In this document: piece after piece, positions 1 through 64,000 of the stretch
Position numbering within the stretch: position 1 is the stretch's first letter
Layout of the letters: each line of letters starts with the position of its first letter
From: Marinicella meishanensis
GTDB lineage: Bacteria > Pseudomonadota > Gammaproteobacteria > Xanthomonadales > Marinicellaceae
DNA length: 64,000 bases
Direction: 5' to 3'
Assembly: GCF_019931145.1 (NCBI RefSeq)
Contig: NZ_JAIOUV010000002.1
Coordinates: forward strand, 372,001 to 436,000
Notes under the pieces: generated by a model
The model's input: the letters and a program-made list of their open reading frames with translations, nothing else
Told to the model about the DNA's origin: nothing
The model's database searches: none
Made by a program: the position numbers and the translations under genes

Positions 1-104
1 TAAAGATTGTTAGCCCCATCACATAAGTTGGAATATCTTCATATCAACAACCAAATCCCCGTGACTGGCATCACAATTCAGTGAATTGATTTACCACACC
101 CAAA

Positions 105-132
105 AAAAAGAGGCCTTATCAGACCCCTTTTT
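105..132 (-). terminator. Rho-independent terminator of the small secreted protein gene
   Basis: Read on the minus strand, the arms AAAAAGGGG and CCTCTTTTT pair with one G-U wobble around a short loop, and the run of T continues to eight. It lies about 25 bases past the stop codon of the gene at 157-432, which fits an intrinsic terminator. I see no gene between position 1 and this hairpin. Confidence 0.7.
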
Positions 133-156
133 AATGTGACTAAAATTTCGTTTTGT

Positions 157-432
157 TCACATCGCTTCGGCCGCACAGGCTTCGGCGTTTTTGATCGCAT
201 CGGCTTGGATTTTCTCCATATCGCCCGATTGTTGCGCATCGATCACAGCTTGGTAGTCGGTTTTTTTGACATTACACAAGCACACTTTTTTGCTTTTTTC
301 GCGCATTTCAGCGGGCACCGCTTCCATTTGTGTTTCGCAGGCTTTAACGGCCGCTTCTTTCAATTGATCGGCGTCCATGGCCTGACCGACAGCGGCCAAC
401 ATCAACAACACAATGATCATTATTTTCTTCAT
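157..432 (-). CDS. Small secreted cysteine-containing protein, function unknown
   Basis: A 91-residue protein with a clear N-terminal signal peptide (MKKIMIIVLLMLAAVGQAM; cleavage probably near residue 18). The mature part is about 70 residues, rich in Ala, Lys and Glu, with four cysteines, two of them close together in VCLCNVKK. Four cysteines in an exported protein suggest disulfides. I do not recognise a family. It is a single gene: its own terminator lies downstream, and 155 bp separate its start from the end of the HxlR gene upstream on the same strand. Calling it real rests on the signal peptide, the terminator and the lack of a better overlapping frame. Confidence 0.8.
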   Translation of the reverse strand: MKKIMIIVLLMLAAVGQAMDADQLKEAAVKACETQMEAVPAEMREKSKKVCLCNVKKTDYQAVIDAQQSGDMEKIQADAIKNAEACAAEAM

Positions 433-587
433 ATTAAGCTCCCAGATACTTGGCTTATTAAAAGGACGTTCACCGTATCACAGGGCTTCTGCCAGAAAGC
501 TTGATCGGCGTCACAGTTTGTGTCATTGCACCGACACTTAACCGCTAACACACTGAATATTAATGAAATTCTAATGAATGGGCGCCA

Positions 588-1046
588 TCACCCAAAGCGG
601 TGACAATCGGTCACTGGTGCGTCTTGTTGGCAGGCCTCTAAATATTGTTGACGCACAATGGCCACCGCTTCATCAAAGCGATCATCCAGGTAATGCATGA
701 TTTTTTCTGACAAGATCGAATTGGGATCATGGTGTCCACTCCATTTCACCAATTGCAAGATGGACGGGATCAAATCCAAACCTTTGTCGGTCAGGTGGTA
801 CAGTTTTTGTCGGCCGTTTTGTGGGTCTTTGCATTGGGTGATCAAGCCATGGTTGGTCAGGCTTTTCAGGCGGTTGGCCAAAATGTTGGTGGCCACCCCT
901 TCTTCACTCTCTATGAAATGTTTGTAACGACAACAGCCGCGAAACAGCATGTCTCTGATGATCAGGAAACTCCACTTGTCACCCAATATTTCCAACACAT
1001 AGGTCATGGGACAAACGGTCATTTTGTAGGTTTTATTTTGTGTCAT
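588..1046 (-). CDS. HxlR-family transcriptional regulator
   Basis: A winged-helix regulator of about 152 residues of the HxlR/YtfH type. The start at 1046 (MTQNKTYKM...) is chosen over the longer open frame because family members begin shortly before the CPMTYVLEILGDKWSFLI segment, where a conserved Cys precedes the first helix (C in VCPM here). Helix-turn-helix residues follow (RYKHFIESEEGVATNILANR), then the wing with DPQNGRQKLYHLTDKG. HxlR proteins bind DNA as dimers, and several sense electrophiles or redox state through that Cys. It is divergent from the membrane protein gene at 1136, and two palindromes in the gap are probable operators, so it likely controls itself and that gene. Confidence 0.9.
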   Translation of the reverse strand: MTQNKTYKMTVCPMTYVLEILGDKWSFLIIRDMLFRGCCRYKHFIESEEGVATNILANRLKSLTNHGLITQCKDPQNGRQKLYHLTDKGLDLIPSILQLVKWSGHHDPNSILSEKIMHYLDDRFDEAVAIVRQQYLEACQQDAPVTDCHRFG

Positions 1047-1068
1047 GGGTGAAATTCTAAACAAATAG

Positions 1069-1121
1069 CTTGCATTTTGCAAGTTTATCAGTAAACTGGG
1101 AATTACTTTCAAATTGCAAGT
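1069..1121. promoter_or_regulatory. Paired HxlR operator candidates in the divergent promoter
   Basis: Two related palindromes lie in the 89-bp gap between the regulator and the membrane protein gene. The first, CTTGCATTTTGCAAG (1069-1083), has perfect 6-bp arms. The second, ACTTTCAAATTGCAAGT (1105-1121), has 8-bp arms with one mismatch. They share the half-site TTGCAAG(T), and their centres are 37 bp apart. Their position next to a divergent HxlR gene makes that protein the likely ligand; this is inference from layout. Confidence 0.6.
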
Positions 1122-1135
1122 TATAGAGAATCACC

Positions 1136-1588
1136 ATGAAACCCTACCTCACCTTCACCACTTTGTCATTCATTATGGTTTCCTTCTTGGTGGAGATCAT
1201 GATGTCAACCCAGCCCGGCTTCATCACCTATGCCGGCTTCAGTTGGTTCATCAGCACCGACCTGATCAACTTCAATTACCTGTTGGTCTGGACCCTGGAG
1301 GGATTGGTGCTGGGGACAGCGGCCTTCGCCTACATCAACCCCAAATCCGCCTTACAAGACGGTTTCCGCTTTGGCTTGATGACCGGTTTCTTGTTCACCT
1401 TGATGGTGTTGTTCAACGTGATGTGGCAGATCGACCACAGCCATTACCCGTTTTTGGCTGAGTCCTTGTTGTCCTTAACCCTGATTCAAGTGTTGGGCTT
1501 TGCCCTCAGTGGTTGGCTGTTTGGACTGTTGTATGAAATTACGGCACCCCGATTTCCCAACATCAAAAGCCTCTGGTCTCTGGCTTAA
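1136..1588 (+). CDS. Four-helix inner-membrane protein, function unknown
   Basis: A 150-residue hydrophobic protein with about four membrane helices (roughly residues 7-25, 47-67, 79-100 and 116-135). No cofactor or catalytic motif is evident, and I do not recognise the family. It is divergent from the HxlR regulator and shares its operator region, so it is the probable target gene, perhaps induced by the compound the regulator senses. A hairpin lies 73 bp after the stop. Confidence 0.8.
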   Translation: MKPYLTFTTLSFIMVSFLVEIMMSTQPGFITYAGFSWFISTDLINFNYLLVWTLEGLVLGTAAFAYINPKSALQDGFRFGLMTGFLFTLMVLFNVMWQIDHSHYPFLAESLLSLTLIQVLGFALSGWLFGLLYEITAPRFPNIKSLWSLA

Positions 1589-1660
1589 TGAGACCCCATG
1601 TTTTGCCTCGCAGCACCCCAGGTCAGTCCCCCCAAAATAAATAACACCTGGCCGGTGCTG

Positions 1661-1683
1661 TGAGGTGGACTTGAGCCACCTCA
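1661..1683. other. Perfect 8-bp hairpin between genes
   Basis: TGAGGTGG and CCACCTCA pair perfectly around a 7-nt loop downstream of the membrane protein gene. There is no T run on either side, so it is not a standard terminator; it may be a transcript-stabilising stem or a protein site. Confidence 0.4.
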
Positions 1684-1736
1684 AAAGGGCGCAATGCGGC
1701 ATGCTATGATCCAAACTTTCTGCAAGACACCACACC

Positions 1737-2186
1737 ATGAACCCGCCCCACACCTGCAGACCCATGCAAATTATCGACATACCGGCGGTGTTTGCCGTCA
1801 GGACCGACACCCGAGAGAATCGCATCAGCATGGTCCAAGGCCGCTTATGGCATCACGCCGCCGACGATGGCGCAACAATTGGCCGCTGATGTTCGTGGCT
1901 GGGTGGCGGTGTATCGGGATGACATCGTGGGTTTTTGTATGGGTCAAAAAACCACCGGTGATAATGTTGGTGCTGGCGCTGCTGCCAGATCACGCAGGTC
2001 ATGCGGTGGCCAAACAATTGATGCAACGGTTTCAGACTTGGCTGTTAGCCCAAGGGCATGACACCCTGTGCTTATTGACCACGGCCGATCCACAACCCAG
2101 GGCCTGCGGTTTTTTACCAACACCTGGGCTGGCAACCCACCAATGAATTCATCAACGGCGAGGTCAAATTCACATTGAGCCTTTGA
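1737..2186 (+). pseudogene. GNAT-family N-acetyltransferase broken by three frameshifts
   Basis: Joining three reading frames gives one continuous GNAT-like protein of about 150 residues. The first part starts at ATG 1737 and includes QIIDIPAVFAVRTDTRENRI. The second part, from about 1835, reads AYGITPPTMAQQLAADV and GWVAVYRDDIVGFCMGQK. The third, from about 1962, reads LALLPDHAGHAVAKQLM. After a T run near 2110 a further shift restores LGWQPTNEFINGEVKFTLSL and the stop. RTDTRENRIS and the LPDHAGHAVAKQLM acetyl-CoA-binding loop are typical of the family. Three separate shifts suggest a genuine pseudogene, though clustered sequencing errors cannot be excluded. Confidence 0.75.
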
Positions 2187-2211
2187 CTCAGGCTGCCATC
2201 ACCACTGGAAT

Positions 2212-2865
2212 TCAGATTTTTTTCAGCACGATGTCATAGCGCAGCCCGCCTTCACTGCCTGCCTTCCTGGCCACCATCATGGCTTGCTCGGCCGGTGATT
2301 TGCTTTGCAGCAGCCGATCCACCGCATTCAAGCGCTGATCGGGAAAATACATCTGGGTGACCACTTCTTCATAACCTCCCTTGCTGACTTTGAAGTGGAT
2401 GTGTGGGGGCCGGGTCCAATCTTTGGATACAGGGTAGGGGCCGGGCACAACGGTTTTGAACTTGAAGCCGCCATCGCCTCCACTTTGGACAATGGCCCAA
2501 CCCTGAAAATTGGGATCCAATGGGGCCGGATTGCTGTCATGTGGGTGGCGATAGCGGCCGGCGGCATTGGCCTGCCAGATGTCCACGGTGGCGCCACTGA
2601 TGGCTTCTCCTTCGGTGTCCAACACCTGGCCTTGAATGGTCACCACCTCACCCAGCGCGCTGGCTTCATGGCCCTCGATTTGGGTCAGATCGAAGTCTTG
2701 ATCGGCTTGGGGTGTGAGGGGGTAAAACGGGCCTTCAATTTCAGGTGGCGTGGCTGCCTGAGCGGCTCCAGCGGGACCCGCAAACAGCCCCCAGGCACCG
2801 CCCAATAAGCCACCCTTGAGCAAGGTTCTGCGTTGTTTTTGTGTGTGATTCAGTTTTTTTTTCAT
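2212..2865 (-). CDS. Tat-exported intradiol ring-cleavage dioxygenase-like protein
   Basis: A 217-residue protein of the protocatechuate/catechol dioxygenase superfamily. These non-haem Fe(III) enzymes open catechol-type rings between the two hydroxyls. The start at 2865 (MKKKLNHTQK) places a twin-arginine signal QRRTLLKGG with a hydrophobic, Ala-rich stretch at residues 12-40, so export by Tat is likely. The four expected iron ligands are visible: Tyr in NAAGRYRH, Tyr in VPGPYP, and the two His in RPPHIHFKV. The conserved IEGPFYP opening is also present. The gene stands alone, with no aromatic-degradation genes nearby, so the substrate is unknown. Confidence 0.85.
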   Translation of the reverse strand: MKKKLNHTQKQRRTLLKGGLLGGAWGLFAGPAGAAQAATPPEIEGPFYPLTPQADQDFDLTQIEGHEASALGEVVTIQGQVLDTEGEAISGATVDIWQANAAGRYRHPHDSNPAPLDPNFQGWAIVQSGGDGGFKFKTVVPGPYPVSKDWTRPPHIHFKVSKGGYEEVVTQMYFPDQRLNAVDRLLQSKSPAEQAMMVARKAGSEGGLRYDIVLKKI

Positions 2866-2943
2866 GGCTGCACTCGTGAATGTGGTGACAACCATGATAT
2901 CAAGGCTGAGGACTTGCCTCAAGCCGGGAGACTGGAAGTTGCT

Positions 2944-3660
2944 TCACTTGGGCTGTTCAAAACCGGTCTTGAAAATCAAATCGGGCCCCAGGGTGTTGAT
3001 GATCAGGTTGTCAAACAAAAACGACTCATTGGGTGCGGCTTGGGCATTGTTACAAACAAACACAATTTGTTCCAAGGATTGGCCAAATGCCACCCCGGCT
3101 GCGGCGGTGTATATTAAAGTGTCATCCACATAATAAGTCAGTTGATTGTTGATGGTGTCAGCCGTGACGCGCAAGTTGAAGTAACTGCCCACCGGATAAT
3201 CCGCATCGGTGTCGACAAAGCCATTGCTGCCACCGGGTGAATCGTATACTTGGATGTCACCGCTGTTGGTGAATCGAACCCGCCAGGTGATCAAGTTCTG
3301 AGACACCGATTGACCAATGACGTCATAGGCTGCACCGTCCAAATCACTGATGGACAAATCCATCGATGCAGTGGGTTGTCGATCAGAAGGTTGCACCCCG
3401 AAATTGGGGCTGAGCACCCCAGAAAAAGCACCAAAAGGAATGGTCAGGTCTTTTTTGATGCTGCCATGTAAAGCGCCAGAGGAAGGCATCTCGTCTGACA
3501 CCGCCGGTTGTTCGTCGTCTTCATCAAACAGAGTCCATTGATTTTGCTGCAATGACATGCCCGCCACAAAACCTTCGGCTTCCTCAAAATCATAGGCAAA
3601 CACATCTGCCTGACTCACCGCTCCCCACAGCACCATCACAAAAAGGCCAATTGTTCTCAT
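2944..3660 (-). CDS. Secreted protein with lectin-like fold and C-terminal DLIFKTGFE tail
   Basis: A 238-residue exported protein with signal peptide MRTIGLFVMVLWGAVSQA. The mature region has the alternating beta pattern of concanavalin A/LamG-like domains, for example WRVRFTNSGDIQVYD, YFNLRVTADTINNQLTYYVD and SFLFDNLIIN. It ends in GPDLIFKTGFEQPK, a version of the short tail found in four other proteins of this window. Fold assignment is by pattern only. No enzyme motif is seen. Confidence 0.8.
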   Translation of the reverse strand: MRTIGLFVMVLWGAVSQADVFAYDFEEAEGFVAGMSLQQNQWTLFDEDDEQPAVSDEMPSSGALHGSIKKDLTIPFGAFSGVLSPNFGVQPSDRQPTASMDLSISDLDGAAYDVIGQSVSQNLITWRVRFTNSGDIQVYDSPGGSNGFVDTDADYPVGSYFNLRVTADTINNQLTYYVDDTLIYTAAAGVAFGQSLEQIVFVCNNAQAAPNESFLFDNLIINTLGPDLIFKTGFEQPK

Positions 3661-3772
3661 AAATACCTCAGGTTATTCCATTGATACAGGACCCCATTTT
3701 ACTGCAATGGCAGAAGGGGTTGTGTTAGGTGATTCACTGTTTTGCCTTGAACCCAGGATCAATGCAGTCGGT

Positions 3773-4528
3773 TTACGGGTCTTTGGCCTGCCAACGACGC
3801 TGTCTGAGCACTTCAAACAAGGTGACGCCCGTGGCCACCGCCACATTCAGGCTTTGCACCTCACCTTGCATGGGGATGTGGATCAAGTGATCACAGGATT
3901 GTTTGACCAAATGCCGCAGGCCTTTGCCTTCATTGCCCATGACAATGGCCACTGGGCCAGTCAGATCGCTGCGGTACAGGTTGCGGCTGTCGGCCTCCAG
4001 CGCGGTGCCATAGACCCAAACACCGGCGGCTTTGATCGCTTCGATGGCCCGCACCAGGTTGGTGACTTGGAAAATTTCCAGGTGTTCCACCGCGCCGGCC
4101 GCGGTTTTGTGGGTCACGGCAGTGATCGACGCCGCTTTGTCTTTGCTGAACACCACGGCGGTAACGCCAGCAGCATCGGCGCTGCGCAAACAGGCACCGA
4201 GGTTGCGTGGATCCTCGATGCAATCCAGCACCAACAACAACGGATCTTGCCATTCTGCCAAGCGGGCTTTGAGTTGTTTTTCGGTTTTTAACGTCAGGTT
4301 TTGGATGCGGGCCACCACCCCTTGGTGGCGCTCGGCACAGAGGCGATCCAACTCCTTGGTGGTGACGGCATGACACGTTACCCCGCTTTGTTCGAGCTGC
4401 TGTCGCAGGCGCAACAAGCGCTGGTTGCGGCTGTCTTGTTGGATCCAGACTTCTTGTACCTCACCGGCTTTGAGGGCCAGTTCGGTGGCGTGGATGCCAA
4501 AAATCAAGCGCCCGGTTTCAGCACTCAT
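3773..4528 (-). CDS. rlmB: 23S rRNA (guanosine-2'-O-)-methyltransferase RlmB
   Basis: A 251-residue SPOUT methyltransferase that modifies G2251 (E. coli numbering) in the peptidyl-transferase region of 23S rRNA, using S-adenosylmethionine. The N-terminal substrate-binding domain opens with LIFGIHATELAL. The C-terminal knotted domain carries the three TrmH/SpoU motifs: DPRNLGACLRSADAAGV, VMGNEGKGL and IPMQGEVQSLNVAVATGV. Length matches the family. Its ATG overlaps the stop of rnr (TGATG), the classic rnr-rlmB operon arrangement, so translation is coupled. Confidence 0.96.
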   Translation of the reverse strand: MSAETGRLIFGIHATELALKAGEVQEVWIQQDSRNQRLLRLRQQLEQSGVTCHAVTTKELDRLCAERHQGVVARIQNLTLKTEKQLKARLAEWQDPLLLVLDCIEDPRNLGACLRSADAAGVTAVVFSKDKAASITAVTHKTAAGAVEHLEIFQVTNLVRAIEAIKAAGVWVYGTALEADSRNLYRSDLTGPVAIVMGNEGKGLRHLVKQSCDHLIHIPMQGEVQSLNVAVATGVTLFEVLRQRRWQAKDP

Positions 4529-6849
4529 CAGCGACCTTTTTTGCGGCCTTTATGGCGATCCTTTTTGCGATCCTTCTTGCGGTCTTTGTTGCGGTCCTTG
4601 TGGCGGCTTTTTTTGCCATCGCTCTGGTTCGAATGGCGGGCCGATTCAGGTTCTTGTCGGGCCCGTTTCAATTCACCTTTGGCATTGATTTTGCCCACAT
4701 ATTCAAAGTCAATGCGGCGCTCATCCAGATCCACCGCCGCGATTTTCACCATCAGGTGGTCGGTCAAGCGAAAGCGGTTGCCGCCACGTTCACCGGTGAG
4801 CTGGTGCTTGATGCCATCATAATGGTAATAGTCATTGGGTAAGGAGGTGACATGAATCAAGCCATCCACCTGGTACTGTTCCAATTGCACAAACAAGCCA
4901 AAGCGGGTCACCCCAGAGACCACACCCGGCATTTCTTCACCGATGAATTGTTGCATGAACAGACATTTCAAGCGGGCATCCACTTCGCGCGAAGCGGTTT
5001 CTGCCCGGCGCTCGGTCATGGAACATTGTTGGTTGATCTCCGCCGCCCGCTCTGGGCTGTATGGGTATTTTTCGCCGCGATGATACAAGATGTGATCAAT
5101 CGCCCGATGCACCATCAAATCCGGATACCGCCTGATCGGTGAAGTGAAATGGGCGTAATGCGTCAAAGCCAGGCCAAAATGGCCGGCATTTTCGGCCTCA
5201 TAGGTGGCCAGTGACTGCGACCGCAGCACCACTTGCTCAATCAAGTTTTTGTCTTCTCGGTGCTGAATCTGGTCCAGCAATTTGGCCAAGTCGCGTGGCG
5301 ATGGGGCATCGCGGAAATTGGGCCGCACACCCAGCCCTTGTAAAAAGGCCACCAGGTCTTTGATTTTGCTCTCCGGTGGTGGGTTGTGACAACGGTAGGA
5401 GGCCGGCACGCGGTGCTTCTCAATGAATTTGGCGGCGCACACATTGGCTGAAATCATGAAATTTTCAATCAGTTTGTGGGCGTCGTTGCGGGTATACGGT
5501 TGGATGTCATCCACCATGCCGTCCTCGCCAATGTGGATGAACACATCGGTGGAATTGAACTCAATGCCGCCTCGGGCCCGTTTTTCATGCTGGAAAATTT
5601 GGAACAGGTGGTATTGATGATCCAGTGAGTCGGTCACCGCTTGTGGCCAAGCTTTGGGGTTTTCTCCCCGGTCCAAGTAGGCCCAAGCCTCGTCATAGGT
5701 GATGCGGGCATGGGAATGCATCAAACCGCGGTAGAACTCATAGGATTGGATCTCACCGGCACCATTGATGTGCATCTCGCAGACCATGCTCAGGCGATCC
5801 ACATTGGGGTTCAAAGAACAGATGCCATTGGACAACTCCAAGGGCAACATCGGAATCACCCGCCCAGGAAAGTACACCGAAGTGCCGCGGCGATAGGCTT
5901 CCCGGTCCAGGGGGTAATCGGGTCTGACATAAGTCGACACGTCGGCAATGGCCACCAACAATTTATAGCCACTGGCGGTGGGTTCGGCGTAAACCGCGTC
6001 ATCAAAATCACGCGCATCGGCGCCATCGATGGTCACCAACGGCAGGTGCCGGATGTCTTTGTGGGGCCCCAAATGGGCTTCATCCACCTCGGTCGGGATT
6101 TGGTTGCGGAACTGTTCCACCGTGTCTGGCCATTCGTGGGGCAAGCCTTCACTGACAATGGTCAGTTGCATCGACAGCTCATGGTTCAGTTGTTGTCCGA
6201 GGATGGCGATCACTGCACCAAAGGCCGGTCGGTGTTTGTCCGGGTATTTCTTGATGCTGACGGTCACATAGTCATTGTGTTTGGCGCTGCCCATGGCTTC
6301 GCGCGGCACCATGATGTCGCTGATGCGGGCATTATCGGCTTTGACATAAGCCAGGCCTTCTTCATCGATCAAGCGACCGGCCACCGTGGCATGCGCCCGG
6401 TGCAACACCTCGACGATGAAGGCATCTTGTTTGCCTTTGTGCGATGACTGCACATCGGCCAGCACCACGTCACCATCCATCACCGTGCGCATTTGTTTGG
6501 GGGTGATGAAAGCGTCATCGTCCAGCTCATCTGAAATCAAGAAGCCAAAACCATCGCTGTGGGCGCTGACCCGCCCCTGGATCAACTCCAACTTGGTCCG
6601 CACACCATAACCACCGCGGCGGTTGACCAACAGTTGGCCATCGCGCACCATGGAACGCAGGCGAATCCGCAGCCCTTCAAGTTGTGCGTCATTTTGGATG
6701 CCAATCTTCACCGCCATGCTTTCTAAGTTGAGCAGTTTTTTTTCATTTTCCAAGAATTGGATCAGGGCGGTGCGACTGGGAATGGGGTTGTCGTATTGTT
6801 TGACCTGATCGGCAAATTCGGGATCAGGGATATTAAATGGGTTTTTCAT
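4528..6849 (-). CDS. rnr: Ribonuclease R, 3'-5' exoribonuclease
   Basis: A 773-residue RNase II/R family enzyme that degrades structured RNA processively. The start at 6849 (MKNPFNIPDPEF) gives the expected N-terminus; a longer frame runs upstream across the divergent ubiK gene and is not credible. In order it has a helix-turn-helix-like and cold-shock region, an RNB catalytic domain with the acidic centre DGADARDFDDAVYAE, the segment TSPIRRYPDLMVHRAI, and an S1 domain near residues 645-730. The C-terminus is a low-complexity basic tail of Lys/Arg/Asp/His repeats, common in RNase R. A minus-strand TATAAT at 6857-6862 sits so close to the ATG that the message may be leaderless; I see no Shine-Dalgarno sequence. 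Confidence 0.96.
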   Translation of the reverse strand: MKNPFNIPDPEFADQVKQYDNPIPSRTALIQFLENEKKLLNLESMAVKIGIQNDAQLEGLRIRLRSMVRDGQLLVNRRGGYGVRTKLELIQGRVSAHSDGFGFLISDELDDDAFITPKQMRTVMDGDVVLADVQSSHKGKQDAFIVEVLHRAHATVAGRLIDEEGLAYVKADNARISDIMVPREAMGSAKHNDYVTVSIKKYPDKHRPAFGAVIAILGQQLNHELSMQLTIVSEGLPHEWPDTVEQFRNQIPTEVDEAHLGPHKDIRHLPLVTIDGADARDFDDAVYAEPTASGYKLLVAIADVSTYVRPDYPLDREAYRRGTSVYFPGRVIPMLPLELSNGICSLNPNVDRLSMVCEMHINGAGEIQSYEFYRGLMHSHARITYDEAWAYLDRGENPKAWPQAVTDSLDHQYHLFQIFQHEKRARGGIEFNSTDVFIHIGEDGMVDDIQPYTRNDAHKLIENFMISANVCAAKFIEKHRVPASYRCHNPPPESKIKDLVAFLQGLGVRPNFRDAPSPRDLAKLLDQIQHREDKNLIEQVVLRSQSLATYEAENAGHFGLALTHYAHFTSPIRRYPDLMVHRAIDHILYHRGEKYPYSPERAAEINQQCSMTERRAETASREVDARLKCLFMQQFIGEEMPGVVSGVTRFGLFVQLEQYQVDGLIHVTSLPNDYYHYDGIKHQLTGERGGNRFRLTDHLMVKIAAVDLDERRIDFEYVGKINAKGELKRARQEPESARHSNQSDGKKSRHKDRNKDRKKDRKKDRHKGRKKGR

Positions 6850-6936
6850 GGGCGCTATTATACTGGTTTTGTTGGCCTGGATTTTTGTTGAGTCCATAAA
6901 GATGCTAAAATGGTGCAAAAAATCACAGGCACACCC

Positions 6937-7173
6937 ATGATCAAAGCCGAAGTTGTTGAAGACATAGTCAATAAAGTCGAACAATACATCCCCGAAGACC
7001 TCAAAACCATGCGTCAGGAATTCAGCCAAAACATGCGCGCCATCCTCACCGCCAGCCTGCAAAAAGCCGATTTGGTGACCCGCGAAGAATTTGAAGTGCA
7101 AAAAGCGGTGTTGGCCAAAACCCGCGCCAAACTCGAGGCGCTGGAACAAGAATTGGACCGCTTGCAATCCTGA
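6937..7173 (+). CDS. ubiK: Ubiquinone biosynthesis accessory factor UbiK
   Basis: A 78-residue protein of the BMFP/YqiC family, which assists the late hydroxylation steps of ubiquinone synthesis, probably through UbiJ and membrane lipid. The start at 6937 (MIKAEVVEDIVNKV) aligns with the E. coli start; an in-frame ATG at 6910 would add nine residues. Conserved features are the amphipathic N-terminal helix, LVTREEFEVQKAVLAKTR, and a C-terminal coiled coil (LEALEQELDRLQ). It is divergent from rnr and 19 bp upstream of a secreted peptidase. Confidence 0.92.
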   Translation: MIKAEVVEDIVNKVEQYIPEDLKTMRQEFSQNMRAILTASLQKADLVTREEFEVQKAVLAKTRAKLEALEQELDRLQS

Positions 7174-7192
7174 CCCCAAAGAGGACCCCACC

Positions 7193-9592
7193 ATGAAACC
7201 AATGTTGATTTGTGCCGCCTGGCTGAGTTTGTGTCTCAGCCAAAACTCCCATGCCATAGAATCACCGGTGCTGGGTATTGACCACCCACACCCCTACCCA
7301 ATCGTCGTGCGGGCTTATGACGTGGCACCTGAGCAACTGCAGTTCATCGCCGACCACGCTGATTTGTGGTCGATCAATCGAACCCAACAATTTGCGGTGG
7401 TGCAAGTGGCCAACGAAGCCACCTTCCAACGGCTGTTGACATTGAACCTCACCATGCGCTTGGATCAACCGCTGATGCAACAACTGGCTGCAGACCGCAA
7501 GCGCTTGTCCAGCACAAACAAAGCCGGCAGCGGCATACCCGGCTTTGCTTGCTACGGCACGGTCGCTGAAACGTTTCAGCGGATGGACCAAATGGTGGCC
7601 AACCACCCCAACCTGGCGGCCATTGCCGACATCGGCGACAGTTGGGAAAAGGTGCAAAACGGTGCCCAAGGTGAGGACCTCAGGGTGTTGGTGTTGACCA
7701 ACCAAAGCATCCCTGGCGACAAGCCGATCATGTTTGCTGCCTCAGCCATCCACGCCCGGGAATACACCACCGCCGAGCTCAACACCCGATTTGCTGAGCA
7801 CCTGTTGGCCCAATACGGCACCGATCCGGATGTCACCTGGATCCTCGATCACCATGAAATTCATTTGTCTCTGATCACCAACCCCGATGGCCGCAAACAA
7901 GCCCAAACTGGTATTTTATGGCGCAAAAACACCAACAACAACCACTGCCCAAACAGCGACAGCCGGGGGGTGGATTTGAACCGCAATTACCCGTTTGAAT
8001 GGGGCATTGGCGGCTCCAATTCAGCCTGCAGTGAGACCTTCATTGGCCCCAGCGGCGAGAGTGAACCAGAAATCATGGCGCAAATGGATTACATCCGCAC
8101 CATCTTTGATGACAACCGCGGCAATGGAGCCAATGACCCAGCCCCTGCCGACACCCCGGGTCTGTTCATCGACATCCACAGTTTCAGTCAATTGGTGTTG
8201 TGGCCGTGGGGCTACACCTCAAGCAACTCAGCCAATGACAACCAGTTTCAAGCCCTGGGTAAACGCACCGCATTTTTCAACGGTTACCGCCCTCAGCCAG
8301 TCAACGATTTGGTGATCACCGGTGGTGGTTCCATCGATGCCGCCTACGGTGAACTGGGCGTGGCGTCACTGGCATTTGAGTTGGGCACCTCGTTTTTCCA
8401 AGACTGCGACACCTTTGAAAACCAAATTTATCCGGACAACCTCGATGCTTTGTTGTATCTGGCCCGGGTCACCCAAGCCCCATACATCCAACCGTTGGGT
8501 CCGGACATCGAAGACTTGTTGGTGATCCCCAACGTGGTGGTGGGCGACACCACCGCCCAGGTCACTGGGGTGGCCGATGATGACCGCTACAACCAGTCCA
8601 ATGGCAGCCAAGCCGTGGGCTCGGTGCAAGCGGTCACCGCCTATGTCAATGAATTACCGATCCAAGCCACCGGTGGCCAAGCCCTGTCCCCCACCGACGG
8701 CCAGTTCAACAGCAGCCGCGAGGCCTTCAGCGGCCAAGTCACCACCAACGGCTTGAACCCAGGACAAAACTTGCTCTATGTACAAGCCCATGACGGTTCC
8801 CAACCCGGGGCCACTTTTGCCCGCTTCATCGACGTGGTGGAACCCCAAAACGTGGCCCGCTTGACCGGCACCGTGCGCAATGCCTTGACCGGCGTCCCCG
8901 TGTCCGGGGCCTTGCTGTCCATCAACCAATCGCAAGCCTTGTCCGCAGTCAATGGCGGCTACGTCCAATACGTGCAACCAGGCACTGCCGATTTACAGGT
9001 GAGTGCCGCCGAATTTGCCCCATTCACCTTGAGCAGTTTGAACCTCACGGCCGGCAGCGACAACCAGGAAGACATCTGGTTACAACCCTTTTGTGATTTA
9101 CTCAATGACGACGTGGAAAGCGGCAACATCGGTTGGCAGGCCCAGTCGCCATGGGCCATCAGCACCGATCGCAGTGTCAGCCCCACCCATGCCTGGACCG
9201 ACAGCCCGGGTGGCGATTATGCCAACAACCGCAATGTGGCTTTGACCTCTCCGCTGTTGGATGTGGCCGATGCCGACTCGGTGGCCATCAGCTACCAAAG
9301 CTGGTGTGACACCGAAGCCACATTTGATTTTGGCTATTTTGAGGTGCAATACAACGGTGGCAGCTGGCAAACCATCAGCCGTTGTGACAACCAAGCCAAC
9401 TGGCAAAGGGTCACCCACCCAATGACTTTACCGGCAGGCACGCTAAACATGCGATTTCGCTTCCGCCTGGAAACCGATGGCTTTGTCACCGAAGACGGCT
9501 GGCACCTTGACGACATCCAGGTCAAAGTCTCTGGACCGGTCTGTGGCGAGGTGTTTGACGACATCATATTTGCGGACAATTTTGATTCCTGA
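7193..9592 (+). CDS. Secreted M14 zinc carboxypeptidase with C-terminal beta domains
   Basis: A 799-residue exported metallocarboxypeptidase. The start at 7193 gives signal peptide MKPMLICAAWLSLCLSQNSH and follows a GAGG ribosome site; the upstream extension lies in the ubiK gene. The catalytic domain covers roughly residues 110-430: first zinc ligands in SAIHAREYTTAEL, substrate-binding SLITNPDGRK and GVDLNRNYPFEWG, third zinc ligand in FIDIHSFSQLVLW, and the general base Glu in LAFELGTSFF. After it come beta-rich regions, a carboxypeptidase-regulatory-like unit (VARLTGTVRNALTGVPVSGA) and a jelly-roll-like domain. The protein ends in DDIIFADNFDS, the tail motif shared by other exported proteins here. 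Confidence 0.93.
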   Translation: MKPMLICAAWLSLCLSQNSHAIESPVLGIDHPHPYPIVVRAYDVAPEQLQFIADHADLWSINRTQQFAVVQVANEATFQRLLTLNLTMRLDQPLMQQLAADRKRLSSTNKAGSGIPGFACYGTVAETFQRMDQMVANHPNLAAIADIGDSWEKVQNGAQGEDLRVLVLTNQSIPGDKPIMFAASAIHAREYTTAELNTRFAEHLLAQYGTDPDVTWILDHHEIHLSLITNPDGRKQAQTGILWRKNTNNNHCPNSDSRGVDLNRNYPFEWGIGGSNSACSETFIGPSGESEPEIMAQMDYIRTIFDDNRGNGANDPAPADTPGLFIDIHSFSQLVLWPWGYTSSNSANDNQFQALGKRTAFFNGYRPQPVNDLVITGGGSIDAAYGELGVASLAFELGTSFFQDCDTFENQIYPDNLDALLYLARVTQAPYIQPLGPDIEDLLVIPNVVVGDTTAQVTGVADDDRYNQSNGSQAVGSVQAVTAYVNELPIQATGGQALSPTDGQFNSSREAFSGQVTTNGLNPGQNLLYVQAHDGSQPGATFARFIDVVEPQNVARLTGTVRNALTGVPVSGALLSINQSQALSAVNGGYVQYVQPGTADLQVSAAEFAPFTLSSLNLTAGSDNQEDIWLQPFCDLLNDDVESGNIGWQAQSPWAISTDRSVSPTHAWTDSPGGDYANNRNVALTSPLLDVADADSVAISYQSWCDTEATFDFGYFEVQYNGGSWQTISRCDNQANWQRVTHPMTLPAGTLNMRFRFRLETDGFVTEDGWHLDDIQVKVSGPVCGEVFDDIIFADNFDS

Positions 9593-9803
9593 AAGCAAAA
9601 TACGGCAAAAATAATGTCGAATTGATTGGTTTATCGACTTCACATCGGTTAAAGTACGCATCCCGCCAAAGCAGCGGATGAGATTGGACCCATGGTCCAC
9701 CGCGTGCGCAAAACAGCATTGACCCATCGATTTTTCTGATACCCGTTTGTTCTGATATTTGTTGCACAACACCCAACGTGCATTCAGGCCCAGCCATTGA
9801 ACC

Positions 9804-9822
9804 CAGCAACCAGCAGTTGCTG
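9804..9822 (+). other. Hairpin in the leader of the RhlE-type helicase gene
   Basis: CAGCAAC and GTTGCTG form a perfect 7-bp stem around CAGCA, ending 37 bases before the helicase ATG. The gap between the carboxypeptidase and the helicase is 267 bp, long for this window. A structured leader would fit the cold-regulated DEAD-box genes known elsewhere, but that role is inference. Confidence 0.4.
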
Positions 9823-9859
9823 CAGTCTCGGTTGTTCCTGGCTGACCACCAGAGAAATC

Positions 9860-11503
9860 ATGAAATTTACTGAACTAGGCTTATCCAAGCCCATCCAACA
9901 AGCCGTGGCCGAACAAGGCTATGACACCCCATCACCGATTCAGGCTCAAGCCATACCTGCCGTGTTGTCAGGCCAAGATGTGATGGCCGCTGCCCAAACC
10001 GGCACCGGCAAGACCGCCGGCTTCACCCTACCGATTTTGGAATTGCTCAGCCGTGGCCACGGCGCCCGCTTCAATGCCGCCCGGGCTTTGATCCTGACCC
10101 CAACCCGTGAGTTGGCCGCTCAGGTCGAAGCCAGTGTGCAAACCTATGGCCAACACCTGCAATTGCGCTCAGCCGTGGTCTTCGGCGGGGTCAAAATCAG
10201 CCCCCAAATGCAGAAGCTGCGTCGTGGCGTGGATGTGTTGGTGGCCACCCCAGGCCGCTTGTTGGACTTGTACCAACAAAATGCCGTGCGCTTTGACGAC
10301 CTGGAAATCCTGGTGTTGGATGAGGCCGATCGCATGTTGGACATGGGGTTTATCCATGACATCAAGCGCATCATGCAATTGTTGCCGAAAAAACGGCAAA
10401 ACCTGATGTTCTCTGCGACCTTCTCCCATGAGATCAAACAATTGGCAAAAAGCATCACCCACCACCCGATTGAGATTGCCGTGGCCCCCAAACAAACCAC
10501 CGCCGAGAAAGTGGCGCAAAAAATGCACCCGGTGGACAAAAAACGCAAAAAGGAATTGCTGTTGCATTTGATTGCCGACGGTCAGTGGCAACAAGTGCTG
10601 GTTTTTTGCCGCACCAAACATGGCTCAAATAAATTGTCTGATTACCTGAACAAATTTGGGGTCACGTCTTTGGCGATCCATGGCAACAAAAGCCAAGGGG
10701 CTCGGACCCGGGCTTTGGCAGAATTCAAACAAGGTAAGGTGCGGGTGCTGGTGGCCACAGACATCGCCGCCCGTGGCATCGACATCGATCTGTTGCCTCA
10801 TGTGGTGAATTTTGACTTGCCCAATGTGCCTGAAGATTACGTGCATCGCATCGGCAGAACCGGTCGCGCAGGCGCAGAAGGTGAAGCCGTATCATTGGTC
10901 AGCGCCGATGAATTTGTGCAATTGTTCGACATTGAAAAACTGTTGGGACACCCTTTAAAAAGGGAGTTTGTGGATGACTATGAACCCAGTCATGAGGTGC
11001 CTGAATCAAAACAAGCCCAACGGGGAAATTATGCCAACAAACCGAAAAGGCCCAAAAATCACGCCCATCAGGCCAAATCCAAGCAACAACAGTTGCAAAA
11101 AGACCGACGCCGTTTTCAAGCCCAATTGGACACCGAGGAGCGCAACAAGAAAAAGCCCAAAAAACCCAAAACCAGACCCTTTGTCAAAGCCGCGGTCAAA
11201 GAAAAATGGGCCAACCGTTCAGAGGCAGAAAACCAAGCAGCCCGTGAGCGCAGTCAACGTGCCAAACTAGGACAAGACAAAACCAATGGCACCACCTGGC
11301 CTCAAGTTCAAGATGACCAACCCAGCTCAAAAAATGCTGCAAGACGACGCAGAAAACCCAACGGTGCTGGTGGCTACAAAGGAAAAAATTCTGGCAGCTT
11401 AACAGGCCAAGGCCGCATCAAAAAGCATCAAGGCAAACGTCCCAATAATGGCCCAAGCGAGCCAAACAATGGCCGGCGCCGCACAGCCAACGGCAACCGA
11501 TGA
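9860..11503 (+). CDS. rhlE: DEAD-box ATP-dependent RNA helicase, RhlE type
   Basis: A 547-residue DEAD-box helicase. The start at 9860 ([20 protein letters not shown]) gives the correct Q-motif N-terminus. All core motifs are present: [50 protein letters not shown] and [10 protein letters not shown]. After about residue 385 comes a long, very basic, low-complexity tail rich in Lys, Arg, Asn and Gln, typical of RhlE proteins and probably RNA-binding. The stop overlaps the start of the NYN gene (ATGA), so the two are cotranslated. Confidence 0.93.
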
Positions 11504-11988
11504 AGAAACTGGGGGTTTTTGTCGATGTCCAAAACATCTACTACACCACCCGGGATGCTTATGGCCGGTCATTTAACTACCGGTCATTTTGGGACCACCT
11601 CCAACAATTGGGCGAGGTCAAGGTGGCCCATGCCTATGCCATCAACAGCCAAGATATCCAGCAAAAGAGATTTCAACGGTCCTTGAGCCACATTGGCTTT
11701 GACGTCAAGTTGAAACCTTTCATTCAGCGCAGTGATGGATCAGCCAAATGTGACTGGGATGTGGGCATCGCCATCGACATCATGGAATCGGCACAAGACC
11801 TTGATTTGATGTTGCTGTTATCTGGCGATGGTGATTTTGCCATGTTGTTAGAGCACATCATGAACAAGCATCAGATCCAAACCGAAGTCATTGGGGTTCC
11901 AGAACTCACAGCCAATGCTTTGGCCCAAGCCTGCACCACATTCACTCCCATTCGACCTGAGTGGTTGCTTTCAGCCAATACCCTGTGA
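11500..11988 (+). CDS. NYN-domain (LabA/DUF88-like) putative RNase
   Basis: A 162-residue PIN-like protein of the NYN family. Acidic residues expected in the metal site are seen in [12 protein letters not shown] near the start, in [14 protein letters not shown] and in [16 protein letters not shown]. Families of this type include bacterial LabA-like proteins and eukaryotic RNases, and are thought to cut RNA. Translational coupling with the DEAD-box helicase supports a joint role in RNA processing or decay. Confidence 0.88.
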
Positions 11989-12694
11989 GGGCCGCTGACC
12001 TTCAAATCCTCTGAAGGCCTGCTCCAGGCAGGCCTTGGTCTTGGGGTGCCGATTCAAGTAATCTTTGTACCACTTCTTTGCAGTATGTGAACCAGCCTTG
12101 GACGCATCCTCGGCCAATGCGTATCTTGGTTTGGCCCCAGGTTGCCAAGCTCAACCCAAATTCGTTGACTGCCGAACAGGCCACAGTGGCTGTCCACAAA
12201 ATCAGGGGAACCGGTGCTGTTGTGACACGATCTGTGGGCCGGCGGTGCGGGGACTCAATGCCACTTGTCAAGAAGTTTTGATCATGCCACCACTGAGACA
12301 AAACAAAAACCCCACTTTGTTGGCATTCGCGACCCTGGCTTGAAAACTTCACAGGACTCTTTAGCCACAGAATATTTATTTTTTATCATTATTTATTTTA
12401 TTTTTTCAAAAAGATTCCCAAAAGATTAGATTCACACCGGAAAAAGTGCTATATTTTCTACCCAGAAAAAACAGCAACCAAATTCGCATGTTTATTCGCT
12501 AAATCATTGATAAATAAGAATTACATCAGCACGCAAACTTGTAGATCATGTGACAATAACCTTTGAAATCAATGAGATAAATAATTGTTTCTGTCCATTT
12601 ATAAAATGATTTATTTTGTGAATAAGGCGTTTCAATTACATTGCCGTTACATTTATTTTTTATCACTGCCATTGTTTAAAAGGGGACCCAAAAC
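11989..12694. other. Long intergenic region, AT-rich in its second half
   Basis: About 700 bp without a convincing gene. A perfect 9-bp stem (AAGGCCTGC with GCAGGCCTT, 12014-12036) follows the NYN gene but lacks a T run. From about 12360 the sequence becomes strikingly AT-rich compared with the genes around it and leads into the ribonucleotide reductase gene, which has a good ribosome site (AAAGGGG, about 10 bases before ATG). This stretch probably holds the nrdJ promoter and leader. I could not find a convincing NrdR box pair or a cobalamin riboswitch. Confidence 0.5.
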
Positions 12695-15235
12695 ATGCAA
12701 GCCAAACAATTGAGAACCACAGAACGAACTTTTACTCAGGAAGAAGCCTACCAAAGTGCCTTGGCCTATTTCAAAGGCGACGACCTGGCGGCCAGGGTGT
12801 GGGTCAACAAATACGCCCTGAAGGACTCTGCTGGCAACATTTATGAAAGCACCCCGGATGACATGCACCAACGGTTGGCGGCAGAAATTGCCCGGGTAGA
12901 AAAGAAATACCCCAATCCCCTGTCGCAGGCCGATGTGTTTGCGTTGATCGCCAACTTCAAATACCTGGTGCCGCAAGGTGGCCCCATGACCGGCATAGGC
13001 AACCCCCACCAAATTGCTTCACTGTCCAACTGTTTCGTGATCGGCAACGACGGCTCTTCCGACTCATATGGCGGCATCATGAAGATCGATCAGGAACAGG
13101 TGCAATTGATGAAACGCCGTGGTGGCGTGGGCCACGACTTGTCTCATGTGCGCCCCCATGGATCAGCGGTGAAAAATTCCGCCTTGACCTCCACCGGCAT
13201 CGTGCCTTTCATGGAACGGTATTCCAATTCCACCCGCGAAGTGGCCCAGGACGGCCGCCGTGGGGCGCTGATGCTGTCGGTCTCGATCAACCACCCAGAT
13301 GCGGAAAATTTCATTGACGCCAAAATGGAGCAAGGCAAAGTCACCGGCGCCAATGTCTCGGTGCGCATCGATGATGGTTTCATGCAAGCGGTCAACGACA
13401 ACGCCGAATACACGCAAAAATATCCGGTGTTCAGCGACCAACCCCAATTCAGTCAAACCATCAATGCCAAGAAATTGTGGAAAAAAATCATCCACAACGC
13501 CTGGCAATCGGCCGAACCCGGCATCCTGTTTTGGGACACCATCACCCGCGAATCGGTGCCCGATTGTTATGCCGACTTGGGTTACCAAACGGTGTCGACC
13601 AACCCCTGTGGTGAAATCCCCTTGTGTCCTTATGATTCCTGTCGCTTGTTGGCCATCAACCTGTTCTCATATGTGGACCAGCCGTTCACCCAAAACGCGG
13701 CTTTCAACCATGAATTGTTCAAGGAACACGTGGCCATGGCCCAACGTTTGATGGATGACATCATTGACTTGGAGCTGGAAAAAATCGATCAAATTCTGGC
13801 CAAGATTGATGCCGATCCTGAAAGCGAAGAAGTCAAAAGCATTGAAAAAAACCTGTGGCTGAGCATCCGCAAAAAAGCCCAGGAAGGTCGCCGCACCGGC
13901 ATTGGCATCACCGCCGAAGGCGACATGTTGGCTGCATTGGGTATCCGCTATGGCAGTCAAATGGGCAATGACTTTTCTGAAGAGATCCACAAATCCATTG
14001 CTTTGGAAACTTACCGCGCTTCGGTCAAACTGGCCCAACAGCGTGGTGCCTTCGCCATTTACGATGCCGAACGTGAACAAGACAACCCCTTCATTCAACG
14101 CCTCAAAGCCGCCGATGCCGGGCTGTATGCCGACATGCAACAACATGGCCGGCGCAACATCGCCTTGTTGACCATCGCCCCAACCGGCACCACCAGTTTA
14201 ATGACCCAAACCACCTCAGGCATTGAGCCGGTGTTTTTACCGGTCTACAAACGCCGCCGCAAGGTGAACCCCAATGACAAAAATGTGCGGGTCGATTTCG
14301 TTGATGAAGTCGGCGATTCCTGGGAAGAGTACACCGTGTTCCACCACCGTTTCAAACAATGGATGCAAGCCAATGGCCATGACACCGAACACAACTACTC
14401 ACAAAAAGAAATCAATGCCTTGATCAAAAAATCGCCGTACCACAAAGCCACCTCCAATGACGTTGATTGGCTGAGTAAAGTGCGCATGCAAGGCGCGGTG
14501 CAAAAATGGGTGGATCACAGCATCTCAGTGACCATCAACCTGCCCGAAGATGTCAGTGAAGCCTTGGTCGGTAAGCTGTACATGGAAGCTTGGAAAGTCG
14601 GCTGTAAAGGTGTCACGGTGTATCGCGACGGTTCCCGTTCTGGCGTGTTGGTGTCGAATGAGGAAAAAACCGAAGAACTGAATGATTTTCCTACCAAACG
14701 GCCTGAAGTGCTGGATGCCGAGGTGGTGCGGTTCCACAACAACAAAGAAAAGTGGATTGCTTTTGTTGGCACCATCAATGGCAAACCCTATGAGATCTTC
14801 ACCGGTTTGGCCGATGACGAGGACGGCATTTTCTTGCCCCGCTCGGTGCACACTGGTTTGATCATCAAGAGTTTCTTGGATGACGGCACCTCGCGTTACG
14901 ATTTTCAATTCACCAACAAACGCGGTTACAAAACCACCATCGAAGGCTTGTCACACAAATTCAATCCAGAGTTCTGGAACTACGCCAAGTTGATCTCCAG
15001 CACCTTGCGTCATGGCATGCCGATTGAAAAAGTGGTGGAGTTGATCAACAGCCTGCAGTTGGACTCAGAGTCGATCAACACCTGGAAAAATGGCGTCACC
15101 CGCGCCTTGAAAAAATACATCAAAGACGGCACCAAAGTGGAAAAAGGCACCTGCGAAAATTGCCAATCCACCGAATTGATTTACCAAGAAGGCTGCCTCA
15201 CCTGCAAGAGCTGCGGCTCTTCCAAATGCGGCTGA
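12695..15235 (+). CDS. nrdJ: Adenosylcobalamin-dependent (class II) ribonucleotide reductase
   Basis: An 846-residue class II reductase that makes deoxyribonucleotides using vitamin B12 rather than oxygen or a glycyl radical. Visible signatures are the nucleotide-handling region GGIMKIDQEQVQLMKRRGG, the active-site loop STNPCGEIPLCPYDSC (Asn, Cys and Glu of the radical site), and TIAPTGTTSLMTQTTSGIEP. The C-terminal part has the CxxC-rich zinc-ribbon-like end (GTCENCQSTELIYQEGC, LTCKSCGSSKCG) that carries redox cysteines. No small-subunit gene is nearby, as expected for class II. Length fits the NrdJ group. Confidence 0.94.
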   Translation: MQAKQLRTTERTFTQEEAYQSALAYFKGDDLAARVWVNKYALKDSAGNIYESTPDDMHQRLAAEIARVEKKYPNPLSQADVFALIANFKYLVPQGGPMTGIGNPHQIASLSNCFVIGNDGSSDSYGGIMKIDQEQVQLMKRRGGVGHDLSHVRPHGSAVKNSALTSTGIVPFMERYSNSTREVAQDGRRGALMLSVSINHPDAENFIDAKMEQGKVTGANVSVRIDDGFMQAVNDNAEYTQKYPVFSDQPQFSQTINAKKLWKKIIHNAWQSAEPGILFWDTITRESVPDCYADLGYQTVSTNPCGEIPLCPYDSCRLLAINLFSYVDQPFTQNAAFNHELFKEHVAMAQRLMDDIIDLELEKIDQILAKIDADPESEEVKSIEKNLWLSIRKKAQEGRRTGIGITAEGDMLAALGIRYGSQMGNDFSEEIHKSIALETYRASVKLAQQRGAFAIYDAEREQDNPFIQRLKAADAGLYADMQQHGRRNIALLTIAPTGTTSLMTQTTSGIEPVFLPVYKRRRKVNPNDKNVRVDFVDEVGDSWEEYTVFHHRFKQWMQANGHDTEHNYSQKEINALIKKSPYHKATSNDVDWLSKVRMQGAVQKWVDHSISVTINLPEDVSEALVGKLYMEAWKVGCKGVTVYRDGSRSGVLVSNEEKTEELNDFPTKRPEVLDAEVVRFHNNKEKWIAFVGTINGKPYEIFTGLADDEDGIFLPRSVHTGLIIKSFLDDGTSRYDFQFTNKRGYKTTIEGLSHKFNPEFWNYAKLISSTLRHGMPIEKVVELINSLQLDSESINTWKNGVTRALKKYIKDGTKVEKGTCENCQSTELIYQEGCLTCKSCGSSKCG

Positions 15236-15252
15236 TTGCCCCTTATTGACAA

Positions 15253-15322
15253 CCCCAAGGCACCCGATGGGTGCTTGGGGGATGGGTAACCAAGCCTGCT
15301 TGCGGGTGGCGCTTGGTCACCC
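15253..15322. other. Two strong hairpins after nrdJ
   Basis: The first stem pairs CCCCAAGGCACCC (15253-15265) with GGGTGCTTGGGG (15269-15280), with one bulged base and a 3-nt loop. The second pairs GGGTAACCAAGC (15284-15295) with GCTTGGTCACCC (15311-15322), with one mismatch. Neither has a T run. They probably protect or end the nrdJ message. The rest of the 348-bp gap holds only the promoter described next. Confidence 0.55.
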
Positions 15323-15534
15323 AACAATCTAACCCTTGTATGCCAACATGACCCAGTGATGGCGGTTACCGACTCAACGCAACCAAACAATCAAGCATCC
15401 AGTCCTCGACTCGCAGCAGTGGCTGAAAAACACCGCCATGAATCCCAACCCCATGCCCGGATCAGGCCATTCTGATGCCGCACAATATCACCCTGTTCAA
15501 GAAATGTCCTGCCGCAAAAAAAATCCGCTATACA

Positions 15535-15563
15535 TTGATTTAGAGATAAAATGTACGTTTAAT
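15535..15563 (+). promoter_or_regulatory. Candidate sigma-70 promoter of the STAND-like regulator
   Basis: TTGATT (15535-15540) and TTTAAT (15558-15563) are separated by exactly 17 bp. A start site near 15570 would leave a leader of only about 14 nt before the TTG start codon at 15584. I see no Shine-Dalgarno sequence. Confidence 0.5.
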
Positions 15564-15583
15564 CTTTAATTATTTATCGGATT

Positions 15584-18500
15584 TTGTCTACCTGGCTTTC
15601 GCAAAAAAGATTCTTCTTGGGTGACTGGCTGGTGATCCCCAGTCAAAACCAATTGTTGCAAGGCAAACACACCACCCCGTTGGAACCCAAGTTGATGGAA
15701 GTTTTGGTTTGTTTGTGTCAAGCCGCGCCTGAAGTGGTCAGCAATGACGCGCTGATCAGCCAATGCTGGCCCAATCAGTTCATCAGTGACAACCCCATTC
15801 ATAAATGTGTGGCCCAATTGCGCAAAGCCCTGAAAGATGATGCGCGCCAACCCCAATACATCAAAACCATCCCCAAGAAAGGGTATGCCATCATCGGCCA
15901 GATCCAGGATTGGCAAGGACCACGCCAACAGCCCAGTCCCACCTGGCAACAGGGACCACCCTACCTGGGCTCCAAACCCTATACCGCCTCCCACCGCAGC
16001 ATTTTTTTCGGTCGCGATCAAATCACTTCAGCCATCAAACACATGATCAACCAGGTGGACATGGATGACTGCCCAGTGATGTTTATCATGGGGGCGCAAA
16101 AAGTGGGCAAAACCTCTTTGCTGCGGTCCCAAATTTTGCCCTTCTTGCAACAGCCCAAAACCCCTTTCAAACAAGCCTTGGCCGCACCGTTTTACCACGC
16201 CATCCAAGCATCGGTGACTGATGTGGTCAAGGATTTCACCAGCGCCTGGCTGCAGCACACCGGCGCCGACTCTTTGGCAACCTGGACAGACAGCCAATCC
16301 CACGCCCCCAAAAGCGTCATCATCCTCGACCAACTGGAAGTCTTGTTGGACGCCCAATTAGACGATCAAGCCGCTGCCATGCTGGCCTTGATCACCCAAT
16401 TGAAGGACAGCGGGCACTGTTTCATCATCCTGGTGCTGGGCCATGAGCACTACGCCCAATTCATGCTTTCGAACGCCTTTCAACAACTCAAACTCGGTGC
16501 TTGCCAGGTGGATGTGATGCCGCCCAACACCGACGAGATCAAAACCATCATCCAACAACCGGTGGCCGCAGCAGGCTGGGGGTTTGAGTTTGACCGAAAA
16601 CGATTTGAGTCACTGTCAACCGTGATTGCCCGCGATGCCAGCCAACTCAGCAACGCGCTGCCGATCTTGTCCCAAGCCATGCGTGACTTGTGTTTGCAGT
16701 TGAATGATCACCATGAATTGACGTTTGATGCCTATCAAATGATGGGTCAATTGGCTGGCTTCTTGGCCAACAAAGCCGAATCGGTGTTGGCCGCCAGTTC
16801 GGCTGCTGAAGTGGCCGCATTCAAACATTGTTTTTCCGCTTTGGTCACCATCGACACCGAAGGCCAACCCCACTTGGCCACCTTGAACTCACAGCGCATC
16901 CAACAAACGGCGCAATCAATCATCCAGCGCTTGATCGAAGCCGATTTACTCAGCACCGAGACCATTGACGGCCACACCCACATCAAACTGGTGCATCATT
17001 CATTGCTCAAGGAATGCCCCACCTTTGATCAATGGTTGCAACAAAGTCGCTTGGCCCTGGGGGTGCAATCCGAAATTCAAAGGCAGGCCACGGTGTGGCA
17101 AAACAACCAACAAAAACCCGCTTATTTGTTGAAAAACCCCTTCCTGCTGACGCAAGCCAGTCAGCAAAACTTGAGCCCCAAACAAGCGGAATTTTTGCAT
17201 CTGTCCCAACAACAGGAACAAAGCAAACAACGCTTCAAACAATTGGCCACTTTTGGCTTCATGGCTTTGTTGATGGTGGTGACCCTGTTGTGGTTTAACA
17301 ACCGCATCATCAATGCCGATTTGCGGATCAGTCAGCAACGGGCAGAAGCTTTGAATCTGTTCATGATGCAAGATTTGAAAGAAAAACTGCAGCCCATCGG
17401 CCAACTGGAATTGTTGGAAATGGTCAGCACTGAAGTGATCCGGTATCACCAAGACCGCACCGGTGAGCAGCCAACACAATCGGTCAACCACCTCAATGCC
17501 CTGAACACATTGGCCGAGGTGTACCTCAACCAAGGCCACCATGAAGCCGCCCGGGAATTGCTGGTCCAAGCCCAAGATTTATCCGCGCCATTGGCTGAGT
17601 CCAAAAACGACACGGCCTTGTTATTTCAACAAAGCCAAACCCACTACTGGTTGGGGTATTTGCAATACCTTCAACAAGACTGGCCAGCCACCGAAATTCA
17701 TTGGCAAAATTACCTGCAGCATGCCCAATTGCTGAACGAAATGGAACCGGAAAACAAGCAATGGCAATTGGAACACTCCTATGCCTTGAACAACATGGGC
17801 AGCCTCAAATTGAAAATGCATCAATGGCAATCAGCCCATGACCACATCATGGCTTCGGCCGCGATCAAGCAACAATTGGTTGACAACCACCCCGACAACA
17901 GCCAATACCTGGCCGATTTGTCTGACACCATCAGCTGGCAAGCCAGTGTGCTGGCCAGCAACAGCCAACTGCATGCAGCACGGGAAAAATATTTTGAATC
18001 CACCCACTTGGCCCAACAGTTGGTCAATCAAGAACCCCACAACCACCAATGGATACACCGCTTGGCTTTGGCTTGGTATCGCTTGGGATTGAGTCATTAT
18101 GACCTGGGTGAACTGTTGTTGGCACAACAATACGCCGAACAATCCCATGCCGCTTTTGGGCAATTGCTGGCGCATGACCCCAACAACCAATCATGGCACA
18201 AAACCCACATCAACATCACCACCTTGTTGAGTAAAATTCACCGCCATCAAGGCGATTTAGACATGGCGCAGCTGTATGTCAATCAAGGCCTGCTCTATTT
18301 CAACCAATACCCCGAATCGGTCAAAGCCAAAACCAACGCCCAACAACAATGGTACCGCTTACAAGCCCAAGCCAGCTTGATCCTCAAGTCCCTGGGACAA
18401 CACAAAGCGGCTTTGAACCTGTATGAAAACATCCCGCAGTCCGATGCCGCCGCAGTGGGTTCCAAGCCATCGGCCAAAGCCATCATCGAACGGGTCAAGC

Positions 18501-18739
18501 GACAGTTGGTACACAGCGATTTGCTGCTGGCCGCCAATCAGCCCATCAATGAAACCGCCTTGCGACAAATGCAACAAACCTTGACTGCCTGGGACGAGGA
18601 CAACCACCACAAGGCCATGGCCTTACAAATTCGCATCGCCGAGTTGTTGCAACAAACTCCGGCTCCAGAACACCTGTTGTTCTTGAGCCAATCGCCCTTT
18701 AAAAATCCTGATTATTTGAGAACCGAGGAACTGTTATGA
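15584..18739 (+). CDS. Winged-helix / STAND-like NTPase / TPR membrane regulator
   Basis: A 1051-residue multidomain protein. Residues 8-106 form an OmpR/CadC-type winged helix (LEPKLMEVLVCLCQAAPEVV, YIKTIPKKGYAIIG). Residues about 140-480 resemble STAND NTPases: the FFGRDQ entry motif, Walker A GAQKVGKTS at 170-178 and Walker B VIILDQLEVLL at 245-255. A single membrane helix follows (about 558-573), then a long helical C-terminus with TPR-like repeats such as YALNNMGSLKL and ALAWYRLGLSHYDLGE. The start is TTG; no ATG fits without losing the winged helix. A cytoplasmic DNA-binding and NTPase half with TPRs across the membrane suggests a CadC-like one-component sensor. The stop overlaps the next start (ATGA). 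Confidence 0.85.
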   Translation: MSTWLSQKRFFLGDWLVIPSQNQLLQGKHTTPLEPKLMEVLVCLCQAAPEVVSNDALISQCWPNQFISDNPIHKCVAQLRKALKDDARQPQYIKTIPKKGYAIIGQIQDWQGPRQQPSPTWQQGPPYLGSKPYTASHRSIFFGRDQITSAIKHMINQVDMDDCPVMFIMGAQKVGKTSLLRSQILPFLQQPKTPFKQALAAPFYHAIQASVTDVVKDFTSAWLQHTGADSLATWTDSQSHAPKSVIILDQLEVLLDAQLDDQAAAMLALITQLKDSGHCFIILVLGHEHYAQFMLSNAFQQLKLGACQVDVMPPNTDEIKTIIQQPVAAAGWGFEFDRKRFESLSTVIARDASQLSNALPILSQAMRDLCLQLNDHHELTFDAYQMMGQLAGFLANKAESVLAASSAAEVAAFKHCFSALVTIDTEGQPHLATLNSQRIQQTAQSIIQRLIEADLLSTETIDGHTHIKLVHHSLLKECPTFDQWLQQSRLALGVQSEIQRQATVWQNNQQKPAYLLKNPFLLTQASQQNLSPKQAEFLHLSQQQEQSKQRFKQLATFGFMALLMVVTLLWFNNRIINADLRISQQRAEALNLFMMQDLKEKLQPIGQLELLEMVSTEVIRYHQDRTGEQPTQSVNHLNALNTLAEVYLNQGHHEAARELLVQAQDLSAPLAESKNDTALLFQQSQTHYWLGYLQYLQQDWPATEIHWQNYLQHAQLLNEMEPENKQWQLEHSYALNNMGSLKLKMHQWQSAHDHIMASAAIKQQLVDNHPDNSQYLADLSDTISWQASVLASNSQLHAAREKYFESTHLAQQLVNQEPHNHQWIHRLALAWYRLGLSHYDLGELLLAQQYAEQSHAAFGQLLAHDPNNQSWHKTHINITTLLSKIHRHQGDLDMAQLYVNQGLLYFNQYPESVKAKTNAQQQWYRLQAQASLILKSLGQHKAALNLYENIPQSDAAAVGSKPSAKAIIERVKRQLVHSDLLLAANQPINETALRQMQQTLTAWDEDNHHKAMALQIRIAELLQQTPAPEHLLFLSQSPFKNPDYLRTEELL

Positions 18740-19095
18740 ACATCAATCTCACTGTGGCCAAAGTCGAATTTGGCGGCAACACCTGCGAAGGCCAATACTT
18801 TTATGCCTTTTCCCCCAAAACCGTCTTGATCAAGCACAACAAAACCCCGATCAACATCACCTTCACCAAAAGCACCAGTGATGATTTTAAAATGGTGGCC
18901 CTGCTCAGCAGTGACAACCACCGCACCTTCAACCCACCGGTGTTTGGCACGGGCAATCGCAGCTTACAAATCGAAACCAACAGCCTGGAACGACAACTGA
19001 TCAATGTCTCGGTGTTGGTCCAAGACATCAATAACCCAGAAGCCATCATCAATTGTGACCCACAGGTCTTGAACGACCCGGATCCGGACATCTGA
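18736..19095 (+). CDS. Small unknown protein coupled to the STAND-like regulator
   Basis: A 119-residue protein without a signal peptide or membrane segment and with a beta-rich look (INLTVAKVEF, TPINITFTKS, NVSVLVQDIN). It has two Cys, at residues 16 and 107. I do not recognise a family. It overlaps the regulator gene by 4 bp, so it is translated with it and is likely a partner or the controlled output. Confidence 0.75.
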   Translation: MNINLTVAKVEFGGNTCEGQYFYAFSPKTVLIKHNKTPINITFTKSTSDDFKMVALLSSDNHRTFNPPVFGTGNRSLQIETNSLERQLINVSVLVQDINNPEAIINCDPQVLNDPDPDI

Positions 19096-19162
19096 AGGCG
19101 CTGCCCAACACCAAGCCACCACCAGCCCTGGCAACGACAGGGCTGGTGGTGATGCCTGTAGC

Positions 19163-19681
19163 TTATGGACAGGCATTGGCCGCACAATTGGCCAGGTACT
19201 GTGCGGTGTTGGTGGGAGACAACTTGCCGGCCGCTTGGGCCCGCAAGAACGACGAGCGACACAAGGTTTGCCCCAGCATTGGGGCGGCTTGGGCCACCGC
19301 ATTCAAGCGGTTCACGTAATTTTGGATGTTGACCTGGCAGACCATGCCCGGTTGTCCGGCCATGATGGCCAAACCCGCGGGCCAAAGCCCGGTCAACTGA
19401 CTTTGACCCTGACAATTGGGTGGTGCCGGGTTGTGGCGAACCGTCACGTGCAAATTGGTCACCGCATTGAAGGTGGTGTGGATGTCTGGCGAACCGCCGG
19501 TTAAATCACACACCCACAGGTTTTGGTTGCCCGGACTGAGGCCTTTGCACAAACCTTCTCGCACCGCATTGCCATATAGATTCAAGGCGTCACAAGTGGC
19601 CACCTGGGCCTGGGCCGTGGGACCACAAAGCAACCACAAAAGGACTGTCAAAGTGGGGGTTTTGATTGATTTCTGATTCAT
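19163..19681 (-). CDS. Secreted cysteine-rich protein, function unknown
   Basis: A 172-residue protein with signal peptide (PTLTVLLWLLCGPTAQA). The start at 19681 (MNQKSIKTP) follows GGAGAA at a good distance; the longer frame has no such site. The mature chain has eight cysteines, spaced for several disulfides, including CDALNLYGN, CKGLSPGNQ, NCQGQS, CQVNIQNYV and a terminal NCAANACP. I do not recognise the family. It lies tail to tail with the small unknown gene, 67 bp apart. Confidence 0.8.
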   Translation of the reverse strand: MNQKSIKTPTLTVLLWLLCGPTAQAQVATCDALNLYGNAVREGLCKGLSPGNQNLWVCDLTGGSPDIHTTFNAVTNLHVTVRHNPAPPNCQGQSQLTGLWPAGLAIMAGQPGMVCQVNIQNYVNRLNAVAQAAPMLGQTLCRSSFLRAQAAGKLSPTNTAQYLANCAANACP

Positions 19682-19867
19682 GAGATTCTCCTGCATGGGT
19701 TCATATCTTGTGCTGTTGCCAGCACCCTGCACCATGGCCTGCTGGAGCCGAATGGTGTTCACCCAATGTAGGCTCAGGTCACCGCAAAGTTCTTACCGAA
19801 AGATGGAGAATCCCGTTGATTTTCTGTGAGCCATGCTTGGTGCCTGGCCACTGTGCACAGGGGCCGC

Positions 19868-20473
19868 TCACTGGGTCATGGTCGTGGCCATCAAATGCGC
19901 GGCCTGTTGCACCTCCTCAGCCAGAGCAGAATCCGGTAAGGTGCGGGCCAAGACCATGCCACCCACGCACAAGGCCGCCAAAGCCAGGGCTTGTTGCCTG
20001 TTGGCGGCGGCCTCAGGCGTTTTGGTTTGTTGTGACAAGGAGTGCTCAAACAAAAATACCATGGCCTCAAGCAACCGCTGATAAGCCTGTTGCACTTCCG
20101 TGCTGGCCCGCGCCACATCCGAGGGCAAGGCAATCATCGGGCATTGGCCCTCGATGTCACCCAGGTGGGCTTGTGACAAATAGCTGTCAATCATTTGTCG
20201 GGCCGCCGCCGCGTCCAGCTGTTCTGGGTCAATCCCCGCTGCTTCACGCCATTGGGCGCCGCGTCCCATCAAAAAACCGTCGACCGCGGCTTTGAACAAA
20301 GCCTCTTTGCTGCTGAAATGGTTGTAAAAACCGCCGCGAGTCAGACCGGCCATCGCCATCACTTGATCGATGGTGACTTTTTCATAGCCAAATCGGTTGA
20401 ACAAAATGCGGGCGGTTTCGGTGATCTTCTGCTTGACGGCGGCTTTGTGGTTTTTGCTGTAGGGCATCGGCAT
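19868..20473 (-). CDS. TetR/AcrR-family repressor
   Basis: A 201-residue regulator. The N-terminal helix-turn-helix is clear: ETARILFNRFGYEKVTIDQV followed by MAMAGLTRGGFYNHFSSKEA. The C-terminal half is a helical ligand-binding domain with no identifiable ligand. The start at 20473 (MPMPYSKNHK) is favoured; a second ATG lies two codons further on. It is divergent from the YCII-like and MAPEG genes, and a perfect 20-bp palindrome in the gap is its probable operator. Confidence 0.9.
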   Translation of the reverse strand: MPMPYSKNHKAAVKQKITETARILFNRFGYEKVTIDQVMAMAGLTRGGFYNHFSSKEALFKAAVDGFLMGRGAQWREAAGIDPEQLDAAAARQMIDSYLSQAHLGDIEGQCPMIALPSDVARASTEVQQAYQRLLEAMVFLFEHSLSQQTKTPEAAANRQQALALAALCVGGMVLARTLPDSALAEEVQQAAHLMATTMTQ

Positions 20474-20511
20474 GTCCCAGTTGGAGAAAGCCCAGTCTAC
20501 CAATAATGTTT

Positions 20512-20531
20512 AATATGTTCTTTAACATATT
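20512..20531. promoter_or_regulatory. Perfect palindromic TetR operator
   Basis: AATATGTT-CTTT-AACATATT, with perfect 8-bp arms, sits between the divergent TetR gene and the YCII-like gene. Size, symmetry and position are typical of a TetR-family autoregulatory operator. Confidence 0.75.
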
Positions 20532-20579
20532 TTGTTTTTAGGCAAAATGGGGGCATCATTCAAGCAAGAGGACTTCACC

Positions 20580-20891
20580 ATGAAAAAATTTGTATTGGTT
20601 TACCGCGGCGCGGTGCAACCCGATGACGGCTCACAACACATGCAAGACTGGATGGCCTGGGTCCATGGTCTGGGCACAGCCATGCTGGATCCGGGCCTAC
20701 CGGTCATGGCTTCGAAAACCGTTTCGACCACCGGGGTGCATGACACCGAAAGCGATGATCCCGTGGCCGGCATCAGCATTCTGCAAGCCGCTGATTTCGA
20801 GGCGGCATTGGCCATGGTTAAACCCTGCCCGCATTTGTCCATTGGCGGCACCATTGAGGTGGCCGAAGCCATGGACATGCCGATGGCATAA
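20580..20891 (+). CDS. YCII-related small protein
   Basis: A 103-residue protein (MKKFVLVYRGAVQPDDGS...) with the ferredoxin-like pattern of YCII-related proteins, including MQDWMAWVHGLGTAM and the C-terminal AALAMVKPCPHLSIGGTIEV. Some relatives are small hydrolase- or dehalogenase-like enzymes, while others have no known activity. It is followed 14 bp later by the MAPEG gene and is divergent from the TetR regulator, so it is probably repressed by it. Confidence 0.8.
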   Translation: MKKFVLVYRGAVQPDDGSQHMQDWMAWVHGLGTAMLDPGLPVMASKTVSTTGVHDTESDDPVAGISILQAADFEAALAMVKPCPHLSIGGTIEVAEAMDMPMA

Positions 20892-20905
20892 CAGGAGGTG
20901 ATGAG

Positions 20906-21349
20906 ATGCATGAATCGAGCACTTTGATGCCCTGGTTGGCTGCTTATGACTGGGCCTTGCTGGCTTTTGCCCTGTTGTGCCTGGTGGTGATGGCCCAATC
21001 ATTCCTGACCGCACCTCTGGCTTTCCTCAAACAAGAGCAAGCCCCCGGCATGCCCTTACAAGGCGATCATTCGCTGTTGAGCTTTCGGGTTCTGCGCACC
21101 CACTTGAATTCAGTGGAAAGCCTCGGACCTTTTGGCTTCACCCTGATGTTGGCCCTGTTGCTGGGCACCAACCCCACCTGGGTCAATGGCCTGGCCTTGA
21201 CCCATGTGGCTTTCCGCCTGTTGTTTTGGGTGGTTTATTACAGTGGCTTGGGCAAAGTGGCTGGCGGCGCCAGAACCCTGTGCTTTGTCGGCGGGCTGCT
21301 GGCTAATTTGGCGCTGGTTACCCTGGTTTTGTTTGGCCTGTTGCAGTAA
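20906..21349 (+). CDS. MAPEG-family membrane protein
   Basis: A 147-residue protein with four membrane helices and the MAPEG-type segment FRVLRTHLNSVESLGPFGFT followed by a hydrophobic run and TWVNGLALTHVAFRLLFW. Bacterial MAPEG proteins are often glutathione transferase- or peroxidase-like, but many are uncharacterised. The start has an excellent ribosome site (AGGAGGTG, 5 bases upstream). It is second in the short operon with the YCII-like gene and ends 2 bp from the convergent neighbour. Confidence 0.85.
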   Translation: MHESSTLMPWLAAYDWALLAFALLCLVVMAQSFLTAPLAFLKQEQAPGMPLQGDHSLLSFRVLRTHLNSVESLGPFGFTLMLALLLGTNPTWVNGLALTHVAFRLLFWVVYYSGLGKVAGGARTLCFVGGLLANLALVTLVLFGLLQ

Positions 21350-21351
21350 CT

Positions 21352-21771
21352 TCAATGCCATGTCAACAGCAACCAAGCAGCCAGAAAGCACAATAAGGCC
21401 AACAGCGAACCCCACAACGGCACCTTGAACCAATATTGTTTGGCCATCATGGCATAGGCAGCGGCCAGCACCACCGGTAAACCAGCGAACCAAGCGCTGT
21501 TTGCCAGTAAGGTCATGTGATTGAGCGCCAAGGGCACATAGACCAAGGGCAACAGCAACACCCCCACCGAGTGACTGACATTAAAACCCACCCAGGCCCG
21601 CCACACCGTGGTCTGGCCGGTGATGATCGGAGCGGATTGCTGCATGGCAGCGGTGACGGCAGGGTCACGGGCGTGGAATTTATTTGTGGCCAGGGTATAG
21701 ATCAGGTGAATCAGACCCAACAAACCAAGGATCAGACAGCCGGTAATGATCAATATCTGCGTCAGTTCCAT
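21352..21771 (-). CDS. Four-helix membrane protein with GFNVSHS motif
   Basis: A 139-residue integral membrane protein with about four helices (residues 5-27, 60-83, 88-107 and 114-135). WRAWVGFNVSHSVG in the second helix recalls a family of small uncharacterised membrane proteins. The ATG at 21771 is preferred because GAGG lies 5 bases upstream; a GTG two codons earlier is possible. It follows the PNPOx-like gene by a few bases, so the two form an operon under the tandem palindromes at 22290-22341. Confidence 0.8.
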   Translation of the reverse strand: MELTQILIITGCLILGLLGLIHLIYTLATNKFHARDPAVTAAMQQSAPIITGQTTVWRAWVGFNVSHSVGVLLLPLVYVPLALNHMTLLANSAWFAGLPVVLAAAYAMMAKQYWFKVPLWGSLLALLCFLAAWLLLTWH

Positions 21772-21778
21772 ACTCACC

Positions 21779-22264
21779 TCACTTGAATTGTTGGCCGGTC
21801 ATCTGGCCGATGTAAACCGGTTGGTAGTCAAGGATTTCGAAGTCACGGATGCGGGCCATGTCCTGCCACATCATGGCATGCCCACGGGTGTGTCTGAACA
21901 CCCGGACCCGCCGCTGGAAGCGATAGGCCTCGGCTTCAGTGGCCTCACGCAATGGGCCCAATTTCACATTCAGGCGCATGGCCGGTGGCGCCTTGAATCG
22001 GCCTTTGAGCAAAGACTTCAACCAAAACCACTTGCCGTCATTGACCGCCATGATGGTGGCGAACTCACAATGCTCGGCATTGGCCGGGATGTTCTTGGTG
22101 AACTTTTGAAAAAACCAACCCCGCTGGGGATCAGTCAGCACCACACTGCCGATCGGGGTGACGTGCGGCTTACCGGCGGCATTGACCGTGGCCACCGAGC
22201 AAAACACGGCACCGGCAAACAGGGGTTTGATTTTGGTTTGGAACAATTGTTGGTCGACTTGCAT
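21779..22264 (-). CDS. Pyridoxamine 5'-phosphate oxidase-like flavin-fold protein
   Basis: A 161-residue split-barrel protein. The core reads FCSVATVNAAGKPHVTPIGS, the usual FMN-barrel entry, followed by RGWFFQKFTKNIPANAEH. Family members bind FMN, F420 or haem, so the substrate cannot be told from sequence. The start is supported by GGAGAAA upstream. It is first in an operon with the four-helix membrane protein and divergent from a TetR gene. Confidence 0.85.
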   Translation of the reverse strand: MQVDQQLFQTKIKPLFAGAVFCSVATVNAAGKPHVTPIGSVVLTDPQRGWFFQKFTKNIPANAEHCEFATIMAVNDGKWFWLKSLLKGRFKAPPAMRLNVKLGPLREATEAEAYRFQRRVRVFRHTRGHAMMWQDMARIRDFEILDYQPVYIGQMTGQQFK

Positions 22265-22289
22265 GGGTTTCTCCGAATGAATTCAACAA

Positions 22290-22309
22290 AACATACCTTG
22301 CGGTATGTT
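22290..22309. promoter_or_regulatory. TetR operator, copy 1
   Basis: AACATACC-TTGC-GGTATGTT, with perfect 8-bp arms, lies 26 bp upstream of the PNPOx-like gene start in the divergent promoter region shared with the TetR gene at 22422. Confidence 0.75.
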
Positions 22310-22321
22310 GGAGAACAATGT

Positions 22322-22341
22322 AACATACCTCAAGGTATGCT
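22322..22341. promoter_or_regulatory. TetR operator, copy 2
   Basis: AACATACC-TCAA-GGTATGCT repeats the first operator with a single arm mismatch. Its centre is 32 bp away, about three helical turns, so two dimers could bind the same DNA face. Confidence 0.75.
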
Positions 22342-22421
22342 GCAAGCTATTTTGCGCCATATGAATGACTATGAAGATGAAAACAACCACATGAAACACC
22401 ACCCCAACGGATCCATCAACC

Positions 22422-22973
22422 ATGAGCAATGACAACAACAGCCAACTGGCATGGCTCAAAATCGGCATCCAAACCTTGGACCAAATCGGTTGGCGCGCCT
22501 TGAAAATCAACGATCTGTGTCAGCAGCTGAAAGTCACCAAAGGCAGCTTCTACCATTGGTTCCAATCCAAACGGGACTACGAAATGCAGGTTTTGGGCTA
22601 TTGGAAACAGCGCTTTACCCAAGGCTTCATTGATCAGGCCGAAAGCGGCCACAGCAGCCGGGAAAAACTGTCCTTATTGGGCCAACAAATCATCCAAGGG
22701 GCCTTGGATGGCAACCGGCTGGAGTTTGAAATCAACGCCTGGGCCCAACAAGATGACGAGGTCAAAGCCTTCGTCACCTCGGTTTATGAGCAACGTTATG
22801 CTTACTTGGTGCGTTTGCTGAAAGACATTTACCCAGACCCACAAGCGGTGCAAAAACACAGCTTGACCCTGTATTCACTGGTGATCGGCATCGACCTGTT
22901 TTACCGGCGACTGAGCCGCGCCGAGTTGGAATTGATTTTTGAAGATTACTTGGTGCCGGTCAAAAAAAACTGA
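22422..22973 (+). CDS. TetR-family repressor
   Basis: A 183-residue regulator. The helix-turn-helix is GWRALKINDLCQQLKVTKGS followed by FYHWFQSKRDYEMQVL. The C-terminal domain is helical, with no recognisable ligand motif. It is divergent from the PNPOx-like operon; the two tandem palindromes between them are the expected targets. It ends 6 bp from the convergent crotonase gene. Confidence 0.9.
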   Translation: MSNDNNSQLAWLKIGIQTLDQIGWRALKINDLCQQLKVTKGSFYHWFQSKRDYEMQVLGYWKQRFTQGFIDQAESGHSSREKLSLLGQQIIQGALDGNRLEFEINAWAQQDDEVKAFVTSVYEQRYAYLVRLLKDIYPDPQAVQKHSLTLYSLVIGIDLFYRRLSRAELELIFEDYLVPVKKN

Positions 22974-22979
22974 TGGCCC

Positions 22980-23711
22980 TCACTTTTTCTTTTTACCCAT
23001 GGCCCGCACCAAGCCTTGGCGGATGAAGTCAAAGCGGTCTTTGTGGATGGCGCGACCGAGGGCTTTGAGGATGGGTTTGCGGCTGCGCAACTTGCTGGCG
23101 GTGTGGGCCGTCAGGTCCAATTCATTGAAATGTTGCGCCCATTGGCCAGCGGTGGTGTTCAATTCTTCAGGCGCCACCACCTGGTCCATGAAACCAGCGG
23201 CAATGGCGCTTTGTGGGTGGTATAACTCCGACAAATTGATGGCCCGTTCACAGTGCGAGCGGTGCAGTCGTTGGCGACAAATTTCGACTGCGGAATACGG
23301 CATGGTCAGACCGATTTGCACTTCATTGGCCACCACCTTGAAATCCCCTGCCACACCGATGCGGTAATCACCTGACAACAACAGAAAGGCCCCCATGGCG
23401 ATGGCATGGCCATTGCAGGCAATGATCACCGGGGTGGGAAAGGACAACAAGCGTTTGGACAATTTGAAGCCGCCCATCAGCATGCGCAGGGTTTCTTTGG
23501 GATTGCCGGCTTTGAACACCTGCAAATCAAAGCCCGCGCTGAAGACCTCTTGACGACCGGTGAGCACCACCACCGCCCCGGCTTGTTCGGCTTGGTCCAG
23601 GGCCGCGTTCAACTGGTCAATCATGGTGGGTGAGATGACGTTGTTTTTGCCATCATCCATCATGATCCAGGCGATGTTGTGTTCAATTTGTTGTTTGACC
23701 AAGGCACCCAT
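22980..23711 (-). CDS. Enoyl-CoA hydratase/isomerase (crotonase) family protein
   Basis: A 243-residue crotonase-fold protein. The start at 23711 (MGALVKQQIEHNIAWI) follows GGAG. Oxyanion-hole segments are visible: VFSAGFDLQVFK and ACNGHAIAMGAFLLLSGDYR. A candidate acidic residue lies in ANEVQIGLTMPYSAVEICR. The C-terminus is basic (MGKKKK). Without neighbouring fatty-acid genes the acyl-CoA substrate is not known. Confidence 0.88.
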   Translation of the reverse strand: MGALVKQQIEHNIAWIMMDDGKNNVISPTMIDQLNAALDQAEQAGAVVVLTGRQEVFSAGFDLQVFKAGNPKETLRMLMGGFKLSKRLLSFPTPVIIACNGHAIAMGAFLLLSGDYRIGVAGDFKVVANEVQIGLTMPYSAVEICRQRLHRSHCERAINLSELYHPQSAIAAGFMDQVVAPEELNTTAGQWAQHFNELDLTAHTASKLRSRKPILKALGRAIHKDRFDFIRQGLVRAMGKKKK

Positions 23712-23813
23712 GGTAGCTCCTGAATGAGTCTGTTTGAAAAATGACGAGCATAGCACAAGCCGATGCCGGCAACCAACGGAATGTGCTCAGCAGTGACAAC
23801 TCACTGAACACCA

Positions 23814-25529
23814 TCAATCAATACAACGATCCACAAAAGTGACGTCATCAATCCGCGTCAAGTTCAGCGCCACGGTATCATCACCATAATCAATCACAGC
23901 CAGCATGGCATCACAGCCGGTGAAACCCATGGTCAAAGAGCCAAACGCTTGTTGCTCGGGTGTGTTGCCTTGTTCAAACAAATCAATGCCACGGTACTCG
24001 CTGATGGCCATGGTGATGGTCTGCTGGTTGTTTTCTATGTTGGCCGATCCTGCCAGCCACAATGGTTGCCCGTTGCGGAAGGTATAAATGGTGACGAACA
24101 GGTATGCCGAACCATCGGCGCGTTGCCCTTTGGTGATGACCAAGCCTTGCCGCTCGCGACTGAGGTCAACCCAAGGACCATTGGCCTGGTCACCCATCGT
24201 TGGTTGTTGCTCAATGGCATGGATGCCTTTGACTTGGGTGATGTTGTTGGTGGTGTTCAGATAGGCCACTTGAGAACCTGGATCGGCCACCACCTGATCG
24301 ATCCTGATTTCGCGGTATTTGAGGGTGCCTGCTGCATTGATGGCTGTTGGTACCACCAGCAAATCCTGCACCAGTCCTTGGTAATCTTTGTCCAATTTCA
24401 ACAAGCTGTTGGTGGCCGTTGGATACACTTGCACGGGGCGAAAGTAACGGTCGTTACCAATCAGCACACTCGATTCTACCCGTTGCAAGTTGGCATCAAA
24501 AAAGGACAAAAACCGTGGTGGCGGATCGGCTGTGATTGTTTCCAGCACCACAATGTGGTCTTGGAAAACTTGGGCACCGGTGAAACTGCTGCGCCCCCAA
24601 TAATCGTCAGTCAATTCAGTGGCCAAATCGATCGTTTGGAAGGTGGGATCCAAACGGTAAAAACCAGCCAAACCGGCCCCAAAAACACGGCCATTGATGG
24701 TCAAAAACTCTTGGGTGCGATAAGCAGCGATGTCTGGATCGTCCTGATATCTTTGAATCCCACCATCCACATTCACCCGCAAAATTTCTGGCAACTGAGA
24801 ACTGTTCCGTTGCTTCACGGCAATGAAGCACTGGTGGTCCACCAGAAACATGGATTTGACCTCCAAATTAAAACGCTCAGGGACCAGACCCGTTAGTTCC
24901 ACCACCTCACCATTGAAGTAACGGCTGATCACTGTGACATCGTCTGGTTTGGTGGTCAAGACCACCACATGCTGTGGACCAAAGGCACACACATGGAGCC
25001 CATCGAGATAAGCCGTAACCGACAAGTCAAACTGAGCCACCCCATCGCTGGTGACCCGCGCCAACCGGTAATCATGCGAATCACTGCTGTTCACCGGCTG
25101 TTTGGTGAACAGCAGGTCATTGCTGATCACCAAACCTATGGAGCCAGGTGCGCCTGGAAGTTCGACGGTGCCACCAGCCGTGAGGTCGGTGCGCCAAACA
25201 CCAGAACCCTGGGAACCGTCAATGTCGCCGTTGAAGTAAACCGCCCCTTGATACACCCGATAATTTCGAAGCCTCTGGCCAAACCGGGTACTCAAGGTCA
25301 TCAAATTCCGGTGCTGGTTGGTGTCAGGATCAAAAGCCCACAACTCAGTGGTGGCATCGATCCCAGAGGTGGGCTCGAATGTTTTTTCATACAATAAGCG
25401 ATCATCCAACACCGCCACAGCCTGAAAATGGACCCCTGCTTGATCGATCAAAATTGGGTTGATGGTGTTGGCACGGGTTCCCATCACCATCATCAATAAC
25501 ACAATACCCGTTAACAAAACCTGTTTCAT
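23814..25529 (-). CDS. Secreted beta-propeller-like protein, function unknown
   Basis: A 571-residue exported protein. The start at 25529 (MKQVLLTGIVLLMMVMGTRA) gives a signal peptide and follows GAGAGG. The mature chain has repeated beta-strand blades with W/F and D/G turns, for example TELWAFDPDTNQHRN and GVWRTDLTAGGTVEL, suggesting a propeller. It ends in DDVTFVDRCID and does not carry the DLIF tail. I do not recognise a family. Confidence 0.78.
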   Translation of the reverse strand: MKQVLLTGIVLLMMVMGTRANTINPILIDQAGVHFQAVAVLDDRLLYEKTFEPTSGIDATTELWAFDPDTNQHRNLMTLSTRFGQRLRNYRVYQGAVYFNGDIDGSQGSGVWRTDLTAGGTVELPGAPGSIGLVISNDLLFTKQPVNSSDSHDYRLARVTSDGVAQFDLSVTAYLDGLHVCAFGPQHVVVLTTKPDDVTVISRYFNGEVVELTGLVPERFNLEVKSMFLVDHQCFIAVKQRNSSQLPEILRVNVDGGIQRYQDDPDIAAYRTQEFLTINGRVFGAGLAGFYRLDPTFQTIDLATELTDDYWGRSSFTGAQVFQDHIVVLETITADPPPRFLSFFDANLQRVESSVLIGNDRYFRPVQVYPTATNSLLKLDKDYQGLVQDLLVVPTAINAAGTLKYREIRIDQVVADPGSQVAYLNTTNNITQVKGIHAIEQQPTMGDQANGPWVDLSRERQGLVITKGQRADGSAYLFVTIYTFRNGQPLWLAGSANIENNQQTITMAISEYRGIDLFEQGNTPEQQAFGSLTMGFTGCDAMLAVIDYGDDTVALNLTRIDDVTFVDRCID

Positions 25530-25635
25530 TTTCCTCTCCCTAGTTCTTTGATTCTGTGAAAGACAAGTGTCCAATTGTCTCTTGGAATCCATTAAATCAG
25601 GGTTAAGAAAATGTATCTAAATGTATGGCCTCGTG

Positions 25636-25683
25636 TGTTGTCTCAGGTGTTGTCTCGGATGTTGTCTCAACTGTTGATCTCAC
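25636..25683. repeat. Four copies of a 12-bp tandem repeat
   Basis: TGTTGTCTCAGG, TGTTGTCTCGGA and TGTTGTCTCAAC follow one another, then a degenerate copy TGTTGATCTCAC. The array lies just past the stop of the HzsA-like gene and upstream of the propeller gene, in non-coding DNA. Confidence 0.7.
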
Positions 25684-25690
25684 CATTGGA

Positions 25691-28636
25691 TCATTCAAAA
25701 GCGTCGGCAAAAATCAAATCCAGTGAGTCGGTGTAAAAGCGGCGGTCGACCCGGGTGATGTTGCCTTGGTGATCGGCCACCTCAGCCAACAGGTGTCGTT
25801 CCATTTGGTTCACCGGCAAAGGCGCATCCAGGGTGATGGTATGGATGCCATCACCGCTGGTGACTGCCAGGTCGCTGAGTTCGCTCATGGCTGGACGCCC
25901 GTTGACCACAAAGTTGGCCTGGATCGACAGGGTGCTGAGGTCAATGCCGGAGTGGCCATCGGCCAGGCCGAGACGCAACAACTGCACCGGACCGGGGTTG
26001 ACATTGGGTCGTGGCGCACTGATGGTCAAGGTGGGTTTCAAATCATCCAAAAACCAACCCATACCCGGATTGCCACGGATCACCGACAGGTCAATCGGTG
26101 CGCCCAAGTCGATCCAGCGGGCCACGGTCATTTTTTCGGCCATGGTCAAGGCGGTCATGCCACCGGCTGGGTGGGCGGCGCTGGGCACATAGTCCAAATC
26201 GGCTTCGTTGGGATTGGCCCCGGCCGGTAAGGTGTTGGCATCACCAGGCACCGTTTCGGTGGGGTGGTCGGCATTGGTCCAACCATCCAAACGCTCACCG
26301 AACAACACCCAAGTCAACAAGGAGCGGCGACTTTGGAACTTGCGCAAGTAGCGGCTGGCATTGGTTTGTCGCCAAATGCCGTTGGTGATGACCGGTGGGT
26401 GACCGTACTCGGCCACTTCATCTCGGGCCAGGCGGCGGTAATCACCGGGCAGGTCGTCAACCAGACTCAAGTCAGCCAAATTCAACTGACCGGCCATCTG
26501 GCTGCCGTTGTGACAACTGACACAGTGGGTTTGTAACAACGGCCTGATGTCTTGAAAAAATTCCACATCGACCACCGACGCAGCCACGGTGTCTACTCCA
26601 TTCACCCCACCTTCGGACAAGGTCACCATGGGCGTGGCCACAGACAAATCGGTGATGCTGTAATCCGGGGCATTGGCGGCGGTGGTGGCAAAATCCAAAG
26701 GCTGCTGACTGTGGGCGTGACAACCGCCACAATCGGCCCGCATTTCACCGGGTCTGACCTGGTGCCAGGTTTGTGACATGTTCAAGACCATGCCTTGGCG
26801 GTCGATGGTTTGGAAGGTGAATGGGGTATCGGCTGGAATTTTGACCAAAAAACTGGTGTCCGGGTTGCCTTCTTGATCCAAAATCGGGGCGCCGCCGGTG
26901 GTGAACTTGCGCACCGGAATTTCGCCCATGATGCGCAAGCGCTCATTGGCGTGGTTGTAATAATCGGTGGCGGTGCCGTGGTGCGCGGCATTGGGTCCAT
27001 AGCGCCGATCGGTGTTGGGCTCCATGGCCAACAAACGAATCGCCCAGATGTCGCTGTCGGCGTATTTACCGGCATCGGCACCCTGCCAACTCCAGTTGCT
27101 GCTGGCCCGATTTTCCGAGGTGTTGAATGGGTCCAAGCCATCAAAATCAGCGTCCCCACGACCCGGGAAGGTGTCGCGCTTGTACAGGCTGCTGGTGCCG
27201 ACCAAACCATGGGGTGTGCCCGCCGGCAGTGCGGTGTGTACCGACCCATCGTTGGGCAGCCAAGGCCGTTGGTTTGGTTCGGCCTGACCATGGATGGCCG
27301 ACCAGGGCACCACCGCCCGCGGCCAGGCTTCGTTGTAATCCGGGTCATTTTTGATCAACACCAAATCACCGGGTTGCCACACCTGCTCGGTGTTGTTGAT
27401 CAGATACAAACCACCGTCGTAATAAGGGATGGTGGTGGGTCGGTTCAGGTCATTGGCCGGGCCCGGGGTCCACACCACCAACAAGTCGTTGTTCGGCGCC
27501 GCCGAAGGGTGGGTGAATTTACCGACCCGATCGACGTTGTTGTCGCCGATGGGGGCGGCACTGTCGCCCGGATGGGTCATCGGGGTAACGGCTTCATAAC
27601 CCCAAGGGGTGAAAGACATTTGGAACGGTTGCAAACCGATGCTTTGACTGACGGTCTGCTCAATACTGGGATTCAAAGCAGGAAACGGGCTGCCAAATTT
27701 GGCGGTCCCTTGGGGCACCGTCAAAGGCAGCTTAAACAAGGCACCAAAACCGTTGTTGTTGAGGTTGTAATACTGCTCCACGATGGCGTCGCCGGCCGAA
27801 TTTTGGGTCATGAAGTGAAAGGCATTGGGCGAGGTCATGGCGCTGACCATGGGTTCCCACTGGCGACCATCCGGCTCGATGCTCCAGATGCCCCACAAAC
27901 GGCGGTCGCGGATGCCCTGGGGTTCATAACTGGAGAACATCAAACGCCCGTCATTGAGCACCGTCGGGTGCAGGGCACTGCCGATGGTCATCGGCGCGAT
28001 GGCCTCGACGTTGTTGCCATCGACATCCATCACATACAACTGCATGGTGGGGTTGGTGAAGCCTTTGGTCGGTACCAAGCCATTGCGGTTGCTGGTGAAC
28101 GCCAGTTGGCCACCGGGCAGTGGCATCGGCCCCAGATTCAGGATGCCATAACCCAAGCGGTTGTATTCGTTGCTGGGATTCAGTGGGTTGCCCTCGTCCC
28201 AGTTGCCGGCACCGGTGTTGGGGGTGAACTCACCGAAGGTCAATTGTTCGATCACCCGGCTGTGTAAGTTGATGCGAAAAATGTCGGCGCCTTGGTGGGG
28301 CAAATCGCCACGCTGGGTGTTCAGGCTGCCGGCGCTCAAGTCATGAAACAAACTGTAATAGACCCAATTGGCATCGAATGACACCATCGGATCAGTGACC
28401 CCACAGACCTCACAATCGACCAACACCTCTTCACTGCCATCGGGGTGTAACAGCATCAAATCGGCCCCCGGGTCCAGCCGCGCTGGATGAAAAATTTCTG
28501 GCCAAGTGGTGTTGACCATGTCCCCGAATCGGGCTTGTCGGACATAGACGATGTCGTAGTCAATTTGGGCCCGGGCTTCGATCCAGGCGGCGCCCAACAA
28601 GCAGGCCATGAGCCAAGTGAGTCGTCGTGTGTGCAT
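25691..28636 (-). CDS. Exported two-haem beta-propeller protein, HzsA-related
   Basis: A 981-residue secreted protein. The start at 28636 (MHTRRLTWLMACLLGAAWIEARA) provides the signal peptide. The N-terminal half has TolB/PD40-like propeller strands (YDIVYVRQARFGD, LMLLHPDGSEEVLV, GGQLAFTSNRNGL). Two c-type haem sites follow: CGGCHAHS near residue 637 and CVSCHNGS near 704. This order resembles the family annotated as related to the hydrazine synthase alpha subunit; that link is from memory and does not imply hydrazine chemistry. The protein ends in DLIFADAFE. Confidence 0.85.
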   Translation of the reverse strand: MHTRRLTWLMACLLGAAWIEARAQIDYDIVYVRQARFGDMVNTTWPEIFHPARLDPGADLMLLHPDGSEEVLVDCEVCGVTDPMVSFDANWVYYSLFHDLSAGSLNTQRGDLPHQGADIFRINLHSRVIEQLTFGEFTPNTGAGNWDEGNPLNPSNEYNRLGYGILNLGPMPLPGGQLAFTSNRNGLVPTKGFTNPTMQLYVMDVDGNNVEAIAPMTIGSALHPTVLNDGRLMFSSYEPQGIRDRRLWGIWSIEPDGRQWEPMVSAMTSPNAFHFMTQNSAGDAIVEQYYNLNNNGFGALFKLPLTVPQGTAKFGSPFPALNPSIEQTVSQSIGLQPFQMSFTPWGYEAVTPMTHPGDSAAPIGDNNVDRVGKFTHPSAAPNNDLLVVWTPGPANDLNRPTTIPYYDGGLYLINNTEQVWQPGDLVLIKNDPDYNEAWPRAVVPWSAIHGQAEPNQRPWLPNDGSVHTALPAGTPHGLVGTSSLYKRDTFPGRGDADFDGLDPFNTSENRASSNWSWQGADAGKYADSDIWAIRLLAMEPNTDRRYGPNAAHHGTATDYYNHANERLRIMGEIPVRKFTTGGAPILDQEGNPDTSFLVKIPADTPFTFQTIDRQGMVLNMSQTWHQVRPGEMRADCGGCHAHSQQPLDFATTAANAPDYSITDLSVATPMVTLSEGGVNGVDTVAASVVDVEFFQDIRPLLQTHCVSCHNGSQMAGQLNLADLSLVDDLPGDYRRLARDEVAEYGHPPVITNGIWRQTNASRYLRKFQSRRSLLTWVLFGERLDGWTNADHPTETVPGDANTLPAGANPNEADLDYVPSAAHPAGGMTALTMAEKMTVARWIDLGAPIDLSVIRGNPGMGWFLDDLKPTLTISAPRPNVNPGPVQLLRLGLADGHSGIDLSTLSIQANFVVNGRPAMSELSDLAVTSGDGIHTITLDAPLPVNQMERHLLAEVADHQGNITRVDRRFYTDSLDLIFADAFE

Positions 28637-28844
28637 GTGATTCAAGCCAGTAAAGGTGATCTCCCATTGTAGGTTGATCACACTGACACAAAAGAGAACA
28701 CAATCACAAACCGCCGCTTGCCATGCTGAAATTATGTGAACCACGCCTCAATCAGCCAATCATCAGCCAATAATCAGGCAGAATCATCGCAGTCCCAAGA
28801 CCGTTCTGCTACATTCATCATATTGCATAACCGTAAGCACAACC

Positions 28845-29762
28845 ATGAAACCATTTGATCGCATGTCATGGACCACCGCCAGTCTGTTGTGGTTCACCGC
28901 CCATACGGCTGTGGCCGGCGGACCGTTTGATGATGAATTCACGGGCCAGGTGGATTTGTTGAACAACAACACCAGCGCTTGGTCGGTGCTGGGTGCTGGC
29001 AGCATGGATGAACGCGCCACCACCATCGACATCGATGGCGGCCTGTTGACGGTGATCCCTGAAGTGTTCACCATGAACGCCTGGTTTGAAGACGAATATG
29101 GCCCATTGGTGTATCAAGATGTCACCGGTAATTTTGCTGTGGTCATCAATTTGCGGGTCTCTCAAACGGCGGACATTGACCTGCCACCGGACACCGGTTT
29201 CAATGCCGGCGGTTTCATCATCCGCGATGCCAGTGGCACCCACAACAACGATGAAAACTGGATGATGTATAACATGGGTGGCCAAGGCGAGGACGGCGTG
29301 ACTTTTGCCCGAGAAATGAAAAAAACCGTGGGCTCAACTTCCAATTTATTTTTGACCGAACAAATCGGCATGGAAGAATACCTGCTGGCTTGTCGGGTGG
29401 GCGCTGACTTTTATTTTTATTACTGGGCCGATGCCGTCGGTGGCTGGCGCCAGGAAACTTACTACAACCAGTTCAATGTCGATGGCACCCCCACCACCAC
29501 TTGGCACAATTCAAGTTCGGTCACCCCCGAAATTTCACCACCCGGACCCGGTGGTGCCACACCCATGCATTTCAATCACCCAGCCATGCCCAACACCATT
29601 CAAGTGGGTTTGATGGGTGGCACCTGGTCCAATGGCAGCAACGGCGTGCGGGCCGATTTTGACTTCATCCGTTTTGCACCCATCCCACCGGTCACTGAAA
29701 ATGATTGCACCGCTGCCTTCGCCGACATCAACGACCTGATTTTTGCCGATGATTTTGAGTGA
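28845..29762 (+). CDS. Secreted lectin-like protein with C-terminal DLIFADDFE tail
   Basis: A 305-residue exported protein with a signal peptide ending near AHTAVAGG. The body, with FDDEFTGQVDLLNNN, FAVVINLRVSQTADIDLP, FNAGGFIIRD and YLLACRVGADFYFYYW, matches the pattern of concanavalin A-like/DUF1349-type beta-sandwich domains. It ends exactly in DLIFADDFE. It is divergent from the two-haem protein, with a 208-bp gap. Confidence 0.82.
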   Translation: MKPFDRMSWTTASLLWFTAHTAVAGGPFDDEFTGQVDLLNNNTSAWSVLGAGSMDERATTIDIDGGLLTVIPEVFTMNAWFEDEYGPLVYQDVTGNFAVVINLRVSQTADIDLPPDTGFNAGGFIIRDASGTHNNDENWMMYNMGGQGEDGVTFAREMKKTVGSTSNLFLTEQIGMEEYLLACRVGADFYFYYWADAVGGWRQETYYNQFNVDGTPTTTWHNSSSVTPEISPPGPGGATPMHFNHPAMPNTIQVGLMGGTWSNGSNGVRADFDFIRFAPIPPVTENDCTAAFADINDLIFADDFE

Positions 29763-29794
29763 GGCTTGAGCCTTTATCCGGAATACACATGGCA

Positions 29795-29825
29795 CACCAC
29801 CCATGGTTTGAAGCCATGGGTGGTG
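29795..29825. terminator. Strong hairpin between convergent genes
   Basis: CACCACCCATGG and CCATGGGTGGTG form a perfect 12-bp stem with a 7-nt loop between the stops of two convergent genes. It probably serves both directions, although neither side has a T run. Confidence 0.6.
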
Positions 29826-29843
29826 GTAGGGGTTCACTGTTTG

Positions 29844-32800
29844 TCAGCCTGCTTGGCGGCGGCTGAACTTGGGCAGCCACAGCAGTAATAAGAACACCAC
29901 CCCGCCAGCAATGGCGATGCTCAGCGGCCAGAAAGGATCTGATTTCAAATAACCAAAGGACAACAACAGCCCAGCCAGTCCCATGACCAGCACCGGAATC
30001 AGCACCCGCGCACTGACGGTGGTGGCTTTGATGGCAAAGATCACCAACCAGATGAGCACCACACTGACCAGGCTGATCAACAAGCCAATGTGATCACCGC
30101 TGGATGAAGCATAGCGAATTTCGAATCCTGCGGGGGTGTCCGACTGGTTGGCGTACAATTTTTCAAAGCGATATAAAATGCCTTGTTGAGGCACCGACAT
30201 GCGCAAGGGTTTGCCCACTTGCAAAGAGCCCTGGCGATCAAGGGTGCTTGTTTTGAGGCCTTGTTCAACTGGATTGACCCGGCGCCGTTCACTGACCACT
30301 TGCATGTTGCTGTCCACCGCTTGGTAATTCGGTCCTTGCGGCAAATACACGTCCCAGAAACTGTGGGTTACCACCATATCGGGGATCGGCAATTGTGCCT
30401 GCAAGGTGCCAAACAACCCCATCTTGGCCATGGGCACGGCATACACCACTTCCACGGGAAAACCACTGGCTGAGTTGAGCATCTTGATCAGGATGTCCTG
30501 ACGCTCGGCGGTCTGGTCCTGGGCATTGGCGGGTTTCTCGGCTTGTCCATCGACAAACACCGACCACACTTCGGCCTGGGCGGGCAGGCTCAAGCGCAAA
30601 AACTGCATGCGGCTGTTGCGCACATCGAAGCGGGCGGTGGTCACCGCCAAACCATCATCGGTGATCAAGGTTTGGTAATCGGCGGTTTCTATGGCCGCCA
30701 CCTGGGTGGCCAACTCTTGGTGGCGGGTCATCTGCAAGGTCAATTGGTGCGCGGCATCGGCATTGACGTATTTGAAGGCCAAAAGGATTGGGTTGGTGGT
30801 TTTTAACACCAACTGCTGGGGCAATTCATTGATCTCCAAGGTCGACAGCTGGGTTTGTCCAGCGGCCTGAATTTCGATCGCGGTCAAGGCCTCCACAGCG
30901 ATGCGACCATGCTGCACTTCGGCGCCGGTGACCTGGATGGTGGGCACGGCCAATTCAGACTGGCTGTCGCTGAGGATGTATTCATAGTTGACCTCCAGTT
31001 GGAATTGTCCCGACATTTCCTGGGTAAACTCGACGGCAATCAATTGGCCGTCTTGGGCGGCTTTGACCTGGTGCTGGCGCAAGGAAGGGCCGGTCACATT
31101 CAGCACATTGACCCCGGCGGGTAAAGCCAGATTGAGGTCCAGCACACTGCCTGACTTGACGTCAATTTGAATCCCGGCACTGCCGCGCATGGTCACCTCA
31201 CCCAAAGACACCAGGGTGTCGACCTGGGCGTCGTATTTGCCTTGCTGGCGAATCGGCGCCATGGTTTTGACCGTCAACAACGGCTCGGCACTGGTGTACT
31301 TGAAGGTGTGGGCAATGGTTTGGGTCAGGGGATTGCGGAAAAAAGCCGGCAATTGGTTTTCGCCGACCCGCGAGACCCCTTGTTCTTTGACCGGTTCCAG
31401 GGTCAATTCCTGACCCGCCAACAAGGCCACAATGCCCCGCTGGCGATGCATCTGCTCGGCGCGGATGATCGGCACACTGATGGCCGCTGTGTCCGTGGAC
31501 TGCGGGCCCAGCAACTGCTCATACTCGACTTGCAATTGAAAGGCTCCAGACACCTTGCGGTCCAGGTACACCTGGATGATGCGGGTGGTCTCATCCGCCG
31601 TTTCCAACCAATCAGAAATGCCGGCGGTGGTGGCGGTGATGCGGTTGACTTGCGCCGCGATGGGCAATTGAAAGGTCAACAATGAAGTCTCCCCTTGGGT
31701 GATCTCATAATCGATCAAGCCACGACCATACAGCACCCCCTCTTCGGCCGAAATGGCGTGGTAAATATTGGCATTGGCCCGCAGTTCATCGCGGATGTCT
31801 TTGGGTATGGCATCGATCCATGAAATGCTGACGGCATCGGACAGGGGGATGTGTGCCTGGCCGGTGGTGAACGCCTCATCGGTCTTGGTCAAGACTTGAC
31901 TGGGCGGCGAAAAGGTGATGTCTTTTTTACCCGGCAACTTCAGCGTGAACGCCGAAATCGGCACCGCCGGAATCGGGAAATGCACCGCCGGCGGGCCTTG
32001 CTGTTGCACCACCGGGGTTTGGAAATTGACTTGCAATTGGTGTTGACCGCGGCCTTGCAACATCACCTTCAACCAACCGCCTTCGGTGAACACCGTGGCC
32101 GGTTGCTGATCCAGCAGCACATCGCTGAGGATCACCGCATCCGGCATGATCGGCCAGGCAATGGCCTCGGCGGTGAACAGCTCCAACTGGTATTGCGCCT
32201 GAAAAGTCACGGCCTGATCCTGCAATTCACCGCTGTATTGGGCCCGCGACACCACCAATGGTTGTTTGCTGGGCTCGCGCCAGGTGATCAACAGGGCCGA
32301 AGTGGTGGGAATGTCAGCCCGCAGGGTGTGGACGTTGTTCTGATGCTGTTGGCTTTGGGCCGAAGATGGGATCACCGCCATGTCCAATTGCTGGCCATTG
32401 GCCTGCACGGTCAATTCGGTGGAAGTAGCGCGTGGGATCGGCACCGGCAACACATAACCTTGGGCCGAGCGCTGCGCATCAATGCGGTAATTCAACACCA
32501 AGCGGTATGTGCCGGCTTGTTGGGTGCTCCAGGACATCCATTCGGCTTTTTGCACCAATTGGATGGACTGGCCATCGATCAGCACCGAGTTGATGGCCGC
32601 ACCATAAGGCAACACCGGGATCAAGGTCCATTGATCGGCAAACACCTCAATGGTGGTGCTGAGCTGAATCTGCGCCGTGGTGTGGTCGTCTTGTTCACTC
32701 AACACCACCGTGGCACTGGCTTGACCTATGGCGTAATCCGCCGGGGCGAGGTCTTCGGGTTGTTGGGCTGCTTCGATCAAGCGGATGTAGTCCGACAACG

Positions 32801-32927
32801 GCACCCGCACATCACCGCCAGCACCTTGGGTGGGAACGGCAGCGGGTGACTCGTCGGTGGCTGGCAACACCGTTCTGGCTTGTACCAGGCCGGTCAACAG
32901 CAAACAAATGATGGTGATGATTTTCAT
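29844..32927 (-). CDS. Large exported protein with C-terminal membrane helices
   Basis: A 1027-residue protein; start at 32927 (MKIITIICLLLTGLVQA) after GAGGAGA. It has a signal peptide, a long beta-rich extracytoplasmic part with repeated units (TWRE, YTSAEPLLTVK, FQLEVNYEYIL, FQLQVEYEQLL) and three helices near the C-terminus (about 935-1020: LLISLVSVVLIWLVIFAI, VLIPVLVMGLAGLLLSFG, LSIAIAGGVVFLLLLWL). I do not recognise a named family. It is the third gene of the sigma/anti-sigma operon and probably acts at the inner membrane with the vWA protein. Confidence 0.85.
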   Translation of the reverse strand: MKIITIICLLLTGLVQARTVLPATDESPAAVPTQGAGGDVRVPLSDYIRLIEAAQQPEDLAPADYAIGQASATVVLSEQDDHTTAQIQLSTTIEVFADQWTLIPVLPYGAAINSVLIDGQSIQLVQKAEWMSWSTQQAGTYRLVLNYRIDAQRSAQGYVLPVPIPRATSTELTVQANGQQLDMAVIPSSAQSQQHQNNVHTLRADIPTTSALLITWREPSKQPLVVSRAQYSGELQDQAVTFQAQYQLELFTAEAIAWPIMPDAVILSDVLLDQQPATVFTEGGWLKVMLQGRGQHQLQVNFQTPVVQQQGPPAVHFPIPAVPISAFTLKLPGKKDITFSPPSQVLTKTDEAFTTGQAHIPLSDAVSISWIDAIPKDIRDELRANANIYHAISAEEGVLYGRGLIDYEITQGETSLLTFQLPIAAQVNRITATTAGISDWLETADETTRIIQVYLDRKVSGAFQLQVEYEQLLGPQSTDTAAISVPIIRAEQMHRQRGIVALLAGQELTLEPVKEQGVSRVGENQLPAFFRNPLTQTIAHTFKYTSAEPLLTVKTMAPIRQQGKYDAQVDTLVSLGEVTMRGSAGIQIDVKSGSVLDLNLALPAGVNVLNVTGPSLRQHQVKAAQDGQLIAVEFTQEMSGQFQLEVNYEYILSDSQSELAVPTIQVTGAEVQHGRIAVEALTAIEIQAAGQTQLSTLEINELPQQLVLKTTNPILLAFKYVNADAAHQLTLQMTRHQELATQVAAIETADYQTLITDDGLAVTTARFDVRNSRMQFLRLSLPAQAEVWSVFVDGQAEKPANAQDQTAERQDILIKMLNSASGFPVEVVYAVPMAKMGLFGTLQAQLPIPDMVVTHSFWDVYLPQGPNYQAVDSNMQVVSERRRVNPVEQGLKTSTLDRQGSLQVGKPLRMSVPQQGILYRFEKLYANQSDTPAGFEIRYASSSGDHIGLLISLVSVVLIWLVIFAIKATTVSARVLIPVLVMGLAGLLLSFGYLKSDPFWPLSIAIAGGVVFLLLLWLPKFSRRQAG

Positions 32928-33034
32928 GGTATTCTCCTCATGTTTTGGGCGCAGGGGCACCCAGTCTCTGTCACAGCAAAGGGTTGATCAGTGGTTGGGA
33001 AATCGGCTGAGCCGGTGGCTCAGGTCGTGCTTAA

Positions 33035-33076
33035 GGCTTCATGGTCATGGCTTCATGGTCAAGGCGTCATGGGCCA
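33035..33076. repeat. Three 14-bp tandem repeats at the end of the vWA gene
   Basis: GGCTTCATGGTCAT, GGCTTCATGGTCAA and GGCGTCATGGGCCA are adjacent and run across the stop codon of the anti-sigma/vWA gene into the gap before the next gene of the operon. Confidence 0.6.
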
Positions 33077-36039
33077 TGGGTCAACAGGCGCCGCCAGCTG
33101 TTGAATTGCATGGCATCGGCCAGCCATTGTTGGCGCCCGGGATCAATCGCCGATTGGCCATTGAGTTGTTGCAGGTAATATAGAATCAGCTGTTCATCCT
33201 GGTGCAATTCGGCATCGTCTTTCAAGGCCGGGACTTCATCACGCATCGATTGCAACAGCGACAACAGGTCATGCATTGACTGCAGCGCCTGGGTGGTTTG
33301 GCCGCTGCGCACTTGTTCGGCGGCCGCTGCCAATTGGTCGGCCACTTGTCGGGCCAGGCTGTTTTTCAACACATTCAAGGTCAAAGGGGTCCATTGCTGC
33401 CGCCCCGTAGACAACTCCAGTGACTGACTGCTGCGGGCATTGCGCAGGTGGATCAAATCCTTGTACTTCAGGTTCACTTCGGCAATGGCCTGGGCCTGGT
33501 TACCACCGGCCGGCACCAACACATCCAACAACAAGACGTGGGTGTCACCGGCATAAAACGACGGGATCACCATTTGGATGCCATCTTCATCTTCGCCGCG
33601 GTCGGCCGCGATGCTCAAATTGCGCGCCAGGCGTTGATCCAGGCTTTGTTCGGCCGCCCGCACTTGGGCACTTTGTTGCTGATTCAGCGGGTATGAACCC
33701 AAGACATCCAACAACTGCACCCCCTCGGCCAGGCGAATTTGTAAGCGCAAAGCCCGGGCCACGGCCTTGGCCGCCGCCAACAAGCCGTCATTGACCACCC
33801 GGCTGGCATCCTGGGCACCGACCATCACCCAACTGTGGCCTTGGCCTTGCAAAGCCAAAGTCTGCATCCAGTTGCGTTGGGCATCATCACCCAGGGCCAC
33901 GGTGCTGAAGGTGATGCCGTTGGTGGCTTGTTGGTGCACTTCAGGGGCCAAGCGCTGCGCCAACTGGCTGCGGTCTTCGGTGGACACCAACCACACGGCA
34001 CTGGAACCCAGCACCGCACTCGGGTCATCTTCGGTTTGCAGCCAGTCATAAGCGGCGGCCAAACCCTGCTCCAAGGACACCGCAGCGGCGTCTTTTTGGG
34101 GAACAAACAGCTGCGCCAGGGCCACTTGGATGGGGCCGTGTTTGAAGTCTTGGGCCTGGATCACTTGGCCGCCACCTGGACCGGTGACGAACACCGAAAC
34201 CTGATCCGACACCTGTTTGTGGCTCAACAACGCGGCCAACAAGGCCTGGGTCTCGGCCTTCACTTCGGCGGGTGCTGACCGGTCACTCAGGTCCAACACC
34301 AGTGCCAAATTCAAGGCCGAACGGTGACCGCCTTGTTGGGCACCGGCTTGCAACCCCACTTGCAACCGCAGGCGGGTCGCCGCATCGCTGTGCAAGGCAC
34401 TGCGGTCACTGGCCAGAAACAAGGCCAAGGCGGCGTTGTGGGGTGGGTCAAAGGGTTGGTGGTTTTGTCGCACCGCTGGCAACTCAGCCGTGCCGGCTTG
34501 TTGTAAGCGGGCCTGCAACCAACGCATGTGCGCATCGCCCGGCACATAGGTGTTGGCCCAATAGCCGGTGGCCTGCTGGAAGGACAAACCGGTGGTCTGG
34601 TTCGATTGTTGGAAATACCGCTGGGCCGGTGTGGGCGCTGCGCTCTTGTCGACATCGCCGCCAAAATCGGCAATGACCTCTTCGGTGGCATCATCAAGGG
34701 CCACATCTTCGGCCACATCAGGGACCACAACAGGCGCTGCATCTAGGACCACATCTTGGTCCACAACCGGGGCTTCCTCAAAGACCTCAGCTTCCGCCAC
34801 TGCCGAGCGTTTGATGCGGGAGCCCGTAACGGTGATGGTCCCTTCGTGGTCAGCGGCGTTGGCGGCGTCTTGATCGCTGGTGACCGGAGCGGCATCCCGA
34901 TCCCGCTTGGCCCGTTCTTGCTTGGCCCCGGATTCAAGGACCGGTGGTTGTTGGCTGGGTTTGGGGGCCGCCACGGCTTTGTTCAAGCGGCGGTCGCTGG
35001 CTGCATAACGGTCCTCACCACTGGTTTGTTGGCGACCGGGTGGTGCCTCAAGCAGGCCATCAAGCCTCGGGCTGGCAGGTTGGGGGTGAGATCTGAATTG
35101 GGCTTCTCGCGCTCCGCTGTATCCCTTCTGCTCAGCTTCTGCTGTGACCTGATCCAATACTTGATCCAAGGAAGGTTGGGGTTCGTTTTGTGCCACCGCC
35201 GCTTGTTCATCGGCCCGCTGACCACCCGCAACCTGACCCATTTCGTTTTGGTTTTTCTTCTCGGCCATCAAAGACGTGGCATCGCGAGCCGGTAAGGCAG
35301 CAGACGGCATCGGATGGCTGCCCTTTTGGGCTTGGCCAAAGGTTCTGACTTCTTCCCGCAACACATCCGGCATCGGCGCCGGCTCTGCGGCGGGTAGGTC
35401 CGTGTTGGCAAAATTCCCTGCCAACTCCAGTTCCAATTTGGGTGGCTCGATTTGTTGCAAGGTGTCACTGACCGCAGGTGTTTCACTGGTGGGTTGACTC
35501 AGGCTCAAATTGCGTTGCCGCATGTGTGCTTGCGGCTCCAGCCCCAAATCCTTGGCATCCACAAACGCCACATCAATCGCATCTTCCTCCGGCGCCTTGG
35601 GGTCAATCCACACCGTTTCCTTGCGCTTGAGCGGGGCTGCTGGTTCAGCGGCCAATTCGGCTTCGTCTGTCGTCGCCACCGGCACCTCACTGAAGTCGCC
35701 TTGGAATCGATCCAGCTCGTTGTTGTAGATCAGGCCGACCACCGCCACCAACACAAAGCAGGCGGCCAGGCCAGTGGCCCATTGGGGGTTGAGGCGGCGG
35801 GGCTTGGCTGGGGTTGTTTGGGCGGCTTGTTGCACCGCGGCCAAGGTGTCGGCAAACACGGCGTCACTGACATCGTGTTCTGCCAGTTGCGCCAACTGCC
35901 CTTGCATGGCTTGCAGGTCGGCCAGGTAGGCCGCACAATCCGGGCACTGGGCCAGGTGGTCAGCCAGCTGTTGCTCCTGGATGGGATTCAACACATCCAA
36001 ATCAAGCAGCTGGGCTTTGATGTGTTCACAATGTTTCAT
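33067..36039 (-). CDS. Anti-sigma zinc finger fused to a vWA-domain protein
   Basis: A 990-residue protein. Residues 1-40 form a ZAS anti-sigma zinc finger (DHLAQCPDC: His28, Cys32, Cys35). A membrane helix follows near residues 87-104 (LAACFVLVAVVGLIY). The extracytoplasmic part has a long low-complexity linker, then at about 480-990 a YfbK-like von Willebrand A region (ALNLALVLDLSDRSAP). The metal-site motif is DLSDRS rather than the standard DxSxS. Around residues 400-411 the linker contains TITVTGSRIKRS, a motif otherwise familiar from the start of TonB-dependent receptors. The start overlaps the sigma gene by 14 bp, so it should be the cognate anti-sigma factor. Confidence 0.85.
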   Translation of the reverse strand: MKHCEHIKAQLLDLDVLNPIQEQQLADHLAQCPDCAAYLADLQAMQGQLAQLAEHDVSDAVFADTLAAVQQAAQTTPAKPRRLNPQWATGLAACFVLVAVVGLIYNNELDRFQGDFSEVPVATTDEAELAAEPAAPLKRKETVWIDPKAPEEDAIDVAFVDAKDLGLEPQAHMRQRNLSLSQPTSETPAVSDTLQQIEPPKLELELAGNFANTDLPAAEPAPMPDVLREEVRTFGQAQKGSHPMPSAALPARDATSLMAEKKNQNEMGQVAGGQRADEQAAVAQNEPQPSLDQVLDQVTAEAEQKGYSGAREAQFRSHPQPASPRLDGLLEAPPGRQQTSGEDRYAASDRRLNKAVAAPKPSQQPPVLESGAKQERAKRDRDAAPVTSDQDAANAADHEGTITVTGSRIKRSAVAEAEVFEEAPVVDQDVVLDAAPVVVPDVAEDVALDDATEEVIADFGGDVDKSAAPTPAQRYFQQSNQTTGLSFQQATGYWANTYVPGDAHMRWLQARLQQAGTAELPAVRQNHQPFDPPHNAALALFLASDRSALHSDAATRLRLQVGLQAGAQQGGHRSALNLALVLDLSDRSAPAEVKAETQALLAALLSHKQVSDQVSVFVTGPGGGQVIQAQDFKHGPIQVALAQLFVPQKDAAAVSLEQGLAAAYDWLQTEDDPSAVLGSSAVWLVSTEDRSQLAQRLAPEVHQQATNGITFSTVALGDDAQRNWMQTLALQGQGHSWVMVGAQDASRVVNDGLLAAAKAVARALRLQIRLAEGVQLLDVLGSYPLNQQQSAQVRAAEQSLDQRLARNLSIAADRGEDEDGIQMVIPSFYAGDTHVLLLDVLVPAGGNQAQAIAEVNLKYKDLIHLRNARSSQSLELSTGRQQWTPLTLNVLKNSLARQVADQLAAAAEQVRSGQTTQALQSMHDLLSLLQSMRDEVPALKDDAELHQDEQLILYYLQQLNGQSAIDPGRQQWLADAMQFNSWRRLLTHGP

Positions 36040-36685
36040 GGGTTTCTCCGCTGCGGTTCTGGCCGCTGGTTTTTTGGCCGCTGGGGCTGTGGGTGGCCCG
36101 GTGGCTCTGCTGTCGGCTTTGGAAGGCCGACAACAGGGTTTGTTTGGCGCGCCGCAAGTGGGATTTGATGGTGTTCACCGGCAGGCCCAAAACGGCGCCA
36201 ATTTCTTTGATTTTCAAGCCTTTGACCAAGGACAAATTCAAGGCTTCAGCCTGTGCCTGGGGCAAGTCACCCATGGCCTGGTGCAACCAATCCATGGTGG
36301 CGGCCAGGTCGGCCGACCGCTCGGGTGTGGGCTGCACATCCACCACGTCCTCAACCAAGGTCACGGCGGCCAGCGGCACCGACTTTTTTCGCTGGTGGTC
36401 CCGCAAGGTGTTGACCGCAATGGTGAAAATCCACGGGCTCAAGGGCCGGCTGGCTTGGTACTGATGGGCCGACTTGTGGATTTTCAAGAAAATTTCTTGG
36501 AACAAGTCATCGCACAGCTGTGGTTCCAGACCTTGTCGCACCAAAAAAGAATACAACGGTTTGCGGTAAGCCTGCATCAGTTTGGCAAACGCCTGCGGAT
36601 CGCCACGCCGGTGGGCGGCCAACCAGCTGCGTTCTTCCAGGTCCACGACTGTGGCATCAGTTGCTTGGGTTTGCAAGGCTGGCAT
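36026..36685 (-). CDS. ECF RNA polymerase sigma factor
   Basis: A 219-residue sigma-70 family factor of the extracytoplasmic-function type. Region 2 is CDDLFQEIFLKIHKSAHQY followed by PLSPWIFTIAVNTLRDHQRK; region 4 is KIKEIGAVLGLPVNTIKSHL. A basic, disordered tail of about 30 residues follows. It is first in an operon with the anti-sigma/vWA gene and the large membrane protein, so it probably directs transcription of this envelope operon and perhaps of itself. Confidence 0.92.
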   Translation of the reverse strand: MPALQTQATDATVVDLEERSWLAAHRRGDPQAFAKLMQAYRKPLYSFLVRQGLEPQLCDDLFQEIFLKIHKSAHQYQASRPLSPWIFTIAVNTLRDHQRKKSVPLAAVTLVEDVVDVQPTPERSADLAATMDWLHQAMGDLPQAQAEALNLSLVKGLKIKEIGAVLGLPVNTIKSHLRRAKQTLLSAFQSRQQSHRATHSPSGQKTSGQNRSGETHETL

Positions 36686-36816
36686 GGTTCAAATGGTTTG
36701 GTTTCAAAGGCTTCATACCGGGCTATACGGCACCAATGGAAAAAGGTTGCAGCGGCCGGTCAAAAAAACCACCCCACCCATCTGACCATTGGCCCGATGG
36801 CAGCTGGTCCAGGCCG

Positions 36817-37431
36817 TTACCGGCATTGGGCGACGGGTTTGATCGCGGCTTGTTCATCGGTTTGGTAACACTCATCCAACAACGAACAATAACAGGCTGT
36901 GAACTGCACTTGAAACCGCAGATCATTGATTTTGTCCCACAAAGGCTGGTTTTGTTCATGCCACTTCAAGCGCATGAACATCAGGGTGTCCTGACCCGGG
37001 ATGATGGTGTTCAACACCGGTGAGGTGATGAACTGGGGAATGTCTTGATCGGGTGCGCGGCTGGCAGCCAAAAAGGCCTCCACTTCGGTTCGGCAGCAGT
37101 GGTTCAACACCGCAAACAGGTTGTCGAAGGCCTGGCCTTCGTATTGGAATGACATGGATTTGATCAAGGCGGGCCCCACGCCGGCATTTTTCAAGGAAAA
37201 ATTGACCACCGGCTCATCGTCATTCAAAACATTGCCATGGCCGTACTGGATCAAGGGCATGGTCATGGCTTTGACCTGTTTGTTGGCGGCATCCGCTTGC
37301 AGGTAGGTGGCGTAAAAGGAAGCGGCAGAAATCAAAATGGCACACACCGCAATGATGAAGTTCAGGCGTTCACCCGAGCGTTTGCTGGGGGCTCCGGTTT
37401 GGTTTTCGTTGGCGTCTTGACTTGCTGACAT
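36817..37431 (-). CDS. Single-span membrane protein, function unknown
   Basis: A 204-residue protein with a short cytoplasmic N-terminus, one membrane helix (about residues 24-44, FIIAVCAILISAASFYATYL) and an extracytoplasmic domain of about 155 residues. The latter includes VNFSLKNAGVGPALIKSM, a pattern seen in uncharacterised proteins of marine proteobacteria. Five cysteines suggest disulfides. It is divergent from alkB. Confidence 0.75.
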   Translation of the reverse strand: MSASQDANENQTGAPSKRSGERLNFIIAVCAILISAASFYATYLQADAANKQVKAMTMPLIQYGHGNVLNDDEPVVNFSLKNAGVGPALIKSMSFQYEGQAFDNLFAVLNHCCRTEVEAFLAASRAPDQDIPQFITSPVLNTIIPGQDTLMFMRLKWHEQNQPLWDKINDLRFQVQFTACYCSLLDECYQTDEQAAIKPVAQCR

Positions 37432-37478
37432 GTTAACCCATGGGCAATTGAATTACCCAAGCAGTTTAGCACATCGCC

Positions 37479-37484
37479 TATAAT
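37479..37484 (+). promoter_or_regulatory. Candidate -10 box of alkB
   Basis: A consensus TATAAT lies 25 bases before the alkB ATG. No good -35 hexamer is found at the normal distance, so an activator may be involved. Confidence 0.4.
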
Positions 37485-37509
37485 GACATCCTGGCCTGAA
37501 ATTTGACCC

Positions 37510-38142
37510 ATGAAAGACCTGTTCACCGACATCACCGCAGCCATCGAGGAAATCCATCCTGACGTGTATCTGCTGCGTGATTATGCCGACAGCCCGACGT
37601 TGCTGCCACTCATCAAGGCGATCACCGAGCAGGCGCCTTTTCGCTTCATGCACACCCCCGGTGGCAAGCGCTTGCACATCTCCATGACCAACTGCGGCGA
37701 CGTGGGTTGGATCAGTGATGCCCAAGGCTACCGCTATGTTGGCACCGACCCCACTTCAAACCGGCCTTGGCCAGCCATGCCTCAGGCTTTCATCGAACTG
37801 GCGCAGCGCGCCGCGGCGCTGGCTCAATTTCACCCATTTCAGCCCAATGCTTGCCTGATCAACCATTACCGCATGGGCCAAGAGTTGACCGCCCACCAGG
37901 ACAAAAACGAACCGGACTTGAGCCAACCCATCGTCTCGGTGTCCTTGGGCATGAGCGCCCGTTTCCAGGTCTATGGCAAGTCTCGCAGCCAACGGCCTTT
38001 GGAGGTTGAGTTGTATGATGGCGATGTTATGGTCTGGGGCCGCAGTGCCCGCCTGATTTACCACGGGGTCAAGACCCAGCGGAGCCTGCCGCATCCTGAG
38101 TTGGGTGAGCACCGCATCAATTTGACTTTCCGCCGGGTCTGA
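37510..38142 (+). CDS. alkB: DNA/RNA alkylation repair dioxygenase AlkB
   Basis: A 210-residue Fe(II)/2-oxoglutarate dioxygenase that reverses N1-methyladenine and N3-methylcytosine damage. It matches E. coli AlkB (216 residues) over its length: MTNCGDVGWISDAQGYRY, PWPAMPQAF and QPNACLINHYRMG. The iron ligands are in TAHQDKNEPDL (His and Asp) and RLIYHGVK (His), and the 2-oxoglutarate Arg is in RINLTFRR. It is a single gene, with no ada nearby. Confidence 0.95.
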   Translation: MKDLFTDITAAIEEIHPDVYLLRDYADSPTLLPLIKAITEQAPFRFMHTPGGKRLHISMTNCGDVGWISDAQGYRYVGTDPTSNRPWPAMPQAFIELAQRAAALAQFHPFQPNACLINHYRMGQELTAHQDKNEPDLSQPIVSVSLGMSARFQVYGKSRSQRPLEVELYDGDVMVWGRSARLIYHGVKTQRSLPHPELGEHRINLTFRRV

Positions 38143-38254
38143 CTGGACCAGGGCCTGTTAACACCAACAGGCCCTAGCCTGCCGCCACAATTAATTGGCG
38201 CATTGTGCGGCGGTTTTACGCATGTATGGTTAAACGCCACATTGAGAGACCGCC

Positions 38255-39697
38255 ATGAACAAGATCCACCTCTTCATCATCCTGACCCTGACTTTGACCC
38301 TGGCCTGGGCTGGCTCCAGCTGGAACTTGGTGCAAACACCCAGCGCCGCAACGTTCAATGGCATCACCTCACCCAATGGCCATTTCGCCATCGCGGTGGG
38401 GGAAAACGGCAACATCGTGCATTTCAACAACGGTGATTCTGGCACCGTGATGCCCTCAGGCACCACCGAAGAATTGTATGACGTGTATGCCACCTCTTCG
38501 AGTTTTGCGGTGGCTGCCGGTGAAGATGTGGTGCTGCTGTGGGATGGGGTGCAATGGGATCAGCTGTTCACCGGCAGCAGCGACACCATTTACACCGGCA
38601 CGTGGATCTCACCCGAAGAAGACGTGGTGCTGTATGAGTCCTTGGGCCAATTCAATGTGATTTGCCCCTACCTGCCCAACGAACCCACGCAACCCTTTTG
38701 TCGGGCCTATTCTCAGCCCATGTTAACGGCTTGTGGCGAAAGCAACGACATCAAACTGCTGATGGCCAGTGGCAACATCGAACACGTCAACAATTTGCTG
38801 CAAGACCAATCCAACAATTTACCCTTGCATGAAGAAGCGGTGCCGTTGTTCTTGAATGCCATTTGGGTCCCACCTTTGGCTTGCCTGCCCGGCTCCATCG
38901 AGCCAACAGAATTGTTTGCCATCCGAGGTGGTGATGAATTTTGGTATTTTGATGGTGCTGAGTGGTCCAACATGAATGTCAACGTTCCGGGGGACCAAAC
39001 CCTCACTTGGCTAAGCGGCACGAATGCCAACAACATCTTGGCCACTGGCTTTAAAGCCAATGGCATGGGTGGCAATGACGGCGTGGTGTGGCGCTATGAT
39101 GGCCAGAATTGGGTGGAGGACACCAATTTGCCTGCTGGCACCCCTGGCTTGAGCGACATCACCGCCCACATCAATTTACCCGATTTGATTTTTGCCAACA
39201 ATTTCGACACCACCAACCGCGCCATCTTCAGCAACCATGCCCAAGTCGACATCTTGGCGGCCGCCGAAGAAGGTCGGTATTTGGGCAGTGTGGACTTGTT
39301 CCCCAATGCCAATGTTGATTTGTCCGTCAGCAAACGCTTGACCACCCCTGATCCCATCGTACCTGGTCAACGCATCACCTTTCAGCTGGTGGTGCAAAAC
39401 TTAGGCCCTGGCACAGCCACCAACGTGCGATTCCTTGACGGTTATTTCAATTCCATACAAATCGCCGTGGACAATTGTGGCATGTCAGAATTCAATGTGT
39501 ATGCGGGCTGGCATTACCGCGATGTGACCATTCCAACCCTGGCGCCCGGCGAAGTGGTGTTCTGCACCATGGAGTTTGACGTGGTGGGTACACCCGGTGA
39601 TGAAATCAGGAACTATGCGGCCGTTTTTGAGCTGGATGAGATCAACCACCACAACAACGAAAGCAGAATCACGGGGGTCATGATACAGAGCCCATAA
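38255..39697 (+). CDS. Secreted protein with internal DLIFANNFD motif and DUF11-like domain
   Basis: A 480-residue exported protein with signal peptide MNKIHLFIILTLTLTLAWA. Residues 20-305 look like a propeller (VAVGENGNIVHFN-type blades, VLLWDGVQWDQL, VVWRYDGQNWVED). At residues 310-318 it has DLIFANNFD, the motif that ends other secreted proteins here. A further 160 residues follow, including a DUF11-like beta-sandwich (NVDLSVSKRLTTPDPIVPGQ, NLGPGTATNVRF). This could be the result of a domain added after an ancestral C-terminus. Confidence 0.82.
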   Translation: MNKIHLFIILTLTLTLAWAGSSWNLVQTPSAATFNGITSPNGHFAIAVGENGNIVHFNNGDSGTVMPSGTTEELYDVYATSSSFAVAAGEDVVLLWDGVQWDQLFTGSSDTIYTGTWISPEEDVVLYESLGQFNVICPYLPNEPTQPFCRAYSQPMLTACGESNDIKLLMASGNIEHVNNLLQDQSNNLPLHEEAVPLFLNAIWVPPLACLPGSIEPTELFAIRGGDEFWYFDGAEWSNMNVNVPGDQTLTWLSGTNANNILATGFKANGMGGNDGVVWRYDGQNWVEDTNLPAGTPGLSDITAHINLPDLIFANNFDTTNRAIFSNHAQVDILAAAEEGRYLGSVDLFPNANVDLSVSKRLTTPDPIVPGQRITFQLVVQNLGPGTATNVRFLDGYFNSIQIAVDNCGMSEFNVYAGWHYRDVTIPTLAPGEVVFCTMEFDVVGTPGDEIRNYAAVFELDEINHHNNESRITGVMIQSP

Positions 39698-39779
39698 GCA
39701 GCCTAGTTGGCTGGTCGGAACTTGACCAGGCGGCGCTCAGATCAGCACTGTGTTTGTGTGACAGCCAAGCCGGTGACCA

Positions 39780-39803
39780 ATCAATGCATCATGATGCATT
39801 GAT
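39780..39803. repeat. Perfect 24-bp palindrome
   Basis: The half-site ATCAATGCATCA is followed directly by its exact reverse complement. It overlaps the last codons and the stop of the TerB-like gene. There is no loop and no T run, so a protein-binding site or a cruciform is more likely than a terminator. Confidence 0.7.
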
Positions 39804-40028
39804 CTTGTCGTGAACCTTTTTCAGCATGGCTTGCATGTCGGCATCCAGCTCCTCGGGGGTCAGTCGGGAGATGATGTTGCGCAACACCCGGATTTCATTG
39901 TGGTCGATCTCGCCATCGCGCTCGGCAATGGCCAGAATTCTGCCCAATTCTTCGGCATCCAATTTGCCGTCATTGCTGAAACACTCAATCGAGCGAAAGC
40001 TCATTTCTAAATAGTCTCTGGATTCCAT
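39789..40028 (-). CDS. Small TerB/EF-hand-like acidic protein
   Basis: A 79-residue helical protein. CFSNDGKLDAEELGRILAIA and ERDGEIDHNEIRVLRNII are two helix-loop-helix units with acidic loops, like the TerB fold or degenerate EF-hands, so metal binding is possible. The ribosome site AAGGAG supports the start. It is a single gene, and its 3' end lies inside a perfect palindrome. Confidence 0.75.
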   Translation of the reverse strand: MESRDYLEMSFRSIECFSNDGKLDAEELGRILAIAERDGEIDHNEIRVLRNIISRLTPEELDADMQAMLKKVHDKINAS

Positions 40029-40123
40029 GGTCGCTCCTTGGTTGAAAGATCAACCTTGATTATGCCACACAGGCGCCGATCATGTCTTGATTCACAAGCC
40101 ATGATCGACTCTTGGATCCTTGG

Positions 40124-40513
40124 TCAGCGGTGCTGATCAATCAAAATGGCATTGCCATCGGGATCGACCAAGGAAATGTGGCCTGGGCCGGTGGGTTCGT
40201 CGATGTTTGAGTCTTTGATATCGACCCCAGCGGCCACCAGATGGGCGTGAATTTCGCGCACGTCGGTGTATTCATCGACGTTGTTGCATTTGGCATCCCA
40301 GCCGGGATTGAAGGTGAGGATGTTGCCGTCGAACATGCCTTGAAACAAGCCCAGGGTGTGGTCGCCATTGCGCAGGATCAACCAATTCTGGGATTGGTCA
40401 CCGCCGATCACTTCAAAGCCCAACTGGGCATAGAAATTTTTCGAGGCTTCGATGTCTTTGACCGCCAAACTGACGGAGAACGCCCCCAAAGGCAGGTTGG
40501 GTGTATCAGTCAT
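40124..40513 (-). CDS. VOC/glyoxalase-like family protein
   Basis: A 129-residue vicinal-oxygen-chelate protein. SVSLAVKDIEASKNFYAQLG and GPGHISLVDPDGNAILIDQH are the paired beta-alpha-beta-beta-beta module ends of the family. Substrates vary widely (glyoxalases, dioxygenases, resistance proteins) and cannot be assigned here. It is divergent from the pirin gene. Confidence 0.85.
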   Translation of the reverse strand: MTDTPNLPLGAFSVSLAVKDIEASKNFYAQLGFEVIGGDQSQNWLILRNGDHTLGLFQGMFDGNILTFNPGWDAKCNNVDEYTDVREIHAHLVAAGVDIKDSNIDEPTGPGHISLVDPDGNAILIDQHR

Positions 40514-40574
40514 TGTTTACTCCTGATGGTGATGATGTAGGCCTTTATCCTACCGCTTCCGAGCCGATCTGGCA

Positions 40575-40590
40575 TCACCCAAGTGGGTGA
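40575..40590. promoter_or_regulatory. Palindrome between VOC and pirin genes
   Basis: TCACCC-AAGT-GGGTGA, with perfect 6-bp arms, lies in the divergent gap between the two genes, 72 bp before the pirin start. It could be an operator shared by both. A T run follows a few bases later, so a terminator-like role cannot be excluded. Confidence 0.4.
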
Positions 40591-40662
40591 ATATTGTTTT
40601 TTACGCCATCAATCCGGCAATGATGGTATGATTTTTCATCCACCAACAGCAGACCTTTGATC

Positions 40663-41544
40663 ATGACCTTGAACACCAGCCAAGCCCAAATTGAACGCCT
40701 GATTGAACCCCGCCAAAAAGACCTGGGCGGCTTTTCAGTGCGCCGGGTGTTGCCGGTGGTGGGGCAAAAAATGATCGGCCCGTGGATTTTTTTCGATCAC
40801 ATGGGTCCAGCCGATTTTCCGGCCGGTCAAGGCATTGATGTGCGGCCCCACCCCCACATCAACTTGGCCACCGTGACTTATTTGTTCGAAGGTGAAATCT
40901 TGCACCGCGATTCTCTGGGCTCGCTGGCCACCATTGAACCCGGTGACATCAATTTGATGGTGGCCGGCTCTGGCATCGTGCATTCCGAACGCGAACGCGA
41001 GGTGATCCGCAACCAAGACCACCGCCTGCATGGCTTGCAGCTGTGGCTGGCTTTGCCAGAGGCCGATGAAGAAACCGAACCGGCGTTTCACCATTATGAC
41101 AAAAACGAGATTCCTGGCACCACCATCGATGGGGTACCGGTGCGGGTGATGATGGGTGCCGCTTATGGTTTGCACTCTCCGGTCAAGACCTTCGCCAACA
41201 CCCTTTACATCGAGGCGGCCCTTGCACCAGGGCAGACATTGATGCTGCCAAGCGCCGATGAACGGGGTTTGTATGTGGCATCTGGACAACTGTCGGTGCT
41301 GGGTCAAACGCTGGATACCTACCACATGGCGGTCTTGTCCCCGGGTGATGTGGCGATCACCGCCACCGCCGATGACACCCGCATCGCGGTGATCGGTGGC
41401 GAACAACTGGGACCCCGCTTCATCGATTGGAATTTCGTGTCCAGCCGCGCCGAACGCATCGAACAAGCCAAAGCCGATTGGCGCCAGCAACGCTTTGCCA
41501 AAGTGCCGGGTGACGAAGATGAATACATTCCCTTGCCTGACTAA
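40663..41544 (+). CDS. Pirin family protein
   Basis: A 293-residue bicupin. The ATG at 40663 is preferred to a TTG two codons upstream. The metal-binding residues expected in pirins are seen in RPHPHINLATVTY (two His) and GSGIVHSERER (His and Glu), with GPWIFFDHMGPADF upstream. Some bacterial pirins have quercetinase activity or act as redox-sensitive regulators; the sequence does not decide. It ends directly against the convergent membrane protein gene. Confidence 0.9.
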   Translation: MTLNTSQAQIERLIEPRQKDLGGFSVRRVLPVVGQKMIGPWIFFDHMGPADFPAGQGIDVRPHPHINLATVTYLFEGEILHRDSLGSLATIEPGDINLMVAGSGIVHSEREREVIRNQDHRLHGLQLWLALPEADEETEPAFHHYDKNEIPGTTIDGVPVRVMMGAAYGLHSPVKTFANTLYIEAALAPGQTLMLPSADERGLYVASGQLSVLGQTLDTYHMAVLSPGDVAITATADDTRIAVIGGEQLGPRFIDWNFVSSRAERIEQAKADWRQQRFAKVPGDEDEYIPLPD

Positions 41545-41955
41545 TTACTCAGGTGGTTGAAGCCAGAACTTCCTCACACTTAGGTGGAAAAGCCAAATCA
41601 CAAACAGGCCGCCAATGCCGGTAGCCAGTATGTCCAACCAATCAAAAGTCAATTGACCAATCAACTGCATGAACTCCCAACCAGTCAGTCCAAGTAAAAC
41701 CACGGATAAGGTGCGTTGGAAATACCGATTGACTCGTCGGTGGCGCTGAGTTGTGTGCAATTGTTTGTGCGGCCATCGAGCCATCATTGCACCAAAACTC
41801 AGCACCACAACCGCCACAAAATTGGGCGCCACACCCACAATCACTGAATCCACTTCAGGCCCATGTTTGCGCCATAAATCAATCGCTGTCAAAGCCACCA
41901 ATCCGGCGAGGGTCAACCATGTCCACGGGGCTTGATGGCGCCACCAATCACACAT
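41545..41955 (-). CDS. Small membrane protein, function unknown
   Basis: A 136-residue protein with about four hydrophobic segments (residues 11-27, 37-58, 82-102 and 108-127) and basic loops. No family is recognised. Its start overlaps the end of the patatin gene by 8 bp, so both are on one transcript. Confidence 0.75.
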   Translation of the reverse strand: MCDWWRHQAPWTWLTLAGLVALTAIDLWRKHGPEVDSVIVGVAPNFVAVVVLSFGAMMARWPHKQLHTTQRHRRVNRYFQRTLSVVLLGLTGWEFMQLIGQLTFDWLDILATGIGGLFVIWLFHLSVRKFWLQPPE

Positions 41956-43084
41956 CGTTGTTCGTCAAAAACGCCTGAATTTCACTGGCTTGGTGCATGG
42001 CGTCTTGGTGCCCTAATTCGATCAGGGCTTGGGTGTAACTGGGTTCGAACAACAGATACGACGGCATGCGCCAATCCTTACCCCAGCCGCCAATCATTTT
42101 CAATAAAGTCTTGACCGGTCCGGGGATGCTGTTGGCATGGGCGGCCGTGAGGTGCCGGACGTCGACACTGGGTTTGATGATCAGGGTTTGCAGCGGTTTC
42201 AAGCCGGTTTCATGCCGGCGGTCTTCTGGGATCAACTGCAAGGTGCGGTTGATGCGGTGCAAACGCGACAGATCGGCCATCAGGGTGTCCATGAAAATGG
42301 TGTCCAACATGTAACCACCCAACTCACCCATGCTGGGATAGGGTCCAGGCTCCTGGGGCACTTCAATCGGACTTTCATCGCGGGTGCCGATGACCAAGAT
42401 GCGGTCGGCACCGAGGTGGATGGCCGGTGACAGGGGCGCGGTCATGCGCAAGCCACCGTCGCCGTAATATTCATTGCCAATCAGCTGCGCCGGAAACAAA
42501 AATGGCAATGCGGTGGAGGCCATGATGTGATCCACCGTGATGTCTTCCCTGAGACCCACGCGGCGCGTGCGGTGCCATGGGATGGCGGCGGCGCTCGCTT
42601 GAAAAAAACACTTGGCCACGGCCGTGTCATAAGACGAGGCGGTGATCGACAAGCCTTCCAGCACGCCCTCATCAATGGCCGGTTGGATTTGGTGCAAGCG
42701 CAATTCGCGTTTGAGCAATTGCGCCAAGGGGGTGTTGTCCAGCAAGGAATCGGGTGGCTTCATCCCAAAACGACCAAACAGCACCGAACCCAGCACTTTG
42801 GCCATGGTTTTGAAGATCTGCCGCCCATCCGTGCGGTACACATCGGGGCAGTGGATGGTGGTCCAAAAATGATGCAAGCGGGCCACCCCATGGCGTTGGT
42901 TCTTGGCGTGGGTGGCCATCACCACGGCATTGATGGCGCCGGCCGAGGTGCCATTGATGATGGGAAAATGAAAGGCCTCGGGCATGATGTCCAAAATGGC
43001 TTGCATCACGCCCACTTGATAAGCCCCACGGGCACCACCACCGGGCAGCATCAACGCGGTTTTTTGTTGCAGCCAATCTGTCAT
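41948..43084 (-). CDS. Patatin-like phospholipase
   Basis: A 378-residue lipid acyl hydrolase. It shows the oxyanion-hole GGGARGAYQVG (residues 15-25), the nucleophile elbow INGTSAGAINAVV (Ser at about 47), and the catalytic Asp in YYGDGGLRMTAP. There is no signal peptide, so it is probably cytoplasmic. It overlaps the next gene downstream. It ends 84 bp past the last gene of the purine cluster and is on the same strand, but a link to it is not evident. Confidence 0.9.
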   Translation of the reverse strand: MTDWLQQKTALMLPGGGARGAYQVGVMQAILDIMPEAFHFPIINGTSAGAINAVVMATHAKNQRHGVARLHHFWTTIHCPDVYRTDGRQIFKTMAKVLGSVLFGRFGMKPPDSLLDNTPLAQLLKRELRLHQIQPAIDEGVLEGLSITASSYDTAVAKCFFQASAAAIPWHRTRRVGLREDITVDHIMASTALPFLFPAQLIGNEYYGDGGLRMTAPLSPAIHLGADRILVIGTRDESPIEVPQEPGPYPSMGELGGYMLDTIFMDTLMADLSRLHRINRTLQLIPEDRRHETGLKPLQTLIIKPSVDVRHLTAAHANSIPGPVKTLLKMIGGWGKDWRMPSYLLFEPSYTQALIELGHQDAMHQASEIQAFLTNNDV

Positions 43085-43168
43085 CGGCCCATTATAGCCT
43101 CAGAGTTACAATCAACGCATCTGCCCCACCAAATTCAGGCTAAGTTCGGGCTCGCCGCATGGCTGGTT

Positions 43169-44116
43169 TCAGCGCCTGAATTGTTGCAACACGAATTGAT
43201 AAAAGGCCTGTTTTTGGACCAGGTTCAACAGCACATTGACCGGCCGCCCACCGGCCGTTGTTTCGATGGTGCCTTGCATGAAACCGTCGGTGACGATCGA
43301 CAGGTTCATGACCTCAGGTGTGGCAAAAAATTCCGGGTGCGGGATGAAACAGGTGGTCACCACATCCCACATGTCATAAAACGATTCAGCAGCCACCAAT
43401 TCATAGCTTTGGTAGGCCAGCTTGGAATAAGCAAATTCCGGGGCCTGAATTTTCAACTGGGTCATGAATTCATCGGTGATGGCCGCCTGATCGGTGACAT
43501 CCAATGGAAACATGTAGATCGGAAAGGTGGTGTTGTTGAACACCCAGTCCACCGCAAACGGATCACAAAAGGCATTCCATTCCGCCCGCTTGTTGGCCAT
43601 TTGTGGCGGGATGGTGTTGGGGTCCAAATTGCCCGGCACATCAATGGCCCCTCCCATCCAGATCAAGCGCTCGATGGCTCCTGCCAAATCGGGCTTGGCC
43701 TGCAACACATTGTGCAAGGTGGTCATCGGACAGTTGACCAACAAGGTGATGGTTTCGCCGGCAGCCAAGGCCTGTTGCAACACCTCGGTCATGAAGGCAT
43801 CGCCGTCGGGAAACGGTGGCCACTGGGGGTTGTCCGGCAGGTCACTGAGCACCTCGATTTGCCCTTCTTTGATGCAGTCTTCGCGGTACACCCAGGGAAA
43901 GGGGTTCCACTGCCGGGCGCCACTGAGGGTCAAAGGGTATTGACTTTGGCCAATGTATTGTTGAATTTTGTATTGCGCTTGCATGGCATAGCGATCGATG
44001 CAGTCGGCATTCATGATCACCGAGCCGAGGAAGGTTTTGTCGGCCATGGTGGTCAACAACACAGCGGCCATGAATTCATCAATCGCGGCATCGTGGTTGA
44101 ACAGTATTTTTTCCAT
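43169..44116 (-). CDS. Nucleoside hydrolase, purine-specific type suggested
   Basis: A 315-residue member of the inosine/uridine nucleoside hydrolase family, which splits ribonucleosides to base and ribose. The start at 44116 (MEKILFNHDAAIDEF) follows GGGAGGG. The calcium motif is NHDAAIDEF, so two of the usual four Asp are replaced (by Asn and Glu). Conserved segments are LVNCPMTTLHNVLQ, LIWMGGAIDVPGN and AEWNAFCDPFAVDWVF. The last Asp is preceded by Trp (MWDVVTTC) rather than His, as in purine-preferring enzymes. It is the last gene of the purine cluster, 14 bp after the phosphorylase-like gene. Confidence 0.88.
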   Translation of the reverse strand: MEKILFNHDAAIDEFMAAVLLTTMADKTFLGSVIMNADCIDRYAMQAQYKIQQYIGQSQYPLTLSGARQWNPFPWVYREDCIKEGQIEVLSDLPDNPQWPPFPDGDAFMTEVLQQALAAGETITLLVNCPMTTLHNVLQAKPDLAGAIERLIWMGGAIDVPGNLDPNTIPPQMANKRAEWNAFCDPFAVDWVFNNTTFPIYMFPLDVTDQAAITDEFMTQLKIQAPEFAYSKLAYQSYELVAAESFYDMWDVVTTCFIPHPEFFATPEVMNLSIVTDGFMQGTIETTAGGRPVNVLLNLVQKQAFYQFVLQQFRR

Positions 44117-44130
44117 CGTTGGCCCTCCCA

Positions 44131-45210
44131 TCAATCCATCGCCGCCAACAAGGCCCAAGTCACCAAGGCCCCGTTGTAGCTGGTGTAAAAGCCAAACACG
44201 TCATACACCGCACTGCCCCAACTTTCTTGGGTTTCGGTTGGCAAGGCGGCATTTTGGGCCGGATCGGACACGTTGCGCACGAAGCCAAAAGCCACCCCTT
44301 CGGCTTCACACACACGACCAATGACCGCATCGTCCATCTCAATGACCGCGTAATCGGCGTATTCGCCCGAAGTGGTACCCACCACAAAAGTGGCGGCGGT
44401 CAACAGTGAGGTGTTGCTGGTGGTCAAGTTGCTCAACACCGGCAAGCCTACGGGCAGATCCAGGTCATCAACGTTCAACTCAGCCAGGGCATAATCGGTG
44501 CCATACTTGGCGTTGAATTGGTCTTTGAGCAAGGTCAAATTGGCGGTGGTGGCCGGGATGGTAAACAACAATCGATTGAAATCACTGCCATTGATGATGT
44601 CCCAAGCGGGGCTGTATTGGCTGCGGTAGGTGGGCCAATCTTTGGCTGGCTGTTCGCTGTCATACATGGTGCCGGCATTGACCACATTGACCGCCCCGAT
44701 GTGGTCACCCAGGCGGCAGCCACCGGCGGTGCCAATTGACAGGATCAATTGGGGTTTGACATAGCGGTTGATGCGGTAGATCAGGTCCGCCAGGTATTTT
44801 TCTCCGGGCCAGTCCAAGTGGGTGTTGGACTTGAACAACAGCACTTTTTTGCCATTGATCTCAACCAAGCGGTAATAGCCCCAGTAATCCCAATCTTCAG
44901 AACCCTTTTCTGGCGGCATGTCCAAATCATATTTTTGCCATCCCGACCAACCCCCATGGGTGGAATCACTGTAGGGCATGGCCTGGTCGCTTTGGATGAA
45001 CACGTGTTGCATGGCCGCCCATTCGGCCGCCGCCCAGGTGATGACCACCACATCGGCCTCCGGCATTTTCTCTGGCGGGGTGTCCAATAACTGAGGCGCT
45101 TGGTGTCCGATCAGGCCCCAGTCTATGGCCGGCAAATCAGGCAGGTCTGGGATGTCCGGATACCGACCAGCTGCTGAATGGTGTTGGGCTCTTTTGTCTT
45201 TGTAACTCAT
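44131..45210 (-). CDS. Nucleoside phosphorylase-superfamily protein
   Basis: A 359-residue protein of the PNP/UDP phosphorylase superfamily. LILSIGTAGGCRLGD matches the central strand and glycine loop. IEMDDAVIGRVCEAEGVAFG followed by FVRNVSDPAQN matches the base- and ribose-binding end (the usual motif is EMEG). The N-terminal 40 residues are proline-rich and unlike standard PNP. A role as phosphorylase or nucleosidase on purine nucleosides fits the neighbours. The start has GGGGAG upstream and lies 13 bp after the NH-XDH stop. Confidence 0.82.
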   Translation of the reverse strand: MSYKDKRAQHHSAAGRYPDIPDLPDLPAIDWGLIGHQAPQLLDTPPEKMPEADVVVITWAAAEWAAMQHVFIQSDQAMPYSDSTHGGWSGWQKYDLDMPPEKGSEDWDYWGYYRLVEINGKKVLLFKSNTHLDWPGEKYLADLIYRINRYVKPQLILSIGTAGGCRLGDHIGAVNVVNAGTMYDSEQPAKDWPTYRSQYSPAWDIINGSDFNRLLFTIPATTANLTLLKDQFNAKYGTDYALAELNVDDLDLPVGLPVLSNLTTSNTSLLTAATFVVGTTSGEYADYAVIEMDDAVIGRVCEAEGVAFGFVRNVSDPAQNAALPTETQESWGSAVYDVFGFYTSYNGALVTWALLAAMD

Positions 45211-45223
45211 GGTTTGCTCCCCT

Positions 45224-48200
45224 TTATTTTTTGGTTAATTTCAAATCTTTGATGGCCAACCGACAGGTTGACTGGATGTTGGCCACCGTGGCGGGGGCAT
45301 CCATCTGCACCCACTGTTCATGGCCTTGGTCCTCATAAAAAGACTGGATGGCTTGTTTGATGGCGAAGAACACCGTGTTGGCCAGTACCAAGGGTGGTTC
45401 ACCGATGCCTTTGGATGACTTCACCGCAGCGGCGTCCAGTTTGGGCCCTTTGCGTGCCAAGGAACAACCGCTGTTGTCATAAATTTTGACCCTCAAGTCC
45501 AACGGGATGGATTTGGTGCCCGGGGGTTTGTACTCCCAGGTGTTGGTGGAGGTGATGGCCCCTGCTGGATAACCGGCCCTGGGGGCTTCTTGACGCCCCT
45601 GGTAAGTCATCTCTTCCATCGTCACATATCCGATGCCCTGCACGAAGCCACCTTCGATTTGGCCGATGTCGATCAGTGGATTGAGGCTTTTGCCGATGTC
45701 AAACAGGATGTCACTGCGCAACACCGTGAAGTCGCCGGTCAAGACGTCGATTTCCACTTCACTGGCAGCCACCGCATAGGTGTAATAGAAAAAGGTGTTG
45801 CCGATGGAGTGGTTGATGTCGACCCCAGAATAATTGGGTGCTTTGTAACGCGCTTCGGCGGCCAAGCCCACCCGATTGACATAGGCCAAAGAACAAATCA
45901 GCGGCCACACATCGGACCAATGCTCGCGCCAATTTTTGGTCACCGTTTCCACCTGCATGACCATGTCTTCATCCATTTTGCTGTCATCGAACTTGGAAAA
46001 ATAGACCGTGTATTGTTCCAGGTTTTCGCAGAACTTTTCCAACCGCTTTCGCAGCTTTTTACAGGCCAGGGCCACAGCACCGCCGTTCAAATCCGACCCA
46101 GTTGACGCCGCGGTGGCACTGGCGTCACTGACCACCTGGGTGTCGGTGTCGGACATTTTGATCAGCTCAATGGGGATGTCCAGGGTTTCGGCGGCAATCT
46201 GTGCCATTTTGGTTTGGATGCCTTGCCCCATTTCCACCCCGCCATGTGCCACCAGCACCGAACCGTCGCTGGAATACGCCACCACATAGGCCCCGCCTTG
46301 ATCCAGGGTGCCGCGGGGACCGGAATAGGAAACCCCATATTTCAACGGCATCATGGAAATGCCGCGTTTGCGGTATTGGTTCTCCTGGTTGAACCGTTGG
46401 ATGGCTTGTTGGCGTTGTTCAAACTCGGCATCTTGTTTCAGTTGCTGCCACAATTCCGGCAGTTTGCAATACTTCAAGCCTTCCATATAGGGCGTGAAGT
46501 CATATGAAGTGGTGCTGTATTGCTTTAACGAGATCATGTCATCCAGATTGGCAAAGGTGCCGGTGGGGTCATGCGCTGCCACGGCCTTGGCAAAAGCCGC
46601 TTCGTCCACAAAATGTTGGTTCAACAACGGCCGCAAACCGGCCAAGGCCGCATCAGCCACTTGCAAGCGCGCCAAAGTACCCAGGGTTTGTTCGGTGATG
46701 GTGAAGCCGGTCCATGCCTCGATGCCGTCTTTGTACAGATTTTTCTCGCGGATGGCTTCCGGCGTGGTGCCCAATTCATAGGCCACATGCTCAATGGCTT
46801 GTTCGGTCAAATTAACCGCCTGGACCAAACCAAAGGTGCGAAAGGCGGTGTTGCTGGCCTTATTGGTCTGACAGATGTTGCCCGACACGCGATAGGTGCC
46901 GATGTTGTAGGCGTTGTCATTGGATTGCAGTGACATGTCCATGATGGGAAAGGACACGTCATAGGTGTTGCCGCCATCTGACTGGTAATCAATGGCAAAA
47001 CCTTTCAAGGTGCCATCTTGGTCATAGGCCACCGAGTAATCCCCTTGGTAGGCATGGCGCTCACCACAGGTGATGAAGTTGGTGTTGCGATCCAAGGCCA
47101 AGCGCACTGGTTTGTTGAGCACCCAGGCCGCCACCGCACAAGCCGTGGAATTGAACCTTGAGCGGGTTTGGCGACCGCCAAAGCCGCCTCCCAATCGGGT
47201 GAGTTTGACCTGCACATTGGCCGCTGGAATGCCCAGCACGCCTGCGGCGGTGTATTGATTGTCGGCGATCACCTGGCTGGCGGTGTGGATGGTGATGCTG
47301 CGATTTTCACCGGGTATGGCCACCGTGTTCATGGTTTCCAGGTAAAAATGATTTTGGTAGCCGGTGCGCCCACGACCCGTAACAACCGGGTAGGTTTTGC
47401 CACCCTCGGTGAACGGCACTTCTGCCGGTGCCGCCAACCAAGACTCATTGCCTCCCGGCCGGGTGATCTCGGGGATGTGGGTCAAGCCCGGATCGGTAGC
47501 TGGGGTTTGTGGAAAGTGGTGTTGTTCTGCCAATGCCTGATCAAAATCACGCCAAGGCTTGGCCTCAAAATGGATGCATTGTTGGCGCACGAAATCGGCC
47601 AGTTCTTTGGCCGCCAACTGATCCTGACAAACGATCAAGCCAATCGGCGCACCGATGCAGGTGACGTGGTCCGGATGGAAAAAGTCATTGGGTTCAATGC
47701 CGGCCGGCACGGTTTGGTCCATGCTCGGCACAAAAATGGGGTCATCGCCGCCCAGCCCCACCCAGTTTTTGCTCGGATCGGGCAGGTCATCGTATTGCAC
47801 ATAAGCGATGAAATCAGGGTGCCAATCCTGCAAAAAGGCGATCAATTCTGCCACCGAAACCCGCTGTCCTTTGACCCCATGGGCGGTGGTCACCGGCAAT
47901 TGGTAATAAAACTGACCAAAGGCCACCAGGCTGTAAACAAAAGCCGCTTCCAAGGTGTCCGGTGGCCGCACCATGTCATGCGTGTAACGGGCTTCACCGG
48001 TGGTTTGTAGAAACGCCGAAAGTTTGATGAAGGGGGCCGATACCGGCAGCTCTTCGGGATAAGAATTGTATTGCTGTTGCCCAGTGGAAACCGGCCGTTG
48101 GTACGTTGTTCCGGCCGACTTGATGCGCGGATTGACCGCCTCGGGCTCGATTTGGTTGGCCACCGACACGGCCATTTTGTAAAACAGGTTCTCGGCCAGT

Positions 48201-50713
48201 GAAGCCCGATAAGCAAATGAGACTTGGCCAATTTCATACGGCCCGGCCGGTCCCACCGGCGGCTCATAGGCGGCCAATTCGGTGGCCAAAGTGGTCATGG
48301 CGTTACTGATGGTGGCTTCATTCCAGGGTTTGCCCAGCAATGATTGTCGGGTTTTGGGCACCGTGATTGGCTGGAATGGTATGCCATAGGTGGTGGCTTC
48401 CAGCGCGTAATCGGCGTGGATGCCGTTGTACACAATGCGGCAATCACTGACCAAGTTTTGCTGGTCGAACTGGACCAAAAATCCGGCATTGACCAAGGCA
48501 TGACAGTCCTCATTGCGGCGGCGGATTTTGTAGCTGTTGACACAGGTATTCGGTGCGGTGAATGGGATGAAGAAAGATTCATAAATCGCCCCCGGCGGCA
48601 ATTGGTCTTCGGTGGGCAAATCCAACACCGCATGGGTCTGCTGACCCGCGGGCGAGGACACCGTCACCGTGGCGCCCAAGGTGCCCAGCATCAACACCAC
48701 ATCTGACAAGAAACCCAAATTGGTGCCAATGAACACATTGCCGGCCAAAGTTGCTTCGTTGCGCACTTGGGTGTTGGCCACCACCAACAGGTGGTCATAC
48801 AGGGCTTTGAGACCTGCGGTTTGATCTTGGGAGGCGGTTTTGATGGTTTGTTGGATGACCTCAATCATGCGGGTGATGGTGATGGCCCCACCCAACAGCA
48901 AGCCGTCGTCTTGAACCACCACATGCTGCAGTTCCTTGATGGCGGCGATGTCCACCAGATAAGTGGGGTTCAGCGCGGTTTCGCCATAAATCGGCTGGGT
49001 TTCATAGATGCCCACCGAGGTGTTGCCGCACAACAAACGGAAATTGGGACCAATCGGTCCATGCAGCGCTTTGGTTTGGTACAAAGCCTGCAATGTCACT
49101 GGCCGCTCATAGGTGTAACCGGCTTGGCTGATCAACAATGGCTGCGGCTTCATCATGTATGCCAGAAAGTCGCTGGGCGGAAAAATTTTTTCAAATGGTT
49201 TGATGCGACTGGGCTTAAAATTGGGGTCGATTTTGATCTCGGGTGCCGGCTTGGGTGGTTCATAGTCATCAGCAAACTGCTTGAAGGCTGCCAATATCGG
49301 CCGATAGCCGGTGCAGCGACAGATGTTGCCATCGAAGTTGTCTTCGATTTGTTGTTGGGTCAGGTGTTCATGGTTTTGCCTGAGGGTGAACATGTTCATG
49401 GTGAACCCGGGCGAACAGTAACCACATTGAGAGCCGTTGTTGGCGGCCAATTGGTATTGCACTTCATCGATGCCGTCTTTGACATTGCCAATGCCTTGGG
49501 TGGTGGTGACCATGGCCCCATCCAATCCGGCCAAGGGACGCAGGCAGGCATTGATCGCTTTGTTGACCACTTTGCCCTGGCCCTGGTCATAGCTGGTGAG
49601 CATCACCGTACAGGCGCCACAGCCACCTTGGCCACAGACCAGTTTGGTGCCGGCCTTGTCGACTTCTTGTCGGTGCAAATAGTCAATCAAGCGCAGCTGC
49701 GGCGAGACATCGGTCAAGGTCACCCACTGGCCATCTAAAATGAAGGTGATTTGGTCTTTGGGGGTCATCACCCCATTCAAGGTGTTGAGGAACAGGTCTT
49801 CAAAGGCGGCAGCATTGACATCGAAACAGGCGGTCACCGGATGAGCCGACTCATCGATCAACAGTTGGCCGGAGCGGTCATTATCAGCGGTCACCACCGA
49901 CAAGCTGACCTCCCGATAGACACCCAGTTCTGGGTCGGTCAGAATGGCCGCCGCCATGGGGTCCCAAAAATCAAAATCACCCGATGCAATGAACGGATAG
50001 TCGGCGGTCAGGGCCTGGTACACAAAATCTGCTGAGGCGCTGTTGTGGTGTTGCAGCAGGCGGGTGTAAAAATCGGGTGTGATCGGCGCATGCTGGGTCG
50101 CATCCAAGGGCACCAGGGTCATGGGCACGCCCGATTTGAAGACGATGTCGGCGGCCACCGGATCACAATAGATGTTCCACTCAGCAACATAATTTTTGAT
50201 CTTGGGGTCGGCTGCATTGACATTGCCTGGGGCATCGATGGTGCCACCCATCACCACGATGCGCTTGATGCGCTCAGCCAATTCAGGTGATTGTTGCAAC
50301 AAAGTCCCCAGGTTGGTCATCGGACCAATGGCCAAGATGGTCAGAGGCGCATCGCTGCTGGTCAGCTGTTGGCGCAAAAAGTCCAAGGCATCGGGCACCG
50401 GTGGGTTCGGGTTGTCAGGAATTTTGATGCCAAACAAATCGTCGACCGGTTGGCGGATGCTGGGCGGAAATTGGTGGTCATAGGCCATCGGTTGCTCCAA
50501 CCCAATGGCCACGGGCAATTCTGGCTGGCCGGCCAACTGCACCAAGTTCAAGGCATTGTGCACCCCGGGTTTTAAATGGGCGGCACCGGTGCCAACCACC
50601 GTGATGCCCAGCACCTCAATGTCTGGGTGGTTGAGTAAATAAAGCATGGCCATCCAATCGTCGATGTCGATGTCGCTGTCGATGATGACCTGGGTCTGTT
50701 GATTTCCGCTCAT
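45224..50713 (-). CDS. Nucleoside hydrolase-xanthine dehydrogenase fusion protein
   Basis: A single 1829-residue open frame with no internal stop. Residues 1-312 are a nucleoside hydrolase: calcium site DSDIDIDDW at 12-20, VVMGGTIDAPGN, AEWNIYCDP and Trp250-Asp251. Residues 320-485 are the two 2Fe-2S clusters (Cys360, 365, 368 and 390; then Cys430, 433, 465 and 467). Residues 515-840 form the FAD domain (LLCGNTSVGI, NTQVRNEATLAGN). Residues 895-1810 form the molybdopterin domain: GGGFGGRQTR, FRTFGLVQA and KGIGEPPLVLA with Glu1772. Against bovine XDH, the Arg880 and Glu1261 equivalents are kept, but the Glu802 position is Gln1182. It would release a purine base and oxidise it toward urate. There is no signal peptide. 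Confidence 0.92.
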   Translation of the reverse strand: MSGNQQTQVIIDSDIDIDDWMAMLYLLNHPDIEVLGITVVGTGAAHLKPGVHNALNLVQLAGQPELPVAIGLEQPMAYDHQFPPSIRQPVDDLFGIKIPDNPNPPVPDALDFLRQQLTSSDAPLTILAIGPMTNLGTLLQQSPELAERIKRIVVMGGTIDAPGNVNAADPKIKNYVAEWNIYCDPVAADIVFKSGVPMTLVPLDATQHAPITPDFYTRLLQHHNSASADFVYQALTADYPFIASGDFDFWDPMAAAILTDPELGVYREVSLSVVTADNDRSGQLLIDESAHPVTACFDVNAAAFEDLFLNTLNGVMTPKDQITFILDGQWVTLTDVSPQLRLIDYLHRQEVDKAGTKLVCGQGGCGACTVMLTSYDQGQGKVVNKAINACLRPLAGLDGAMVTTTQGIGNVKDGIDEVQYQLAANNGSQCGYCSPGFTMNMFTLRQNHEHLTQQQIEDNFDGNICRCTGYRPILAAFKQFADDYEPPKPAPEIKIDPNFKPSRIKPFEKIFPPSDFLAYMMKPQPLLISQAGYTYERPVTLQALYQTKALHGPIGPNFRLLCGNTSVGIYETQPIYGETALNPTYLVDIAAIKELQHVVVQDDGLLLGGAITITRMIEVIQQTIKTASQDQTAGLKALYDHLLVVANTQVRNEATLAGNVFIGTNLGFLSDVVLMLGTLGATVTVSSPAGQQTHAVLDLPTEDQLPPGAIYESFFIPFTAPNTCVNSYKIRRRNEDCHALVNAGFLVQFDQQNLVSDCRIVYNGIHADYALEATTYGIPFQPITVPKTRQSLLGKPWNEATISNAMTTLATELAAYEPPVGPAGPYEIGQVSFAYRASLAENLFYKMAVSVANQIEPEAVNPRIKSAGTTYQRPVSTGQQQYNSYPEELPVSAPFIKLSAFLQTTGEARYTHDMVRPPDTLEAAFVYSLVAFGQFYYQLPVTTAHGVKGQRVSVAELIAFLQDWHPDFIAYVQYDDLPDPSKNWVGLGGDDPIFVPSMDQTVPAGIEPNDFFHPDHVTCIGAPIGLIVCQDQLAAKELADFVRQQCIHFEAKPWRDFDQALAEQHHFPQTPATDPGLTHIPEITRPGGNESWLAAPAEVPFTEGGKTYPVVTGRGRTGYQNHFYLETMNTVAIPGENRSITIHTASQVIADNQYTAAGVLGIPAANVQVKLTRLGGGFGGRQTRSRFNSTACAVAAWVLNKPVRLALDRNTNFITCGERHAYQGDYSVAYDQDGTLKGFAIDYQSDGGNTYDVSFPIMDMSLQSNDNAYNIGTYRVSGNICQTNKASNTAFRTFGLVQAVNLTEQAIEHVAYELGTTPEAIREKNLYKDGIEAWTGFTITEQTLGTLARLQVADAALAGLRPLLNQHFVDEAAFAKAVAAHDPTGTFANLDDMISLKQYSTTSYDFTPYMEGLKYCKLPELWQQLKQDAEFEQRQQAIQRFNQENQYRKRGISMMPLKYGVSYSGPRGTLDQGGAYVVAYSSDGSVLVAHGGVEMGQGIQTKMAQIAAETLDIPIELIKMSDTDTQVVSDASATAASTGSDLNGGAVALACKKLRKRLEKFCENLEQYTVYFSKFDDSKMDEDMVMQVETVTKNWREHWSDVWPLICSLAYVNRVGLAAEARYKAPNYSGVDINHSIGNTFFYYTYAVAASEVEIDVLTGDFTVLRSDILFDIGKSLNPLIDIGQIEGGFVQGIGYVTMEEMTYQGRQEAPRAGYPAGAITSTNTWEYKPPGTKSIPLDLRVKIYDNSGCSLARKGPKLDAAAVKSSKGIGEPPLVLANTVFFAIKQAIQSFYEDQGHEQWVQMDAPATVANIQSTCRLAIKDLKLTKK

Positions 50714-50786
50714 GGATTACCTCGTGTTTGGTCGGTGGTGTTCGGATCAACCAGCTGGGCAATGGCTCACCCAGCTGGCTGGACAT

Positions 50787-52238
50787 TCACTGCTGTGTGC
50801 CACTCATGCCACCACGGGCAATGTCGGCTTTATCCAGCAAGTATTCAGTGGACCACTGGCCACCCAATTGCTGAGCTTGGTTGGTATAAAAGTTTTCCAA
50901 ACCAATGGCCACTTGGAAGGAAAAATCGGTGGAATAAGACACCTCGGGGTTCATCGACACCCCGCATTGGGTGTTTTGGAACCATTCCATCCAAATCTCA
51001 CCACCGCCACCCAAAGGCGGCAATTGACCACCGGCAGGTCGGTCAGCCGTGTTGGCCGTCGGTGGAAACATGGTGCGCACCGGTGGGTATTGGGCCGCCA
51101 TGTGACAGCCCATGCAAGACACCGTGCTCAAATCCGCCGGTCCACACAACCGGGAATTCCACCCCAGGTGTTGTGGCGGCAAGGGCTGATCGACAAAAAT
51201 CACGGTTTCTTTCAGGTCTGGATTGACGATGTCTTTCACCGGTTTGGGTGGAAATGGGTTGACCTTGTTGTCTTTGATGTCCGGGTCATTGCCCCACTGC
51301 AGGCCCAAGGGCACCAAATTCATGAATTGGCTTTTTTTGCTGTTCACCGCGCCGTTGTAAACCAGCGTGCCAAACACCCAACCGGTGAAATCATCCGAGC
51401 GGGGATCGCGCACGGCGATGTCCATTTGCAACAAATTCACCGCGCCCACTTTGCGGGTGGACGAACCAAAACTTTCCTGGATATAGGCTTGCCATTGCAT
51501 CGGATTTTGTAATTGAGGCACTTCGGTCACCGGGGCATCGGTCAACAACAACTTGGCGAACACCGAACCAGGGATGAAGCCGCCACCATAGCGTTTGTCC
51601 ATGGCACTGGGATCTGGGTTGTTGGGATCATTCCACATCCGACCGAGGGAATAACTGGCATACTCATTGACCAAAGTGATGGCGTAGATGGTGTGTTCAT
51701 TGGTTTGTTCGGCGGCAAACTGATACGGCACGGCATTGATTTCGGTGATCAAACCGCGAAACCCTTCGGTGCCGCCATTGGGTGGGAAATCTTGCGGCAT
51801 GTGCAACCAAGGCAGATGCACCCACTCACGGATTTTGTTGCCATGGGGATCCCAGGCAATTGGACCGCCACCAAAGGCCGGGATGTTGCCCTCAAAAGAA
51901 TAATCCCGCGCCGCTTCCAAGTACTTCAGTGGTTCCTTTTGAAAATCAATTTTCATGAACTTGGGCCAGTTCTTTTTCGGTGGCACCTCGGTGGCGTAAT
52001 TGGTTTTCAGCCTGAAAATGGGTAAATAATTGGGGTTGGGCGTTTGCGTGTTGGGCAGGTACTTGGCGTATTTTTGGTTGTATGTGGCAGGGTCCACCAT
52101 CCAATAAAAATCAGGAAAGCCCATGCCTTGGGTTTTCTTGTGCTTGGGCCCCGGCTCGGCGCTGGCTGATAGGCCCAATAAAAGACCAAGAATCAAAGTG
52201 ATCAGTTGCTTACTGCTGAGGTGTCTGGATGTTTGCAT
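50787..52238 (-). CDS. Exported c-type cytochrome-like protein heading the purine cluster
   Basis: A 483-residue protein. The start at 52238 (MQTSRHLSSKQLITLILGLL) gives a signal peptide ending near LSASAEPG and follows GGAG. It has one haem c motif (CMGCHMAA near residue 385) and many Trp and Pro; WMVDPATYNQKYAKYLP near the N-terminus is distinctive. I do not recognise a named family. It lies 73 bp before the fusion gene on the same strand. It could serve as an electron acceptor or in a separate periplasmic reaction, but the fusion protein looks cytoplasmic. Confidence 0.82.
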   Translation of the reverse strand: MQTSRHLSSKQLITLILGLLLGLSASAEPGPKHKKTQGMGFPDFYWMVDPATYNQKYAKYLPNTQTPNPNYLPIFRLKTNYATEVPPKKNWPKFMKIDFQKEPLKYLEAARDYSFEGNIPAFGGGPIAWDPHGNKIREWVHLPWLHMPQDFPPNGGTEGFRGLITEINAVPYQFAAEQTNEHTIYAITLVNEYASYSLGRMWNDPNNPDPSAMDKRYGGGFIPGSVFAKLLLTDAPVTEVPQLQNPMQWQAYIQESFGSSTRKVGAVNLLQMDIAVRDPRSDDFTGWVFGTLVYNGAVNSKKSQFMNLVPLGLQWGNDPDIKDNKVNPFPPKPVKDIVNPDLKETVIFVDQPLPPQHLGWNSRLCGPADLSTVSCMGCHMAAQYPPVRTMFPPTANTADRPAGGQLPPLGGGGEIWMEWFQNTQCGVSMNPEVSYSTDFSFQVAIGLENFYTNQAQQLGGQWSTEYLLDKADIARGGMSGTQQ

Positions 52239-52664
52239 GATGTCGGCTCCGAAAAATTGATGAGAAAAAACTGTTTGTGTACAGATTTTTTGCGTGAGCA
52301 GTCGCCGAGAAGACATGCCGAATAGACATGGTGATCATGTGGGTGGTAAGAATCAGTTTTGACACAGGTATTTAACACACCTGAACTCCCCCTGGCTGAT
52401 TGCTGAATGCAATGTCAATCACCAAAGAGGTGCCGCCATGGTCGTTTGACCAGCGACCGCCGTGATTCACATTACCCCGGTACAAAGGTTGGATGTCGTT
52501 GAATTTTGATGTTTGTGATCCGCCCTTTTCCCCTTTTCATATTTGCACCGAGGAGGCATTTTGTCAATATATTTTGTACATTAATGGCCGGAATAATTCA
52601 TCAATCAGCCTGATTTATTTTGTGAACATTCGCACGGATTGGAGCCCTGGCCAGAGGCTCGGAT
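52239..52664. other. Intergenic region upstream of the purine cluster
   Basis: A 426-bp gap without a convincing gene, more AT-rich in parts than the flanking genes. It should contain the promoter of the purine cluster on the minus strand. I found only short imperfect inverted repeats, such as CAGGT with ACCTG at 52364-52383, and no confident promoter. Confidence 0.4.
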
Positions 52665-54179
52665 TCAGCTGAGCTGCTCGCGAACTTGGGGCATGATGCG
52701 CTTGCTGACCGGCACTTTGGCCCCTTGCGTCAAGCACAGTTGACCCGCCCCAGACGGACTGCGTTCCAAAGCACTGATCAAGGTGGTATTGACCAGGTAT
52801 GAGCGGTGGGTTTTCAAAAAAGTGGTGGGCAGACGCAATGACAATTCGGTCAAGCTGCCATGGAACAACTTGACCGAGCCTTGGGTGTCAACCAATTCCA
52901 CATAATCACCAGCCCCTTTGCAGTAGGCCAAGTCCTTGACCCGCAACCACTCGGTTTTACCGGCGCTGCGAATTTCGATTTTTTCGGTGCTGTCCTGCAG
53001 CGTTTTTTGTTCGATGATCTGTTGCAATTGTTGGGCTCTGGCCTGGTATTTCAACTGCAGTTGTTGGTCCTGGCTGGCTTGTTTGGCTTGCTGCGCCATC
53101 AGCATGAAAATCAGCCCAGCCACAAAATAATAGTAAACCGTGTCGATGAAACTGTAGGCGTTCAAGAATATCACCACCACAAACAACACCAACAGCAGCG
53201 ACAACCAGCCCAACCGTCGGCCTTGGCTGAACCGGGCCCAGAGCAAATAAGCCATGGCCAGCAACACCGATAACAAGATGGCCAACACACTTTTGCTGTC
53301 AAAACCGGGCACCGCAGCAATGACCAGCAACACCACAGCCGCACTCAAGGCCCCATGCAGCCACCGCCTGGTCAGGGGCAAACCCTTAAGCACATAGGCC
53401 AACAAACTCCAACCAAAGGCCAAAGAGCAGGCCAAAATCAGCAACAAGCGCACATCCTGCCAATGATATGGGTAGGCTGACAAGCCCCGATACACCTCAA
53501 TGAACAATTGCGCCGCCGCCATCAAGGCCATCAGCGGCAACAGCCAAACCTGTTGGGGTAAACGTTTTAGCCAGGTCACCAAGGTCAAATAAAAGAAGCC
53601 CAAAACCAACACCCCAAATGGCAATAGAGAAGGCCAGTAATGGCGCAGGATGCCATCGGTGGGTGGACGGTATGGACTGATGGTGATGCCATGAATGGGG
53701 TGGGCCAAAGTGAGCCACCCATGGTGGGCAGACAGCAACAGCTGTAATTGGTTGTTGGTCGGTTGCAGGCGATCGCTGGGCAGATGAATCACCGCATCAA
53801 TCAGACCAGGCTGCTCGGCTTCTGCCGTCATGGCTGGCTCGCCGTTGCGGCCCAAAAACTGACCATTCAGCCACACCTGGGCACTGGCCTTACCGGAAAT
53901 GAACACACCCAATGGCGCCTGGCTGGCTAAGGTCTGTGGATCCAGGGTCACATCGATGGCCACCCACAACAGTTGATGTTGTGGGTCCAGCCGAGCCAAG
54001 GCCTGATCATAGCAAGGATCCGCTGAAAAATCAGGCATCTCTTCAGCCACCACCTGCTGCCCATCCACCAGGCAGGCACGCACCATCCCCGTGTCATTCA
54101 GGGGGGCTGCCAAAGCCATCCCGGTTGTCAACCAACCAGTCAGCAGGAAACACATTTGATGAACAGTACGGGTACCCAT
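52665..54179 (-). CDS. Membrane-bound LytTR-family transcriptional regulator
   Basis: A 504-residue protein with a signal-like N-terminus, an extracytoplasmic domain of about 150 residues (VWLNGQFLGRNGE, a 7TMR-DISM-like beta domain), seven or so membrane helices (about 183-365), a coiled coil (DQQLQLKYQARAQQLQQIIE) and a C-terminal LytTR DNA-binding domain. In the last, WLRVKDLAYCKGAGDYVELV and TTFLKTHRSYLVN are diagnostic. It therefore senses an outside signal and binds DNA directly. It lies 426 bp upstream of the purine cluster on the same strand and may regulate it; that is inference. Confidence 0.88.
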   Translation of the reverse strand: MGTRTVHQMCFLLTGWLTTGMALAAPLNDTGMVRACLVDGQQVVAEEMPDFSADPCYDQALARLDPQHQLLWVAIDVTLDPQTLASQAPLGVFISGKASAQVWLNGQFLGRNGEPAMTAEAEQPGLIDAVIHLPSDRLQPTNNQLQLLLSAHHGWLTLAHPIHGITISPYRPPTDGILRHYWPSLLPFGVLVLGFFYLTLVTWLKRLPQQVWLLPLMALMAAAQLFIEVYRGLSAYPYHWQDVRLLLILACSLAFGWSLLAYVLKGLPLTRRWLHGALSAAVVLLVIAAVPGFDSKSVLAILLSVLLAMAYLLWARFSQGRRLGWLSLLLVLFVVVIFLNAYSFIDTVYYYFVAGLIFMLMAQQAKQASQDQQLQLKYQARAQQLQQIIEQKTLQDSTEKIEIRSAGKTEWLRVKDLAYCKGAGDYVELVDTQGSVKLFHGSLTELSLRLPTTFLKTHRSYLVNTTLISALERSPSGAGQLCLTQGAKVPVSKRIMPQVREQLS

Positions 54180-54310
54180 AAGCCCATCCTAAGTCTTTTC
54201 AAAAAAGGAACCAAGCCCGTTGACCGAAATTTCCTGACCGTTGACCGAAACACCGCTCAAAAGGGGGCTTGGCGCTGCTATGGTGGTGACATTCTACACG
54301 AAAAAATACC

Positions 54311-55735
54311 ATGAAATTTTGGATCTCACTGCTCACCCTGATGGCCATCTCCCACGGACAAGGTCGTCCATTAACCAACGAACAAGCCATTGAATTTGCC
54401 TCTGCCGACCGCGACAGTCCGGGACAAACTGTCGCTGCCTATCAAGGGTACTTTGAAGTCACGGAAAACCGCCAAAAGAACCACAGCAGAACACTCAAGC
54501 TGCACTATGTGCGATTTCCCAGCACCAGTGACAACCCCGGGCCACCGATTGTGTATTTGGCTGGTGGTCCAGGAGGTTCGGGCATCGCCACCGCCAAACA
54601 CCGCCGCTATGCGCTGTTCATGGCCTTGCGCGAAGTGGCCGATGTGATCGCCTTGGACCAACGTGGCACCGGTCAATCCAATGACTTGCCCCGCTGCCAA
54701 TCGTCACAGCACGTCCCTCAAGAACAGCCCATCAACGATCAACAATACATCGCCCTCAACCAAGCTGCCATGACAGACTGCCTGGCTTTTTGGCAACAAC
54801 AAGGGGTGGATTTGAAGGCGTACAACACGCTGGAAAGCGTGCATGACTTGGCGTCACTGCGACAACACCTGGGGGCTGAAAAAATCAGTTTATGGGGGAT
54901 TTCATACGGCAGTCATTTGGCCTTGGCGGCGATCAAATACCGCCCCGAAATGTTGCACAAAGTGATGATCGCCAGTGTCGAAGGCTTGGCCCAGACCATC
55001 AAACTGCCGGCCCGCACAGATGCCTATTTCGACCGTTTACAACAGTACCTCAACCAACAACAAACCCAGGCTTTTGACATCCAAGCCATGATGCAAGAAG
55101 TCCATGCCAAGCTGGATCAAGAACCAGTGGTGTTTGAGTGGCAAAATGAATCAGGGCAAACCGTACGCTACCACCTGCAGTCCCGTGACATGCGTCAAAT
55201 GGCCGCCGCCATGATTGCCGACCCGGCCCGTGCACAACAAATGCTGCAACTGTATTTTGCCGTGCAAGCCGGCATCACGACACCGCTCAAGAGCATCGTA
55301 CAACAACACATGGACCCCACCGAAGCCATCGGCTTCTCGGCCATGAGCACTGCCATGGACCTGGCCTCGGGTATCGGCACCGACCGCTTCAAAACCGTGG
55401 CCCAACAGGCTCAATCGGCGCTGTTGGGGACTTACCTGAACTTCAGTTACCATTTCACCGACTTGGCCATCAAACATGGGCTGGATCTGGGCGATGATTT
55501 TCGCCGCTTACCGCACAGCGACGTGCCCACCTTGGTCATCTCGGGCACCCTCGACGGACGCACTTACATCGAGAGCCAGTTGGAGGCCACTGCCGGCCTG
55601 CGCCAACGCCAAACCATCCAGGTGGTCAATGCCGGACACAACCTGTTCAAATCTTCACCCTTGGTGATCAAGAACATGCTGCTCTTCATGCGTGATTTAC
55701 CGCTGGCTGATCCGGTGATCACCGCCCAACCCTGA
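54311..55735 (+). CDS. Exported alpha/beta hydrolase, S33 aminopeptidase-like
   Basis: A 474-residue protein with a signal peptide (FWISLLTLMAISHGQG). The oxyanion motif YLAGGPGGSG and ALDQRGTGQSN are typical of prolyl iminopeptidase/TAP-type peptidases. The nucleophile is in LWGISYGSHLALAA, the acid in ISGTLDGRT and the His in VNAGHNLF. The likely activity is removal of N-terminal residues or short peptides in the periplasm. It is divergent from the LytTR gene. Confidence 0.88.
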   Translation: MKFWISLLTLMAISHGQGRPLTNEQAIEFASADRDSPGQTVAAYQGYFEVTENRQKNHSRTLKLHYVRFPSTSDNPGPPIVYLAGGPGGSGIATAKHRRYALFMALREVADVIALDQRGTGQSNDLPRCQSSQHVPQEQPINDQQYIALNQAAMTDCLAFWQQQGVDLKAYNTLESVHDLASLRQHLGAEKISLWGISYGSHLALAAIKYRPEMLHKVMIASVEGLAQTIKLPARTDAYFDRLQQYLNQQQTQAFDIQAMMQEVHAKLDQEPVVFEWQNESGQTVRYHLQSRDMRQMAAAMIADPARAQQMLQLYFAVQAGITTPLKSIVQQHMDPTEAIGFSAMSTAMDLASGIGTDRFKTVAQQAQSALLGTYLNFSYHFTDLAIKHGLDLGDDFRRLPHSDVPTLVISGTLDGRTYIESQLEATAGLRQRQTIQVVNAGHNLFKSSPLVIKNMLLFMRDLPLADPVITAQP

Positions 55736-55740
55736 TCGGG

Positions 55741-55785
55741 CAACCAGAATTGGTTGGTCCAGGCACCGCTGGCAAGCGGCGGTGC
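55741..55785. other. Two small hairpins after the S33 hydrolase gene
   Basis: CAACCA-GAAT-TGGTTG (55741-55756) and GCACCGC with GCGGTGC (55763-55785) form perfect short stems directly after the stop. There is no T run. They probably mark the end of the message. Confidence 0.4.
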
Positions 55786-55842
55786 ATTGGCCAACACCCA
55801 GATTGTTTGCTATAGTGATTGACGGTTTATCGGGGCGTCATC

Positions 55843-56688
55843 ATGAAATTTGTCTTTTGTTTGTTGCTGATTTGTGGACTGTGGCTACCGGCTCAGGCCA
55901 CTGAAAAATTGAGCCATGAAAAATTGGCCCATGAAAAATTGACTCAGGTCAGTTTTCAGTCAGTCACCGCATGGTTCCACCGCCAAGCCGATGCCCAAGT
56001 CAGTTACGGACCACACCCTTTGCAGTTTGGCTGGTTGTGGCAAGTGGATCAAAGCAGCAACAAACCCTTGGTGGTGATCGTCCATGGCGGCTGTTGGTTG
56101 AATGCTTTCGGCGTTGATCACACCTTTGCCATGGCCACCGCTTTGACGGCCCAAGGCCACCCGGTGTGGTCACTGGAATACCGCCGCAGCGGTGACCCAG
56201 GGGGTGGTTGGCCAGGCTCCTTGGCCGATGTCAAACTGGCCTTGTCCAATTTGCACGCCTTAAAACCGCATGGCATCGACCCCGACTCCTTGGTGCTGAT
56301 GGGCCATTCAGCCGGTGGGCACCTGGCCTTGTTGGCCGCGGCTGACCTGCCCCAACTGCCAATCAAACAGGTCATCGGCTTGGCCGCCATCACCGACATC
56401 AGCCGCTATGCTTTGGGCGACAACAGCTGCCAGCAAGCGACCACCCAGTTCATGGGCGGCTTGCCCCATGAACAGCCCGAGGCCTATCACCAAGCCAATG
56501 TGTTGTACCGCAACTTGCCAGCAGTCACGCTGTTGTTGCAAGGCGATGCCGATCGCATTGTTCCGGTGCTGCAAGCACAGTTACATGGGGTCAAGAGCGA
56601 GCTGGTATCGGGTGCCGGTCATTTCGACTGGATCCACCCAGACAGTGCCGCGTTTCAAGTTTTACTGCGTCACTTGGCCCATGAATGA
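55843..56688 (+). CDS. Exported alpha/beta hydrolase, esterase/kynurenine formamidase-like
   Basis: A 281-residue hydrolase; start at 55843 (MKFVFCLLLICGLWLPAQA) with a signal peptide. Directly after cleavage it has three copies of a five-residue unit (EKLSHEKLAHEKLTQ). The HGG oxyanion motif (VIVHGGCWLNAF), nucleophile LMGHSAGGHLAL, acid QGDADRIVP and His GAGHFDWIHP are all present. It resembles small esterases near BD-FAE and kynurenine formamidase; the substrate is unknown. Its end overlaps the DksA-like gene by 8 bp. Confidence 0.88.
   Translation: MKFVFCLLLICGLWLPAQATEKLSHEKLAHEKLTQVSFQSVTAWFHRQADAQVSYGPHPLQFGWLWQVDQSSNKPLVVIVHGGCWLNAFGVDHTFAMATALTAQGHPVWSLEYRRSGDPGGGWPGSLADVKLALSNLHALKPHGIDPDSLVLMGHSAGGHLALLAAADLPQLPIKQVIGLAAITDISRYALGDNSCQQATTQFMGGLPHEQPEAYHQANVLYRNLPAVTLLLQGDADRIVPVLQAQLHGVKSELVSGAGHFDWIHPDSAAFQVLLRHLAHE
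55903..55947 (+). repeat. Three in-frame 15-bp repeats
   Basis: GAAAAATTGAGCCAT, GAAAAATTGGCCCAT and GAAAAATTGACTCAG follow one another just after the signal peptide of the hydrolase and encode a repeated Glu-Lys-Leu-x-His unit. The unit length keeps the frame, so copy number could vary without harm. Confidence 0.8.
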
Positions 56689-57022
56689 CGCGCAGGAACA
56701 TGAATTCAAACATCGCTTACTGGCCTTGAAAGCGGAGTTGGAAGCGCGCCATGACCACAACCAAGCGGCCTTGGACACGGTCGAATTGGATCATAACCGC
56801 GTCGGCCGTTTGTCCCGCATGGATGTCATGCAGGGCCAACAAATGGCGCAAGAGGCCGAGCGACACCGGTTGCGAAAACTGCAACAAGTCGATGGCGCCC
56901 TGAGGCGACTGGCACAGGGGCTGTATGGCCTGTGCTTCGTGTGTGACCAGGCCATTGCCTTGGAACGCTTGCGCTTTGATCCCACCTTAACCCGCTGTGT
57001 CACTTGCAGTGAGGAGGACTGA
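56681..57022 (+). CDS. TraR/DksA-type zinc-finger protein
   Basis: A 113-residue protein. The N-terminal coiled coil contains DHNRVGRLSRMDVMQGQQMA, standard for the family, and the C-terminal zinc finger is CFVCDQ...CVTC (four Cys). DksA-like proteins bind the RNA polymerase secondary channel; short versions like this are less well understood. It lies between the hydrolase (8-bp overlap) and the antiporter (TGATG overlap), so the three are translated together. Confidence 0.9.
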   Translation: MNDAQEHEFKHRLLALKAELEARHDHNQAALDTVELDHNRVGRLSRMDVMQGQQMAQEAERHRLRKLQQVDGALRRLAQGLYGLCFVCDQAIALERLRFDPTLTRCVTCSEED

Positions 57023-58308
57023 TGGCTGACGGCATGTTGATCCAAAATGTGGTGTTTTCGCTGGTCATCATGATCATAGCCAGTTTGTTGGCTGAACCCT
57101 TGGCCCGCTTGTTTCGCTTGCCCTTTGTGGCGTTTTTGATTGTGGTGGGCTTTTTGGGCTCGGAATGGGTGGTGTGGTTGGGCTATGACACCGGCATCCG
57201 CTTTCATAATTTCAACACCTTGGTGTTTTATGTGTTTTTACCGATCATCATTTTTGAATCGGCCTATCGCATCCACCAAAGCACTTTGTGGCGCAATTTG
57301 TGGCCCATCCTCATGTTGGCCATGCCGATCATGCTGATCTCAGCCGGTTTGGCGGCCTTGCTGATTTATTGGGGGATCGGTCACAGCAGCGGCTTTCCGA
57401 TTTATTCGGCGCTGGTGGCTGGGGCCATCTTGGTGGCCACCGACCCCATGGCCGTGGTCAGCCACCTCAAACGCATCCAGGCACCGGCTGACATCACCAC
57501 CCTGATCGAAGGCGAAAGCCTGTTCAATGATGCCATCGCTGTGGTGCTGTTCACCACCTTGCTGGGGCTGGCCATGTCGGCCCAAACCGCGGCCCAAGAG
57601 GGCTCCTCGCTGGATGCCATGGCCCAGGTGATTGATTTCTTGAAGATGTTTTTTGGCGGCCTGTTGTGGGGCGTGCTGTGTGGCTTATTGGGGGCGTTTT
57701 TGAGTTATTTGATCGTCACCCGCATTTTGGAGAATGTGTTGTTGGTGTCAGTGGCCTATGGCTCATTTTTAATCGCTGAGGACTATTTGTCGGTCTCCGG
57801 CCTGATGGCGGTGTTGGCCGCTGGTCTGATCATGAACCAAGCCCATGAAAAATTCATCGAAGCCGAAGACCGCACTTTCATTCATTACTGGTGGGAGGTG
57901 ATCAGCTTTTTTGCCAATGCCATGATCTTTATTTTGTTGGGTGTGACCATCACCTTCAGCATGTTCGAGGAGCGCTGGTTGGCCATGGTGATTGCCATCG
58001 GTGCGGTGTTGGTGACCCGCGGCATTGCCATTTTTGGACTGCTGCCCTTGCTCACCCTGGGCAGTCGACACCCTGTGGATGATGCCAGCAAGAAAATACT
58101 GTTTTGGGGTGGCACCCGTGGGGCCGTGACTGTGGCCCTGGCATTGTCATTGCCGGTGGAACTGGAGGCCTGGTGGACCATCCAGTCGATGGCCTTTGGT
58201 GTGGTGTTGTTCACTTTGTTTGTGCAGGCGCCCACGGTGCCTTGGCTGTTGCGCCAAACCCACCCCAAGCACACCACCAGCCACATCAATTTGCGCCGCA
58301 AACGGTGA
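57022..58308 (+). CDS. Na+/H+ antiporter, CPA1 (NhaP-like) family
   Basis: A 428-residue protein with about twelve membrane helices. Diagnostic CPA1 segments are LVATDPMAVVSHLKRI, LIEGESLFNDAIAVVLF with the transport Asp, and FWGGTRGAVTVALALSLP. It probably exchanges sodium (or potassium) for protons at the inner membrane. The start overlaps the DksA-like stop by one base. Confidence 0.92.
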   Translation: MADGMLIQNVVFSLVIMIIASLLAEPLARLFRLPFVAFLIVVGFLGSEWVVWLGYDTGIRFHNFNTLVFYVFLPIIIFESAYRIHQSTLWRNLWPILMLAMPIMLISAGLAALLIYWGIGHSSGFPIYSALVAGAILVATDPMAVVSHLKRIQAPADITTLIEGESLFNDAIAVVLFTTLLGLAMSAQTAAQEGSSLDAMAQVIDFLKMFFGGLLWGVLCGLLGAFLSYLIVTRILENVLLVSVAYGSFLIAEDYLSVSGLMAVLAAGLIMNQAHEKFIEAEDRTFIHYWWEVISFFANAMIFILLGVTITFSMFEERWLAMVIAIGAVLVTRGIAIFGLLPLLTLGSRHPVDDASKKILFWGGTRGAVTVALALSLPVELEAWWTIQSMAFGVVLFTLFVQAPTVPWLLRQTHPKHTTSHINLRRKR

Positions 58309-58456
58309 CTTTGTGCGGCCAGCGGGCTGTTTCAGTGAGTACAAAATATCACATAATGAGACCTGCTTCTCATTCTGCACCACGGCTGTTTGATTTTCAC
58401 ATTATAATGTTGAAAGAAAATCAACAATGTAAAGCGTTTTGATTCCAGGAAATCCA

Positions 58457-59356
58457 ATGAAAATTTTGCGTCCTATTTTGTGGCTTGGTTTGAGTGTGTT
58501 GCTGATCAGTGGTTGTGCACCCAAACCCACCAAACCCACTGATCCCACACCACAGCCGGAAACCGAAACCCGGCCAGAGACCAAACCCAAACCCAAACCC
58601 GAACCCAAACCTGAGCCCAAACCTGAGCCCAAACCCGAGCCCAAACCTGAGCCCAAACCCGAGCCCAAACCTGAGGCCAAACCCGAGCCCAAACCTGAGC
58701 CCAAACCCGAGCCCAAACCTGAACCCAAACCAGAACCCGAACCTGAGCCGGGCTTGAGCCTGAAAGGTCAGGTGCAATTGGACCAAAGCCAACTGAAGCG
58801 GCAAGATGCCATCGTCAGCAACACCGTGGTGTATTTTGAACCGGCGGTCAAGAGCAGCCAAGCATTGACCCCGACCCCGGCTGTGATTTCCACCCAAAAC
58901 AAACGCTTTTCACCCGATGTGTTGGCGGTGACGGCCGGTAGCCAAGTGGAGTTTCCCAACTTGGACCGCATTTTGCACAATGTGTTTTCGGTGTCGCCAC
59001 AGGCCGAGTTTGATTTGGGGCTGTACTCAGCCGGCACCACCAAATCAGTCACGTTTGACAATCCCGGCATCATCTATGTGCATTGCAATGTGCACCATTC
59101 GATGCAAGCCGACATCTTGGTGTTGGACACGCCCCATTTCACGCAAGTGGACGACGCCGGTCGCTTTGAGCTGTCGGGTTTGCCCAACCTCAATGGCACC
59201 TTGAAATTTTGGCACCCCAGGGGCGCCATACAATCCCTGGACCTCACGGCCTCAGCGGCCACCACCGGTTTGAACCAAACCATTGACATCACCCGACCCA
59301 AAGTACCGAAACACACCAACAAATTCGGCAAATCTTACCGACCAACGCGAGACTGA
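58457..59356 (+). CDS. Cupredoxin-like lipoprotein with Pro-Lys-Pro-Glu spacer
   Basis: A 299-residue protein. The start at 58457 gives a lipoprotein signal with lipobox LISGC (Cys at about 20). Residues 35-97 are a rigid PKPE repeat spacer. The rest is beta-rich, with a cupredoxin core: [26 protein letters not shown] (His), and [18 protein letters not shown] (Cys, His, Met), the usual type-1 copper set. The layout suggests a copper electron carrier held away from the membrane by a proline-rich rod. The gene is 5 bp upstream of the kinase gene. Confidence 0.85.
58578..58752 (+). repeat. Six-bp-based tandem repeat coding the PKPE spacer
   Basis: CCCGAGCCCAAACCTGAG-type units repeat across about 175 bp and encode Pro-Lys-Pro-Glu. 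Third positions alternate (CCC/CCT, GAG/GAA), giving a 12-bp higher-order period. Changes by whole units keep the frame. Confidence 0.85.
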
Positions 59357-59361
59357 GTAAC

Positions 59362-61365
59362 ATGGCACAGAAATCCGGCATCAAACTGAGCACCCAGCTG
59401 ACCCTGATCACCGCGATCATGATCGTCCTCACGGTGTTGAGTTCGATTTTCATCACCTTGTATTTTGGCAACCAAATCGCCGAAGACTCGATCAGCAAGA
59501 AGCTGACCAGCAGCCAATTGATTCAACAAGAATTCAACGAACAAAAATTGCGCCAATTGGAGTTGGTGTCCCTGGTGGTGGCCTCCGATCCGGCGTTCAC
59601 GGCTTATGTCGCGCAAACCATTTTTGATTTGGAAAACGGGGCCGAAGCCGACATCGCCTCCATCGCCGATTTGCTGTTGGAACGCAAACAACAATTTGGC
59701 TTCGATGTGGCCATCATCGCTTCGGCTGACGGCCAACAGATTGCCCGTTCTGACCAAGCCATGTCAGCCCCCCGGGATTTGACCGGGGTCGAGTTGATGC
59801 AACGCGGTTTGAATGAATTGATCCCCATCAGTGGCTATTGGTCAGACAATGATCAAATTTACCAAGCCGCGGTGGTGCCCCTCGCCCGAGGGCGCAATTT
59901 GATTGGGTTTTTGATCACCGGCTTGTTGGTGAACAACCAATTGACCGCCGACATTGCCCGCTTGACCGGTACCGAAGTGGTGATCTTGTCCGCCCAGGAT
60001 GACCAGCTCAAAGCCGTGGCCAGCACCTTGGATTTGGACCTGAATGCCACTTTGCTGAACAAAATCAATGACCCCAACAACGCCATCAACGTCGCCGCTG
60101 ACCAACAGTTCAACCTGTCACTGAATGATTTGAACATGGCCAACCGGGTTGATTTGTTGGCCGAGTTGAATGACCAGTCCTTTTATTTACTCAACGGGGT
60201 GTCAGTGGACCAAACCATGGCCCCCTTCCTGACCACCCGCAATTCTTTGTTGTTGGTCGGTGTGGCCATGATTGTGGTGGCATTTTTCATCGCCAGTTAT
60301 TTGGTCAACCGGTCATTTGCCCCATTGGCCCGCATCTCGGCCGCCACCCGCCAGGTGTCTTATGGCAACTACGCCGCCCAATTCCCCAACAAGGTGGGCA
60401 GTGACTTGTCTGATTTGAGTGGTTCCATCAACCAGTTGGTGCAAAACCTCAGGGGCCGAGATTCTTTGGCCACCCACATGATTGAGTTGTCGAAGAAATC
60501 ACAGCATGTGGTCGACCAAGCCGAGAATCCAGACAAGGTGCTGATTGAACCGGGCAAAGTCATCAATGGCCGGTTCAAAATCATCAAAAACATCGGTGTG
60601 GGCGGCATGGGCGCGGTGTTCCAGGCCTTTGATCAGGAATTGGAAGAAGTGGTGGCACTGAAACTGTTGAAAGCCAGCCAGGCCGATGACCAGGAAATCA
60701 ACCAATTGAAAGAAGAGATCAAAGTGGCCCGGCGCATCAGCCACCCCAATGTGGTCCGCATCCATGACTTTGGCCAATTGGCCAGCAATGTCTACATTTC
60801 CATGGAGTTCGTGCAAGGCTACACCTTGGATCAGATCCTCAAATTCGCCAAAAAATTGCGTCCCATTGCGGCCAAGCACGCGGCCATGCACATCTGTGAA
60901 GGCTTGATTGCAGCGCATGAGGCAGGGGTGGTACACAAAGACCTGAAACCAGCCAACATCATTGTCGAATTGGATGCCTCCATCAAACTGATGGATTTCG
61001 GCATCGCCTCCATTGACAACATCATCAGTGGCAACCGCTCCAATTCTTTGGTGGGTGGCACCGCGGCTTACATGGCGCCGGAACAAGCCATGGGTAAGGG
61101 CTCAGATGAGCGCTCTGACATTTATGCCTTGGGTATCCTGTTGATGGAGATGTTCATCGGACAAAGGCCGTTTTACGCCCAATCGGATGAGGATTTGATG
61201 ATGCAACACGTCAACGAAGAACCCTTGCCGATTTCCTACCAATGGGCCGATGCGCCCAAAGCCTTGGAGACCTTGATTCAAGGCTGTTTGGCCAAGTCAC
61301 CGAAAGACCGACCCCAATCGGTCCAAGCGGTGCTCAGCCAACTAAAAACCATCCAGTTCGATTGA
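59362..61365 (+). CDS. Membrane Ser/Thr protein kinase with Cache-like sensor
   Basis: A 667-residue protein. Residues 12-36 form a membrane helix, about 40-285 a double-Cache-like extracytoplasmic sensor, about 293-315 a second helix and 316-370 a HAMP-like region. The kinase domain starts near 400: glycine loop GVGGMGAVFQ, VALKLLKAS (Lys), HKDLKPANIIVEL (HKD rather than HRD), LMDFGIASI and GTAAYMAPEQAM. The layout is that of a transmembrane receptor kinase. The pair with the cupredoxin lipoprotein, 5 bp upstream, suggests joint function. Confidence 0.92.
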   Translation: MAQKSGIKLSTQLTLITAIMIVLTVLSSIFITLYFGNQIAEDSISKKLTSSQLIQQEFNEQKLRQLELVSLVVASDPAFTAYVAQTIFDLENGAEADIASIADLLLERKQQFGFDVAIIASADGQQIARSDQAMSAPRDLTGVELMQRGLNELIPISGYWSDNDQIYQAAVVPLARGRNLIGFLITGLLVNNQLTADIARLTGTEVVILSAQDDQLKAVASTLDLDLNATLLNKINDPNNAINVAADQQFNLSLNDLNMANRVDLLAELNDQSFYLLNGVSVDQTMAPFLTTRNSLLLVGVAMIVVAFFIASYLVNRSFAPLARISAATRQVSYGNYAAQFPNKVGSDLSDLSGSINQLVQNLRGRDSLATHMIELSKKSQHVVDQAENPDKVLIEPGKVINGRFKIIKNIGVGGMGAVFQAFDQELEEVVALKLLKASQADDQEINQLKEEIKVARRISHPNVVRIHDFGQLASNVYISMEFVQGYTLDQILKFAKKLRPIAAKHAAMHICEGLIAAHEAGVVHKDLKPANIIVELDASIKLMDFGIASIDNIISGNRSNSLVGGTAAYMAPEQAMGKGSDERSDIYALGILLMEMFIGQRPFYAQSDEDLMMQHVNEEPLPISYQWADAPKALETLIQGCLAKSPKDRPQSVQAVLSQLKTIQFD

Positions 61366-61388
61366 TGCGAACCGAGCCGGCCGAGGAC

Positions 61389-61805
61389 TCACTCGTAAGT
61401 GACGTCCTCGCGCATGGGCGCAAAAATGGCCAATACCTTGTTTTGTAAACGGAAGGGTATTTCGGCGTCTTCCATGGCCAGGATGAAATCTTCCACAAAG
61501 ATGTCAAACTCTGAATATTTGATTTCCATGCCGCTGTGGGCTTCGACCATGTCCAAGCCCTCATAGACACAGGGGCCGCCGGTTTCCTGGCAAATTTGAT
61601 CAACAATTTTTAGGTGCAAATCCTCGCGATCGGTTTCTTCGAAGAGGAATTCAATCTTGGGATTGTGCAGGATGCGGTCCAACAGCTTTTCGGTGATCAA
61701 TTCAATGGCGGCTTGGCCACCCAGTTGCTCATACAGGGTTTCGGCTTTGACCGTTTGGCATGAGCCCATCAACAACAGGCCGAGGATGAAGGCAGTGATT
61801 TTCAT
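61389..61805 (-). CDS. Exported truncated haemoglobin (group 1), probable lipoprotein
   Basis: A 138-residue globin. LYEQLGGQAAIELITEKLLD is the usual start of group 1 truncated globins, and the proximal His is in MVEAHSGMEI. The distinctive feature is a signal peptide (KITAFILGLLLMGSC) with a Cys at residue 16 that could be lipidated. Most truncated globins are cytoplasmic. The B10 position is Leu rather than Tyr, which should change oxygen or nitric oxide binding. It follows the DUF3034-like gene by 2 bp. Confidence 0.88.
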   Translation of the reverse strand: MKITAFILGLLLMGSCQTVKAETLYEQLGGQAAIELITEKLLDRILHNPKIEFLFEETDREDLHLKIVDQICQETGGPCVYEGLDMVEAHSGMEIKYSEFDIFVEDFILAMEDAEIPFRLQNKVLAIFAPMREDVTYE

Positions 61806-61807
61806 GA

Positions 61808-62659
61808 TTAAAAGCTCCCGTTAATGGACAAATACAAACCTTTTTGATCAGGTAATGTGGCGATGGTGCCAAGATCGGCATAAGCCGCCACCACCGACAC
61901 GTGTCGGTTGGGCACCCAGGCCACAAACAGGTCACGCCAATGGTCTTCGCTGGCAAAACTCAAGTTGGAACGTTTTTGTCTGAAGTCAAAACCCACCGCC
62001 CAACTCTTGTTCAAAAACAAGCCAAAAGAGGCCTCAGCAGTGAGGTGTCGGTCACCGACATCCCCACCAAAGCCCAACAAGCCCAGCTCATTGGCTTCGG
62101 TCGAACGCAGGGTCACGGTGGCAAAACCGTTGTAACCCCAAGGTTTTCCCAAAAACAATTTGGTGGCACTGAGGTAATAGTCGACACTGCTGTCATCAGT
62201 GGCCCCGGCCACCGAAGGAATCAAGAAGGACTGGTTTTTCTTGTGTTGAATACCAAAAGAAATTTGTGGCATCTTGCTGTAAACCAAGTTACCGGCCAAG
62301 CGCACTTTGGCGCCAATGATGTCTTGTTTCAAAGAGGCACCCGGTAAACCCAAGGCTGGCCCCAAGGTCACCAAATCCAATTCTTGCTTGGCAAAAGAAA
62401 CTTCCACCCGGTTGTGCCAACCAATGGCGGCCCCCACCATATTGAACCGGTAATCATCGGTATCCAAATAGGTATAGGCTGCGGTGACATCGGTCTCATC
62501 ATCTTCACCGTAACCGGCAATGGTGGCCCAGGTGACGATGCCGCTGCCCGACGACCCTTCCACTTGCATCACCGCTCCGGTGCCCAATTGGCGACTGCCC
62601 GCATGGGCCATGAACGTCACCACCACGCCCAACAGGGCCCAACAGATTTTATTTTTCAT
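61808..62659 (-). CDS. DUF3034-like outer-membrane protein
   Basis: A 283-residue protein with a signal peptide (ICWALLGVVVTFMAHAGS). The body matches DUF3034 proteins as I recall them: GTGAVMQVEGSSGSGIVTWA, IIGAKVRLAGNLVYSKMPQI, ELGLLGFGGDVGDRHL and WRDLFVAWVPNRHVSVVAAY, with a terminal Phe typical of outer-membrane barrels. Substrate is unknown. The ATG at 62659 is preferred over a GTG two codons upstream. It is cotranscribed with the exported globin. Confidence 0.88.
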   Translation of the reverse strand: MKNKICWALLGVVVTFMAHAGSRQLGTGAVMQVEGSSGSGIVTWATIAGYGEDDETDVTAAYTYLDTDDYRFNMVGAAIGWHNRVEVSFAKQELDLVTLGPALGLPGASLKQDIIGAKVRLAGNLVYSKMPQISFGIQHKKNQSFLIPSVAGATDDSSVDYYLSATKLFLGKPWGYNGFATVTLRSTEANELGLLGFGGDVGDRHLTAEASFGLFLNKSWAVGFDFRQKRSNLSFASEDHWRDLFVAWVPNRHVSVVAAYADLGTIATLPDQKGLYLSINGSF

Positions 62660-62857
62660 ACACACATTTGCTTCTTAACCGAAAATTAACTTAACACAAA
62701 GCCCAGTGAATAAAAAGTCAAACCGCTGACCTGAGTGCCAGTGAATCTCCTAAATGCCGGTGCTGCTGGTAATGGGTCTGGGTGGTTGCCGGTGTTGCCG
62801 TTGCTTGGCGGCAGTTGTTACAATGGACCGCATTTCTGTGATGGACCTCACTGCCCC

Positions 62858-64000
62858 ATGATCAAATCAGCCCTGTTTTTGGCCTTATTGCTGCTGTTGG
62901 CCTGGCTTGGCTCTTGGCTGGCACCACGTTGGCTCAGGCGCTCGGCCGCCGTGGTGGCGGCGTTGTTGGCCACCACCCAATTGGGCGCCTGGTACTTGAC
63001 CGGGCAGTGGTTGGATGACCGGGCTCTGAAACACCTGAATTGGACCGACATCAACCAATTTGCCTTCCAATTCAAACTCGAAATGGGCTTGTTCTTGTTG
63101 ACTTGGCTGGCATTGGCAGGGCTGCTGATGTTGGTGTCATCGTGGTTGCGCCAACGGCGGCCCAGCCGCGCTCAAGGGCTGGTCGCGGGGCTCTGCCTGT
63201 TGGCCGTGGCTTACCCGCCGGGCATGGTCCAACCTCTGTGGCAAAGCCTGCAAATTGCCGGCGCCAATGCGGCATCGATTGACGCCGGTTTGCAACAACT
63301 GGGCATCCCGCCAGACGCCTACCCCAAACCCCACCAAGTGACTGCCAGCCCAGGCAAAAACATCCTGGTGATCTCGCTGGAATCCATTGAACAAGGGTTT
63401 TTGCAAGCGCCATTGCATGAGCTGACCCCGCACCTCAGCCAATTGCGCCAAGACTGGACTTATTTTCAGCACATGCCACCTTTGAAAGGCAGCGACTGGA
63501 CCGCGGCTTCGATGTACACCTTGTTCACCGGCTTGCCCGCTTTGTTCAACCAAGATCATTTCAACAACAACGATTTGTTTCAAGGCAGCCAAGGTTTCGG
63601 CTTGACCACTTTGGCCGGGGTGTTGCAAGCCGCTGGTTACCAAACCACTTATTTATTGGGTAAGCCGGAATTTGCCGGCATGGATCAAATGCTCGAGACT
63701 TTCGGCCTGACGGTGGTGTCCGAACGCAACGCCCTGGGTCGCTACCCCAAAGCCGAACCTGGATTGCATGACCTTGATTTGTTTGCTGAAGCCAAACTGC
63801 AGTTGGCCCGGCTGCGCCAACAGGGCCAGCCATATGCGCTGTTTTTGTCCACCATCAACACCCACTTTCCCAACGGCATCCTGGACCCACGAATGGTGGG
63901 CCAAGTGGCGGCACAAGACCACCCTTTGGCCTTCAATGTCTCCGCCAGCGATCATTTGTTGGGCCAATTCATCCAACACCTGGAAGCCACCGGGGTGCTG
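62858..64000 (+). CDS. LtaS/OpgB-like sulfatase-fold membrane transferase (partial)
   Basis: The first 381 residues of a protein that continues past the window. It has about three N-terminal membrane helices (to about residue 125), then the catalytic fold: NILVISLESIEQGF (metal Glu) and GSDWTAASMYTLFTGLPALF (candidate nucleophile Thr). This pattern recalls phosphoglycerol transferases such as OpgB (MdoB) and LtaS. The product may be a phosphoglycerol or phosphoethanolamine transferase for periplasmic glycans. The 198 bp upstream of it hold no gene I can see. Confidence 0.85.
   Translation, partial: MIKSALFLALLLLLAWLGSWLAPRWLRRSAAVVAALLATTQLGAWYLTGQWLDDRALKHLNWTDINQFAFQFKLEMGLFLLTWLALAGLLMLVSSWLRQRRPSRAQGLVAGLCLLAVAYPPGMVQPLWQSLQIAGANAASIDAGLQQLGIPPDAYPKPHQVTASPGKNILVISLESIEQGFLQAPLHELTPHLSQLRQDWTYFQHMPPLKGSDWTAASMYTLFTGLPALFNQDHFNNNDLFQGSQGFGLTTLAGVLQAAGYQTTYLLGKPEFAGMDQMLETFGLTVVSERNALGRYPKAEPGLHDLDLFAEAKLQLARLRQQGQPYALFLSTINTHFPNGILDPRMVGQVAAQDHPLAFNVSASDHLLGQFIQHLEATGVL

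Follow-up and report, generated by a model that had tools for sequence, protein, structure and literature searches.

A nucleoside hydrolase (NH) and a single-chain enzyme of the xanthine oxidase family are joined on one polypeptide in Marinicella meishanensis, and this fusion is real, conserved and rare, occurring in four genomes from two phyla. On balance, the fusion is probably a bifunctional enzyme that would convert a nucleoside into an oxidised base, with a substrate that differs from canonical xanthine; the two activities, the succession in which they act and the base concerned are predicted here from sequence.

The fusion gene is located on the minus strand at positions 45224-50713 of the window, i.e. 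the whole analysed stretch of 64,000 nucleotides (contig NZ_JAIOUV010000002.1, positions 372,001 to 436,000), and forms one frame of 1829 codons with an ATG start, open throughout as the initial annotation had described it; GC3 is even along this frame (0.63-0.71 in ten blocks). The N-terminal NH domain (about residues 1-313; 49775-50713, minus strand like all parts of the gene given below) is matched by Pfam IU_nuc_hydro at residues 9-305 (E 5.3e-62, 210.6 bits vs. a curated cut-off of 34.2) as well as by IunH/RihA-type PDB chains (from E 1.4e-32), and is followed by a linker (about residues 314-321; 49751-49774) delimited by alignment of the fusions with unfused genes. Two 2Fe-2S domains (about residues 322-485; 49259-49750) are recognized as Fer2 at residues 326-390 and Fer2_2 at 404-478, the FAD domain (residues 533-848; 48170-49117) as FAD_binding_5 at 533-718 and CO_deh_flav_C at 727-848, and the molybdopterin domains (about residues 890-1829; 45227-48046) as MoCoBD_1 at 1110-1326 and MoCoBD_2 at 1425-1737, with Ald_Xan_dh_C at residues 1006-1043 staying under its cut-off (24.4 vs. 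31.3 bits). Behind the NH, these Pfam matches succeed one another as they do in single-chain xanthine dehydrogenase (XDH), which bears out the architecture initially proposed. The eight cluster cysteines (C360, C365, C368, C390, C430, C433, C465 and C467) and the GEPP glutamate E1772 (45398-45400), the predicted catalytic base, are all present, again as annotated, and are invariant across the four fusions. With two 2Fe-2S domains, FAD and molybdenum cofactor domains and the GEPP glutamate, the protein carries the features of the xanthine oxidase family. Its best matches among solved structures (phmmer) are rat and bovine XDHs (best E 3.7e-192), and the similarity to PDB chains is 645 bits for XDH vs. 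530 bits for aldehyde oxidase. In NCBIfam, the protein scores below the cut-offs of xdhA (290.1 vs. 467) and xdhB (512 vs. 849.5), and its top bit score, 568.2 for mam_aldehyde_ox, is yet far under the cut-off of 1912.3. Domain order, cofactor domains and GEPP motif are shared with the eukaryotic single-chain XDHs (rat 1wyg, bovine 1fo4), while the N-terminal NH and some 75 additional residues inserted at 1330-1405 set the fusion apart from them.

Beyond the window, three full-length fusions were found, all three being the relatives among 18 stretches retrieved with six exact peptide patterns from a collection of 84,980 species; as a match requires an exact short peptide, this count is a lower bound. 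Two of them (L028, 1851 amino acids; L030, 1858 amino acids) derive from metagenome-assembled genomes of uncultured Gammaproteobacteria and show 70% identity in the best segment, and the third (L029, 55% identity) belongs to Sulfidibacter corallicola M133 of the Acidobacteriota; internal stops are absent from all three. L028 and L030 were binned from the same sequencing run (SRR3580189) and are hence not mutually independent, so that the four fusions represent at least three separate assemblies. These assemblies, which span two phyla and include the complete Sulfidibacter genome with a depth of 236x PacBio and 73x Illumina given in a passage of its genome paper (PMC8841776), rule out the assembly artefact that the initial annotation had named as a possible refutation; separate genes do exist, in the genomes G721 and G1143. 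In a search with the whole protein through 101 genomes (the own genome and relatives), the own genome gave the only full-length match among the matches listed. For a junction survey, a profile of the NH-to-FeS junction was applied at E <= 1e-40, and a genome was counted if its match spanned the junction in one open frame. Across genome sets which overlap, and several of which scored only each genome's best candidates, the junction was spanned in 1 of 369 genomes of the class (the own genome; any match in 7), 1 of 398 of the phylum (again the own; any match in 6), 1 of 297 of the Sulfidibacter phylum (Sulfidibacter itself; any match in 4), none of 19 of the order of G721 (any match in 2, both unfused pairs), 1 of 293 of the order of G465 (G465 itself; any match in 7) and 1 of 93 of the class of G466 (G466 itself). 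A plasmid-borne fusion was also looked for and rejected, with none of 1448 matching plasmid records covering at least 80% of the query in one place. In line with the earlier statement that no described enzyme of such layout was known to its author, a published NH-oxidase fusion was not encountered in the titles and abstract openings of the open-licence papers listed, and the words "xanthine" and "nucleoside" are both absent from the main text of the Sulfidibacter genome paper (PMC8841776).

In the two genomes with separate genes, both parts are encoded side by side. A 323-amino acid NH gene is followed by a 1347-amino acid single-chain oxidase gene with an ATGA overlap of 4 bases in G721, while the NH gene of G1143 ends with TAA and the ATG of the oxidase gene follows after 9 bases containing GGAG, all in one frame with a single stop. 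These adjacent unfused genes support one shared pathway for both parts, and the fusion would have arisen through loss of the stop codon between two such genes. In a midpoint-rooted tree of the Mo domain (16 rows), the four fusions cluster together (100/100), the operon oxidases of G721 and G1143 make up a second group and three NH-less single-chain oxidases (G017, G726 and Methylobacterium indicum pVL1_1) a third one, and these three groups together stand apart from 7 canonical XdhB sequences. Unlike the fusions, the NH-less oxidases lack an NH match in the examined surrounding stretches, where the separate NH of the window operon (NH2, see below) served as query. The Methylobacterium oxidase (L038:7947-12206) is encoded on a conjugative plasmid. 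The corresponding tree of NH domains (14 rows) does not resolve a clade of the four fused ones, which come together in 22% of bootstrap trees. A transfer of the fusion between phyla is possible.

The oxidase part had initially been regarded as a complete XDH, which is valid for its domains but not for the residues gripping the substrate. With the rat XDH alignment as ruler, Q1182 (47168-47170) occupies the position of E802 and M1260 (46934-46936) that of R880 in mammalian XDH. All four fusions carry Q at the E802 position, and at the R880 position Sulfidibacter has L and the other three have M, in contrast to the eukaryotic enzymes; the equivalents of Q767 and F914, likewise found in eukaryotic XDH, and of E1261 are retained in all four. 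In canonical XdhB, E and R are kept in all 15 readable loci including that of the own genome, four of 19 loci (L013, L022, L023 and L025) having been dropped because of a wrong longest frame; 7 of the 15 also served in the tree of the Mo domain, and 8 and 1 canonical rows in two further pocket and neighbour comparisons. The unfused oxidases of G721 and G1143 display Q and L at these positions, and the NH-less oxidases T and C (3/3). Since E802 and R880 are both replaced, the fusion is, by that test, an enzyme of the xanthine oxidase family outside XDH proper. According to the parts of PMC3624778 consulted here, both residues hydrogen-bond the purine and exchanges of either reduce activity, with an arginine exchange in Aspergillus nidulans abolishing xanthine hydroxylation but sparing that of hypoxanthine. 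Similarly, passages of PMC2671166 describe that the E232V/R310M exchange made R. capsulatus XDH inactive on purines but active on aldehydes and that the two positions are occupied by V and M (M884) in mouse AOX1, along with the caution that these residues alone do not fix substrate specificity.

These data bear directly on the alternative in which the enzyme would cleave inosine, xanthosine or guanosine and hand the resulting hypoxanthine or xanthine internally to an ordinary XDH site, yielding urate. Such a route would be compatible with the full set of domains in single-chain order, with the GEPP motif, with a Trp preceding the last Asp of the NH as in purine-specific NHs and with the hypoxanthine oxidation spared in the A. 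nidulans variant. It is nonetheless unlikely, given that E802 and R880 are replaced in 4/4 fusions and kept in 15/15 canonical XdhB, that both xdh models of NCBIfam score under cut-off, that R. capsulatus XDH lost its purine activity by exchange of the same residues, and that the own genome holds a separate canonical XdhAB elsewhere with XdhC adjacent, rendering the fusion dispensable for ordinary xanthine oxidation. Compared with the bifunctional enzyme acting on another substrate, urate formation with channelling is much the weaker reading because the two defining residues fail and because an AlphaFold model of residues 1-485 built with 4 sequences (mean pLDDT 41.5) is too poor to indicate the distance between the sites. 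Of the sequential activities claimed at the outset, a shared pathway is supported by the true fusion and the adjacent unfused genes, whereas the assignment to xanthine or hypoxanthine is not supported, given the replaced pocket residues.

In the window, the fusion is followed after 13 bases by a second operon gene (44131-45210, minus strand) and then by NH2, a second NH (43169-44131, minus strand; the open reading frame opens at 44158). The second gene weakly resembles MTA/SAH nucleosidases, and its assignment to this family is weak: PNP_UDP_1 reaches 19.6 bits (cut-off 25.1), the best PDB match has E 0.046, and the Sulfidibacter copy gives no Pfam match. Its product is 54% identical to that of the gene directly upstream of the Sulfidibacter fusion, and the gene is present in 2 of 7 genomes searched and adjoins 2 of the 4 fusions. 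NH2 has an altered fingerprint with N for the first Asp and E for the last one, and an NH with 53-54% identity to it is encoded on the opposite strand beside both unfused pairs; a D-x-A-x-D-E motif is common to its relatives in G721, G465 and G467. A group of NH2-type proteins lacking the first fingerprint Asp is encoded at 43169-44131 of the window, L060:10668-11615, L077:7379-8362 and L078:2091-3074, and proteins of this type are possibly non-catalytic partners. Directly upstream of the fusions L030 and L028, a gene combining a SLOG (LOG-like) domain with ribose-5-phosphate isomerase A (RpiA) was observed (L030:8062-9885; L028:1608-3418), which is a single gene in L030 and split into two overlapping frames in L028. 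Past the window operon and on the same strand, 41948-43084 encodes a patatin-like protein that resembles phospholipase effectors of the PADLOC models (best E 2.1e-13). A defence-system reading of the locus was rejected, with no PADLOC model matching the fusion, the two genes that follow it in the operon or the haem protein described below.

The NH domain of the window fusion carries the fingerprint aspartates D12, D14, D18 and D19 in the motif DSDIDIDD (50657-50680), corresponding to the DxDxxxDD described in PMC8910321, and the last Ca-ligand Asp, D251, which is invariant in all 9 aligned NHs and is preceded by W250 (49961-49966). In fold family, fingerprint and distal Asp, it thus resembles group I/II nucleoside N-ribohydrolases (RihA/RihC, trypanosome IAG-NH). 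According to the group definitions in PMC8910321, as far as this source was consulted, the residue preceding the distal Asp is Trp in the purine-specific group II and Cys in group III. Of the two group II tryptophans, W250 is present while the second one in the beta3-alpha3 loop is absent (the only Trp within residues 1-320 being 20, 179 and 250), a comparison which relies on the description in PMC8910321 instead of a residue-by-residue alignment with trypanosome IAG-NH. Known NHs further differ in not being fused to an oxidase and in lacking the roughly 8 extra residues that precede the AEWN motif in 3 of the 4 fusions. A 115-residue stretch compared with the PDB matched a single chain, 2c40 (E 0.0021). 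The complete DxDxxxDD is present in the NHs of the window, Sulfidibacter, G721 and G1143 and incomplete in those of L028 and L030, where N and G replace the third and fourth Asp and Cys replaces the Trp. Between L028 and L030, Nei-Gojobori dN/dS values of 0.151 (NH), 0.020 (FeS), 0.095 (FAD) and 0.036 (Mo) are well under 1, so all domains are constrained, the NH less so than the Mo domain. Owing to the two missing aspartates, the paired activity is not general unless another NH provides it; an intact separate NH is encoded past the SLOG/RpiA gene in L028 and on another contig in the L030 genome.

Based on these two fusions and their intact separate NHs, the NH domain could be regarded as mainly structural, dimerizing or regulatory, with catalysis left to a separate NH, in analogy to plant NSH1/NSH2, where NSH2 is described in part of PMC9464200 as active only together with NSH1. 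The window would then display the inverse pattern, with the fused NH apparently intact and the separate NH2 altered. We consider such a role improbable, however, as the fingerprint aspartates are complete in the fused or coupled NHs of the other four genomes named above, and as NH2 as query (E 1e-10) detected only the fusion and no separate NH in Sulfidibacter.

Ribose is mostly cyclic, and we know of no member of the xanthine oxidase family that oxidizes it. Slightly less probable still is a Mo domain of the aldehyde-oxidase type oxidizing an aldehyde, possibly the ribose that the NH sets free, instead of the base: M at the R880 position recalls M884 of mouse AOX1, according to the portion of PMC2671166 consulted, AOX1 likewise being a single chain, and mam_aldehyde_ox yields the highest NCBIfam bit score, though one far under its cut-off, but the E802 position holds Q instead of the V of AOX1 and the PDB similarity to aldehyde oxidase is lower than that to XDH. 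Since the Mo pocket agrees with AOX1 at one of the two positions, non-purine substrates are nevertheless conceivable.

Upstream of the fusion, a gene at 50787-52316 (minus strand; its true start is possibly internal) encodes a protein in which a single CxxCH haem-binding motif occurs. Relatives of this protein are encoded near the NH-less oxidases of G017 (48% identity), Methylobacterium (26%) and G726 (28%), a feature that these oxidases share with the window, and were not found in the examined surroundings of the remaining three fusions and of both unfused pairs. Without a Pfam match, this family comprises 50787-52316 of the window, L051:3439-4998, L038:6320-7804 and L061:8290-9753. A further CxxCH protein, encoded near the unfused genes of G1143 (L076:15132-16646), shows no meaningful resemblance to the CxxCH protein of the window (E 0.50). 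As a matter of speculation, the CxxCH protein is a candidate electron acceptor for single-chain oxidases. Near the G017 oxidase, DNase II and an amidohydrolase are encoded, and multicopper-oxidase-like genes lie directly downstream of the G726 oxidase (L061:14054-15766) and of the Sulfidibacter fusion (L029:15592-22482, weak match). With five neighbour queries, no gene was matched near all four fusions, the stretches examined for L028 and L030 reaching only a short way on one side.

For the bifunctional enzyme favoured here, the NH domain would hydrolyze a nucleoside into ribose and free base, a purine-type base being suggested by the Trp before the last Ca ligand. The Mo/2Fe-2S/FAD part would then hydroxylate the released base with the GEPP glutamate as putative catalytic base, and electrons would travel via the 2Fe-2S clusters to FAD; their onward transfer to the c-type haem protein is speculation from the gene neighbourhood. 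With Q and M/L standing at the E802 and R880 positions, the base may be bound differently or may not be (hypo)xanthine. Domain order, catalytic residues, conservation in four genomes, coupled unfused genes and the 100/100 oxidase group all favour this explanation, and neighbours resembling nucleoside-breakdown genes (the nucleosidase-like gene, NH2, the SLOG/RpiA gene and the DNase II near G017) fit it. The dN/dS values well under 1 in every domain speak for it as well. The loss of NH aspartates in L028 and L030 together with the weaker constraint on their NH domains, the agreement of the Mo pocket with AOX1 at one position, the NH domains not forming one group and the missing common neighbour weigh against it. 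A more far-reaching proposal, which we put forward tentatively and consider rather doubtful as a whole, is that of a new two-step class in at least two phyla, in which a nucleoside other than that of (hypo)xanthine would be cut, its base transferred locally and hydroxylated and, in some lineages, the electrons passed to a c-type haem protein, the fusion having originated by stop-codon loss.

With this fusion, two families acting in sequence in purine breakdown are found on one chain, and their coupled unfused genes are visible elsewhere. Substitution of the purine-gripping residues throughout the group points to a base or nucleoside substrate yet to be assigned, and the fusion makes substrate transfer from a nucleosidase to a molybdenum hydroxylase directly accessible to testing.
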